Positions 1-38,972 of a stretch of 38,972 nt of DNA are shown piece after piece. Below the pieces are notes generated by a model. The model did not search any database. It was given only the letters and a program-made list of their open reading frames with translations, and was not told the DNA's origin. The stretch spans positions 1 through 38,972 of the forward strand of contig JAPLFP010000353.1 in NCBI GenBank assembly GCA_026390585.1, given 5' to 3'. Within the stretch, counting starts at the first letter, position 1. Each line of letters opens with the position of its first letter. The position numbers and the translations under genes are program-made. The DNA comes from Ignavibacteriales bacterium (GTDB lineage: Bacteria > Bacteroidota > Ignavibacteria > UBA10030).

Positions 1-700
1 AGACGCAGCCGCGCCCCGTGTCAATGGTGGTAAACCGTGATGAGAAATTGTCAAATTCATCCTTTGTGATGTGAGGTATCGGTACGTTGAGCAGGCTTGG
101 TGTGGGAGTTAAGAGATTGTAGAGAGGTTGAGCCTGACCCCTAAGAACATCTTCCACGATCGCGGATAATCGTCCCCCTTCAACCTCTCCTGCGACAAGT
201 GTTATTCCCATCGACATTGCAGTCCTGAGATCGGCTGTCACACCGATCATGGCGAGCATGCCGCTCACGTGGAATCCGCCGATCAGTACCGGAATCCCAT
301 GCGGCCGGAACTTCGATGCAATATCCAAAGCCCGGGGGTACTGGTTCGATTGTACACCAACAAGCATAACAATGGACCTCACTCCCGAACGTTTTGCATC
401 ACGAATGATCTCCTTCACTGGTATCCACTCAATTGCTTCATCAATCTTCCGGATATTGAGTGCGACTCCTTTCAAGAAAGGAGTGTTCACAAGATCCTGC
501 ACGAGCGTGCCAACTTGCGTCAGAGTGTTGCTGCGGATGACGCCGATGCGTGTTTTGATCGGATACCCGTCGTCTGTGTAGTTGGTGGGACGGATCAGCG
601 TCACATCCAATTCGTGAACGCCACGTTCTTTCATCGTCGGGAGGCCGGTTTGCGTATCCTCAAGCCGCCTTGCTTCGTTGCTTGCAGCGAGACCTGGCAT
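1..700 (-). CDS. B12-binding domain radical SAM protein (N-terminal part, runs off the window)
   Basis: The open frame on the minus strand begins at ATG 698-700 with a purine-rich AGGAAG just upstream and stays open to the window edge, so about 233 residues are visible. The middle part ('VIRSNTLTQVGTLVQDL', then 'PVLIGGFHVSG') looks like the Rossmann-like cobalamin-binding domain of B12-dependent radical SAM enzymes. The last visible residues, 'TTIDTGRGCV', match the start of the radical SAM core, where the first Cys of CxxxCxxC follows 'RGC'. The remaining cluster cysteines lie outside the window, so the reaction is unknown. Members of this class perform radical methylations or rearrangements. 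The assignment to the superfamily is fairly secure; the subfamily is not. Confidence 0.8.
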   Translation of the reverse strand, partial: MPGLAASNEARRLEDTQTGLPTMKERGVHELDVTLIRPTNYTDDGYPIKTRIGVIRSNTLTQVGTLVQDLVNTPFLKGVALNIRKIDEAIEWIPVKEIIRDAKRSGVRSIVMLVGVQSNQYPRALDIASKFRPHGIPVLIGGFHVSGMLAMIGVTADLRTAMSMGITLVAGEVEGGRLSAIVEDVLRGQAQPLYNLLTPTPSLLNVPIPHITKDEFDNFSSRFTTIDTGRGCV

Positions 701-847
701 GGTTCTTCCTTCTGAGAGTTGGGGGTACTGCAATTGTGCGACCGCGCGCGTGGGGTTTGCTGACACTCATGTTTCAATCACCCATGAGTCAGTGAGCTCT
801 CCGTTGAGGTCATTGAAACAACGGCCATCGCGTCCACGACGATCCCA

Positions 848-1102
848 TCAAGAAAGGTGCACGTGTGTGTTCGGTGCTGAAATTGATATCGAGCGCTTTT
901 TGCGAGGCACACTCTTTACGTGAAACGCCGAATCAATTTCGATAATGTCGCCCCCAGGTCCGTAGTGCACAATTCGGCCCGTTGTATCATATCGATGGAA
1001 TGAGAGATTTCTGGTGTATGCGTTTTGGTCGCGTGCTTTCTTCGCTGTGTGTATTCCCCTGCGAATGAAAGTCCACAACAGAGAGAGCGGCGAGAAGTCC
1101 AT
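848..1102 (-). CDS. Hypothetical small protein (uncertain)
   Basis: An 84-codon open frame in a stretch otherwise without genes. The product is basic, with a hydrophobic start ('MDFSPLSLLWTFIRRG') and a middle part 'GRIVHYGPGGDIIEID'. I recognise no family and see no good ribosome-binding site before the ATG, so it may be a chance frame. Downstream (positions 765-789) lies a weak inverted repeat, ACTCATG/CATGAGT with an 11-base loop. The rest of 701-1184 shows nothing recognisable. Confidence 0.3.
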   Translation of the reverse strand: MDFSPLSLLWTFIRRGIHTAKKARDQNAYTRNLSFHRYDTTGRIVHYGPGGDIIEIDSAFHVKSVPRKKRSISISAPNTHVHLS

Positions 1103-1184
1103 ACGAAGATTTCAATGAATGTGAATGTGCGACAGGTGAGACTGCAGCAATCCGGTCAGAGAGACTTAGGGCAAAGCAGCGCCT

Positions 1185-1418
1185 TCAGACCGCTTCACCG
1201 CTTTCTCCTCCATCATCCTGCCAGCGCGAATCATCTCTCAGGTCGGTGGATTTTGTCCTCATGTTTCCCGGTTGCCTTGCGCTTTGAGTCCTCGATGCCC
1301 TTTCATCGTGTTGCCCAATGGACTTCAGCCCGTTCAACCATTTATAGAAATCTTGTTCAGGGTCTTGAAAGGGAGGCGAACTGCCCCTCTGGTTTGCTTG
1401 AGTATTGTCATTCTTCAT
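1185..1418 (-). CDS. Hypothetical hydrophilic 77-residue protein
   Basis: The frame starts at ATG 1416-1418, preceded by AGGAAGG seven bases upstream; a TTG two codons earlier is too close to that site to be the start. The ATG overlaps the TGA of the upstream gene (1415-1666) by ATGA, a typical translational-coupling arrangement. The product has no signal peptide or membrane segment. It is polar and rich in Q, R, S, D and G, with one aromatic patch 'DFYKWLNGLKSIG', and looks largely disordered. No family was recognised. The strong ribosome-binding site and the coupled overlap are the reasons for calling it. Confidence 0.6.
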   Translation of the reverse strand: MKNDNTQANQRGSSPPFQDPEQDFYKWLNGLKSIGQHDERASRTQSARQPGNMRTKSTDLRDDSRWQDDGGESGEAV

Positions 1419-1666
1419 GACCAAACCTTCCTAGTTGACCTTGCGGAAGCGGTGACGGTGGAATCTCCAGGTGCTCTTGGCGCAGGGTTTTTTTCTGATA
1501 TCGTCGATCTGTAGAGTGGATAGGATTTTGCTTCTATGATATGTAGCGCAAGTACTTCTCCGTTCATGGTTTCCTGCCACCCGACAAATTCAGCCCCCGA
1601 AACCGATGGCTTCTTCTTCCCACTTTCTCGGTTTACTGTTTGCCGTAGTCTTTCTAGAGCGCCCAA
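1415..1666 (-). CDS. Hypothetical 83-residue protein, TTG start
   Basis: Starts at TTG 1664-1666 with GGAG seven bases upstream; an in-frame TAG lies just before, so no longer form is possible. The sequence 'MGALERLRQTVNRESGKKK' is followed by a compact part ('AEFVGWQETMNGEVLALHIIEAKSYPLYRS') that could form a small alpha/beta fold, and a disordered tail. The stop overlaps the start of the 77-residue gene by ATGA, so the two are probably one translational unit. I do not recognise the family. Confidence 0.6.
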   Translation of the reverse strand: MGALERLRQTVNRESGKKKPSVSGAEFVGWQETMNGEVLALHIIEAKSYPLYRSTISEKNPAPRAPGDSTVTASARSTRKVWS

Positions 1667-1798
1667 CGTAATCTCCGGGATCGAGTGACGGTCAATGTGC
1701 TACGAAACTATGTTGATTCTTTGCGATGATGCATGTCCCTCAATCGCAGTCACAAGATCTCAACTATTCGACGAACACATTCAGCCGCTCCAAACGGA

Positions 1799-2110
1799 TC
1801 ATTTTCCTTTTCTAGGCGATGCCTTTGATTTCCTGTGCCGTTTGTCAGATTTCTTTCTGCTGCTCAATGCTTTGTGCAACTTCATCAACTTGCTATTGGC
1901 TTCTTTGAGCTGTTTGACGATGATCTTGTACTCATCCACACGATGCCTGGCTTCATCTTTGGCAATGCCGTATTTCTCTTGAAGCCTTCCCACAAGCTCT
2001 TCATACTTGCCAAGGATAGCCGACAGTTCGTCGTTCATCATTCTTCCCCAATGATAAACAGCTTTTCCTCTTTTCTGCTTCCATTGTCCTTCGAGACGAT
2101 CCCAGTTCAC
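1799..2110 (-). CDS. CsbD-like general stress protein (copy 1)
   Basis: The N-terminus 'MNWDRLEGQWKQKRGKAV' is the CsbD family signature (general stress proteins, e.g. Bacillus CsbD and E. coli YjbJ), followed by helices containing 'NDELSAILGKYEELVGRLQEKYGIAKDEA' and a Lys/Arg-rich tail of about 40 residues beyond the usual CsbD length. The start is GTG at 2108-2110 with a weak AGAAGAA upstream; it places the start exactly at the conserved 'MNWD'. A close paralogue lies at 34746-35051. Both genes share a 60-bp upstream element (2279-2338 here). The molecular role of CsbD proteins is not well known; expression usually responds to general stress. The basic tail might bind nucleic acid or a surface (inference). 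Confidence 0.88.
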   Translation of the reverse strand: MNWDRLEGQWKQKRGKAVYHWGRMMNDELSAILGKYEELVGRLQEKYGIAKDEARHRVDEYKIIVKQLKEANSKLMKLHKALSSRKKSDKRHRKSKASPRKGK

Positions 2111-2516
2111 GGTGATTCTTCTTCTGTTGTTCTATTCTCCAAATGATTCTACCTTGTTCTTTGTGTGCCCCTGTTTCTTTGCATGGCTCTCGTTGCTCTT
2201 TCTTCGACCACGAGTTCGGGAGATGATGCCCCTCCGCATACGAGCATGGACACCATCCCTTTGAATCCCAAGAAGAAAATACCGATGATTTTGCGAATGG
2301 GGAATAGGTCAAAGGGATGAAAAAGGGATTAATCCCTTACAGGACCGATACCTGGACCGGAGTCGGTCAGCGCCCTTTTCAGGCGAGGGAGAATCAATGA
2401 ACACGGATGTTGTGCTTGACGAGGGACCGGACGGTTGAATCCCCCGCGGTTCCGTGGGGTTGTCATGGATAAAGAGAAGACTGCTGAGATGGGTGGAAAG
2501 AGAGGTTCGGCGAGAG
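2111..2516. other. 406-bp intergenic region between csbD copy 1 and the response regulator
   Basis: No convincing gene. It holds the shared csbD upstream element (2279-2338), which includes the perfect 16-bp palindrome AAGGGATTAATCCCTT at 2323-2338, and a GC-rich hairpin at 2442-2459 (CCCCGCGG/CCGTGGGG, TT loop) about 60 bases beyond the response-regulator stop. That hairpin has no U-run on the minus strand, so it is only a weak terminator candidate. Confidence 0.5.
2279..2338 (-). promoter_or_regulatory. Conserved 60-bp element upstream of csbD copy 1
   Basis: Read on the plus strand this contains ATACCGATGATT, 21 bases, AAGGGATGAAA, 7 bases, TAATCCCTT. The same three blocks with identical spacers (21 and 7) and identical total length occur at 35141-35200 upstream of the second csbD gene. 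It ends 169 bases before the GTG start. Conserved blocks with fixed spacing upstream of two paralogues suggest a regulator-binding site or promoter. A leftover of the duplication that made the paralogues is the other possibility, but the spacers differ while the blocks are exact. Confidence 0.6.
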
Positions 2517-3167
2517 TTAGGAATTGTCTTCGTGGACAAAGTTCGCAAGTTGCAGACGACTATGCAGCGCCAACTTCTCCATGATGTTATGCACGTGGCT
2601 TTTCACCGTGTGGGTGGCAATGTTGAGGCGCTGAGCTATTTCCTTGTTGCTCAGACCATCGGCAATCAGCACAATGGTTTCACGCTCGCGCTTTGTCATT
2701 CGCACTACATTGTTCGTTTTTCCTTTCCTCTTCTTGAGAGCAAGCGCAACCACATGAGAAAAGAGTGAATCGGTCAACGATGGCGGGAGGACTTTTGCTC
2801 CTCTTACCACCGATCGTATGGTCCCGAGGAACTCTTTTACCGTCGCGTCTTTCAGGATGAAACCCGATGCCCCCGCCTCTACAAATTCAAGAATATCGGA
2901 TTGAGATGGAACGAAGCCCATCCCGATCACCTTCGCATCAGGAACGTTCTTCCTTACCGACTCTACGACAGACAGTTCGTTGAGATTCTTCAGCCCTACG
3001 TCCAAAAGAATGATATGAGGTTTTGTCTGGTTTGCTTTCACCAGAACATTGTTGCCACTTCCAACGGTGGACACAACATGCATATCCGCTTGCTCATTGA
3101 GCATAAGAGTGAGTCCATCGCGCAAAACGCGATTATCTTCAATGATGAGTATTCGAATGCTTGCCAT
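2517..3167 (-). CDS. NarL/FixJ-type response regulator (REC + LuxR HTH)
   Basis: Cytoplasmic two-component regulator of about 216 residues. The receiver domain (1-120) has the acidic pair E10/D11, phospho-acceptor D56 and the conserved K106 ('GFILKDA'). The C-terminal HTH of the LuxR/GerE type spans about 150-212 ('MTKRERETIVLIADGLSNKE', then 'VKSHVHNIMEKL'). Odd feature: the switch Thr/Ser expected 28 residues after the phospho-Asp (S87 in NarL) is Gly84 ('VIGMGFVP'). The start is ATG 3165-3167; a GTG two codons earlier (3171-3173) is possible, and neither has a strong ribosome-binding site. No sensor kinase is adjacent. It lies next to csbD copy 1 and could control it (inference). Confidence 0.92.
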   Translation of the reverse strand: MASIRILIIEDNRVLRDGLTLMLNEQADMHVVSTVGSGNNVLVKANQTKPHIILLDVGLKNLNELSVVESVRKNVPDAKVIGMGFVPSQSDILEFVEAGASGFILKDATVKEFLGTIRSVVRGAKVLPPSLTDSLFSHVVALALKKRKGKTNNVVRMTKRERETIVLIADGLSNKEIAQRLNIATHTVKSHVHNIMEKLALHSRLQLANFVHEDNS

Positions 3168-3418
3168 AGTCACTCAAACGCGAAAGAATTTACATCGGGT
3201 GGATAACCTGCCGCAAGGAAACGATGCAAGCCCAAGATAATAACTTTTCAAACATGGGTCAAATGAGGCTTAGAAAGAGTGGACAATTTCGTACGGCGGG
3301 GGGGTGAGCGATGCAACACATTGCTCGTGGCAGAAGGAGTATGGGGGGCTATGGGTTGACGATGCGAAGCGTCATAAGCAGATGGAGCAGAAGAATAGAC
3401 GCTTATCGTTAGTCCGTG

Positions 3419-4630
3419 TCAAAATGAGAAACCCGCTTGCGCAACAAATAACAATCGTCCCTTTTTCTTGATGGGTAAAAACGGGGCCAATTCCAGACCA
3501 ATATTGATCTTTTTGGTAAAGCCAATATTGACTATTCGTACCATCTCCGCCAAATCCAGAAACATCGACAAGGCAAAACCGCCCCGAGCGGTTCCAACAT
3601 CAACCGGGGAATTCACGCCAAACATTCCTATCCCCGCGCTGACAGGGAATCGATTTCCTGATCCTGGATCAACATAATAGAACCGTATCATTGCGCTGGT
3701 GTTTCCGTATTGAATCGTATCGTTGGCTCGTGTATCGTACAACACTTTGGGGATGGCGAGTGCAAATCCCACTTCGATTCTTGAACCTCTCACCCGAAAA
3801 TATTGTGTCACAGTGTTAGAACGATCAACTGCACCGATCTTGATGGTGTAATCGGGTTCGATATGGATACCAAGAATTGCCCAATCAGGCAGTGAATCTA
3901 TCGGCACCATCACTTGTTCAAGTTCTTCCGGACGGATGTTGGCGAACGCACCGTAGGCGGCGCGATACTGAATGAACATTGCGCGATCTTTGTAGGCATC
4001 GCCACGACTTCGATATGTTACGACACGTCGTTCGTACGATGGAGCCGCCATTCCATCTCTCAGCTGAATCGTCGTTGTTATTCTAACGAACTGGGGTCCC
4101 ATCCGAGCCCGAATACTATCGCGTTGAAACCGCACCATGAGATTTCGAATTTGCTCGCGATCCAGTGTAATTGCCGTCCGGATATTACTGCTGCCGGCTT
4201 CGGGAATAATGCTGACGTATCGATTGAGTTGTTCAACGTCCTGGTATTCTTCCACCGTTACAACACATTCCGTGTCATAGCGAAATCGTCGCCTCTCGGA
4301 GTCCGTGACTCTAAGCTTGATGGGATATAATCCTGGGGTCACATTCATAGGAATGACAGTAACGTACCTCAGTCGTCCAATTGATTTGAGCGTTGCTCCT
4401 TCGATGAGCAGTATTGGAGTAATGATTCCCGCCGTCGCGGTATTATCGTTTCGTTGAATGACCAAAAGAACCGTGTCACCCGGAAAGTAGATCGACTTGT
4501 CGACAGAGAGATCGATCCTCTCATCCTCGTCCGTAGACTGAATGAGTATCGTAGTTTTCGACTGTGCATGGGTGCTGAGTATTCCGATAACACAAAGCAG
4601 AATACATTTAACGAGTTTTGATTTCACCAT
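3419..4630 (-). CDS. Secreted hypothetical protein, probable outer-membrane association
   Basis: 403 residues with a clear signal peptide ('KCILLCVIGILSTHAQS') and an AGGAGA ribosome-binding site four bases before the ATG. Residues about 30-125 have a beta-sandwich look ('DLSVDKSIYFPGDTVLLVIQ', 'PGLYPIKLRVTD'), as in invasin or macroglobulin-like domains. The last 150 residues alternate hydrophobic and polar residues, are Gly-rich and end in an aromatic ('LLFVAQAGFSF'), as expected for strands of an outer-membrane protein. No named family was recognised. It stands alone between the response regulator and the metallophosphoesterase. A surface or periplasmic role is inferred only from these features. 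Confidence 0.75.
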   Translation of the reverse strand: MVKSKLVKCILLCVIGILSTHAQSKTTILIQSTDEDERIDLSVDKSIYFPGDTVLLVIQRNDNTATAGIITPILLIEGATLKSIGRLRYVTVIPMNVTPGLYPIKLRVTDSERRRFRYDTECVVTVEEYQDVEQLNRYVSIIPEAGSSNIRTAITLDREQIRNLMVRFQRDSIRARMGPQFVRITTTIQLRDGMAAPSYERRVVTYRSRGDAYKDRAMFIQYRAAYGAFANIRPEELEQVMVPIDSLPDWAILGIHIEPDYTIKIGAVDRSNTVTQYFRVRGSRIEVGFALAIPKVLYDTRANDTIQYGNTSAMIRFYYVDPGSGNRFPVSAGIGMFGVNSPVDVGTARGGFALSMFLDLAEMVRIVNIGFTKKINIGLELAPFLPIKKKGRLLFVAQAGFSF

Positions 4631-4787
4631 GTCGTCTCCTTGGTGAACATTATGATTGCCTCACACGGAAAAGAAACGAGCGATCCATACTCACGGTCCG
4701 CCGCCTTTACCCTCACCGTGTCACCCTGCAGGTCGCCACGGCGGCCGGCTCATTCGCTTTGCCAGGACCGCCTTTGCCACCTTTGTC

Positions 4788-6044
4788 TCAGTGCTTTTCA
4801 CTCTTGCCGACCTTATCAGGATACCCGGACTTCGTGGTGTGAGTGCCGAGCAACCCCTTTTCGATATAAGCGCCGACAGAGTTACCATCCGGGCCGAAAG
4901 ACCGCTTCACTTGCTGGACGCTGCCCGAGTGGTTGACCGTTACGGTAATCACGTCCTGGTCCGTGTTGCCGCCCGTGCCAGTCACCTTCACTTTGATCCT
5001 GTGGTCGCCGTCGGAAACTTTGGTCGCGTCAAAGCGCGCGCTCCACATTTGTGTCTCGCCGATGCGGGCTAGCGGCACTGCCTGTCCACCGTCGATCTGC
5101 ATGGATACCGAAGCAACGCCCTTGTCATCCCAAACTTTGGCGCGAACATCTGCCGTATCCTTGACGACTTGTGAACCACCGATCATGAGCAGTTTATCCG
5201 CTGGTGAGGTGATCATCACAAACGGCCAACTCCCCATCTGCTTGAACTTCCAACTGACCACACCGTTATCGAGGTTGGTGATTGAGAACCCTACCGGCCC
5301 TTCACTCACCAGGCCGGTTGAGCGCGTGGTAGCATAGATCGTGTTTCCATCGTTAGAAACATCGTTGTAGTGCGTGTATCCTGCATCAACCATGATCACA
5401 TTGTCACGCTGGATCACTTCCTGCAATTCCGATACCTGGGCATAGCTGTGCATAAAGATCACACTCTTGAGACCGGCCTTCGCCGCTAGATCCAGATCGT
5501 TAGTCAGCCAAGAGTTCTGAGCATCGCTGATGCCGCTCATCACGTCCAGAAACACGAAGTGGTACCTATCCGCCGTAAAGCTCTGGTAGTTCACTGGCTC
5601 CAAATACTTGTTGTAGAGAGTGGTCCCGCCCTTGTGATCGCGACCGCCCAAAATGGCATACAGCGGCACCTGCAATTGATCCGTAGCTTGCTTGATGAGT
5701 TGGAACTCACTCTCGGTGTTATCATTCGTGTTGTCGCCTGGCAGTAGCGCGAAATTCACGCCGTTCTTGAGATAACGATTGACGCAATTGATGATAGTCT
5801 TGAAGTCGGCATAGTTCTGCTGATCACCGGTGGTGATAAGCAAGTCACCGAAGTGGACCCAACTGACCACGCCAGGATTAAGGATATTCGTGGTCGCACT
5901 GAGGGCGGATGGATTGACTGGGGTCGATCCGGATGTGCTGGACACTTGTTGCGCGGTCTGGGCAATCGCCGCCGATGTGCTGGTGACGAACATTGCGGCC
6001 GCAACCGCCACAAACGCCAGGGGATACATTGCTTTCGGTTTCAT
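4788..6044 (-). CDS. Secreted metallophosphoesterase-like protein with eroded metal-binding motifs
   Basis: 418 residues; ATG preceded by GGGAGG. A signal peptide (1-29, ending 'AAIAQT') is followed by a calcineurin-like phosphoesterase fold (about 58-255) and an Ig-like domain (about 262-385). The five family blocks can be located but are changed: DxH is 'HFGDLL' (64-69), GDxx is intact ('LPGDN', 101-105), GNHD is 'GGRDH' (133-137), the lone His is 'FMHSY' (H199), and GHxH is 'GYTH' (222-225). Several metal ligands are therefore missing, so it may be inactive or bind metal differently. The C-terminus is Gly/Lys-rich, and the frame beyond the stop continues in the same style. The family includes CpdA-like phosphodiesterases; substrate unknown. 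Confidence 0.8.
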   Translation of the reverse strand: MKPKAMYPLAFVAVAAAMFVTSTSAAIAQTAQQVSSTSGSTPVNPSALSATTNILNPGVVSWVHFGDLLITTGDQQNYADFKTIINCVNRYLKNGVNFALLPGDNTNDNTESEFQLIKQATDQLQVPLYAILGGRDHKGGTTLYNKYLEPVNYQSFTADRYHFVFLDVMSGISDAQNSWLTNDLDLAAKAGLKSVIFMHSYAQVSELQEVIQRDNVIMVDAGYTHYNDVSNDGNTIYATTRSTGLVSEGPVGFSITNLDNGVVSWKFKQMGSWPFVMITSPADKLLMIGGSQVVKDTADVRAKVWDDKGVASVSMQIDGGQAVPLARIGETQMWSARFDATKVSDGDHRIKVKVTGTGGNTDQDVITVTVNHSGSVQQVKRSFGPDGNSVGAYIEKGLLGTHTTKSGYPDKVGKSEKH

Positions 6045-6160
6045 TCTACTACCTCCCGTTTAGATTTTGGGTTCTGTGTCGCCCGTTCCCCAAATTGCGC
6101 ACCTTGCGATAGTTGGTTCTTCACTCGGTTGAATCACTGAACAGTTGCAGACCTTACTTC

Positions 6161-7636
6161 CTATTTCACCTTTTTGAAATCGATGTATCCCCGCTCCACA
6201 TCTGTGTGCTGTAATTGCACGCGGAGTCTGTGACCAACATCTGCGCCTTCGAACCCGCTCACCAGTCTTCCTTCGACCGGTGGATGCAGAAGACGGACCC
6301 ACGTTCCTTTGTCAGATGCGCCGGTGACGATCGCATCGAACTGTTCTCCGATCCTTGTTTCCAGCAGAATTGCGGCGGCGGATTTTGTGACCTGCCGTTC
6401 GACCTTTTTCGCCGCATCCTCATTTTCTGTGCAGTGTTTTGCGAGCATCTCCAATTCATCGATCGTATAGGGCATGGGATCTCCCGCCATCGCAGCATTC
6501 AGTAACCGCTGCGTGATTAAGTCGGGATACCGACGGTTCGGTGCTGTCGAGTGAGCGTAGTCTTTGACCGCAAGACCGAAATGTCCGGCAGAACTCCCTC
6601 CCGGAAGTTCGACCATATACTCACCAGCGCCTAAAAGCTTGATGACACTGAGAGAGAGATCGGGAAAACGGAGAGGATCGGCAGATTTTCTGGATATCAG
6701 AAATTCATCCAGCGCCTTTGAATCAGACTCTTTGGGAAGTGTAAAACCCTGCTCCAAGGCAAGCTCGACGATTCGATCCCAGCGTTTTGGTGTCCGCACA
6801 ACTCGGCGAAGGGACGGCAACTTCTTGGCTGCAAGGTATCGTGCCGTCACACCATTTGCCGAGATCATGAAGTCCTCGATGATATCTTTGGCCTCATTCC
6901 TTCTTTCAGCTTTTAGATCCTTGATTTCGTCTCCGTCGAAGACAGGGTTGGCCTCGATTGTTTCGAGATCAAGCGCACCGTGCTGGTGCCGGAGGGATTT
7001 CAGCTTCTGGGCTACGCTGTCCTGCAGCCGGAGATTCTCCTCGAGGCCTTTGACGATGCCGATTTCCTGAGGCATCGGCCCGCTCCCTTCCAGCCAACCC
7101 GCAACGCTGTTGTAGGCAAGCTTGGCATGATTGCGAACCGTCGCTCTATAAATGTCTGAGCTGCGAAGCGACCCATCGCCGGAAACAACCATTTCAACGA
7201 TGAGGGCAAGGCGGTCTGCTTCAAGATTGAGAGATGTGAGATCGGTCGAGAGCTTCTCGGGCAGCATCGGAAATATTTGGGCGGCAGTATAGACCGAGGT
7301 GGTGTTGTGCTTTGCATGCTCATCAAGGGCTGACTGATTCTTGACAACAGCTTCAACATCAGCGATGGCGACCAGGATTCTTGTGGCCCCCTCGGGCATG
7401 GCTTCGGCAACGCTCAGCTGATCCAAATCATTCGAATCGTCATTATCGATGGAACACCATGCAAGATTCCTCAAATCACGCGTCGAGGCTTCAACGTTTG
7501 TGGCAGCCCCATGAATTCCGTTGAGCTCGCTCATCGCCTGAGCAGAAAAATCGGGGAGAAGTCCTCTTTCCATCATCGCCCGACGTGCAATTCTTTGCAG
7601 GATGGCACGGTGTTGTCTGTCCTCGGTATTTGTCAT
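6161..7636 (-). CDS. RNB-domain exoribonuclease (RNase II/R family)
   Basis: 491 residues, shorter than RNase R (about 800) and without clear N-terminal cold-shock domains. The RNB catalytic block is 'CSIDNDDSNDLDQL': D64, D70 and D72 match three of the four metal-binding Asp of RNase II/R, and Q73 stands in place of the fourth. I recall the same 'LDQL' form in a subfamily of stand-alone bacterial RNB proteins, so this is probably a family trait. The second RNB signature, 'HSTAPNRRYPDLITQRLL', matches the 'HFTSPIRRYPDL' RNA-binding block. The last 80 residues form a short S1-like barrel. Expected role: processive 3'-5' degradation of single-stranded RNA in the cytoplasm. It appears to be a single-gene unit. 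Confidence 0.9.
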   Translation of the reverse strand: MTNTEDRQHRAILQRIARRAMMERGLLPDFSAQAMSELNGIHGAATNVEASTRDLRNLAWCSIDNDDSNDLDQLSVAEAMPEGATRILVAIADVEAVVKNQSALDEHAKHNTTSVYTAAQIFPMLPEKLSTDLTSLNLEADRLALIVEMVVSGDGSLRSSDIYRATVRNHAKLAYNSVAGWLEGSGPMPQEIGIVKGLEENLRLQDSVAQKLKSLRHQHGALDLETIEANPVFDGDEIKDLKAERRNEAKDIIEDFMISANGVTARYLAAKKLPSLRRVVRTPKRWDRIVELALEQGFTLPKESDSKALDEFLISRKSADPLRFPDLSLSVIKLLGAGEYMVELPGGSSAGHFGLAVKDYAHSTAPNRRYPDLITQRLLNAAMAGDPMPYTIDELEMLAKHCTENEDAAKKVERQVTKSAAAILLETRIGEQFDAIVTGASDKGTWVRLLHPPVEGRLVSGFEGADVGHRLRVQLQHTDVERGYIDFKKVK

Positions 7637-7832
7637 GCTGGCACCGACAAAGGACTTCTACCTTTCGGTTCTTTCATTATTTCAGTTCCTCGTGAGAAAG
7701 TGTTTGCGTTCTTTCCGCCGGTCAACATTGACCATGATGACTGTTCCCGTAGAGCGATCGTCCAAGGCGGACAGATTCTGCTTCTAAAACATTATTGGAC
7801 TTCTCCATCATACAAAACAATTTCTTTTTCAC

Positions 7833-9200
7833 TCACAATCCAAGAACATTCCGCACTCCCGTGCGAAGGGCAAACCATTCATACTGGAAGAACGGGTCGT
7901 CCCGCACCCGCGTGTAGTTCACAACACCGATCTTCATCGAACCCGGCATATTGCTTCTGCGGATCGTGAGGGCATTGGCAATGAACGAGGTGATGGCGTT
8001 GGACAAGCCCTTTTCGCTTCCGGCCTCGTTGTCAATGGCTGCGAGGGTCAGATCTCTATAGACTCCCCGCACGGTACCGCTGGCACGTCCGGAAACAACA
8101 TTAATCTCGTAGGTTGCTTCCTTAAGGACACCCGACTTGATGCGTATATGATCGGATACCTCAAGAAATGAATTGAGCGCTCTGAGATCCATACCGCTCA
8201 GGGAACCAGAGTATTGGAACGAGCATTCGCGCGATGCCACGGGAATTGTGAGATTGAGTTTCATCATTCCGGCCTTCACGAACTTTGTTTGTGCGTGGAT
8301 GACCAATGCAGCGCCACGCGGGCCATGATTGGCAATTCCTTCCGCCGACACCTGCATGCTATCAAACGTTACAATTGCCGGCTTTGCGCCAACCGCAAAT
8401 CTCTCAGCGTACTTCAGCTGTCCATTTGTGATGCTGAGTCGATCGACCTGCAGAGTTCCTTTGATCGAAGACAGAATCTCGTTCGGCATAAGGAACCCTG
8501 AGGTGTCTCTGCTGTCGGGCTTGTCCTGGTTCAGCAGAATGTCGAGGGACGCATCGTCGATTTGAACGGAACGGGCACGGTAGTTCTTCCCGTGCAGCAA
8601 TTCGAGACATGCCAAACCCATGACCCTGGCCTGCGGAACAAGGAGGCGCAACCGGTTATTTCTGAATTTGCTCCTTGCAAAGAATTGTTCATCATCGCCC
8701 AGAGGTTGAAGCTTCACGGCTTCAACGACCATCTCCGAATCCCGCGCCGATACACTCAGTCGTTTGCAGCGAAGTTCGTAGTGCGACGGCGGGAAGGTCA
8801 ACACGATACCATGGACGATCACCTCTGACTTGGCAAAGTCATTCGGTGCAAGACTTCCTCCCCAAAGAAGATGCATCCAGCTGATCCCGCTCACGGAGAA
8901 CGGACCGATATTGCTCGAGAATGTGCCATCGGTTGCGCGCAGCTCAACGAAGTCAAATCCAAAACGGTTCTTGAAGACGCTGAAATTCATGGCGGAAAGG
9001 CGAATCGAGTACGCGGGATACGCTTCAGCAAAAGCCTTTGTGATCCTGGGTTTGATGAACCAGTTCACAAGGGGATCAGGGAAGAGCAGGAGAGCCAGCA
9101 CGCAGACGAGCACTATTGCTCCAACGGCAGTGCCAGCACGCGATGCCATCTTCTGCGGCGACGCCTTTCGTCGGTTAGTTGGTGGACGCTCATTCTTCAT
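7833..9200 (-). CDS. AsmA-like / DUF748-type envelope protein
   Basis: About 455 residues with one N-terminal membrane segment ('TAVGAIVLVCVLALLLFPDP') and a long beta-rich periplasmic part. The pattern 'NWFIKPRITKAFAEAYPAYSIRLSAMNFSVFKNRFGFDF' is typical of AsmA-like proteins, which form bridge-like lipid-transport structures or affect outer-membrane assembly. The start is uncertain: ATG 9198-9200 is chosen as the closest to the membrane segment, but ATG 9240-9242 (GGAAAAG upstream) and TTG 9267-9269 are in frame. It follows the LysE-type exporter by about 70 bases and is probably cotranscribed with it. The family call rests on architecture; the exact subfamily is not certain. Confidence 0.7.
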   Translation of the reverse strand: MKNERPPTNRRKASPQKMASRAGTAVGAIVLVCVLALLLFPDPLVNWFIKPRITKAFAEAYPAYSIRLSAMNFSVFKNRFGFDFVELRATDGTFSSNIGPFSVSGISWMHLLWGGSLAPNDFAKSEVIVHGIVLTFPPSHYELRCKRLSVSARDSEMVVEAVKLQPLGDDEQFFARSKFRNNRLRLLVPQARVMGLACLELLHGKNYRARSVQIDDASLDILLNQDKPDSRDTSGFLMPNEILSSIKGTLQVDRLSITNGQLKYAERFAVGAKPAIVTFDSMQVSAEGIANHGPRGAALVIHAQTKFVKAGMMKLNLTIPVASRECSFQYSGSLSGMDLRALNSFLEVSDHIRIKSGVLKEATYEINVVSGRASGTVRGVYRDLTLAAIDNEAGSEKGLSNAITSFIANALTIRRSNMPGSMKIGVVNYTRVRDDPFFQYEWFALRTGVRNVLGL

Positions 9201-9272
9201 TTGCTCTGACACCCTGCTTTCTCTGGCACGATCGCAATGCATGTTCTTTTCCGAAAAGCTTGGCTGCAAAAA

Positions 9273-9884
9273 TCAAATCAAACTCACGAATGCAGCAAGC
9301 CCGGATAAAACGATCAACGCGCCTGAAATCCTGTTGACCCACCTGAGCCCACCTGCGTCCAGCTTCTTTCTGAAGAGGGTGACAACCCAACCAAGAGTCA
9401 GAAACCAGAGAGCCGAACCTGCAAACACTCCGATGACAAGTATGCACGCTGAAATGAAAAAAAGCTCATGTCCCAGCCCAAAGGCAGCGAACACAGCAAC
9501 AAAAGCAAAGATGGTCAATGGATTGGTGAGTGCGAGGAAGAAGGCAGATATGTACGATCCCAACAATCCCTTTTTGTCGAAGGGGACGATAGGATCCTTG
9601 CGCTTGGCACGAAACGTCCTTATTCCAAGAAACACGAGCAATCCCCCTCCAGCCAGACTTAGCCAAAAATGCTGGCCGGCGATCACATCCGAGACAAACG
9701 TGAGACCGAAGGCAGCCAACCCGCCGTACAGCGAATCTGCGGTCGCAGCCCCAAGTCCGATGATCATGCCGCGTGAATGACCCTCAGCCAGTGTCTTCCG
9801 GATGCACATGATCCCGATCGGTCCAATAGGCACCGCCATTGCAAATCCAATAATCAGTCCTTTGAGGAAAAAAATCGGTTCCAT
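9273..9884 (-). CDS. LysE/RhtB family exporter
   Basis: About 203 residues, with six hydrophobic segments spread over the whole length. The N-terminal block 'GFAMAVPIGPIGIMCIRKTL' is the LysE-superfamily signature (conserved PxGP followed by the first re-entrant region), and 'FFLALTNPLTIFAFVAVFA' matches the conserved NP motif of the fourth segment. These inner-membrane proteins export amino acids or related small molecules; the substrate cannot be told here. The start at ATG 9882-9884 ('MEPIFFLKG') fits homologues better than the upstream alternative at 9923. Likely an operon with the AsmA-like gene. Confidence 0.9.
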   Translation of the reverse strand: MEPIFFLKGLIIGFAMAVPIGPIGIMCIRKTLAEGHSRGMIIGLGAATADSLYGGLAAFGLTFVSDVIAGQHFWLSLAGGGLLVFLGIRTFRAKRKDPIVPFDKKGLLGSYISAFFLALTNPLTIFAFVAVFAAFGLGHELFFISACILVIGVFAGSALWFLTLGWVVTLFRKKLDAGGLRWVNRISGALIVLSGLAAFVSLI

Positions 9885-9929
9885 ACTACAATCTTTCAAT
9901 TCAGATTGTGTTGCACGACTCACACATTT

Positions 9930-10790
9930 CTATTTCAAAAAATCTGGTTGCCATTTCATGGTTATGCCTGTCGCCTCGGATGAAGAATACAATCCGAATG
10001 AGATATTTTTGTCCTGGAAACGATGGAGTTCGGGAATGAGTATGCCGCACAACGCCCCTACTCCTATGCCAACCATTATGTCGGAAGGAAAATGCTGGAG
10101 CGCTTTCACTCGAAAGTATCCCAAAATGAGAGGGGGAATTGTCGCTGCCCCGTACAAAAGATATTTGTTGTCCCCTATTTCAGGATGGTAATCACTGTAG
10201 ACTTTCACCAAAAAGAACGTAGATGCCGCGACAACGCCGACATGGCCGCTGTAGAATGAATTCCGGTTATTGCCTGTTTTTCTCTGCTCATACGTAAGTT
10301 GATCATAGTACGCTGCAGGACGGATTCTATTTTGAAAGGTGGGCCCGAGAGGACTCCATTCATAAATATTCGGTGTTATAGACATGGTCTCCACATACAT
10401 GAGGAGCACGTCGGACCAATCGCGCCTGATCCGTTTATCAAACATGAGCAAAACCGGAAGAACAACGCTCGTCGCAACGGTGTAATCTGAATAATTGGCG
10501 AAGGAATTGAAGTTAGAGACGTCTTGCCTTAAAGCCCAGCTATCGATACTGTTGATGATACCTCTATTCAATGCCTGTATTTCTAAAAGAGATACCTCTT
10601 GTTTATTTAGTACTCGCGTTACTCCAAGGTAGTTTGTCGTCAATCCGACGCCGATGATAGACCCCGTTACCCAATAGTTGACATGGTAAGGATGAAATGA
10701 AGAATCACTCGACGATTGAGAATTCATCTGTTGAGCTAAACAGATGCCAAACAGAACAAGGAGAGCGAATCTGCGCCGATGAGTTTTCAT
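9930..10790 (-). CDS. PAP2 superfamily membrane phosphatase (divergent member)
   Basis: About 286 residues with a signal-like N-terminus ('RFALLVLFGICLAQQ') and several later hydrophobic segments. The three PAP2 phosphatase blocks are visible but divergent: block 1 is 'QNRIRPAAY' (RP kept, the Lys seven residues before is replaced), block 2 'SFYSGHVG' (SGH kept), block 3 'FRVKALQHFPSD' (R, H and D kept; first Ser replaced by Phe). Block 2 His, block 3 His and block 3 Asp are the catalytic core, so activity is plausible. Expected role: removing phosphate from a lipid phosphate or undecaprenyl pyrophosphate at the periplasmic face. It is distant from the four tandem PAP2 genes at 13-17 kb. Start chosen at 'MKTHRRRF', directly before the signal peptide. 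Confidence 0.85.
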   Translation of the reverse strand: MKTHRRRFALLVLFGICLAQQMNSQSSSDSSFHPYHVNYWVTGSIIGVGLTTNYLGVTRVLNKQEVSLLEIQALNRGIINSIDSWALRQDVSNFNSFANYSDYTVATSVVLPVLLMFDKRIRRDWSDVLLMYVETMSITPNIYEWSPLGPTFQNRIRPAAYYDQLTYEQRKTGNNRNSFYSGHVGVVAASTFFLVKVYSDYHPEIGDNKYLLYGAATIPPLILGYFRVKALQHFPSDIMVGIGVGALCGILIPELHRFQDKNISFGLYSSSEATGITMKWQPDFLK

Positions 10791-10865
10791 GATTTCGAAC
10801 TCGTATGTTGTAGAAAACATCAGATTATGACCATGTGTCGCCCGCCCTGATACTTGTTACACATT

Positions 10866-11960
10866 TCAGGTGTCAGAGTGGATTCCCTTTTTCGACACCT
10901 GCAGAATACTTTCGGGAGACTTTTCCGACCCGAGCAAGACCGCTATCCATTGCGTTCTCTCGCTGCTCTCAAAGGCAAACTTCAGGCTCATGGTAATGGG
11001 TACGCACAGGACCACTCCGATCGGGCCGAGCAGGCCTCCCCAAAGCATAAGAGAGAGAAAGACGACCAAGGTAGACAGTCCAAGTTGGCGGCCCATAAGC
11101 CGCGGCTCAACCACGTTTCCGAGTGTGAAGCCAACGACAAGATAACCGGCAGCGGCAAGCGCGGCGGATCCCGGACCGAGTTGAAGGAGCGCCAGCAGCA
11201 CTGCAGGGATGGCGGCCAAAATCTGGCCCAGATTAGGTATGTAGTGAAGCAGAAATGCCACGAAACCCCAGAGAATGGGAAAATCCACGCCGAGGACGTA
11301 CAACCATAATCCGATGGTGACCCCCGCGATCAGACTGATGATCGTCTTGATGATCATGTAGCGCCTGATATCGTTGACGAACTTTGTGACCTGGGGAAAG
11401 TTGCGTTGAGGATCACCCAGTACAGAACGGAGCTTGATGGGGAAGCTTGAGGCCTCTAGAAGAATGAATGTCACTGTGAGCAACACGAGGATGATGTCGG
11501 AGAGCACTGAGCTCATCCCTGCGAAGAAGCCGGCAACCAGGCTAATCACCGACCCGGGATTGAGGTATTCAGCCAAGACCTTCTCGGTGACGACCACATG
11601 CTTCGTCGCCAACAGGGCCTTGAGCGCTAACACTTGCTCGTGCATGCGCGCCTGATAGAAAGGCAAGACCTCGGAAAACGTATTGAGAGATGATCCTACG
11701 ACCGCACCGATGGTCAGCAGAAGAGTAATCATGACTGCGATAACGATCATCACGGCTACAAAAGAAGGGACGTGCTTCCGTTCCATCCAGAGGACCGGCG
11801 GCGTTCCGATGAGAGCGAGGAACACAGAGACAAGGAACAATGCAACAACCGACTGTGCCTGATTGATGCCATAGATGATGATCACGATCGCTGCCGCGAT
11901 AACGAGGAAGCGCGTTCCCCGAGATGAGCTATTTTCCTCAGCCATGAGTTTTTTGATCAT
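10866..11960 (-). CDS. AI-2E family transporter (PerM/UPF0118 type)
   Basis: 364 residues with about eight membrane segments and the family pattern: two N-terminal segment pairs, a soluble part around 95-150 ('VLPFYQARMHEQVLALKALL'), then 'LWGFVAFLLHYIPNLGQILAAIPAVLLA' (here split over the conserved IPN/G region) and 'GNVVEPRLMGRQLGLSTLVV' near the end, which are diagnostic. Members are described as autoinducer-2 exporters or Na+/H+ antiporters; the substrate is open. The start overlaps the stop of the CDP-alcohol phosphatidyltransferase gene by ATGA, so the two are translationally coupled. Confidence 0.92.
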   Translation of the reverse strand: MIKKLMAEENSSSRGTRFLVIAAAIVIIIYGINQAQSVVALFLVSVFLALIGTPPVLWMERKHVPSFVAVMIVIAVMITLLLTIGAVVGSSLNTFSEVLPFYQARMHEQVLALKALLATKHVVVTEKVLAEYLNPGSVISLVAGFFAGMSSVLSDIILVLLTVTFILLEASSFPIKLRSVLGDPQRNFPQVTKFVNDIRRYMIIKTIISLIAGVTIGLWLYVLGVDFPILWGFVAFLLHYIPNLGQILAAIPAVLLALLQLGPGSAALAAAGYLVVGFTLGNVVEPRLMGRQLGLSTLVVFLSLMLWGGLLGPIGVVLCVPITMSLKFAFESSERTQWIAVLLGSEKSPESILQVSKKGIHSDT

Positions 11961-12565
11961 ATTTTCTTTAGTCTCAAATCAGAAATCATCGCAACTGCCG
12001 AAACAAAATAGAAAATCACAAGCCAACCGAGAAGTGCCTGTGTAAAGAGATAGCCAAGGAAGGCAATCGTCGAGACTGCTGAAGCAGCTAGTACGGTCGG
12101 AATACCTGTGAAGCCCTTTTGTTTGTATGCCGTGAAATACGCTAATCGTATTGACGCTGCGCCGACATTCATAAATCCGGCGATGAGCATAGCAATGCCG
12201 TTTATCCCAACGAACCAACCAAAAACCACCGAAGCGGCAACTGCCATGAAATCCGTAAAACTATCCAGGTAGACACCCAGCGCTCCTGCGCCGATTGCTC
12301 TTGCCAACTTTCCATCAAAATAATCCAAGAGGAATTGCGTGAGGATGAGAACGTATGCAATTGCTGGATACCCCTTGAACGAAAAATAGACTGAAAAGGA
12401 AACGCACAGAAGACCAACAAGAGTGAGCAGATCCGGCCAACGCAGTGTACGAAGCTGTTTGAATATCTTGACTCCGCTGTGGCTGACTTCCCTGTCCGCA
12501 GGTTGTTCAAGAACATCTCTGTTCTCGCCAACCTGCGGATTCATCCTATTCTCCAACATTCCCAT
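11957..12565 (-). CDS. CDP-alcohol phosphatidyltransferase, phosphatidylserine synthase-like
   Basis: 202 residues, multi-pass inner-membrane enzyme. The family signature is at about 80-105: 'DYFDGKLARAIGAGALG' then 'VYLDSFTDF', i.e. D..DG..AR......G...D...D with all four metal-binding Asp present. The segment 'KQKGFTGIPTVLAASAVS' resembles the substrate-side block of PssA (CDP-diacylglycerol-serine O-phosphatidyltransferase), so that is the preferred subfamily, at moderate confidence; no phosphatidylserine decarboxylase is next to it. The start could also be ATG seven codons later (GGAG upstream). It ends inside the start of the AI-2E transporter gene and begins 10 bases after the stop of 12576-13091, so the three form one transcription unit. 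Confidence 0.85.
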   Translation of the reverse strand: MGMLENRMNPQVGENRDVLEQPADREVSHSGVKIFKQLRTLRWPDLLTLVGLLCVSFSVYFSFKGYPAIAYVLILTQFLLDYFDGKLARAIGAGALGVYLDSFTDFMAVAASVVFGWFVGINGIAMLIAGFMNVGAASIRLAYFTAYKQKGFTGIPTVLAASAVSTIAFLGYLFTQALLGWLVIFYFVSAVAMISDLRLKKI

Positions 12566-12575
12566 GCCGATCTCG

Positions 12576-13091
12576 TTAGTTTCGTTTCTTGTTTTGTCCA
12601 GGAGCGTTGTCGCGACCTTTTGCTTTGCCCTTAGCGTTCTCTTGCTTCTGCTGTTGCTGCTGCTTTACCCAGTTATTATGCTCGGGATGGTTTTTGTTTA
12701 CATAATATTTCGCATCACGGGCATCGCGGATCGGCTGCTGATCGTGGCGACCTTTGAATGAGGCATATTGTTCTCTATGCGTTTTGTTGTTTCGATACGC
12801 TGCCGGCTCATTCACCACGACTTTGTAGGAATTATACAAGTCATGACCGCGATAACGGGAGGGCAACGATGACCTGCCAATCCAGCGTCCTCTTTCATTA
12901 TAGTAGAACCTCTGTTGAGGAACATTGTAGTACACGTCAAGGTCAGGCAGGTAGTAGTATTCAACATGATCATAACCAGTTGGACCCCACACTGGTTGAC
13001 GATCTACATTGAAGCCAAGCTTGATAGTTAACTGTGCATCGGCAGTGCTCACCAAGAGCACTCCCAGGATCAATACAAGTAAATAACGCAT
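12576..13091 (-). CDS. Small secreted protein, Tyr-rich N-terminal domain and basic Gln-rich tail
   Basis: 171 residues from ATG 13089-13091 (GGAG eight bases upstream); the open frame extends further up but the signal peptide 'MRYLLVLILGVLLVSTADAQ' fixes this start. The mature part begins with an aromatic domain ('YDHVEYYYLPDLDVYYNVPQ', 'RFYYNERGRWIG') of a kind common in small exported proteins of Bacteroidota, and ends in a low-complexity tail with a run of five Gln and many Lys/Arg/Asn. I do not know its function. First gene of a unit with the phosphatidyltransferase and the AI-2E transporter. Confidence 0.75.
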   Translation of the reverse strand: MRYLLVLILGVLLVSTADAQLTIKLGFNVDRQPVWGPTGYDHVEYYYLPDLDVYYNVPQQRFYYNERGRWIGRSSLPSRYRGHDLYNSYKVVVNEPAAYRNNKTHREQYASFKGRHDQQPIRDARDAKYYVNKNHPEHNNWVKQQQQQKQENAKGKAKGRDNAPGQNKKRN

Positions 13092-13133
13092 GATGTTTCT
13101 CCTTCCATTGTGAATGTAACCGAAATAAACCCG

Positions 13134-13151
13134 ATCCCGACTTGTCGGGAT
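13134..13151. repeat. Perfect short palindrome upstream of 12576-13091
   Basis: ATCCCGAC-TT-GTCGGGAT, an eight-base stem with a two-base loop, 43 bases before the start codon of the small secreted protein gene and 67 bases after the stop of the last PAP2 gene. It could end the PAP2 transcript or be a dispersed intergenic palindrome; there is no U-run. Confidence 0.5.
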
Positions 13152-13217
13152 TCCGGCCATCGGTGAAGCATGATTTTGGTATGACGTCTTCATTGTTTTG
13201 TGTACATCGGTTTTGCA

Positions 13218-14060
13218 TTAGTTCAGCGCAATGCTAATGGTAAGTGGAAAGACGGAAGATACCTGGATCCGGCTGTCCTCTCGCTCATGAAGATCTACAA
13301 CCCAGGCTGCAACAAAGTAACCGAGTGATGCGCCGAGAACATTATCGGATGTCCAGTGACGATCTTGATACACTCGAGAGACAAACGTCAGACCGGCAGG
13401 TACGTATGCCGCTACTTTTAGCCAAAGCGGTCCCGCGTTCCTTGAAAGGACGGTGGATAAGGCAAATGCAATGACATTGTGCCCACCAGGAAGCGACTGA
13501 TACTCCGGTTTAGGAAAAAAGCTTGAGAATAGATGAAACGACCTTGAGCCTTCGTTGGCATAAGGTCTTGCTCTGCCAACTACGATTGCTAGCAGCTTAT
13601 CAGCGGCGCCGGCGTAGAGCAAAGCCTGCGCGATCTCACAGGCAATTTTCCTTGTTCCAATGTCGTCTGTGAGCAATGAATGTACAGCAAAACCGCCAAA
13701 GAGAAGCACCGGCGGATAGATATCCGCCCACATTTTGCCGAGTTCGATCGGAACACTCTTGTAGTATTTCTGATCTTTTTGAACTGCATCGCGAATTGGT
13801 TGATCGGCTTGCATGGCCAAAAATGCTCCGCCACCTATCAGACCAAGTTTTAGCCAATCACTCCCATCCCATTTGGTCGGTTGTTTAATAAAACTCCAGG
13901 TCTCATGTCCGAACTGAGAGAAATTGTATTTGTTCCGCTCTGCAGAATCCCGTAAAGCGGAATTCCCCTGTACGATATCCCGTGAAGCGAGGTTTTGTGA
14001 TACGAGAGAAGATTCGCAGATGATCAAAACGAGGAGTGAAAAGATAATTCTATGGCGCAT
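13218..14060 (-). CDS. PAP2 family phosphatase paralogue D (block 1 Lys lost)
   Basis: 280 residues from ATG 14058-14060, with signal peptide 'FSLLVLIICESSLVSQ' and then hydrophobic segments. PAP2 blocks: block 1 'AIVVGRARPY' (K-x6-RP expected; the Lys is Ala), block 2 'SLPGGHN' (catalytic His present), block 3 'SRVYQDRHWTSD' (R, H and D intact). Last gene of the four-copy array. Its signal peptide resembles that of copy C (15266-16063), but from block 2 to the end it is nearly identical to copy B (14141-14977), also at DNA level. A short degenerate repeat around TCCCGTGAAGCG lies in the linker after the signal peptide (about 13945-13995). Expected substrate is a lipid phosphate or pyrophosphate on the periplasmic side. 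Confidence 0.88.
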   Translation of the reverse strand: MRHRIIFSLLVLIICESSLVSQNLASRDIVQGNSALRDSAERNKYNFSQFGHETWSFIKQPTKWDGSDWLKLGLIGGGAFLAMQADQPIRDAVQKDQKYYKSVPIELGKMWADIYPPVLLFGGFAVHSLLTDDIGTRKIACEIAQALLYAGAADKLLAIVVGRARPYANEGSRSFHLFSSFFPKPEYQSLPGGHNVIAFALSTVLSRNAGPLWLKVAAYVPAGLTFVSRVYQDRHWTSDNVLGASLGYFVAAWVVDLHEREDSRIQVSSVFPLTISIALN

Positions 14061-14140
14061 TCTGTAATAGTACCTTCTGCGAAAGAGGAATATGTCTTTT
14101 GAGATGTTATGCAATGAAGAGCGTTGAGTCATCTTCCGGC

Positions 14141-14977
14141 CTAATTGAGAGTTACACTGATGGTGAGCGGAAAGACGGAAGATACTTGGATTCGGCGTTC
14201 CACTTGCTCATGTTGATCTACCACCCAGGTTGCAACGAAGTAACCGAGTGCGGCACCGAGAAAATCATCGGATGTCCAATGACGATCTTGATACACTCGA
14301 GAGACAAATGTCAGACCGGCAGGTACGTATGCTGCTACTTTTAGCCAAAGCGGTCCCGCGTTCCTTGAAAGGACAGTGGACAAGGCAAAAGCAATAACAC
14401 AGTGCCCACCAGGAAGCGACTGATAATCCTGTTGAAATGAAAAAGAGGAAGCTGAGAATGAATGAAACGACTTGGGTCCTTCGTTCATATAAGGTTTTGC
14501 CCTGCCGATCGCAATATTTGATAGCTTATCAACTGCGCCGGCGTAGAGCAAAGCCTGCCCGATCTCGTAAGCAGTCTTCCTTGTTGCCCGGTCGTCTGTT
14601 ATCAATGAAAATGCAGCAAAACCGCAGAAGATCAGCACCGGCGGAGGGAGTTCCGCCCACATTCTACCGGCTTCGATCGGAGCACTCAAATAGTATCTTT
14701 GATCCTTTGTAATTTCATTTCGAATTGGTTGATCGACTTGCATTATCAAAAATGTTCCGGCGCCTACCAGACCAAGTTTCAGCCAATCACTCCCCTCCCA
14801 TTTGATCGGTTGTATGAAGAACTTAACGGTCTCATGTCCGAACTGGGAAAAGTTATATCTATTCCCCTGCACGGTATCCCGTGAATCGAGATCTTGCGCG
14901 AAGAGGCCCGCAACCCCGAAAGAGGAAACCTCGAATATTGCCATAAGAAGAAGTGGTAGAAGAAATCTACGCCGCAT
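14141..14977 (-). CDS. PAP2 family phosphatase paralogue B (block 1 Lys and Arg altered)
   Basis: 278 residues; ATG with AGGA seven bases upstream in a leader shared with copy A (GAGGATATCC and TTTTCGTTCGTTCTG in both). Signal peptide 'FLLPLLLMAIFEVSSFG' with cleavage near 'LFAQ'. Block 1 reads 'NIAIGRAKPY': the Lys is Asn and the Arg of RP is Lys, two changes in the phosphate-binding block. Block 2 'SLPGGHC' and block 3 'SRVYQDRHWTSD' keep the catalytic His, His and Asp. It pairs with copy A in its N-terminal part and with copy D in its C-terminal part. Reduced or altered activity is inferred, not shown. Confidence 0.88.
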   Translation of the reverse strand: MRRRFLLPLLLMAIFEVSSFGVAGLFAQDLDSRDTVQGNRYNFSQFGHETVKFFIQPIKWEGSDWLKLGLVGAGTFLIMQVDQPIRNEITKDQRYYLSAPIEAGRMWAELPPPVLIFCGFAAFSLITDDRATRKTAYEIGQALLYAGAVDKLSNIAIGRAKPYMNEGPKSFHSFSASSFSFQQDYQSLPGGHCVIAFALSTVLSRNAGPLWLKVAAYVPAGLTFVSRVYQDRHWTSDDFLGAALGYFVATWVVDQHEQVERRIQVSSVFPLTISVTLN

Positions 14978-15025
14978 GAGGATATCCTTTTTTCGTTCGT
15001 TCTGTACTTGGAAAACGACGTTGAT

Positions 15026-15247
15026 CTATTTTTTTATCAAGATGAAAATGCCTGCAGCGATGGCCAGTATCCCAAGAATCGCCCCCAGGCCGTTGAAATA
15101 CACAGCCGGGACGAGTGCTACGAGACCCGAGACGATGAGCCAGATACTGAGCAGCAACATTCCTATGTTCTTCGTGACGTCCATGGACATGGTCCTTTCA
15201 TTGTGTGTTGGTTGCGGTTCTTGTGTTCCGTTTGGTGTTTCCATCAT
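15026..15247 (-). CDS. Small two-helix membrane protein inside the PAP2 array
   Basis: 73 residues from ATG 15245-15247, with AAGGAG eight bases upstream. A polar N-terminal part (about 1-25, 'PNGTQEPQPTHNERTMSMD') is followed by two membrane segments, 'NIGMLLLSIWLIVSGLVALV' and 'LGAILGILAIAAGIFILI', and ends in KK. Small proteins of this shape are common near stress and envelope genes in soil and sediment bacteria; I cannot name the family. It sits between the two PAP2 pairs, 18 bases after the stop of copy C, and is probably cotranscribed. Confidence 0.75.
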   Translation of the reverse strand: MMETPNGTQEPQPTHNERTMSMDVTKNIGMLLLSIWLIVSGLVALVPAVYFNGLGAILGILAIAAGIFILIKK

Positions 15248-15265
15248 GATCAATACTCCTTAGTT

Positions 15266-16063
15266 TCAGTTGATAACAAAACTAAAACTCAAGAGAGGAG
15301 TGCTTGAATTACCTGGATTGAGCATGTCGCTTTTCTCATGAATATCTACGACCCATGTGGCGACGAAGTAGCCGAGGGCCCCGCCGAAAAAACAACTCGA
15401 AACCCAGTGCATGTCTTCATATATCCGAGAGAATGGAGTGATCACAGCCGGCAAGTACGCGAGAATTTTCAGCCATTTCGGGCCAGCGTTCCTGGAAAGA
15501 ACAGTTGAGAGTACAAATGCTGTGGCGGTATGTCCTCCGGGAAACGAATGATAATCGTCACGAAATGAGAATGGGTGATAACTGGATATGCCTTCGTTCA
15601 TAAACGGTCTTGCCCGACCGAACGCAGTCTTTAGTATTAGGGTAATTGCTCCCGTATAAAGTGAGGCCTGCCCGATTTCATAAGCGATTTTCCTTGTCGT
15701 CATATCATTCGTTATCAATGAATGTGCAGCAAAGCCGCCAAAGAGTACGACAGGGGAATAGAGCTCACCCCATATTCTGCCTGCCTCAACCGGTATGCTG
15801 TAGAGATAGCTTCTATCCTGGAGAATCAAATCCCGAGCCGGTTGGTCGGCAACCTGGATAAGGAGAAAGGACCCGGTACTCATTACCGCGAGTTTGATCC
15901 AATCGTTTCTGTCCCATCTCGACGGTTGTTTGATGAAATCGGCCGTCTCGTGTCCGAACTGGGAGAAATCATATTTGCTTTGTGCGAAGAGAGAAGATTC
16001 GCAGATGATCACAACCAGTAGTGACAAGAGAATTCTGCACCGTGAAGAGCATTGAGTGATCAT
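15266..16063 (-). CDS. PAP2 family phosphatase paralogue C (catalytic Asp of block 3 lost)
   Basis: 265 residues; signal peptide 'LLSLLVVIICESSLFAQ'. Block 1 'KTAFGRARPF' is canonical (K-x6-RP) and block 2 'SFPGGHTA' has the catalytic His, but block 3 is 'SRIYEDMHWVSS': the Asp that pairs with the nucleophilic His is Ser, encoded by AGT at 15397-15399 on the minus strand. The other three copies have Asp here. The start lies six bases after the stop of copy A. The enzyme may be inactive or work with altered chemistry; the fold and the other residues remain under apparent constraint, which argues against simple decay. Confidence 0.88.
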   Translation of the reverse strand: MITQCSSRCRILLSLLVVIICESSLFAQSKYDFSQFGHETADFIKQPSRWDRNDWIKLAVMSTGSFLLIQVADQPARDLILQDRSYLYSIPVEAGRIWGELYSPVVLFGGFAAHSLITNDMTTRKIAYEIGQASLYTGAITLILKTAFGRARPFMNEGISSYHPFSFRDDYHSFPGGHTATAFVLSTVLSRNAGPKWLKILAYLPAVITPFSRIYEDMHWVSSCFFGGALGYFVATWVVDIHEKSDMLNPGNSSTPLLSFSFVIN

Positions 16064-16068
16064 ATTGC

Positions 16069-16926
16069 CTAATTGAGAGCTACACTGATAGTGAGTGGAA
16101 AGATCGACGACACGTGTATTCGCGATTCCTTTTGTTCATGGATATCCACAACCCAAGTGGCAACAAAGTAGCCGATTGCACCTCCGAGGACACAATCAGA
16201 CGTCCAATGCCAATCTTGATAGATCCGGGAATATGCAGTGACTACAGCAGGTACGTACACGAGCACTTTCAGCCACATTGGGTTGACATTCCTGGACAGA
16301 ACCGTTGAGATGACGAAAGCAGTTGCCGTATGTCCCCCTGGAAGCGAGTGGTGATCGTAGTCCATGAGCGTAAAGGAGGTGTATGAGGCTCTTCCTTCAT
16401 TCGTAAGTGGCCTCGCCCTGCCGATGATAGATTTCATTGTAAGAACTATAGCTCCCGCGTAAAGCGACGCTTGTCCGATCTCATATGCGATTTTTCTTGA
16501 TTTCATATCATCGGTAAGCAGGTAGTGGAGGGCAAAGCCGCCGAAGAACACGAACGGTGAATACAGTTCTCCGTACATTCTGGCTCCCTCGATCGGTACG
16601 CTGCGAAAGTATCTTCCGCTGGTTTTCAGCATTGCATCGCGGACCGGTTGATCGGCTTGCATAGACAAGAACGTTGCACCGCCCATGACGCCGAGTCTGA
16701 GCCAATCGATCCCCTCCCATTTCGTTGGCCTTATGAGGAAGTCAACAGTCTCGTGACCGAACTGGGAAAAATTGTATTTGTTCGGCTGTTCAGAATCCCG
16801 TGAAGCGGGATTCCTGTCAACGGTATCCCGTGTAGCGAGATCTTGTGCAAAGAGGCCTGCAGCCCCGTAAGGGGAAGACCCGAAGATGACGATGAGAAAC
16901 AGTGGTAGAAGAAACCTATGCCGCAT
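16069..16926 (-). CDS. PAP2 family phosphatase paralogue A (all blocks canonical)
   Basis: 285 residues, signal peptide 'FLLPLFLIVIFGSSPYG' with 'LFAQ' near the cleavage site; AGGA ribosome-binding site in a leader shared with copy B. The three PAP2 blocks are complete: 'KSIIGRARPL' (K-x6-RP), 'SLPGGHTA', 'SRIYQDWHWTSD' (S-R-x5-H-x3-D). This is the one copy of the array with every catalytic residue, so it is the best candidate for the active enzyme. First of the four, following the DUF3943 gene. Likely reaction: hydrolysis of a phosphate ester or pyrophosphate on a membrane lipid (undecaprenyl pyrophosphate, phosphatidate or lipid A type). Confidence 0.92.
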   Translation of the reverse strand: MRHRFLLPLFLIVIFGSSPYGAAGLFAQDLATRDTVDRNPASRDSEQPNKYNFSQFGHETVDFLIRPTKWEGIDWLRLGVMGGATFLSMQADQPVRDAMLKTSGRYFRSVPIEGARMYGELYSPFVFFGGFALHYLLTDDMKSRKIAYEIGQASLYAGAIVLTMKSIIGRARPLTNEGRASYTSFTLMDYDHHSLPGGHTATAFVISTVLSRNVNPMWLKVLVYVPAVVTAYSRIYQDWHWTSDCVLGGAIGYFVATWVVDIHEQKESRIHVSSIFPLTISVALN

Positions 16927-17048
16927 GAGGATATCCTTTCTTTTCGTTCGTTCTGCACTTCATGGGATCGCTCTTTTCATTGGAACAAGCCCACCCTGCT
17001 GATATCCAGAATTCCACGCCTCAACACCAAAAAGGCGTTATGGTATTC

Positions 17049-17077
17049 CTCCGTGCGCTCTCCGAGGGCGCACGGAG
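17049..17077 (-). terminator. Hairpin between the DUF3943 gene and the PAP2 array
   Basis: Perfect ten-base stem CTCCGTGCGC/GCGCACGGAG with a nine-base loop, starting five bases after the DUF3943 stop. No U-run follows on the minus strand, so it may stabilise the upstream message or reduce readthrough into the PAP2 genes rather than act as a full intrinsic terminator. On the plus strand a T-rich stretch follows. Confidence 0.55.
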
Positions 17078-17081
17078 TATT

Positions 17082-18686
17082 TCATTTGGTTTCTTTCTTG
17101 AAATTTTCGAAGTAGAGTTGCAGAAAGAGTTTCTGTTCGGTTCTTACCTGATGAAAATTGCCATAGTGAAGTGTGTACCGATCGCTATAGTACACCAGAT
17201 GTTCAAATCCGACACTGAGATTTTCGAACAGTCTGACTGAAATACGGGGTTTGATAAGACCGATGTAATGATCCCCTGCATCTCCCACAAACGTGTGAAT
17301 CCAGAAATAGTAACCAATGAATGAACAGTCTACCCACCCTCCAAGATTCAGCGTGCTTTCAAGTTTGGCTTCCGCCCCTCCTCCATAGTTATAATCCCTT
17401 ACCTGAGAAGTGTCAGGTCCGTAGTGAGTACTGTTTCCGGCGAACGGCACTACGCCGACATGGAAGGTTGAGTAAAGAGCGGAATTCCTGCCCAACCGCA
17501 CGCTCGAGACGATTCCGGGACCGAACCCAATGGTGCCCAATTCGAATGTGTAATTGTCGAAGAAGTCAAAATGTTGGAATCCCCCCATGAGCAGATCCAT
17601 GGCATCAGAGTGGACATTCCTGCCAAAAAGGAGTCCGTAACCTGTGATATTGTCCAGTATTTTTCTTCCCGCTCCATTAGCAAGATCAATCCTCACTTTG
17701 AAATAGTCAAAAGGCTTCCGCGACCGTACTTCAAACGGATTCCCATAGTCAAGGGTAATGTCGAAATATGTGTCTTTAGGTCCCGTCCAGAAGTTACTTC
17801 CATCGTTGACCGCACGCATCCCGCCCGACAACGTCACATTCAGCGGTTCTTGTTGATAGACATCTTCCGAGGTCACCCTGAACATTTTCCCCTGTGTGAA
17901 CCTGCTGAAAGCTCTCGTGGGAGAAAGAATGGCAACAGAACATTCCCGCCAAAATCTGTCAAACCCCGTTGTTTGATCATTGAGTATATCGGAACCTACT
18001 CTGTAAATCACTTCTCCAAGGAATATGCCATTGACCGGTGTATTGATAATGTCGTTATACGACGGGAGGGTGTTTTCCCCAAAGTACTCCCACTCCAAAC
18101 TGCCCAGAACTGCAAAAGGTGCTGATTCCCAGAAATTGTACCCGCTTGAGCGCGCAGCATTAAAAAAACTGCTCCCGGAGTACGGATGCACAATGAAGTT
18201 CATGCCAAATCTGTCTGCATCCCATTCCCAGCCAGTTTGTATGTTATGTTTCCAGGAATTGAATCCTACCCGAGAAAAATCATAGTTGAGCAAATACCTA
18301 TCGACTGCAAACGTAAAAACATTGGCTCCGGTGACCTTGAGAACAACCGTCCACAAAGGGTATTTCTTGTTGAATTCCGGCAAGTCATTCCGCAAGTCAC
18401 CGTACTTATTGGTAACAGTGTCTTGCACCTTTTTTACAGAGTCTTGCACGCGTACAGTGTCTTGCACCCTTTTTAGAGAGTCTTGCGCCCGTACGGGGTC
18501 CTGCCATGGATCTCTGCTGAGAGTCAAATCCAGGCGGGAATAGTCTGTGAAGTCCATTTTGGAGACTTGTTGTCGCTCCCCGATGATGAGGCTTGAGATC
18601 GATGGTTTATCAAGCCTTGAAAGAAACTGCGCCTGAAGAAATGCTGGACACAAGAACGAAATAATCAAAATGCATAGTGTTTTCAT
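17082..18686 (-). CDS. DUF3943 outer-membrane protein
   Basis: 534 residues. Signal peptide 'CILIISFLCPAFLQAQ'; a charged linker (about 60-92) of two 13-residue repeats ('VRAQDSLKRVQDT', 'VRVQDSVKKVQDT'); then the DUF3943 domain, recognised by 'NFIVHPYSGSSFFNAARSSG' and 'GSLEWEYFGENTLPSYNDII' (about 165-235); then a C-terminal half of alternating Gly/aromatic strands like an outer-membrane barrel ('GIVSSVRLGRNSALYSTFHV', ending 'LQLYFENFKKETK'). It is the first gene ahead of the PAP2 array. Because the PAP2 proteins act on membrane lipids and this one is an outer-membrane protein, a joint role in envelope lipid handling is a reasonable guess. Confidence 0.85.
   Translation of the reverse strand: MKTLCILIISFLCPAFLQAQFLSRLDKPSISSLIIGERQQVSKMDFTDYSRLDLTLSRDPWQDPVRAQDSLKRVQDTVRVQDSVKKVQDTVTNKYGDLRNDLPEFNKKYPLWTVVLKVTGANVFTFAVDRYLLNYDFSRVGFNSWKHNIQTGWEWDADRFGMNFIVHPYSGSSFFNAARSSGYNFWESAPFAVLGSLEWEYFGENTLPSYNDIINTPVNGIFLGEVIYRVGSDILNDQTTGFDRFWRECSVAILSPTRAFSRFTQGKMFRVTSEDVYQQEPLNVTLSGGMRAVNDGSNFWTGPKDTYFDITLDYGNPFEVRSRKPFDYFKVRIDLANGAGRKILDNITGYGLLFGRNVHSDAMDLLMGGFQHFDFFDNYTFELGTIGFGPGIVSSVRLGRNSALYSTFHVGVVPFAGNSTHYGPDTSQVRDYNYGGGAEAKLESTLNLGGWVDCSFIGYYFWIHTFVGDAGDHYIGLIKPRISVRLFENLSVGFEHLVYYSDRYTLHYGNFHQVRTEQKLFLQLYFENFKKETK
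18414..18497 (-). repeat. 39-bp tandem repeat in the DUF3943 gene
   Basis: About 2.1 copies of a 39-base unit encoding (V/L)R(A/V)QDS(L/V)K(R/K)VQDT. The plus strand shows repeated CTTGCACCCTTTTT/CTTGCGCCCGTAC patterns. In-frame, so copy-number change would lengthen or shorten a charged helical linker between the signal peptide and the barrel domain. Confidence 0.7.
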
Positions 18687-18818
18687 CGTGCTTCCCTTTA
18701 CATTGTGCAGACTCCGTCCGCCGGTTGCCGTTTGGTCAGTCCACCTTCAGTCCTGAGGACCTCTAATCCGGAGCAGTTGGATACTTCCTTGGTTGCCTGT
18801 TCTCCGAGTCGTCTACAA

Positions 18819-18846
18819 GAGAACGACCAGGCTTCAGGTCGTTCTC
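18819..18846 (-). terminator. Hairpin downstream of the coiled-coil lipoprotein gene
   Basis: Perfect ten-base stem GAGAACGACC/GGTCGTTCTC with an eight-base loop, 30 bases after the stop of 18876-19316 and before the DUF3943 gene. It sits where the long minus-strand run would need an end; only a short T-rich stretch follows, so the terminator call is moderate. Confidence 0.6.
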
Positions 18847-18875
18847 CCGTAAACTCAAAGGCTTCGTTATTGCAG

Positions 18876-19316
18876 TTAATCTTTGTCTTTGAACAGATCC
18901 TTCATTGTTTTTCCTACTGCATCCATGTCAGCTCGGAAGTTCGTCTTGAATTCCTGCCACTTAGTTTGATCTCCATCTTTGTAGTCTTCCAACTTTTCCT
19001 TCAGCTCGTGGTTCTTCTGTTTCAATGCTGCCACGTCCTTTTTGTACTGCGCTTTGGCCTTGGGACCGGCTTTTTCCATCTTTTCCTTGTATGCATCAAT
19101 CCTCTTGTCATTCGCCGCGATTTGCAGTTCAGACTCAGCTTTGAATGCCTGCCATTCCTTGGCACGCTCAGCGCGAACTTCTGTCGAGTCCAACTTGGCT
19201 TGCCCTATGCTCTCTTTGTTGGCTTCCAGTTTTTGCTCTGGCGTTTTATCGCAGCCCGTTATGATCGTTCCTGCCATGATTCCCATGACAGCAATAGCAA
19301 AGATGTTGGTTTTCAT
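18876..19316 (-). CDS. Coiled-coil lipoprotein
   Basis: 146 residues from ATG 19314-19316 with AAGGAGAAGT directly upstream; longer frames are ruled out by the signal peptide. Lipoprotein signal: 'FAIAVMGIMAGTIITGC', Cys near residue 22. The mature part is almost entirely charged helix (Lys/Glu/Ala-rich, 'AERAKEWQAFKAESELQIAA', 'YKKDVAALKQKNHELKEKLE'), predicted to form a long coiled coil, and ends with 'DMDAVGKTMKDLFKDKD'. No specific family was recognised; similar small lipoproteins occur in many Bacteroidota. Located 86 bases downstream of the DUF6600 gene and likely cotranscribed. Confidence 0.8.
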   Translation of the reverse strand: MKTNIFAIAVMGIMAGTIITGCDKTPEQKLEANKESIGQAKLDSTEVRAERAKEWQAFKAESELQIAANDKRIDAYKEKMEKAGPKAKAQYKKDVAALKQKNHELKEKLEDYKDGDQTKWQEFKTNFRADMDAVGKTMKDLFKDKD

Positions 19317-19402
19317 ACTTCTCCTTCTTGATTGGTTAGTGAGTTTATCGATATTGATGGTCAGACTGGCTCGCGTGAACATCGGCGCAGCTCTCCTGTT
19401 CA

Positions 19403-20728
19403 TCATTCCCGTTGTTTGTCTTTTTCGTCTTGCTTCTTCGGTGGAGTAATTTTCAGCTGTTCCTTTTCCTTTCCGCTGCTCTTGGATCGACTAACATCCA
19501 GCCGCTGCGGTGCTTGACTCTTTTTGGGTGGAGCAACATTCTGTGTTTGCTTTTCCTTATCCTTACTGTTGGATGGATTGACAACCCCCGGCTGCGGTGT
19601 CTGACCCTTATTGGGCGGTGTCACATTCTGCGGTTGCTTTTCCTTCCCCTTATTGTTGGATCGATCAACAACCCGCGGCTGCGATGATTGGCCCCTGTTG
19701 GAGGGATTTACCGTCGGCGCCTGCTGTTGCCTTCCCTTGTTGTCGGATGGATTGACAGCCGGCGGCTGTGATGGTTGAACCCTGGTGGGTGGATTTACCG
19801 TACGCGGTTGCTGTTGCCTTCCCTTGTTGTCGGATGGATTAACAGCCGGCGGCTGCGGTGGTTGAACCCTGGGTGGATTTACCGTACGCGGTTGCTCTTG
19901 CCGATTTCCCGCGTTTCTTTCTGATGCCGGCTTCACGTCATTCAATTTCATTACTTTGGATGGCGCAGGAACCTGTCCGTTGCTATTCCTTTTCTGCACT
20001 TGTGGCCTGTAGATCTGCAGCTCGCTATTACTGAGGCGATGACCCGGCTGTTTGTTGTCCCGGATAGCGACCGAATTGACCGTTGTGCGCGTAGCCCTTT
20101 GGACGTCATCCCTGCCGGGACCCATGATATAGGTGGCGTTCCGCGTGTCATCTCTTCGTGTATTCACTATCACGGTTGAATGATTGATGATCGTAACGTT
20201 GTTGGTCCGATTGACGTAATAGCGACCGATGTCGGGCCTTGTAATGTCCCTGTCTCTTACAAATATCCAGCGTTCGTTTCGTTCTCGGTAGTCGCGGCCA
20301 AAAGCTATGCTGATGCTGATGCCAGGTCTTAAAGGTGCCCAACCGAAATAGCCGGGAGATCTTCTCCATGATACCCACGCTGGACCCCATACATCATCAG
20401 GAACCCAAAACCAGCCGTAGTAGTTGTCGTAGTCCCAGCGACCATAGTGGAACGCTGCCCATCCCCAGGGATAATCGGAAACCCATGTCCAGCCGTCCTC
20501 AGTAAATATCCAGTGGCCAGCAGTTTCATAAGGACTGAATCCAGGATCTCGGTCCGGTATCCAAACGTATCCGTAGTTCGGATAATCTACCCACGTGCCG
20601 TAGGGGCTCAATTCATCATAGAAAAGTTGATAACTTGCAGATACCTGTTGCCCAGATGCCACCTGCGGTATGATCCATGCACCTGTGCTCAATGCTACGA
20701 GCAGGGCAAAAAACTTGAGAGATCTCAT
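19403..20728 (-). CDS. DUF6600 family secreted protein with long repetitive tail
   Basis: 441 residues; signal peptide 'FFALLVALSTGAWIIPQVASG'. Residues about 30-145 are the DUF6600 type: 'FYDELSPYGTWVDYPNYGYV' then many Trp/Tyr/Gly repeats ('GHWIFTEDGWTWVSDYPWGW', 'YYGWFWVPDDVWGPAWVSWR'). Residues about 290-441 are 29-residue tandem repeats rich in Pro, Asn, Gln and Lys that should be unfolded and flexible. Function unknown. Such proteins are exported; the aromatic repeats suggest binding to a surface or polymer (inference). The basic tail may contact negatively charged surface material. Confidence 0.85.
   Translation of the reverse strand: MRSLKFFALLVALSTGAWIIPQVASGQQVSASYQLFYDELSPYGTWVDYPNYGYVWIPDRDPGFSPYETAGHWIFTEDGWTWVSDYPWGWAAFHYGRWDYDNYYGWFWVPDDVWGPAWVSWRRSPGYFGWAPLRPGISISIAFGRDYRERNERWIFVRDRDITRPDIGRYYVNRTNNVTIINHSTVIVNTRRDDTRNATYIMGPGRDDVQRATRTTVNSVAIRDNKQPGHRLSNSELQIYRPQVQKRNSNGQVPAPSKVMKLNDVKPASERNAGNRQEQPRTVNPPRVQPPQPPAVNPSDNKGRQQQPRTVNPPTRVQPSQPPAVNPSDNKGRQQQAPTVNPSNRGQSSQPRVVDRSNNKGKEKQPQNVTPPNKGQTPQPGVVNPSNSKDKEKQTQNVAPPKKSQAPQRLDVSRSKSSGKEKEQLKITPPKKQDEKDKQRE
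19505..19852 (-). repeat. 87-bp tandem repeats encoding the DUF6600 protein tail
   Basis: Four consecutive 29-residue units beginning PPAVNPSDNKG, PPAVNPSDNKG, PRVVDRSNNKG and PGVVNPSNSKD, plus a diverged fifth to the stop. The first two units are nearly identical, including at DNA level, while later ones drift, so the array seems to grow at its N-terminal side. Confidence 0.8.
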
Positions 20729-20809
20729 TGTTGCGTCCTTTCATTATCATGCACATGGCAGCTCACTGATTTCATCGTTTTCTACTCTCCTGCTGAAACT
20801 AAACTACTT

Positions 20810-21016
20810 TCAAGTTTTCCTCGACACGCGCCACAATCCCCCCAACCCCATGACAGTCCCCAGAACGCCACCCACCAACATCCATATGGACTTGTCGGTG
20901 GCTGACCCGGTGAAGAACCGGGAAATGTCAGAGCTGGATGAGTCATATGCAATGATGCCAAAGAACAGAAGAAGAATGCCTCCGGCCAGAAGTGCGAGCG
21001 AGACTGATTTGTTCAT
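20810..21016 (-). CDS. DUF3185 family small membrane protein
   Basis: 68 residues from ATG 21014-21016 with GAGG upstream. Two membrane segments, 'VSLALLAGGILLLFFGIIAY' and 'SIWMLVGGVLGTVMGLGGLW', separated by 'DSSSSDISRFFTGSATDKS'; this linker with its SSSDISRFFTG motif is the DUF3185 hallmark. Function unknown; commonly found among stress-induced small membrane proteins. It lies 46 bases downstream of the lmo0937-family gene. Confidence 0.88.
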   Translation of the reverse strand: MNKSVSLALLAGGILLLFFGIIAYDSSSSDISRFFTGSATDKSIWMLVGGVLGTVMGLGGLWRVSRKT

Positions 21017-21062
21017 AGGTAATTCCTCGTTTTGATTCTTTATCCCCGGCACCGCGAAATAG

Positions 21063-21212
21063 TCACAGGGCTTTTCGTCCGTTAATGACATTAACTAAGA
21101 CGACGATGATAGCGATGACCAGAAGAATGTGAATGAAACCGCCCATGGTGTAGGAAGAGACGAGCCCCACGAGCCACAACACGACGAGAATAACAGCGAT
21201 AGTATAAAGCAT
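21063..21212 (-). CDS. lmo0937 family small membrane protein
   Basis: 49 residues beginning 'MLYTIAVILVVLWLVGLVSS' followed by 'YTMGGFIHILLVIAIIVVLV', the two-helix hairpin of the lmo0937 family with the conserved GGFIH turn, ending 'NVINGRKAL'. AAGG lies nine bases upstream of the ATG. Widespread in bacteria from soils and sediments; role unknown. A broken second copy lies at 26447-26608. Confidence 0.9.
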   Translation of the reverse strand: MLYTIAVILVVLWLVGLVSSYTMGGFIHILLVIAIIVVLVNVINGRKAL

Positions 21213-21326
21213 GACAAGGTACCTTTCGTTATTGACTAGTGATCAACGCGTTAGCGAGCGATGACCCAGCCCCACCGTCGTTGAGTTGAATGACACACAT
21301 GCGTGGCGAGCTTTCAGCGCAGACGA

Positions 21327-21340
21327 CACGGCAAGCCGTG
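21327..21340. repeat. Small hairpin between the DUF5661 and lmo0937-family genes
   Basis: CACGGC-AA-GCCGTG, a six-base stem with a two-base loop in the 162-base gap. It may be a processing or weak termination signal; no U-run follows. Confidence 0.35.
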
Positions 21341-21374
21341 CCATGATCATCTTTCTTTGCGTCGAGTTCATATC

Positions 21375-21710
21375 TCACCGACCTCCGCTTCGTGGCGGAC
21401 TGTTCACTTGTTCCGCTTCGTTCTCCATCACAGCGAGACGCGTATAGTAGTCAGGGATTTCATTGAGATGCGCTAATGCGATTTTGCCCGTGACCATCGG
21501 TTCATCGTGCGTGACATCCGTTGCTGGATCCTGTCTGCCGTGTTCCAGCTCGACATTCAAACCTAACCTGAATTGCTCAACGCAAAACTTGTCCCATGGT
21601 ATGCCCAAGGCATCTCCAATCTGTTTTGCTTCGGTGAAGCCAAACCGTTTCTTCTCACTCATTGTCTTTGTGTCTTGACTGTGTTCCGTGATGTCTTTTG
21701 CAGAGAGCAT
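21375..21710 (-). CDS. DUF5661 family protein
   Basis: 111 residues from ATG 21708-21710 with AGGAAAGG eight bases upstream; an internal ATG at residue 17 ('MSEKKRFGF') lacks a ribosome-binding site. The core 'FTEAKQIGDALGIPWDKFCV', 'EQFRLGLNVELEHGRQDPAT' and 'GKIALAHLNEIPDYYTRLAV' is the DUF5661 pattern. Soluble and without a signal peptide. Function unknown; the conserved His/Glu/Asp residues ('ELEHG', 'THDEP', 'HLNE') suggest a possible metal or ligand site. Part of the minus-strand stress/envelope run. Confidence 0.85.
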   Translation of the reverse strand: MLSAKDITEHSQDTKTMSEKKRFGFTEAKQIGDALGIPWDKFCVEQFRLGLNVELEHGRQDPATDVTHDEPMVTGKIALAHLNEIPDYYTRLAVMENEAEQVNSPPRSGGR

Positions 21711-21802
21711 CGGACAACCCTTTCCTGTTACATATTCGTCTCAGGCGGTCAGTGATTTCTTCCCGACAGACGTTAGGAGAGCACCACCGACGATCTCTGA
21801 GG

Positions 21803-22561
21803 CTACTCAATGATCATCAGGTTCTTTATGCTCTTTACGCCGTCAATATCTCCGACGAGTTTTGTTACCAGGTCTCTTTCGGCAGCATTCTTCGCCTTGC
21901 CACTCAGCGTGACCACGCCACGATTCGTCTCGACCTTGGTGTTAACAACGCTGGTCGAGCGATGAGTCCACAACGCCATCTTCACCTGGGCAGTAATAGA
22001 GGCGTCATCGATCTTGACAGCCACAGTTCGGTGCGTTTTCTCCACGCGTCCTGACACTGTCATCTCATTGTTCACGCTTTTAATCCCATCAACATCTTTT
22101 GCGTATTCGGTCGTCAATTCTTTTTGCGCCTGACTGGTGGCATTGCCCCGGAGGGTCGCGATGCCGTCCTTGACGTCGATCTCGGTGTTCGAAGCGCTCA
22201 CGTTCCGATGAAATAAGAGTGTGGCTTTCACTTTCGTTTCGAGCCATGCATCCGAGTTTGCCGTGGGGGGCGCACCTTTAAGTTCCAGCCTGTTGTCGAC
22301 GCTTATGACTCCCGGCAATGCTGCCAGGGTCTCGTTGGCCAGTATTTTGTGAAATTCTTCGGAGACAACTCCCGTCAACGTAACGGCCCCATTCTTCGAT
22401 TCGATTTTGATATCATCGCCTTTGAGATAGACCTGGAACGCATACGAGTTCCTGGCCGATGAAACGATACGGTCATCATTCTGGTAAGCGTGAAGAGGGA
22501 CGGCGATCAACAATAACGCGGCTACGAGCAGCGCAAGAGCACCACGACACATTGTCTTCAT
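21803..22561 (-). CDS. Periplasmic protein with three BON domains
   Basis: 252 residues from ATG 22559-22561 (AAGGAG eight bases upstream), with signal peptide 'GALALLVAALLLIAVPLHAY'. Three BON domains follow: about 30-95 ('KIESKNGAVTLTGVV', 'ALPGVISVDNRLEL'), about 105-175 ('IDVKDGIATLRGNATSQAQK', 'DVDGIKSVNNEMTV') and about 188-250 ('VETNRGVVTLSGKAKNAAER', 'DIDGVKSIKNLMII'). BON proteins such as OsmY are osmotically induced periplasmic proteins thought to bind phospholipid. Three domains in tandem resemble OsmY-like chaperones. Upstream neighbours are a small membrane protein and a lipoprotein. Confidence 0.92.
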   Translation of the reverse strand: MKTMCRGALALLVAALLLIAVPLHAYQNDDRIVSSARNSYAFQVYLKGDDIKIESKNGAVTLTGVVSEEFHKILANETLAALPGVISVDNRLELKGAPPTANSDAWLETKVKATLLFHRNVSASNTEIDVKDGIATLRGNATSQAQKELTTEYAKDVDGIKSVNNEMTVSGRVEKTHRTVAVKIDDASITAQVKMALWTHRSTSVVNTKVETNRGVVTLSGKAKNAAERDLVTKLVGDIDGVKSIKNLMIIE

Positions 22562-22652
22562 TGCAGTTTCTCCTTGTAGTTTTTGCGTTGTGAACATGTT
22601 CCATGATTGTTTGTCGAGAGTATCGGGCATCGCTTCCTGTTTCATAATCGTA

Positions 22653-22874
22653 TCAGGTGGTCAGTGATTTCTTCCTGCTGGCTATGAGGACTACGCCGCC
22701 AATGACCATTGTTGCGATTCCGACATATGGTTGCCAGCTTATGGTGTGTTGGTCATCCTTTGTTATCTTGAGGTCCCCCACCTCCAGGACTTTCTCTTTC
22801 GTGACATAGGTGAAACCTGTGTACAGGGTCATGAGGAGACCCACGATGAGGATGATGATGCCAGCTGTTTTCAT
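22653..22874 (-). CDS. Small membrane protein, two helices with a central soluble loop
   Basis: 73 residues: helix 'AGIIILIVGLLMTLYTGFTY', loop 'VTKEKVLEVGDLKITKDDQH', helix 'GIATMVIGGVVLIASRKKS'. AAGGAT lies just upstream of the ATG. I have seen similar unnamed proteins in Bacteroidota and Acidobacteria next to BON-domain and DUF3185 genes. Function unknown. It follows the lipoprotein gene by 16 bases. Confidence 0.8.
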   Translation of the reverse strand: MKTAGIIILIVGLLMTLYTGFTYVTKEKVLEVGDLKITKDDQHTISWQPYVGIATMVIGGVVLIASRKKSLTT

Positions 22875-22890
22875 GTTGATCCTTTCTTCT

Positions 22891-23526
22891 TTACCGCCCG
22901 GAAGCGATGATATGCTGCTTTGTCAATTCAGAAACGACGAGATTGACGATCTCAGGCCGGACCATCTGCACTGCATTCGGCTCGGGCGTCTCGCTCGTGG
23001 CACTCCAAATCATCTGCCCTTCGTTCTTGGTTGCCCACACGTCAATAGAGCGAATGTCGACTTTTTCAGTATCGACGTACGCGGCGTGGTGGATGGATGC
23101 ATAGTATGCCACTAATCTATCCGAATGAGGATAGTATCTCATGTTCCTTTCGCTCGTCACATATCCCGGCTTGTATTGAGTACTCGTTTCCGCTGGAAGC
23201 CGGCGGATGACCAGCACGCCGTCGAATCCATCTGATCGTATGATCTGCATGACCTGACTCGTATCCGGCACCGCATCCGGAAACACGCGATACGAAGGCG
23301 TCCCTGCAACATTATGTGTTGCGAGCTCAACACTGAACGCATCTTCCCAATTACGGCGCTGCTTCGAATTCTGGCTAACGGAGATAACAAGCATCTTCTT
23401 CAGAGAAGGACCTTGAAATGAAGGATCACTCCATTTGTCGACAAGTTCGGATGATGCGCAACCGGCCATCAGGGCGAGGAAACAACAAAGCGCTCCTCCA
23501 ATGGCCAATCCTTTATACTTTTTCAT
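22891..23526 (-). CDS. Lipoprotein, DUF4136-like
   Basis: 211 residues; lipobox 'LMAGC' with Cys at about residue 23. The mature domain begins 'ASSELVDKWSDPSFQGPSLK' and contains 'KKMLVISVSQNSKQRRNWED' and 'VRPEIVNLVVSELTKQHIIA', a pattern found in lipoproteins of the DUF4136 kind, with alternating strands and helices that may bind a small ligand. Probably anchored on the periplasmic side of a membrane. The assignment to DUF4136 is tentative. It starts 15 bases after the alcohol dehydrogenase relic. Confidence 0.75.
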   Translation of the reverse strand: MKKYKGLAIGGALCCFLALMAGCASSELVDKWSDPSFQGPSLKKMLVISVSQNSKQRRNWEDAFSVELATHNVAGTPSYRVFPDAVPDTSQVMQIIRSDGFDGVLVIRRLPAETSTQYKPGYVTSERNMRYYPHSDRLVAYYASIHHAAYVDTEKVDIRSIDVWATKNEGQMIWSATSETPEPNAVQMVRPEIVNLVVSELTKQHIIASGR

Positions 23527-23541
23527 GTGAGGCCTCTTTTG

Positions 23542-23643
23542 CTAGTTTGTGAGAATGACTTTGAGAGCTTTCACTTCTACTGTCGGTTTCGGTTTGTCTT
23601 CAAATGCCCTTTTCCCAGGGCCATGATACACGAAGGATTTCAA
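23542..23643 (-). pseudogene. Internally deleted zinc-dependent alcohol dehydrogenase relic
   Basis: A 33-codon frame from TTG 23641-23643. Its first 22 residues ('KSFVYHGPGKRAFEDKPKP' after the start) are the unmistakable N-terminus of the zinc alcohol dehydrogenase family whose members start 'MKAxVYHGPGKRAWEDKPKP'. Its last nine, 'KALKVILTN', match that family's C-terminus ('...ALKVILTN'). The roughly 320 residues in between, with the catalytic and structural zinc ligands and the NAD-binding fold, are missing, and the ends are joined in frame. AAGGAG lies ten bases upstream, so it may still be translated. Not functional as an enzyme. Confidence 0.8.
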
Positions 23644-23686
23644 AAATGAGGACTCCTTCTAGTTTGTGCGTCTGAATCGTGTACCT

Positions 23687-24076
23687 CTACGGCACAACGC
23701 TGAGAGGCCATGGCGTTGGTATCGCGAGAAGCATGAGAATTGCTCCAAGCAATGCCATATTCTTCATAAAATTCGTCTTGTCAGCCATTCTCAGCTGAGG
23801 ATCTTTGATCTCCCAGAAATTGTGCATCATGAGAGATACTGGGACCAGGAAGGCTGCAAGGAGGAGAATGCCGACAGCTGGGTAGACGCCGCACAGAACA
23901 CTGGCGCCGCCCAGCAAAAGCATGAGCCCCGTCACGCCCTGTGCAACTGCGGGGAATGGCACCCCCTTCATCTTGGCATACTGCGTCATCATTCCAAATC
24001 CGATGAAATGGCTAACCCCGCTGTAGATAAAGAATCCACCGAGAATAATCCTACCGATGAGAAGAAGGCTGTCCAT
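23687..24076 (-). CDS. DoxX family membrane protein
   Basis: 129 residues from ATG 24074-24076; four membrane segments. The start 'MDSLLLIGRIILGGFFIYSG' and the following 'GMMTQYAKMKGVPFPAVAQG' are typical of DoxX/DoxD-like proteins, as is 'SLMMHNFWEIKDPQLRMADK' before the last helix. Members are linked to quinone or thiosulfate redox chemistry and oxidative stress in some bacteria; the role here is not known. The start lies 26 bases inside the end of the response-regulator gene in another frame, so the two are coupled. Confidence 0.9.
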   Translation of the reverse strand: MDSLLLIGRIILGGFFIYSGVSHFIGFGMMTQYAKMKGVPFPAVAQGVTGLMLLLGGASVLCGVYPAVGILLLAAFLVPVSLMMHNFWEIKDPQLRMADKTNFMKNMALLGAILMLLAIPTPWPLSVVP

Positions 24077-24839
24077 GTGGTTGATTCTCTGTAAGTTGAG
24101 TGATGCTCGAAAGCCAGATGATGGCATCTTCAAAAACCGTGAATGTCTTGACTTCAAAGCCGCGGTTTTGGGCGGCCATTTCAAAGAACCTCGCCTGCTC
24201 AATGTCCCTATCAGCCCGAACGAGCAGCGCCGTCTTCCTTCGGAAGGTTGTGCCGTAATTTAACAGGTCCGATGCAAGCGCTTCGATGTTGGCTATCGAC
24301 AAATGCGATTTCACATCTCGAAGGTCGATGAGTACAGTGTAGACTTGAAGTTCATTGCCAGCAGCATCAATTTGTGCGAGCCCCTGCTTGCTGGCCTTCA
24401 TATCAAGCTCCCCCGTTGGAGTGCTTTTTATGAAATCTCCGGCTTTAATGATCTGTAGTTTGAGATTTGTCTCAGATCGGTCCGAGAGGACATGCTCGAT
24501 GGACTTCAAAAGATCGGCCGGGGCGTATGGTTTTGTGACTTGCTCCTGCACCCCGGGAGTGGCACTCGTGATCACATTTGCAAGTCCTACCGTTCCCGTC
24601 ACGACCATCACCTTGCTGGCTATATGGTTCTTCTCGAGAAACTCAAGGACCCCGAAACCACTTTTGTCAGGTAGTGTAATGTCGAGCAGTACCAAGTCGA
24701 ACTTCTCACTCGCAAGCAAGGAGAGAGCCTTCTCATGATCAGCCGCTTCAACGACCAGATAGCCGCTTGGCTTCAGTAGCTCTTGAACGGAATCTCTCCG
24801 ATCCTTGTCGTTCTCAACGAGCAGTATTCTTGTGGCCAT
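24051..24839 (-). CDS. Response regulator with REC domain and STAS/SpoIIAA-like C-terminal domain
   Basis: 262 residues. The receiver domain (1-118) has E9, phospho-acceptor D53 ('LVLLDITLP'), switch T81 and K103 ('TKPYAP'), all at canonical spacing. No DNA-binding domain follows. Residues about 128-250 form an alpha/beta unit ('YTVLIDLRDVKSHLSIANIE', 'TFRRKTALLVRADRDIEQAR', 'NRGFEVKTFTVFEDAIIWLS') that resembles the STAS or SpoIIAA-like fold used in partner switching and lipid binding. If so, phosphorylation would control a protein interaction rather than transcription. First gene of the minus-strand run that includes DoxX, BON and DUF5661 genes. No kinase is adjacent. The C-terminal fold is inferred from pattern only. 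Confidence 0.85.
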   Translation of the reverse strand: MATRILLVENDKDRRDSVQELLKPSGYLVVEAADHEKALSLLASEKFDLVLLDITLPDKSGFGVLEFLEKNHIASKVMVVTGTVGLANVITSATPGVQEQVTKPYAPADLLKSIEHVLSDRSETNLKLQIIKAGDFIKSTPTGELDMKASKQGLAQIDAAGNELQVYTVLIDLRDVKSHLSIANIEALASDLLNYGTTFRRKTALLVRADRDIEQARFFEMAAQNRGFEVKTFTVFEDAIIWLSSITQLTENQPHGQPSSHR

Positions 24840-24941
24840 AATTCCTCGGCAACCGTTCTTGAGTGGATCGAGACGTTATTCATCTCGTCTCTTCTCTCTT
24901 CGTGACGCTCACGACTTCTTCTCGTGTCCCTGAGGAAGCAG

Positions 24942-25006
24942 ATCGCCTGGAACTTGCAGATTCCAGCTTGTACAGACTTTTATCAACAACAGCAGAACCA
25001 GGCGAT
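24942..25006. repeat. Inverted repeat downstream of the ompA-family gene
   Basis: ATCGCCTGG at 24942-24950 and CCAGGCGAT at 24998-25006, nine perfect bases with a 47-base loop, 33 bases beyond the stop of 25039-26193. It could base-pair at the transcript end; weak evidence. Confidence 0.3.
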
Positions 25007-25038
25007 GAATACCCTGCTTTCCGTTTTCCGTGCGCGGG

Positions 25039-26193
25039 CTATTTCTCGACAAAGAATTCGATTCGTCGATTCGCTGCCCGGCCTTCATCCGTTGCGTTCG
25101 AAGCCACGGGTTCGTTGAGACCTCTTCCGACAGTTCTCATGCGATTCGAGGCAATGCCTTTTTCGACGAGCCAGTTCCTTACTGTCTGTGCCCGCTCCAG
25201 CGAGAGTACCTGATTATATTGCTGGGTCCCCACATCGTCCGTATGCCCGGTAATGACTACCTCCACATTTCCATTCGCGACCATCGCGTTGTAGGCCCTC
25301 CAGAGTATTTTCTCAGAATCTTTCGTGAGTGTCGCCTTGTTGAACTCAAAATTGACACCCTTAAGAACGACTGTCGTGCCTTTAACAAAAACGAATACGG
25401 TATCGCGGCCCTTCTCTTCCGCCAACCGCCGCGCTTCCGCATCGGCCAATTCCTTCACACGCCGCGCCTCTGCATCGGCCTGCTGCTTCACCCGCTGTGC
25501 CTCTGCATCGGCCTGCTGCTTCACCCGCTGTGCTTCCGCATCGGCCAATTCCTTCACCCGCCGTGCCTCGGCATCGGCAATCTCCTTGTTTTTCGTCTCC
25601 TCTGCCGCATCGTGACCACTTCCTATTGTAAACGCAAGTCCGGCAGAGAAACCGTAGAATCCATCCTGTTTCCCGTTGGTGATAGAATTGAGGTCAGTAC
25701 TCGAACGCACGCGTCCGTCCATTTCGTCCGAGAGGGACAGATTATATCCACCGTTGATCGACAGTATGACTCCCCTGGAGATACTGGTTTGGATACCGAC
25801 ACCGAATGGAACCATCGCTAAGTAATCAGTGCCGCTCTTGTCGAGGTTTTTCGATAGACCGAAACCAGCATAGAGGTACGGATTCAAATTCGGCAAAGAA
25901 AAAGGGGTAAAAAGTAATCGGACATCGGCCATGCCGGTTGCTGCCGAGTACCTGCCGGGAGCGTAGAGGTCAGTGTAGCCCACACCAACCTGGCCTATGA
26001 GCAAGGATGGGATGAGATCGTGCTGCAGGAACCCACGATACTGCATCACCCATCTGTCCCCACCGTCATTATTTCCTTGGGCGCCTCCCAATGATAAACC
26101 CCATGCGAACTCAGAACTCTTGAATTGCGCCTGGACGTGGCAAAAGACACCGAACGCCGCGACCAACATTGTAAGTACGATGAAACGTTTCAT
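25039..26193 (-). CDS. OmpA family outer-membrane protein with heptad-like repeat linker
   Basis: 384 residues from ATG 26191-26193 (GAGG seven bases upstream); the frame runs further up but the signal peptide 'FIVLTMLVAAFGVFCHVQAQ' sets the start. Residues about 25-190 are an eight-strand-type beta-barrel. About 200-258 is a helical linker of five 11-residue repeats (ADAEA(R/Q)RVK(E/Q)x). The OmpA peptidoglycan-binding domain (about 270-384) has 'VNFEFNKATLTKDSEKIL', 'VVITGHTDDVGTQQYNQVLS' and 'EGRAANRRIEF', including the Asp and Arg that bind diaminopimelate. Expected role: tethering the outer membrane to the cell wall. Confidence 0.93.
   Translation of the reverse strand: MKRFIVLTMLVAAFGVFCHVQAQFKSSEFAWGLSLGGAQGNNDGGDRWVMQYRGFLQHDLIPSLLIGQVGVGYTDLYAPGRYSAATGMADVRLLFTPFSLPNLNPYLYAGFGLSKNLDKSGTDYLAMVPFGVGIQTSISRGVILSINGGYNLSLSDEMDGRVRSSTDLNSITNGKQDGFYGFSAGLAFTIGSGHDAAEETKNKEIADAEARRVKELADAEAQRVKQQADAEAQRVKQQADAEARRVKELADAEARRLAEEKGRDTVFVFVKGTTVVLKGVNFEFNKATLTKDSEKILWRAYNAMVANGNVEVVITGHTDDVGTQQYNQVLSLERAQTVRNWLVEKGIASNRMRTVGRGLNEPVASNATDEGRAANRRIEFFVEK
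25417..25581 (-). repeat. 33-bp tandem repeats in the ompA-family gene
   Basis: Five consecutive 33-base units encoding (I/L/Q)ADAEA(R/Q)R(V/L)(K/A)(E/Q). The two central units are identical at protein level and nearly so in DNA, with recurrent GCATCGGCC and TTCACCCGC on the plus strand. The 11-residue period fits a right-handed or extended coiled coil; copy number should set the distance between barrel and peptidoglycan. Confidence 0.85.
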
Positions 26194-26446
26194 GATAAGC
26201 CTCTTTATTTGGTGAATGTTTCTTGTAACCACTACGTTGTTAAGAACAAAACCGGCTCCCGCTGTTCCCCGCGCGAGAGCCGGGCGGGGATCCGTTACGC
26301 CACAACTATCGCACCGTATACGGTATGCCCCAAAATCTTGTCTAGACACGCGCCTCCATATCACATGAGGAGTCTCGGGATATCGCCTCAACCACCGCAT
26401 GAAACACCCCCGGAAAAGTTGATTGTTTTCGTCGACCCAAAAAACC

Positions 26447-26608
26447 CTTTCGTCCGCGAACAACTCTCATCAAGTCGGCCATATTGGCAATCACCAGGAG
26501 AATGTGAGCGAATTCTCAAATGATGGAAGCGAGAAGCCCCACCAGCCACAAGATCAGGAGAGTGATCGCGACAACGTAAAGGATTTTCCTCTCGTCCTCT
26601 TTGCCCAT
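26447..26608 (-). pseudogene. lmo0937-family membrane protein broken by an in-frame TGA
   Basis: ATG 26606-26608 opens 'MGKEDERKILYVVAITLLIL' followed by 'WLVGLLASII', then TGA (26516-26518), then in the same frame 'EFAHILLVIANMADLMRVVR' and 'GRK'. Compared with the intact copy at 21063-21212 ('WLVGLVSSYTMGGFIHILLV'), the stop falls on the first Gly of the GGFIH turn, so one GGA-to-TGA change could explain it. One codon is also missing before it. The frame stays open past the family end. Either a recent pseudogene or a UGA readthrough case; the former is simpler. A short inverted repeat, CCGGCTC/GAGCCGG, lies downstream near 26252-26282. Confidence 0.75.
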
Positions 26609-26645
26609 GAATTTTAAGCCGATCGCACGCAGCCCACGGTTGAGC

Positions 26646-27035
26646 TCAAGGGCGGAAACTTGCCACCACAGGAATCACAGGTTTGAGCTTTGTCACTCTG
26701 GTCGCATTCGTGAACCTCCAAGTCGTATCCCTGACAATCGTTCGGCCGTCAAGAAGTGCGTGGAGTTTGTTGACCTGTTCATCGAACTGCATCGCCTGCA
26801 TTTCCAGCTCGTTCACCCGTGGTGAAATCAGACTCAATTGCCGTCGCAGAATCTGGTTCTCGGCCGCGAGCGTGTCTGCCGAACGAGAACCAAGGGTATT
26901 GGCAACGGATTGATTCAGCCTAATGACGCCAAGGAGGATGATCCCTATGAGAATCCCGCCGATGGCGGACTTCGCCATGACCCACTTTGCTTCTACGAAT
27001 GTGTGCAGTTTGTTGGAGTAAGAATACAGTCTCAC
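26646..27035 (-). CDS. Membrane-anchored coiled-coil protein
   Basis: 129 residues from GTG 27033-27035, with GGAGG seven bases upstream. A short cytoplasmic start ('MRLYSYSNKLHTFVEAKWVM') precedes one membrane helix ('AIGGILIGIILLGVIRLNQS') and a coiled coil (about 55-95, 'AENQILRRQLSLISPRVNEL'). This arrangement resembles the N-terminal region of membrane-bound M23 peptidases of Bacteroidota, but the peptidase domain is absent and the protein ends with 'IPVVASFRP'. It could be a truncated relative or an independent scaffold protein. Good ribosome-binding site and clean reading frame support it as a real gene. Confidence 0.75.
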   Translation of the reverse strand: MRLYSYSNKLHTFVEAKWVMAKSAIGGILIGIILLGVIRLNQSVANTLGSRSADTLAAENQILRRQLSLISPRVNELEMQAMQFDEQVNKLHALLDGRTIVRDTTWRFTNATRVTKLKPVIPVVASFRP

Positions 27036-27167
27036 CTTGTTCCTCCACTGTGCAACGCGCCTACGAGTCCGTTTTGACTGCTGCGAGGTATCTGCCCCAT
27101 TGCGGTTGGTGCTTGTTCTTCCGGGACAAGCACCAGCCCGAGACAGCTGTCCGCAATGGTTTGCTGC

Positions 27168-27344
27168 TTATGCATGCGCACCGTACACAAAGATCTCTCC
27201 GTCGTTCTCTTCCATAAGATAACCGAGTGGACACTCTGCATTCTTCGCCGCGCGATAGATCCCGAGAAGCGCCGCTCCGCCTCCGATGAAGAGGAAGCCG
27301 AACATCACTCTGAGTAATCTTTTGTTGATGTTTGATTCTTTCAT
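27168..27344 (-). CDS. Small single-helix membrane protein
   Basis: 58 residues from ATG 27342-27344 with AAGGA eight bases upstream: 'MKESNINKRLLRVMFGFLFI', then 'GGGAALLGIYRAAKNAECPL' and 'GYLMEENDGEIFVYGAHA'. One membrane helix and a short soluble tail with a single Cys. No family recognised. It lies between the DUF3494/T9SS gene and the coiled-coil gene in the same orientation. Confidence 0.65.
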   Translation of the reverse strand: MKESNINKRLLRVMFGFLFIGGGAALLGIYRAAKNAECPLGYLMEENDGEIFVYGAHA

Positions 27345-27392
27345 TGCCCATTTCCTTATGCAGAACTGAATCCCGTTACCGACTTTTGGTAC

Positions 27393-28796
27393 CTACTTCA
27401 CGAGGATCAACTTTTTCGTCGAGACGAAAGACCCCGCTTCGAGACGGTAGAAGTACACGCCGCTCGAGAGATCGAATGTTTCTCTGCTGGAGCTGAATGG
27501 CACACTGTAGCTGCCGGCTTCCTGATAATCATTCACGAGCGTGGCAACGACATTTCCGATCAAATTGTAGACCTTGAGGGATACCTGAGTCGCCTTCGCA
27601 AGACTATACTGAATCCTCGTGGATGGATTGAACGGGTTGGGATAGTTCTGATCCAATTCAAACGCAGAAGGCACAGATGACGATACCTGCTCGACAAAGG
27701 TCGCAGTTCCAGTGCCAACGGTAAATCCCGACGGCAATGTGGCTGATCCGCCACCCGAACCTGAGTTGGTTACTGTCACCGTGCGCGTCCCCGCAGTAGC
27801 CGCGGACGCCAAGGTGATATTCGCCGTGATTGATGTCGGACTATTTACAACTATACTATTCACTGTAACTCCAGCGCCAAAATCTACCGAGGTCACTCCA
27901 GTAGCGAAATTTGAACCAGTAATAGTGACTTTGACGCCGACACTACCACGATTGACGGTAGGTAGTGAAATGCCTGTTATTGTCGGAATGTTCGATGGAG
28001 GCGATGAAGTTCCAGGATCAGTGATTGCATTGGCGTCTAGTGTAACGGCAGTCTGTGCCAGCGCTCTGCCATTGAATGATGCGCCAGTGCTTAATGCAAT
28101 CTGTGTTTGGCACAATATAACTCCACTCATAGCAGCCGTCGTTCCTAGACTAGTATTACCTGAGACTTTCCAAAATATGTTAGAAGCCTGTGCGCCACCA
28201 CTCAAGTTTACATGAGCGGCGTTGGCTACGGTTAGATTTCCCGCTATCTGAAAAATCCAGACATCAGTTGCGCTGCCCGAAAGAGTAACACCACCAGCAG
28301 ATATTGTCAGTCCAGTACTCCACTTGTAGACACCACGAGTAAGAGTCTTCCCGGTAATATTTCCTGCGCCCACCTCAATAGAATCAGGTGCGCGGCCAGC
28401 TGCATCGGTGAATGCCGTTCCCATATCACCGATAGCTGTAGTCATCTTTGCTGGAGTTGGAACCGCATAGTTGGCAGCATATGCCCTTCCAGTGATGTAA
28501 GATGATGTCGAAAATTGATTCGTGGCATCCGCGATTAATCCAAATCCAGTCATAAAAGTCGCGGCGGCTGGACTGATTCCAATATCTCCGGTGATATGGG
28601 TGGTTCCCGTGGTTGAGATTCCCGTTTGTGCCAGGACCACAAAATTGCCAGCCGTTCCAAGGTTCACCGGAGACGGATTCGATGGTAGTTGTGCCATGAC
28701 AGTAACTGGTACCATCAAAGCAACCATGAGTATCGCTCCGAGGACACGCGTCCATCGCTCTGAGATGCCTGCTGCACGTGTTGAACAAGTTTTCAT
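27393..28796 (-). CDS. DUF3494 ice-binding-like protein with IPT/TIG domain and T9SS sorting domain
   Basis: 467 residues. Signal peptide 1-35 ('GAILMVALMVPVTVMAQ'); DUF3494 beta-solenoid domain about 44-262 ('VNLGTAGNFVVLAQTGISTT', 'HITGDIGISPAAATFMTG', 'GAQASNIFWKVSGNTSLGTT', 'GVILCQTQIALSTGASFNGR'); IPT/TIG Ig-like domain about 268-363 ('VTITGSNFATGVTSVDFGAG'); type A T9SS C-terminal sorting domain about 378-467 ('FELDQNYPNPFNPSTRIQYS', ending 'VSTKKLILVK'). It should be exported by the type IX system and fixed to or released from the cell surface. DUF3494 includes ice-binding proteins, but many members in non-cold bacteria have unknown ligands. GGGGAG lies close to the ATG. Confidence 0.93.
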   Translation of the reverse strand: MKTCSTRAAGISERWTRVLGAILMVALMVPVTVMAQLPSNPSPVNLGTAGNFVVLAQTGISTTGTTHITGDIGISPAAATFMTGFGLIADATNQFSTSSYITGRAYAANYAVPTPAKMTTAIGDMGTAFTDAAGRAPDSIEVGAGNITGKTLTRGVYKWSTGLTISAGGVTLSGSATDVWIFQIAGNLTVANAAHVNLSGGAQASNIFWKVSGNTSLGTTAAMSGVILCQTQIALSTGASFNGRALAQTAVTLDANAITDPGTSSPPSNIPTITGISLPTVNRGSVGVKVTITGSNFATGVTSVDFGAGVTVNSIVVNSPTSITANITLASAATAGTRTVTVTNSGSGGGSATLPSGFTVGTGTATFVEQVSSSVPSAFELDQNYPNPFNPSTRIQYSLAKATQVSLKVYNLIGNVVATLVNDYQEAGSYSVPFSSSRETFDLSSGVYFYRLEAGSFVSTKKLILVK

Positions 28797-28904
28797 ATAC
28801 TCCCCATAGTGTTAGTGAATTGGGTTGGTCAAGAGCTGACCGATGATTCAATGTTGTGTTTCAAATAAAGAGCTGCCGATAACTGGATCCATCCGCTGAC
28901 GACA

Positions 28905-30893
28905 TCAGTCGGGGACGATATCGATGATGACTGTTCTATTATAGAATCGTTCCTCCGGGAAGTAGTTGTCAAACGGTGCATATTGGAGATTCTCACCAAA
29001 CCCAAACGTTTCAAATGTGATCCCGCGCTTGCCGCTGCTCAAGATTGCGCGTTCGATGATACCCCGCGCATCCTCCACTCGTTCGCGGGATAAGTTGTCG
29101 TTGTAGTCTTCCTCTCCTACGATATCCGTATGACCGTGGATAATGACCTTCCCGTTATCCGGAATGAGCGGTGTAACAACTTCCGTGAGGAACTTCTCGT
29201 AGCTCGCAATGGTCTTCGATTTGTCGAACTCAAAGAGAATGCTGAACCGCACTGCCTCTTTTAGCGGTTCGGATCTGCGGGCCAGCTGGACTGAGCCTTC
29301 TTTCCTCAGAGATTTCCCGAGTTTCCTTTCGCCCAGCATTACGACTTTGTAGTCGCCCTGGGAACGGTCGCCCAGGATGGCATTCCCCGAAATGCCTTCC
29401 TGGTCTCGCGTGAATGGTCCGTACCGTTGAACTGTTCCTAGTTCATCCGTGATTTCCAACGACCACGATGCGAGCACTTCCTTTGCCCCCGCCACATTGA
29501 AAAGAACCTGACTATCGAGAGGGTCTTCCACTACGGAAACGATTTGCACCGGCCTCAGCATGTAGTGGGGACCACCTCCGACCTGTATCATCATCTCAGG
29601 CGAAGTGCTCTCGATATCAACCCGCCGATCTCCAGCCCGCACAAGAGCAAGTTCTTTTGTGGCACCCGGCACTTCTGATGGAAGTCGTGGCTTGTCTCGT
29701 CCTTCTGTCGTTATCCTCGAGCCATCAATTCCAAAGACGTCGACGAGATACCGCTTGATCGTTTCCGCCCTTGCTTTGCCGTGCTCTGGTCCGTTCTCTG
29801 ACGCTCCACTTAACGAAATCGCCGTCCCGGAATTTCTTTTCATGCGATCACCGACGATATTCAGGATGTTATAGTACACGGTCATCTGTCGAAGTGAGCG
29901 ACCCGTCATGTTTATCGGCTGAACTTCCTGCAATTGTTCTTCCTTGAAGCTTGCGGCCTGATCTTTCGTCAGCGCCACATATCGATTCGGTAACTCAGTC
30001 GATCCTGCCTCGAAAAACACGTAGTTACGAAGCGGGAACGTCTCCCGCACCCTACGTTTGGCAGGTACGGCCTTTGGTGGTCGAATCGAAAACTGGACGT
30101 CACGCTCTACCACTGCCGGAAGCGGAACCGCCACATGCGAAATGACATCCCCCCATCCAAACTTGATTGCGGCACCAACCCGTAGGGTCGTGATTCCCCA
30201 GTGATCCGCAGTGCGCGGGTTTTCCATGTCTGGCAAGAACGAAACAAACGGTGCGACATTAATCTGAGTGGCCGCATCTGACGACACGAGTGGAATATCC
30301 CAGCCTATGCCGACCTGTCCTGTGAGCACGACTGGTCGCATGTCACTGAACGTGCCCTTTACCCGGAACCCAGGGTTCCCTTCGTGTGTATAGGTGAAGT
30401 CCTTCCCAACATTGAAACTCAAAACCGGACCCAAAAAGAAATACAACCTGGACGAAAAAGGAGCGATCCTCAAACTCGGCTCGATGGTGATATAGCTGAT
30501 TCTTGTCGAGAGCCAGTCCGGACAGTTGTTGCATGGTGCGATGACGCGATGGAACGATCCACTCCGGTCATCGTATCCCACCTGCAGTATACCACCCCAC
30601 ACCGTGGTGGGACGATATTCCAGGAAGAGAGCGGCATTAAATCCCACTCCGTCCCCCTCATGAAATGCGCCACTTGCCGTGAGTGTAGAATTCAGCTTCT
30701 GAGTCGTTCCGTTATACCAATTGAAGTTTGCGGCACCGGATACGCCATACCACCACGTTGGCTGCGCTCTTTGAATCTCCTGCGCAAGAATTGTTGCGTG
30801 CGCACAAACCAATATGAAAGAGCTGAGGATGATTTTTTTGAGCCAAAGGCTCATGGACCTCTTGCTCATCATGAACGAACGATACTGAAACAT
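28905..30893 (-). CDS. Outer-membrane barrel protein with two OmpA-like domains
   Basis: 662 residues; AAAGGAG before ATG 30891-30893; signal peptide ending 'ATILAQE'. About 45-255 is a beta-barrel with many aromatic strands ('GVGFNAALFLEYRPTTVWGG', 'SLRIAPFSSRLYFFLGPVLS'). About 290-430 is a degenerate OmpA-like domain ('RNYVFFEAGSTELPNR', 'GKARAETIKRYLVDVFGIDG', 'RAGDRRVDI'). About 553-662 is a second, better one ('FSILFEFDKSKTIASYEKFL', 'KVIIHGHTDIVGEEDYNDNL', 'ERFYNRTVIIDIV'). Double OmpA domains are unusual and could give two cell-wall contacts. It sits between the two DUF3494 genes, so it may be the outer-membrane partner of a surface structure (inference). Confidence 0.9.
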   Translation of the reverse strand: MFQYRSFMMSKRSMSLWLKKIILSSFILVCAHATILAQEIQRAQPTWWYGVSGAANFNWYNGTTQKLNSTLTASGAFHEGDGVGFNAALFLEYRPTTVWGGILQVGYDDRSGSFHRVIAPCNNCPDWLSTRISYITIEPSLRIAPFSSRLYFFLGPVLSFNVGKDFTYTHEGNPGFRVKGTFSDMRPVVLTGQVGIGWDIPLVSSDAATQINVAPFVSFLPDMENPRTADHWGITTLRVGAAIKFGWGDVISHVAVPLPAVVERDVQFSIRPPKAVPAKRRVRETFPLRNYVFFEAGSTELPNRYVALTKDQAASFKEEQLQEVQPINMTGRSLRQMTVYYNILNIVGDRMKRNSGTAISLSGASENGPEHGKARAETIKRYLVDVFGIDGSRITTEGRDKPRLPSEVPGATKELALVRAGDRRVDIESTSPEMMIQVGGGPHYMLRPVQIVSVVEDPLDSQVLFNVAGAKEVLASWSLEITDELGTVQRYGPFTRDQEGISGNAILGDRSQGDYKVVMLGERKLGKSLRKEGSVQLARRSEPLKEAVRFSILFEFDKSKTIASYEKFLTEVVTPLIPDNGKVIIHGHTDIVGEEDYNDNLSRERVEDARGIIERAILSSGKRGITFETFGFGENLQYAPFDNYFPEERFYNRTVIIDIVPD

Positions 30894-31086
30894 ACTCGCA
30901 CTCCTTTCAAGATTTTTGATAACCCTATTCTCTCTCTTGCAGCACTGGGGGGTAAGCCCCTCCCACTGAACAAACTATGTAAGCTGCTGACCCCCCGTTT
31001 TGTGCTGCTTCAACCTTGACCTCTTTTGCTTTCATGCTGCAGCTTTCTTCGCCCTCATTCCGTTGTGGGTTTCGAAGTCGGGGTGC

Positions 31087-31112
31087 ACCTGCCAGACGAA
31101 TGTCTGGCAGGT
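31087..31112 (-). terminator. Strong hairpin downstream of the Ig/DUF3494 gene
   Basis: Perfect 11-base stem ACCTGCCAGAC/GTCTGGCAGGT with a GAAT loop, 26 bases beyond the stop of 31138-34680. No U-run follows. Palindromes of this type are also scattered in intergenic regions of FCB-group genomes, so it may be a dispersed repeat used as a transcript end. The 244-base gap (30894-31137) also holds a 36-codon frame without clear support. Confidence 0.6.
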
Positions 31113-31137
31113 CAGCCCCCGCCCCCAACGTATATGA

Positions 31138-34100
31138 CTACGGTTTTATAATGATACTATGGTCTAATGAAACCTGTCCGGCTGCCGGTCCTTGTATGAG
31201 CGCTCTGCCGTCCAACCTTGCACCTGTCAGGAGCGAGATGGAAGTGCTGGCGATGATCGTTCCTTTCATTTTGGAGTTTGTGCCGAGCGTGACAGCAGAT
31301 CCCGCTGACCAATACACATTCGCCGCCTGCGCGCCATTTGTCAAGACAACCTCGCTCGTACTCTGTGTTGTGATCGAAGTTGCACTGCGAATGACGAAGA
31401 CAGCATTGACATCACCCTGTGCATCCAAGTACAGGAAACCTCCCGGGGATATTTCAATAGAAGTCCCTGATTGATAGAGACCCGGAGCTAATGTCAGCCC
31501 GTTGATATTTCCTGAGACCGGTGTTGGGGTTCCACGTGAGGCAGCGACCGCATCGAGATAGGCAGCCAGCGCATCAGCCTTGGCTGCAATCAACATCGCA
31601 GGAGTAGGAATTGCATCGTCGGCAGCGAAGATCGTTCCGGTAACTTCGGGAAGTGTGAGACCGGTGATTGACGCCCGGGCACCGGGACTTATCCCAACAT
31701 CTCCGGTAATTGCTGAAGTCGGAATGTTCGTGATCGCTGAGTTGGACAGAATCGCAAACCGTGCTGCTGTTCCAAGATTGACCGATGCCTGACCTGCGGG
31801 CCCTGTCCCTGCTCCTGTGGTGAAACTCCACACATAGTTATTCACCAGTGCATTGCCTGCCAGATCCTTCGCTCCGGTAAGGCCGCCTTTGATCGTGCCA
31901 GTATAGGTCGTGTTGGCTGCGAGGGCGCTCGCCGGCGTGAAAGTCACCGTGTTGGCACCACTAGCATAGCTGACTGTGCCTGTGACAGAAGCTCCTCCAA
32001 GACCAGTCAGCGAAACGGTTGCCGTGGAAATCGTTGACTGGCCCATCGCCTCACTGAAGACTGCGGTGATGATCTTGTTGAGAGCCACACCCGTTGCATT
32101 ATTTGTCGGGTCTGTCGAAATCACGGTGGGCGGGATGACGTCTGCGGCTGCCGCTGTGGTAAAGCTCCAGACGTAGTTACTTGCTAACGCATTGCCCGCG
32201 AGGTCCTTCGCCCCGGTGCTTATCGTGGCAGTATAGACGGTGTTCGCCGCGAGTGGACTTGCCGGCGTAAATTCTGCAGCTGCACCCGCATAAATCACCG
32301 ATCCGGAAACAGGAGTCGCCCCTTGCCGTAAGGTGAAGGTTGTTGTCGTGACTGTTAATGGATCCATCGACTCACTGAAGGTTGCAGCGACCTTCTTATT
32401 GAGAGCCACACCTGTTGCGTTGTTTGCAGGATCTGTGGAAATCACCGTCGGCGGTGTAACATCTGCAACTGCACCAGTGGTAAAGTTCCACACATAGTTG
32501 CTTGCTAACGCATTGCCTGTCGTGTCCATAGCTCCGGTGCTTATCGTGGCAGTATAGACGGTGTTCGCTGCGAGACTGCTTGACGGTGTAAACAGCGCAG
32601 TCGTGCTGGTGTTGGTTACCGTGCCTAAGACCGGCGTTATACCTTGCTTTAGGGTAAACGTTGTAGCGCTAATCGTTGACTGGTTCATCGCCTCACTGAA
32701 GGTTGCGGCGATCTTCTTGTTGAGAGCTACGCCCGTCGCATTATTGACTGGGTCTGTGAAAATCACTGTCGGCGGAGTAATATCTGCCGTTGCAGCGGTG
32801 GTAAAGGTCCACACATAATTACTCACCAGTGCATTGCCTGCCAGATCCTTCGCTCCGGTAAGGCCGCCTTTGATTGTGCCGGTATAGGTCGTGTTGGTTG
32901 CGAGAGCGCTCGCCGGTGTAAAGGTCACAGTGTTGGCACCATTAGCATAGCCGACCGTTCCTGTGACGGAAGCTCCGCCAAGTCCAGTCAGCGTAACGGT
33001 TGCCGTGGAGATCGTTGACTGATCCATCGCCTCACTGAAGATTGCGGAGATGATCTTGTTGAGAGCCACACCCGTTGCATTATTTCCTGGGTCTGTCGAA
33101 AGAACGGTGGGTGGTATAACATCTGCGGCTGCTGCTGTGGTAAAGCTCCAGACGTAGTTGCTTGCTAACGCATTGCCCGCAAGGTCCTTCGTCCCTGTGC
33201 TTATCGTGGCAGTATAGACGGTGTTGACTGCGAGATTGCTTGCCGGTGCAAAGATTGCAGTTGTGCCCGCGTAGGTTACCGTTCCGGAAACCGGAGTAGT
33301 CCCTTGCCGCAAAGTGAAACCCGTCGTGATCGTTAATGGATCCATCGCCTCACTGAAGGTTGCGGCGATCTTCTTATTGATGGCCACACCTGTTGCGTTG
33401 TTTGCAGGATCTGTGGAAATCACCGTCGGCGGTGTAACATCTGCAACTGCACCAGTGGTAAAGTTCCACACATAGTTACTTGCTAACGCATTGCCTGTCG
33501 TGTCCATAGCTCCGGTGCTTATCGTGGCAGTATAGACGGTATTCGCTGCGAGACTGCTTGACGGTGTAAACAGCGCAGTCGTGCTGGTGTTGGTTACCGT
33601 GCCTAAGACCGGCGTTGTACCTTGCTTTAAAGTAAACGTAGTAGCGTTCAGCGTTGACTGATTCATCGACTCACTGAAGGTTGCGGCGATCTTCTTGTTG
33701 AGAGCTACGCCCGTCGCATTATTGACTGGGTCTGCGGAAATCACCGTTGGCGGAGTAATATCTGGAGCCGCACCAGTGGTAAAGGTCCACACATAATTAC
33801 TCACCAGTGTATTGCCTGCCAGATCCTTCGCCCCGGTGGTAATTGTGCCCGTGTAGGTTGTGTTAGGAGCAAGAGTGTTTGCTGCTACAAACGTCGCAGT
33901 GAAGGTCGGTCCGGCGTAGGTCACCAATCCCGTAACGGGAGTGACGCCGGGTCCCGTCACCGTAAAGGTGGAGGTGGTGATCGTCAGTGGATCCATTGCC
34001 TCACTGAAGGTCGCTGTGATGATCTTGCCGGCAGCCGTACTGCTTGTCTTGTTGAGCTTTGCAACCGGACCACTATGAGCGGAGCTGCTCGGAGTCACTT

Positions 34101-34680
34101 TGCTCAGAGAAACACCCGTTGCGTTGTTTGCAGGGTTTGTGGAAATCACCGTCGGCGGTGTAATGTCTGGTGCTGGACCGGTGGTAAAGCTGCATCCAAA
34201 ATTGTTCGCGAGCGCGTTGCCCATCACGTCTTTGACACCGTTCGTACCACCTCTGATCGTGTACGTATAGGTCGTACTGGCTGCCAGACTGCCTGCAGGC
34301 GTGAAGGTTGCGATGTTTGTGGCGCTCACATAGGTGACCGTTCCCGAGACGGGGGTTGCGCTTGGCCCCGCTAAGGTAAATGTGGTCATGGTGACGGTCG
34401 ATGAGTCTATCGACTCACTGAAGGTTGCGTTGATTTTCTGGTTGAGGGCCACACCCGTGGCACCACAATTAGGGAGTACGAGGCTCACGATCGGAGGAGT
34501 GTTGTCGCAAGCGCCTACAATTCCCTCGTCGTGATCGTTGCATCCGGCCATCATAGCGCCGAAGAACAAAGCTGCGGTCAGTCCTGCTGAAAGTGCGACG
34601 CCAAGGACTCCCCGACTCATTCGGGAGAAGCGCACCGGTTGACTGAAAGAAGTTGTTCGATTTGTTGTTGGAGTGTTCAT
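31138..34680 (-). CDS. Giant surface lipoprotein: eight Ig-like (SbsA/Big_5) repeats plus DUF3494 domain
   Basis: 1180 residues from ATG 34678-34680 (GAGGG upstream). A long N-region leads to a lipobox 'GAMMAGC' (Cys about 47). About 56-955 are eight Big_5 (SbsA Ig-like) domains of about 107 residues, each opening with 'TPPTVIS' and 'NNATGVALNK(K)I', followed by 'ATFSEAMD' and ending in 'NYVWSFTT'. Domain 2 has an extra Ser/Thr/Lys insert ('SSAHSGPVAKLNKTSSTAAG'). The C-terminal about 220 residues are a DUF3494 domain ('VNLGTAARFAILSNSAITNI', 'SAITGDVGISPGARASITGL', 'GAQAANVYWSAGSAVTLGTN'). Lipid anchor, long stalk and a terminal beta-solenoid suggest an adhesin that displays its tip away from the cell. 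No T9SS sorting domain. Confidence 0.93.
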   Translation of the reverse strand: MNTPTTNRTTSFSQPVRFSRMSRGVLGVALSAGLTAALFFGAMMAGCNDHDEGIVGACDNTPPIVSLVLPNCGATGVALNQKINATFSESIDSSTVTMTTFTLAGPSATPVSGTVTYVSATNIATFTPAGSLAASTTYTYTIRGGTNGVKDVMGNALANNFGCSFTTGPAPDITPPTVISTNPANNATGVSLSKVTPSSSAHSGPVAKLNKTSSTAAGKIITATFSEAMDPLTITTSTFTVTGPGVTPVTGLVTYAGPTFTATFVAANTLAPNTTYTGTITTGAKDLAGNTLVSNYVWTFTTGAAPDITPPTVISADPVNNATGVALNKKIAATFSESMNQSTLNATTFTLKQGTTPVLGTVTNTSTTALFTPSSSLAANTVYTATISTGAMDTTGNALASNYVWNFTTGAVADVTPPTVISTDPANNATGVAINKKIAATFSEAMDPLTITTGFTLRQGTTPVSGTVTYAGTTAIFAPASNLAVNTVYTATISTGTKDLAGNALASNYVWSFTTAAAADVIPPTVLSTDPGNNATGVALNKIISAIFSEAMDQSTISTATVTLTGLGGASVTGTVGYANGANTVTFTPASALATNTTYTGTIKGGLTGAKDLAGNALVSNYVWTFTTAATADITPPTVIFTDPVNNATGVALNKKIAATFSEAMNQSTISATTFTLKQGITPVLGTVTNTSTTALFTPSSSLAANTVYTATISTGAMDTTGNALASNYVWNFTTGAVADVTPPTVISTDPANNATGVALNKKVAATFSESMDPLTVTTTTFTLRQGATPVSGSVIYAGAAAEFTPASPLAANTVYTATISTGAKDLAGNALASNYVWSFTTAAAADVIPPTVISTDPTNNATGVALNKIITAVFSEAMGQSTISTATVSLTGLGGASVTGTVSYASGANTVTFTPASALAANTTYTGTIKGGLTGAKDLAGNALVNNYVWSFTTGAGTGPAGQASVNLGTAARFAILSNSAITNIPTSAITGDVGISPGARASITGLTLPEVTGTIFAADDAIPTPAMLIAAKADALAAYLDAVAASRGTPTPVSGNINGLTLAPGLYQSGTSIEISPGGFLYLDAQGDVNAVFVIRSATSITTQSTSEVVLTNGAQAANVYWSAGSAVTLGTNSKMKGTIIASTSISLLTGARLDGRALIQGPAAGQVSLDHSIIIKP
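31810..33762 (-). repeat. Duplicated three-domain block (978-bp period) in the Ig/DUF3494 gene
   Basis: Ig-like domains 3-4-5 (32785-33762) and 6-7-8 (about 31810-32784) match pairwise: 3 with 6 (both 'LKQG(T/I)TPVLGTVTNTSTT'), 4 with 7 ('LRQG(T/A)TPVSG'), 5 with 8 ('LTGLGGASVTGTV'). Corresponding DNA landmarks are 978-981 bases apart, so a three-domain block was duplicated in frame, on top of older single-domain duplications. Confidence 0.85.
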
Positions 34681-34745
34681 GGATCCCTCTATGGAGTGGT
34701 GAACGTATGATGAGAATGTTTTCGCGCTGAGGATCGTACATCTGA

Positions 34746-35051
34746 TCATGATCGTCGTCTCTTCGATGATGCTTTTGCTTTCACCGATATTCCGCTCGAC
34801 TTCTTCTTTTTCGCCCTCATTAATTCTTGTGATCTCATGAGTCTGGCGTTGGACTTCTTAAGTTTTTTGAACTCAGCAACTTGTCGCCTGGCAGCCTCTT
34901 TGGCAATTCCGTATTTCTCCTGGAGAATTCCCACAAGTTGCTCGTGCTTCCCCGCGATGGCAGCAAGCTCGTCGTTCATTACTTTGCCCCAATGGTTCAC
35001 CGCACTGCCTCTTCGTTGCTTCCACTGTCCTTCAACCCGATCCCAGTTCAT
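34746..35051 (-). CDS. CsbD-like general stress protein (copy 2)
   Basis: 101 residues from ATG 35049-35051, with AAGGA seven bases upstream. 'MNWDRVEGQWKQRRGSAV' is the CsbD signature, followed by 'NDELAAIAGKHEQLVGILQE' and a Lys/Arg/Ser-rich tail ('RAKKKKSSGISVKAKASSKR'). It shares domain and basic tail with copy 1 at 1799-2110, so the tail is a feature of this paralogous pair. The 60-bp element at 35141-35200 lies 90 bases upstream. It is followed 66 bases later by the start of the giant lipoprotein gene. Confidence 0.92.
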   Translation of the reverse strand: MNWDRVEGQWKQRRGSAVNHWGKVMNDELAAIAGKHEQLVGILQEKYGIAKEAARRQVAEFKKLKKSNARLMRSQELMRAKKKKSSGISVKAKASSKRRRS

Positions 35052-35140
35052 TGTCAAGTTCCTTTCATCTCGAGCATTCATCAACAGAGGTTACCACAGG
35101 TCGCTCAACGGAGGAAATCGCCTCCCGGACGTGAAAAAGT

Positions 35141-35200
35141 ATACCGATGATTGCGTTAAGGCGTAATCGCCCGAAGGGATGAAAGAATAGCTAATCCCTT
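35141..35200 (-). promoter_or_regulatory. Conserved 60-bp element upstream of csbD copy 2
   Basis: Same blocks as at 2279-2338: ATACCGATGATT, 21 bases, AAGGGATGAAA, 7 bases, TAATCCCTT, read on the plus strand. Thirty-two block positions are identical and both spacers have the same length. It ends 90 bases upstream of the start codon, closer than in copy 1 (169). The other side faces the GT4 gene, so divergent control is possible. Confidence 0.6.
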
Positions 35201-35212
35201 TTCAAGGACGAA

Positions 35213-35359
35213 ATGCGTTTCGCCGTGATGAGTACCAGACTAGATGAGATTTGCGAAGACCATCATGTGGGTCGGTGGATCGTTGTGGGACGGCGAGAGG
35301 AAATTCTTGTGCCGCTTCCAGAACGTACTATGAGGAAACATGATCAAATGCACTCATAA
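35213..35359 (+). CDS. Possible small protein in the divergent intergenic region
   Basis: A 48-codon frame with AAGG five bases before ATG 35213-35215 ('MRFAVMSTRLDEICEDHHVG', then 'RWIVVGRREEILVPLPERTM'). No family recognised and no supporting context; it starts 13 bases after the csbD element. It may be a chance frame. The rest of 35052-35578 shows no other feature apart from that element. Confidence 0.3.
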   Translation: MRFAVMSTRLDEICEDHHVGRWIVVGRREEILVPLPERTMRKHDQMHS

Positions 35360-35578
35360 CGTCCCTTCACCTGTCACGCTTCTCCTTTCGACAAGCTCTG
35401 AAACGCCATTCCTGAACTTCCCTCATCCTCGAACGACAATCTCTTGCTCCAAAAAAGGATTAACTACTTTATCATCCTTTCGAGCTATTCCCGTTTGACG
35501 AACTCATCGGTATGTTTTTATGCCCTACGAGAGGATGTGCTTATCCTCAATGGTCGACAAAAGAAGAGGATATTCTTC

Positions 35579-37876
35579 GTGAATCAAACCCCTGCAAATT
35601 CAACAGTCAACCGAATTGCATTCGTCGGAAACTACTCGCCCCGGCAGTGCGGCATTGCTACATTTACCACAGATCTCTGTGAGGCCGTTGCCACGGCATA
35701 TGCAGAAACAACGTGTATCGCTTTGCCGGTCAACGATATCGAGGCCGGTTACGCCTATCCGAGCCGGGTTCGATTTGAGCTCGCGGAGAAAGACATCCAT
35801 TCGTACAGGCGCGCGGCCGACTTCCTGAACATCAACAATGTCGATCTGGTATGCCTGCAATTTGAATATGGAATATTCGGTGGAAAAGCAGGAAGTCACA
35901 TCCTGACACTCTTGCGTGATCTGCGAATGCCGATTGTCACAACGTTGCACACTATACTCGACAACCCTTCCCCTGATCAGCGACTCGTGATGGAAGAAGT
36001 TGCAGCTCTTTCGGACAGGCTGGTGGTGATGAGTGAACGCGGCTCTGAATACTTGCAGTCAGTCTATCATGTGTTGCCGGAAAAGATTGATCTGATTCCG
36101 CACGGTATTCCTGATGTGCCGTTTGTTGATCCAAGTTTCAATAAGGATCTCTTTGGCGTAGAGGGTAAAACCGTTATCCTGAGTTTTGGTCTACTCTCAG
36201 AGAACAAAGGAATCGAGACTGTCATCTCTGCACTCCCCGACATTGTTGCCCGCTATCCCGACACCGTGTATATCATTGTTGGTGCGACACATCCCCATGT
36301 TCTTCAACATGAAGGCGAAACGTATCGGCTCTCTCTGCAATGGTTGGCTCAACAAAAGGGAGTCGAAAGTAATGTCATCTTTTACAACCGCTTTGTCAGT
36401 GTGGACGAACTTGTGGAATTCATCGGAGCGGCTGATATCTATATTACACCCTATCTGAACGAGGCACAGATCGTCTCAGGAACCCTTGCGTACACGGTAG
36501 GAGCGGGTAAGGCGGTCATCTCTACGCCATATTGGTACGCGCAAGAGATGCTTGCCGACAAACGAGGTGTGCTTGTCCCCTTCCGTGACCCCGCAGCCCT
36601 GGCCGAGCAAGTGATCAACTTGTTGGGCAATGAAGCGGAGCGGCACGCGATGCGCAAGCGTGCCTACGTGTTTGGTCGATCGATGATTTGGTCCGAAGTG
36701 GCGAAACGCTACATGGAAAGCTTTGAACGCGCTCGGGCTGAACGTCGCCATTATATCCCGCCAGGATTCATTGCGAAAGCACTCGATCGATATCCGAGCG
36801 AGTTGCCTCCCCTGAAATCGGATCACTTACGAGCCATGACAGATGAAACGGGGATTTTGCAGCATGCTCTTTTTACCGTGCCCAACTATTCTCATGGGTA
36901 CACCACTGACGACAATGCACGTGCTCTTTTGGTAAGCATTCTCTCAGATGAACTGGGAAACAATGAGAGCCTGGGATTGGCTTCCCGCTATCTCGCTTTC
37001 CTCGGCTTCGCATTCAATTCTCAGAACAAACGGTTTCGCAATGTCATGAATTATCAGCGACACTGGTCAGAAGAAACAGGCTCGGACGATAGTCACGGCC
37101 GCGCGATTTGGGCGTTAGGAACCGTGTTGAGTCATTCTACGACGCCGTCATTCAATAGTATGGCAGGCTGGCTGTTTGAGCAAGCTCTTCCTTCCATCCT
37201 TGTAACGACCAGCCCACGCGCCTGGGCATTTGCACTGATAGGCATTTCTGAGTACGCACAGAAGTATTCCGGTGATCGAATGGCGAACCAGGTCAGCGAA
37301 GAATTGGCGGGCCGACTTTTGAGATCGTATCAAAATGATCGTTCGGAAGACTGGCACTGGTTTGAAAGAAGGCTCACGTACTGCAATGCGGTTCTCCCCC
37401 ATGCTCTCCTCATCTGCGGCAGATCAATTCCGAACAGCGCCATGACTGAAGCCGGATTGGAGTCATTACATTGGCTGGCCGAGCTGCAGTGCTCGAGTGA
37501 GGGACATTTCGTTCCAATCGGTTCGAATGGATTTTATCAGTTTGGAAATGAACGTGCCCGCTTCGATCAACAGCCGGTTGAAGCACAGGCGATGGTTTCA
37601 GCTTGTCTCGAAGCATTCAGAATCACAGGGGACAAACACTGGAACAAAGAAGCCCGTCGGGCTTTTGAGTGGTTCCTCGGGCGGAACGATTTGAAGCTTC
37701 CGTTGTATGACGCAACAACAGGTGGCTGCCGTGACGGTCTCCATCCCGACCGGCCGAACGAAAATCAGGGAGCAGAATCTACGCTCGCATTTCTTCAATC
37801 CTTGTTGGAATTACGTCTAGCCGAACAGACATATTTATCTATGGGGGCACTATTAAAACCAACAATCAGCATTTAG
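35579..37876 (+). CDS. GT4 family glycosyltransferase with C-terminal helical domain
   Basis: About 765 residues from GTG 35579-35581 (AGAGG nine bases upstream), which places the start at 'NQTPANSTVNRIAFVGNYSP', as in homologues; the frame is open up to 35444. The N-terminal half (about 10-390) is a GT-B fold of the GT4 type: 'PRQCGIATFTTDLCEAV', 'LFGVEGKTVILSFGLLSENK', 'GIETVISALPDIV', 'ADIYITPYLNEAQIVSGTLA' with the donor-binding Glu region. The C-terminal half (about 425-755) is all-helical ('NYSHGYTTDDNARALLVSIL', 'DSHGRAIWALGTVL') and resembles an alpha/alpha toroid. The gene order with GH130 is familiar from many bacteria and suggests mannose-containing glycan or glycoside metabolism. 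Confidence 0.92.
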   Translation: MNQTPANSTVNRIAFVGNYSPRQCGIATFTTDLCEAVATAYAETTCIALPVNDIEAGYAYPSRVRFELAEKDIHSYRRAADFLNINNVDLVCLQFEYGIFGGKAGSHILTLLRDLRMPIVTTLHTILDNPSPDQRLVMEEVAALSDRLVVMSERGSEYLQSVYHVLPEKIDLIPHGIPDVPFVDPSFNKDLFGVEGKTVILSFGLLSENKGIETVISALPDIVARYPDTVYIIVGATHPHVLQHEGETYRLSLQWLAQQKGVESNVIFYNRFVSVDELVEFIGAADIYITPYLNEAQIVSGTLAYTVGAGKAVISTPYWYAQEMLADKRGVLVPFRDPAALAEQVINLLGNEAERHAMRKRAYVFGRSMIWSEVAKRYMESFERARAERRHYIPPGFIAKALDRYPSELPPLKSDHLRAMTDETGILQHALFTVPNYSHGYTTDDNARALLVSILSDELGNNESLGLASRYLAFLGFAFNSQNKRFRNVMNYQRHWSEETGSDDSHGRAIWALGTVLSHSTTPSFNSMAGWLFEQALPSILVTTSPRAWAFALIGISEYAQKYSGDRMANQVSEELAGRLLRSYQNDRSEDWHWFERRLTYCNAVLPHALLICGRSIPNSAMTEAGLESLHWLAELQCSSEGHFVPIGSNGFYQFGNERARFDQQPVEAQAMVSACLEAFRITGDKHWNKEARRAFEWFLGRNDLKLPLYDATTGGCRDGLHPDRPNENQGAESTLAFLQSLLELRLAEQTYLSMGALLKPTISI

Positions 37877-37944
37877 AACTCTTTCACCGCAGTAACCTGA
37901 ATCCTATTCTCACTGCCGCACATTGGCCCTATCCTATCAATAGT

Positions 37945-38802
37945 GTGTTCAATGCAGGCGCCACGTTGCTCCCTGATGGAACAACATTGCTCTTGTGTCG
38001 CGTTGAGGACCGTCGAGGGCTTTCTCACCTGTGTGCTGCCCGATCGGCAAACGGAATAGACGGCTGGAAGATTGATGAGAGGCCAACGTTGTTACCCGAT
38101 CCTGAGAGTTTCCCGGAAGAATTATGGGGGATTGAGGATCCACGCATCACATTTGTGCCGGAATTAAAAAAATACGCTGTTGTGTATACTGCATACACGC
38201 GCGACGGTCCCGGCGTCGCTCTAGCCCTTACGGAGAGCTTTCACACCTTTGAACGCTTTGGCGTCATTATGGCACCTGAGGACAAAGACGCGGCACTCTT
38301 TCCACGTCGCATTAACGGTAACTGGGCTTTGATTCATCGTCCTGTCAGCGCACCGAGGGCGCACATGTGGATTTCGTACTCTCCGGATCTGACAAACTGG
38401 GGCGGTCATACTCTCATGATGCAAGCCCGGAAGGGTGCATGGTGGGATGCGAATAAAATTGGCCTTTCCCCCCCGCCCATTGAAACACCTCAGGGATGGT
38501 TGGTGATTTACCACGGTGTCAAACAGTCCTGCGCTGGATGCATTTACAGGTTAGGGCTTGCGCTTTTTGATTTGAACAAGCCTGAGCTGTTACTGCAGCG
38601 CGGCGATAATTGGGTCTTCGGTCCGGAAGAACCGTACGAACAACGCGGTGACGTCGGATATGTCGTATTCCCATGCGGATACACGATTGGCCCGGATGGC
38701 GATGCCATCAATATCTATTATGGTGCGGCAGATACGAGCATTGCCTTGGCGACCAGCAGTATACGCGAGATGCTTGAGTGGCTTGAACAGCATAGCAAAT
38801 AG
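37945..38802 (+). CDS. GH130 family glycosidase/phosphorylase (N-terminus continues upstream in frame)
   Basis: At least 285 residues of a five-bladed beta-propeller. Diagnostic parts: 'VFNAGATLLPDGTTLLLCRV', 'EELWGIEDPRITFVPELKKY' (Asp of GIEDPR is the proposed proton donor), 'DKDAALFPRRINGNWALIHR', 'WWDANKIGLSPPPIETPQGW' and 'YIVVFPCG'-like 'GYVVFPCGYTIGPDGDAINI'. GH130 enzymes phosphorolyse or hydrolyse beta-mannosides. The listed GTG (37945) is the only ATG/GTG/TTG after the upstream in-frame stop at 37732-37734, yet the frame before it encodes 'HRSNLNPILTAAHWPYPINS', which is the conserved N-terminus of the family. The true start must therefore lie upstream, in the end of the GT4 gene in the -1 frame (see findings). 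Confidence 0.9.
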   Translation: MFNAGATLLPDGTTLLLCRVEDRRGLSHLCAARSANGIDGWKIDERPTLLPDPESFPEELWGIEDPRITFVPELKKYAVVYTAYTRDGPGVALALTESFHTFERFGVIMAPEDKDAALFPRRINGNWALIHRPVSAPRAHMWISYSPDLTNWGGHTLMMQARKGAWWDANKIGLSPPPIETPQGWLVIYHGVKQSCAGCIYRLGLALFDLNKPELLLQRGDNWVFGPEEPYEQRGDVGYVVFPCGYTIGPDGDAINIYYGAADTSIALATSSIREMLEWLEQHSK

Positions 38803-38813
38803 AACTATTGATC

Positions 38814-38966
38814 ATGAATCAATTTGCACTAAATGAGATTACGAAGGACATGACACGTTTAGAAACGCTGCGGAAAAAGACACTCTCAAGATTATTCTCT
38901 CGAATGAGCAAGAGAAACGACAAGCTGTTGCGAGATGCCATTTCCAAGGAAGAGGTGACAAGATGA
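38814..38966 (+). CDS. Small helical hypothetical protein
   Basis: 50 residues ('MNQFALNEITKDMTRLETLR', 'SRLFSRMSKRNDKLLRDAIS'), charged and helical, with no signal or membrane segment. It begins 11 bases after the GH130 stop and overlaps the next ATG by ATGA, so it appears to be part of the same operon. No family recognised; the ribosome-binding site is weak. Confidence 0.5.
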   Translation: MNQFALNEITKDMTRLETLRKKTLSRLFSRMSKRNDKLLRDAISKEEVTR

Positions 38967-38972
38967 CACAGA
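38963..38972 (+). CDS. Start of a further gene (runs off the window)
   Basis: ATG at 38963-38965 follows GAAGAGG by eight bases and overlaps the TGA of the small helical gene by four bases. Only 'MTQ' is visible, so the product is unknown. Confidence 0.45.

What the first reader, a model, noticed from the sequence alone, without database searches (positions are those of the whole stretch)
13218..16926. Four tandem PAP2 phosphatase paralogues, three of which have lost different catalytic residues
Copy A (16069-16926) has every PAP2 residue. Copy C (15266-16063) has Ser instead of the block 3 Asp that activates the nucleophilic His. Copy B (14141-14977) has Asn and Lys instead of the block 1 Lys and Arg. 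Copy D (13218-14060) has Ala instead of the block 1 Lys. All four keep full length, signal peptides and the rest of the fold. One active enzyme with three altered siblings, each changed at a different place, suggests specialised substrates, hetero-oligomers or pseudo-enzyme regulators rather than plain redundancy.
Basis: partly seen in the sequence, partly recalled or inferred. Interest (0 to 1): 0.8.

Follow-up and report, generated by a model that had tools for sequence, protein, structure and literature searches.

The report
Tandem lipid phosphatases with altered catalytic sites
A soil/fen bacterium of the Ignavibacteria carries four side-by-side copies of a membrane lipid-phosphatase gene; two of the copies lack residues normally needed for catalysis, yet relatives in other species keep exactly the same changes under selection, so they were probably re-purposed rather than broken.

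Summary
The array is real: four full-length PAP2 genes on the minus strand at the stated places, with the named substitutions at canonical PAP2 positions. Corrections: (1) B and D are one clade that lost the block 1 Lys together, so there are two lineages of alteration, not three; (2) copy A is not fully canonical, because all four copies and two thirds of relatives have PGGH instead of PSGH; (3) the block 1 Lys missing from D is dispensable in E. coli PgpB, so D need not be impaired. The substitutions recur in related species: Asp to Ser in six C-type genes of four genomes, Asn/Lys in B of a second species. Codon models show purifying selection on C (omega about 0.2) and B (0.18) after faster evolution on the founding branches; D is the exception (0.7-1.0). 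All copies keep both His and the block 3 Arg. Every Asp-to-Ser gene also has Gln to Glu three residues before the nucleophilic His. DUF3943 (an outer-membrane 'Griddle' lipocone) is a conserved neighbour. Most likely: neofunctionalised envelope-lipid PAP2 paralogues, C and B being slow or re-tuned enzymes or lipid-phosphate-binding partners. Activity is untested.

The parts
16069..16926 (-). Copy A: PAP2 protein, 285 aa, K165/R172, PGGH, R234/H240/D244 present
   Evidence: A clade of 9 genes in 8 genomes (98/99 support); crown omega 0.18
15266..16063 (-). Copy C: PAP2 protein, 265 aa, block 3 Asp to Ser (S244) with Gln to Glu (E237), both in copy A numbering
   Evidence: Ser244 subclade of 6 genes with 100/99 support; crown omega 0.23
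15026..15247 (-). 73-aa small predicted membrane protein directly downstream of C, conserved with C
   Evidence: 64-81% identical, next to the C gene in G001, G003, G012, G013, G028, G029, G030, G031
14141..14977 (-). Copy B: PAP2 protein, 278 aa, block 1 Lys to Asn and Arg to Lys
   Evidence: orthologue with the same two residues in G003 (L014:9916-10770); terminal omega 0.18, pairwise 0.09-0.13
13218..14060 (-). Copy D: PAP2 protein, 280 aa, block 1 Lys to Ala; sister to B
   Evidence: terminal omega 0.96, or 0.73 without the converted tract
13350..13455 (-). Approximate core of a tract of D around block 2 that is nearly identical to B (gene conversion)
   Evidence: exact shared runs of 41 and 29 nt; 20-codon block at 98% nucleotide identity with 18 of 19 same-residue codons identical, against 62-90% elsewhere in B/D
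17082..18686 (-). DUF3943 (YfiM-Griddle lipocone, predicted outer-membrane) gene immediately upstream of the array
   Evidence: PF13084 E 1.6e-36; beside or a few genes upstream of the PAP2 gene(s) in most relatives; Griddle assignment from PMC12419801
12576..13193 (-). 205-aa protein without a Pfam match downstream of D, conserved neighbour
11957..12565 (-). CDP-alcohol phosphatidyltransferase, conserved neighbour
   Evidence: PF01066 E 1.2e-11; linked to the array in G001, G003, G013, G028, G031
9930..10820 (-). Fifth, distantly related PAP2-domain protein (YSGH; no block 1 Lys), frequent neighbour
   Evidence: PF01569 E 3.6e-13; sequence; neighbourhood

Best explanation
An Ignavibacteria-specific tandem expansion of a membrane PAP2 lipid-phosphatase gene that belongs to a conserved envelope-lipid module with a DUF3943 (Griddle lipocone) outer-membrane protein. 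The older pair is A plus C; B and D were added in the window's genus. C (Asp to Ser) and B (Lys/Arg to Asn/Lys) changed quickly at their founding and have since been kept by selection with their altered sites, so they are neofunctionalised. Most likely they still bind a lipid phosphate on the periplasmic face and either hydrolyse or transfer it slowly or with a different preference, or act as non-turnover partners of the active copies. D is a young copy under weaker constraint and may be a normal enzyme. Shown here: homology, fold (A and C), residue states, conservation, selection and neighbourhood. Inferred: membrane location, substrate class, retained binding, role.
For: PAP2 assignment. AlphaFold models of A and C (pLDDT 82.5 and 85.3) match B. 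subtilis YodM/PgpB 5jki (Z 18.9 and 18.7, rmsd 2.8 and 3.0 over 182-183 residues) and LpxE 6ebu (Z 17.6 and 17.2) best. Both catalytic His and block 3 Arg are invariant in 54 homologues. The Ser244 subclade has 100/99 support with six genes in G000, G001, G003 and G030. Omega: A crown 0.18, C-Ser crown 0.23 (against 1: p 7e-53), B/D crown 0.30 (p 2e-23); founding branches 0.57 (C-Ser) and about 1.9 (B/D), both above background (p 0.007 and 0.002). dS between orthologues is unsaturated, about 0.6-1.3. DUF3943-PAP2 linkage recurs across relatives, and DUF3943 operons with PAP2 are reported independently (PMC12419801).
Against: No biochemical data exist. PgpB D211A keeps only 0.07-0.1% activity and R104A 0.4-2% (PMC7413402); in G6PC1, K76N, K76R and R83K abolish activity (PMC12264158), so C and B could be fully inactive. 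PGGH in all copies would also be crippling by the PgpB S161A result (0.03-0.14%), so even A's activity is an assumption. Relaxed constraint cannot be excluded for D. Hydropathy of the helices is only moderate, so membrane topology is not certain. Gene conversion distorts branch estimates for B and D.
Confidence: 0.6

Rival explanations
1. C and B are true pseudo-phosphatases: no catalysis, they bind lipid phosphate or pair with active A (or the fifth PAP2) as regulators or assembly partners, as mammalian PLPPR/PRG proteins do.
For: Asp and Arg losses nearly abolish activity in PgpB and G6PC1 R83K is dead; altered copies are under purifying selection; PLPPRs are a precedent with no agreed LPA phosphatase activity and with homo-/heteromeric complexes (PMC9520309).
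Against: Nucleophile His240, acid/base His199 and Arg234 are all strictly kept, which a pure scaffold would not need; nothing here shows oligomers.
Confidence: 0.25
2. C is a fully working phosphatase in which Glu237 (three residues before the nucleophilic His) takes over the role of the lost Asp244; D and B work because the block 1 Lys is dispensable, or because D161-K162 one helical turn earlier stands in.
For: Glu237 is present in 6 of 6 Ser244 genes and 0 of 48 others; the DNA pattern for Tyr-Glu-Asp-x-His-Trp-x-x-Asp is absent from 391 genomes of the class; PgpB K97A is fully active; B, D and the G003 B carry D161-K162, and G001's member has Arg161.
Against: The Glu237/Ser244 pairing is one evolutionary event among about eleven fixed differences from sister C genes, so it is not independent evidence; geometry was not measured; G6PC1 does need its block 1 Lys.
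Confidence: 0.2
3. Redundant tandem duplicates drifting under relaxed selection, on the way to loss; conserved substitutions are just shared ancestry.
For: Copy number varies from 1 to 4, one sister genome (G029) has only a remnant next to its intact C gene, and copy D has omega near 1.
Against: C-Ser and B/D crowns have omega 0.23 and 0.30; pairwise B orthologues 0.09-0.13; every altered copy found is an intact frame; the degraded copies found are not of the altered types. Even for D about 3 stop mutations would be expected under full neutrality and none is seen (P about 0.05).
Confidence: 0.1
4. Misreading of motifs or an assembly artefact (collapsed or chimeric contig).
For: The genome is a fragmented MAG (379 contigs).
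Against: Motif columns are fixed by alignment with PhoN, YodM and LpxE; arrays of the same order occur in independently assembled genomes G001 and G003.
Confidence: 0.01

Closest known systems
Bacterial membrane PAP2 phosphatases: B. subtilis YodM (bsPgpB, 5jki), A. aeolicus LpxE (6ebu), E. coli PgpB
   Same: Fold (Z 17-19 to 5jki and 6ebu) and the three motif blocks with both His and Arg.
   Different: Signal-peptide-like N-terminus, PGGH block 2, tandem array; C lacks the block 3 Asp, B the block 1 Lys and Arg, D the block 1 Lys.
Mammalian PLPPR/PRG proteins (PAP2-fold pseudo-enzymes)
   Same: PAP2 paralogues with substituted catalytic residues that persist alongside active paralogues.
   Different: [quoted passage not shown] here both His and Arg234 remain.
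YfiM-Griddle (DUF3943) lipocone operons
   Same: DUF3943 beside PAP2 genes, already reported (PMC12419801).
   Different: Tandem PAP2 arrays with altered active sites are not mentioned in the passages of that paper read here.
Glucose-6-phosphatase catalytic subunit (G6PC1)
   Same: PAP2-fold enzyme; from my own knowledge (not checked here) it has Gln, not Asp, at His+4, so the block 3 Asp would not be universal among active members.
   Different: Different topology and substrate; its block 1 Lys and Arg are essential (PMC12264158).

Membership tests
PAP2 superfamily (PF01569) | Sequence profile match above curated cut-off | tested here: met
   53.5-72.7 bits against 27.2 for all four copies
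PAP2 superfamily (PF01569) | PAP2 fold as in solved members | tested here: met
   Models of A and C, best matches 5jki Z 18.9/18.7 and 6ebu Z 17.6/17.2; B and D not modelled
Catalytic PAP2 phosphatase | Block 1 K-x6-R-P | tested here: not met
   Met in A and C; B is N-x6-K-P and D is A-x6-R-P
Catalytic PAP2 phosphatase | Block 2 P-S-G-H | tested here: not met
   PGGH in all four copies; His kept
Catalytic PAP2 phosphatase | Block 3 S-R-x5-H-x3-D | tested here: not met
   Met in A, B and D; C has Ser for Asp
Catalytic PAP2 phosphatase | Phosphatase activity on a lipid phosphate | not testable with these tools
   needs enzyme assays
PAP2 pseudo-enzyme (PLPPR-like) | Substituted catalytic residues with conserved sequence under selection | tested here: met
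   B and C; D not clearly
PAP2 pseudo-enzyme (PLPPR-like) | Absence of phosphatase activity | not testable with these tools
   needs enzyme assays
DUF3943/PAP2 envelope module | PAP2 gene beside or near DUF3943 in related genomes | tested here: met
   adjacent in G000, G001, G003, G012, G043, G060 and several named Ignavibacteria/Melioribacter loci; a few genes upstream in G013, G028, G031
Undecaprenyl-diphosphatase families SepP (NF047884) and PRK11837 | Score above NCBIfam cut-off | tested here: not met
   at most 37.2 bits against 250 (SepP) and 24.1 against 229 (PRK11837)

The most novel reading that the evidence does not exclude
The C lineage is a re-engineered PAP2 active site in which the carboxylate that activates the nucleophilic histidine moved from His+4 (Asp) to His-3 (Glu), so that a protein that looks like a pseudo-enzyme is an active enzyme with altered specificity.
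Probability: 0.17. Interest if true: 0.65.

Novelty: new variant of a known kind. Interest (0 to 1): 0.42.

Why it matters
PAP2 enzymes make and recycle envelope lipids, and the need for each signature residue is disputed even in PgpB. A natural array in which sister genes differ at just these residues and have been kept by selection is a ready-made test set for which residues matter, and a candidate bacterial counterpart of the mammalian PAP2 pseudo-enzymes. It also adds a gene-level partner set to the uncharacterised DUF3943 Griddle lipocones.

Tried and rejected
Pseudogene decay of all altered copies: rejected for B and C by codon models; left open for D. Three independent catalytic losses: rejected, B and D share the Lys loss. 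Independent origin of the Glu237/Ser244 pair: a DNA pattern search of 391 class genomes gave one extra hit in G133, but it lies out of frame of the long ORF there and has stop codons on both sides, so chance. Plasmid relatives: only two distant PAP2 hits. Literature on inactive bacterial PAP2 paralogues or Ignavibacteria PAP2 arrays: nothing relevant among the listed papers. DUF3943 literature: two papers, one relevant. No coordinates of the models were available, so the distances E237-H240 and K162-phosphate could not be measured.
Full report
WHAT IS THERE. Four intact ORFs on the minus strand, in the order A, C, B, D by transcription, encode PAP2-domain proteins of 285, 265, 278 and 280 aa (PF01569 53.5-72.7 bits). 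Spacing is tight: A to C 5 nt, B to D 80 nt. Between C and B is a previously unlisted 73-aa ORF (15026-15247). The genome (4.7 Mb, 379 contigs) has 13 PAP2-domain matches. Named relatives found by sequence are mostly Ignavibacteria MAGs, many from fen samples.

ARE THE CATALYTIC CLAIMS RIGHT? Profile alignments to PhoN, YodM and LpxE put the claimed residues at the canonical columns. In copy A numbering the motif is K165-x6-R172-P173, P196-G197-G198-H199, S233-R234-x5-H240-x3-D244. C is S244; B is N165 and K172; D is A165. In 54 homologues His199, Arg234 and His240 never vary; K165 is lost in five genes (the four B/D-type genes plus one distant gene in G043), R172 in two, D244 in six.

HOW MANY EVENTS? 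The tree has an A clade (9 genes, 98/99), a C clade (11 genes, 100/99) with a nested Ser244 subclade (6 genes, 100/99: window C, two in G001, one in G003, two in G030) and sister C genes that keep Asp, and a B/D clade (window B, window D, one gene each in G003 and G001; 98/79). All B/D members lack K165 (N, A, N, G), so B and D most simply inherit one loss. R172K is shared by B and its G003 orthologue. That is two lineages of alteration, not three.

SELECTION. Codon models on 231 codons and 26 genes: omega 0.22 overall; A crown 0.18; C-Ser crown 0.23; B/D crown 0.30; each crown rejects 1 (p 3e-97, 7e-53, 2e-23). Altered crowns are slightly less constrained than the rest (0.26 against 0.20, p 0.007). 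The founding branches are fast: C-Ser 0.57 and B/D about 1.9, both above background (p 0.007, 0.002) but not distinguishable from 1. Terminal branches: A 0.12, B 0.18, C 0.17, D 0.96. Leaving out residues A190-262, which cover the stretch where B and D look converted (98% nucleotide identity with 18 of 19 same-residue codons identical in one 20-codon block), D is 0.73, still not distinguishable from 1. Pairwise orthologue dS is 0.6-1.3, so not saturated; B against its G003 orthologue gives omega 0.09-0.13. This is the pattern of neofunctionalisation for C and B. D is either relaxed or diversifying; its open frame is mildly unexpected under full neutrality (P about 0.05).

WHAT THE SUBSTITUTIONS MEAN CHEMICALLY. 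Published PgpB variants (PMC7413402): K97A 118% (C55-PP) and 298% (PGP); R104A 2% and 0.4%; D211A 0.07% and 0.1%. That paper itself reports conflicts with earlier studies. In G6PC1 the block 1 Lys and Arg are essential, R83K included (PMC12264158). So K165A in D is compatible with full activity in one enzyme and not in another; B (N165, K172) is likely impaired; C (S244) would be nearly dead by the PgpB standard. Two features of C and B/D could offset this. All six Ser244 genes carry Glu237 in place of Gln237, three residues before the nucleophile (0 of 48 others). B, D and the G003 B carry Asp161-Lys162 about one helical turn before position 165, and the G001 member has Arg161. Both are conjectures: each pairing is tied to a single clade and no geometry was measured.

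CONTEXT. DUF3943 lies immediately upstream of the PAP2 gene(s) in the window, in G001, G003 and G012 and in many single-copy relatives, and a few genes upstream in G013, G028 and G031; the CDP-alcohol phosphatidyltransferase, the 205-aa protein and the fifth PAP2 recur nearby. DUF3943 has been classified as the YfiM-Griddle lipocone, nearly always linked to an outer-membrane beta-barrel, with PAP2 among its operon partners (PMC12419801). The linkage is therefore known; the tandem array with altered sites is not described in the passages read. The A-C pair occurs in three genera of the family, and the B/D addition was found only in the window's genus.

STRUCTURE. AlphaFold models of A and C are confident over the core (mean pLDDT 82.5 and 85.3) and match membrane PAP2 phosphatases best (5jki, 6ebu). 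B and D were not modelled.

VERDICT. A genuine, selected, lineage-specific diversification of PAP2 paralogues in an envelope-lipid module. The pseudo-enzyme or specialised-enzyme reading is plausible for C and B, unsupported for D, and untested biochemically for all, including the assumption that A is active.

Noticed in passing
window 9930-10820 (-): A fifth PAP2-domain gene in the same neighbourhood, also without the block 1 Lys (Pro at that place) and with YSGH; recurs beside the array in relatives.
   Followed up: partly
window 15026-15247 (-): Small 73-aa predicted membrane protein, 64-81% identical next to the C gene in eight relatives; function unknown.
   Followed up: partly
G000:C72:21428-23150 (outside the window): A second tandem PAP2 pair in the same genome, of a different subfamily, with counterparts in many genomes of the order.
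   Followed up: no
5' ends of copies A/B and C/D (window 16860-16950, 14910-15000, 15990-16063, 13990-14060): The signal-peptide coding ends, and for A and B also the leader before the ATG, are more alike between A and B and between C and D than the gene cores, suggesting exchange of segments among the paralogues.
   Followed up: partly
L042:7908-8655, L081:5321-5446: A frameshifted PAP2 in one Ignavibacteriae MAG and a short PAP2 remnant with a stop codon beside the intact C gene of G029, showing turnover of non-altered copies (or MAG errors).
   Followed up: no
G030 contigs C70 and C84: One genome carries two separate A plus C(Ser) arrays, while its congeners have Asp in C; suggests transfer between genera or old duplication with loss.
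   Followed up: no
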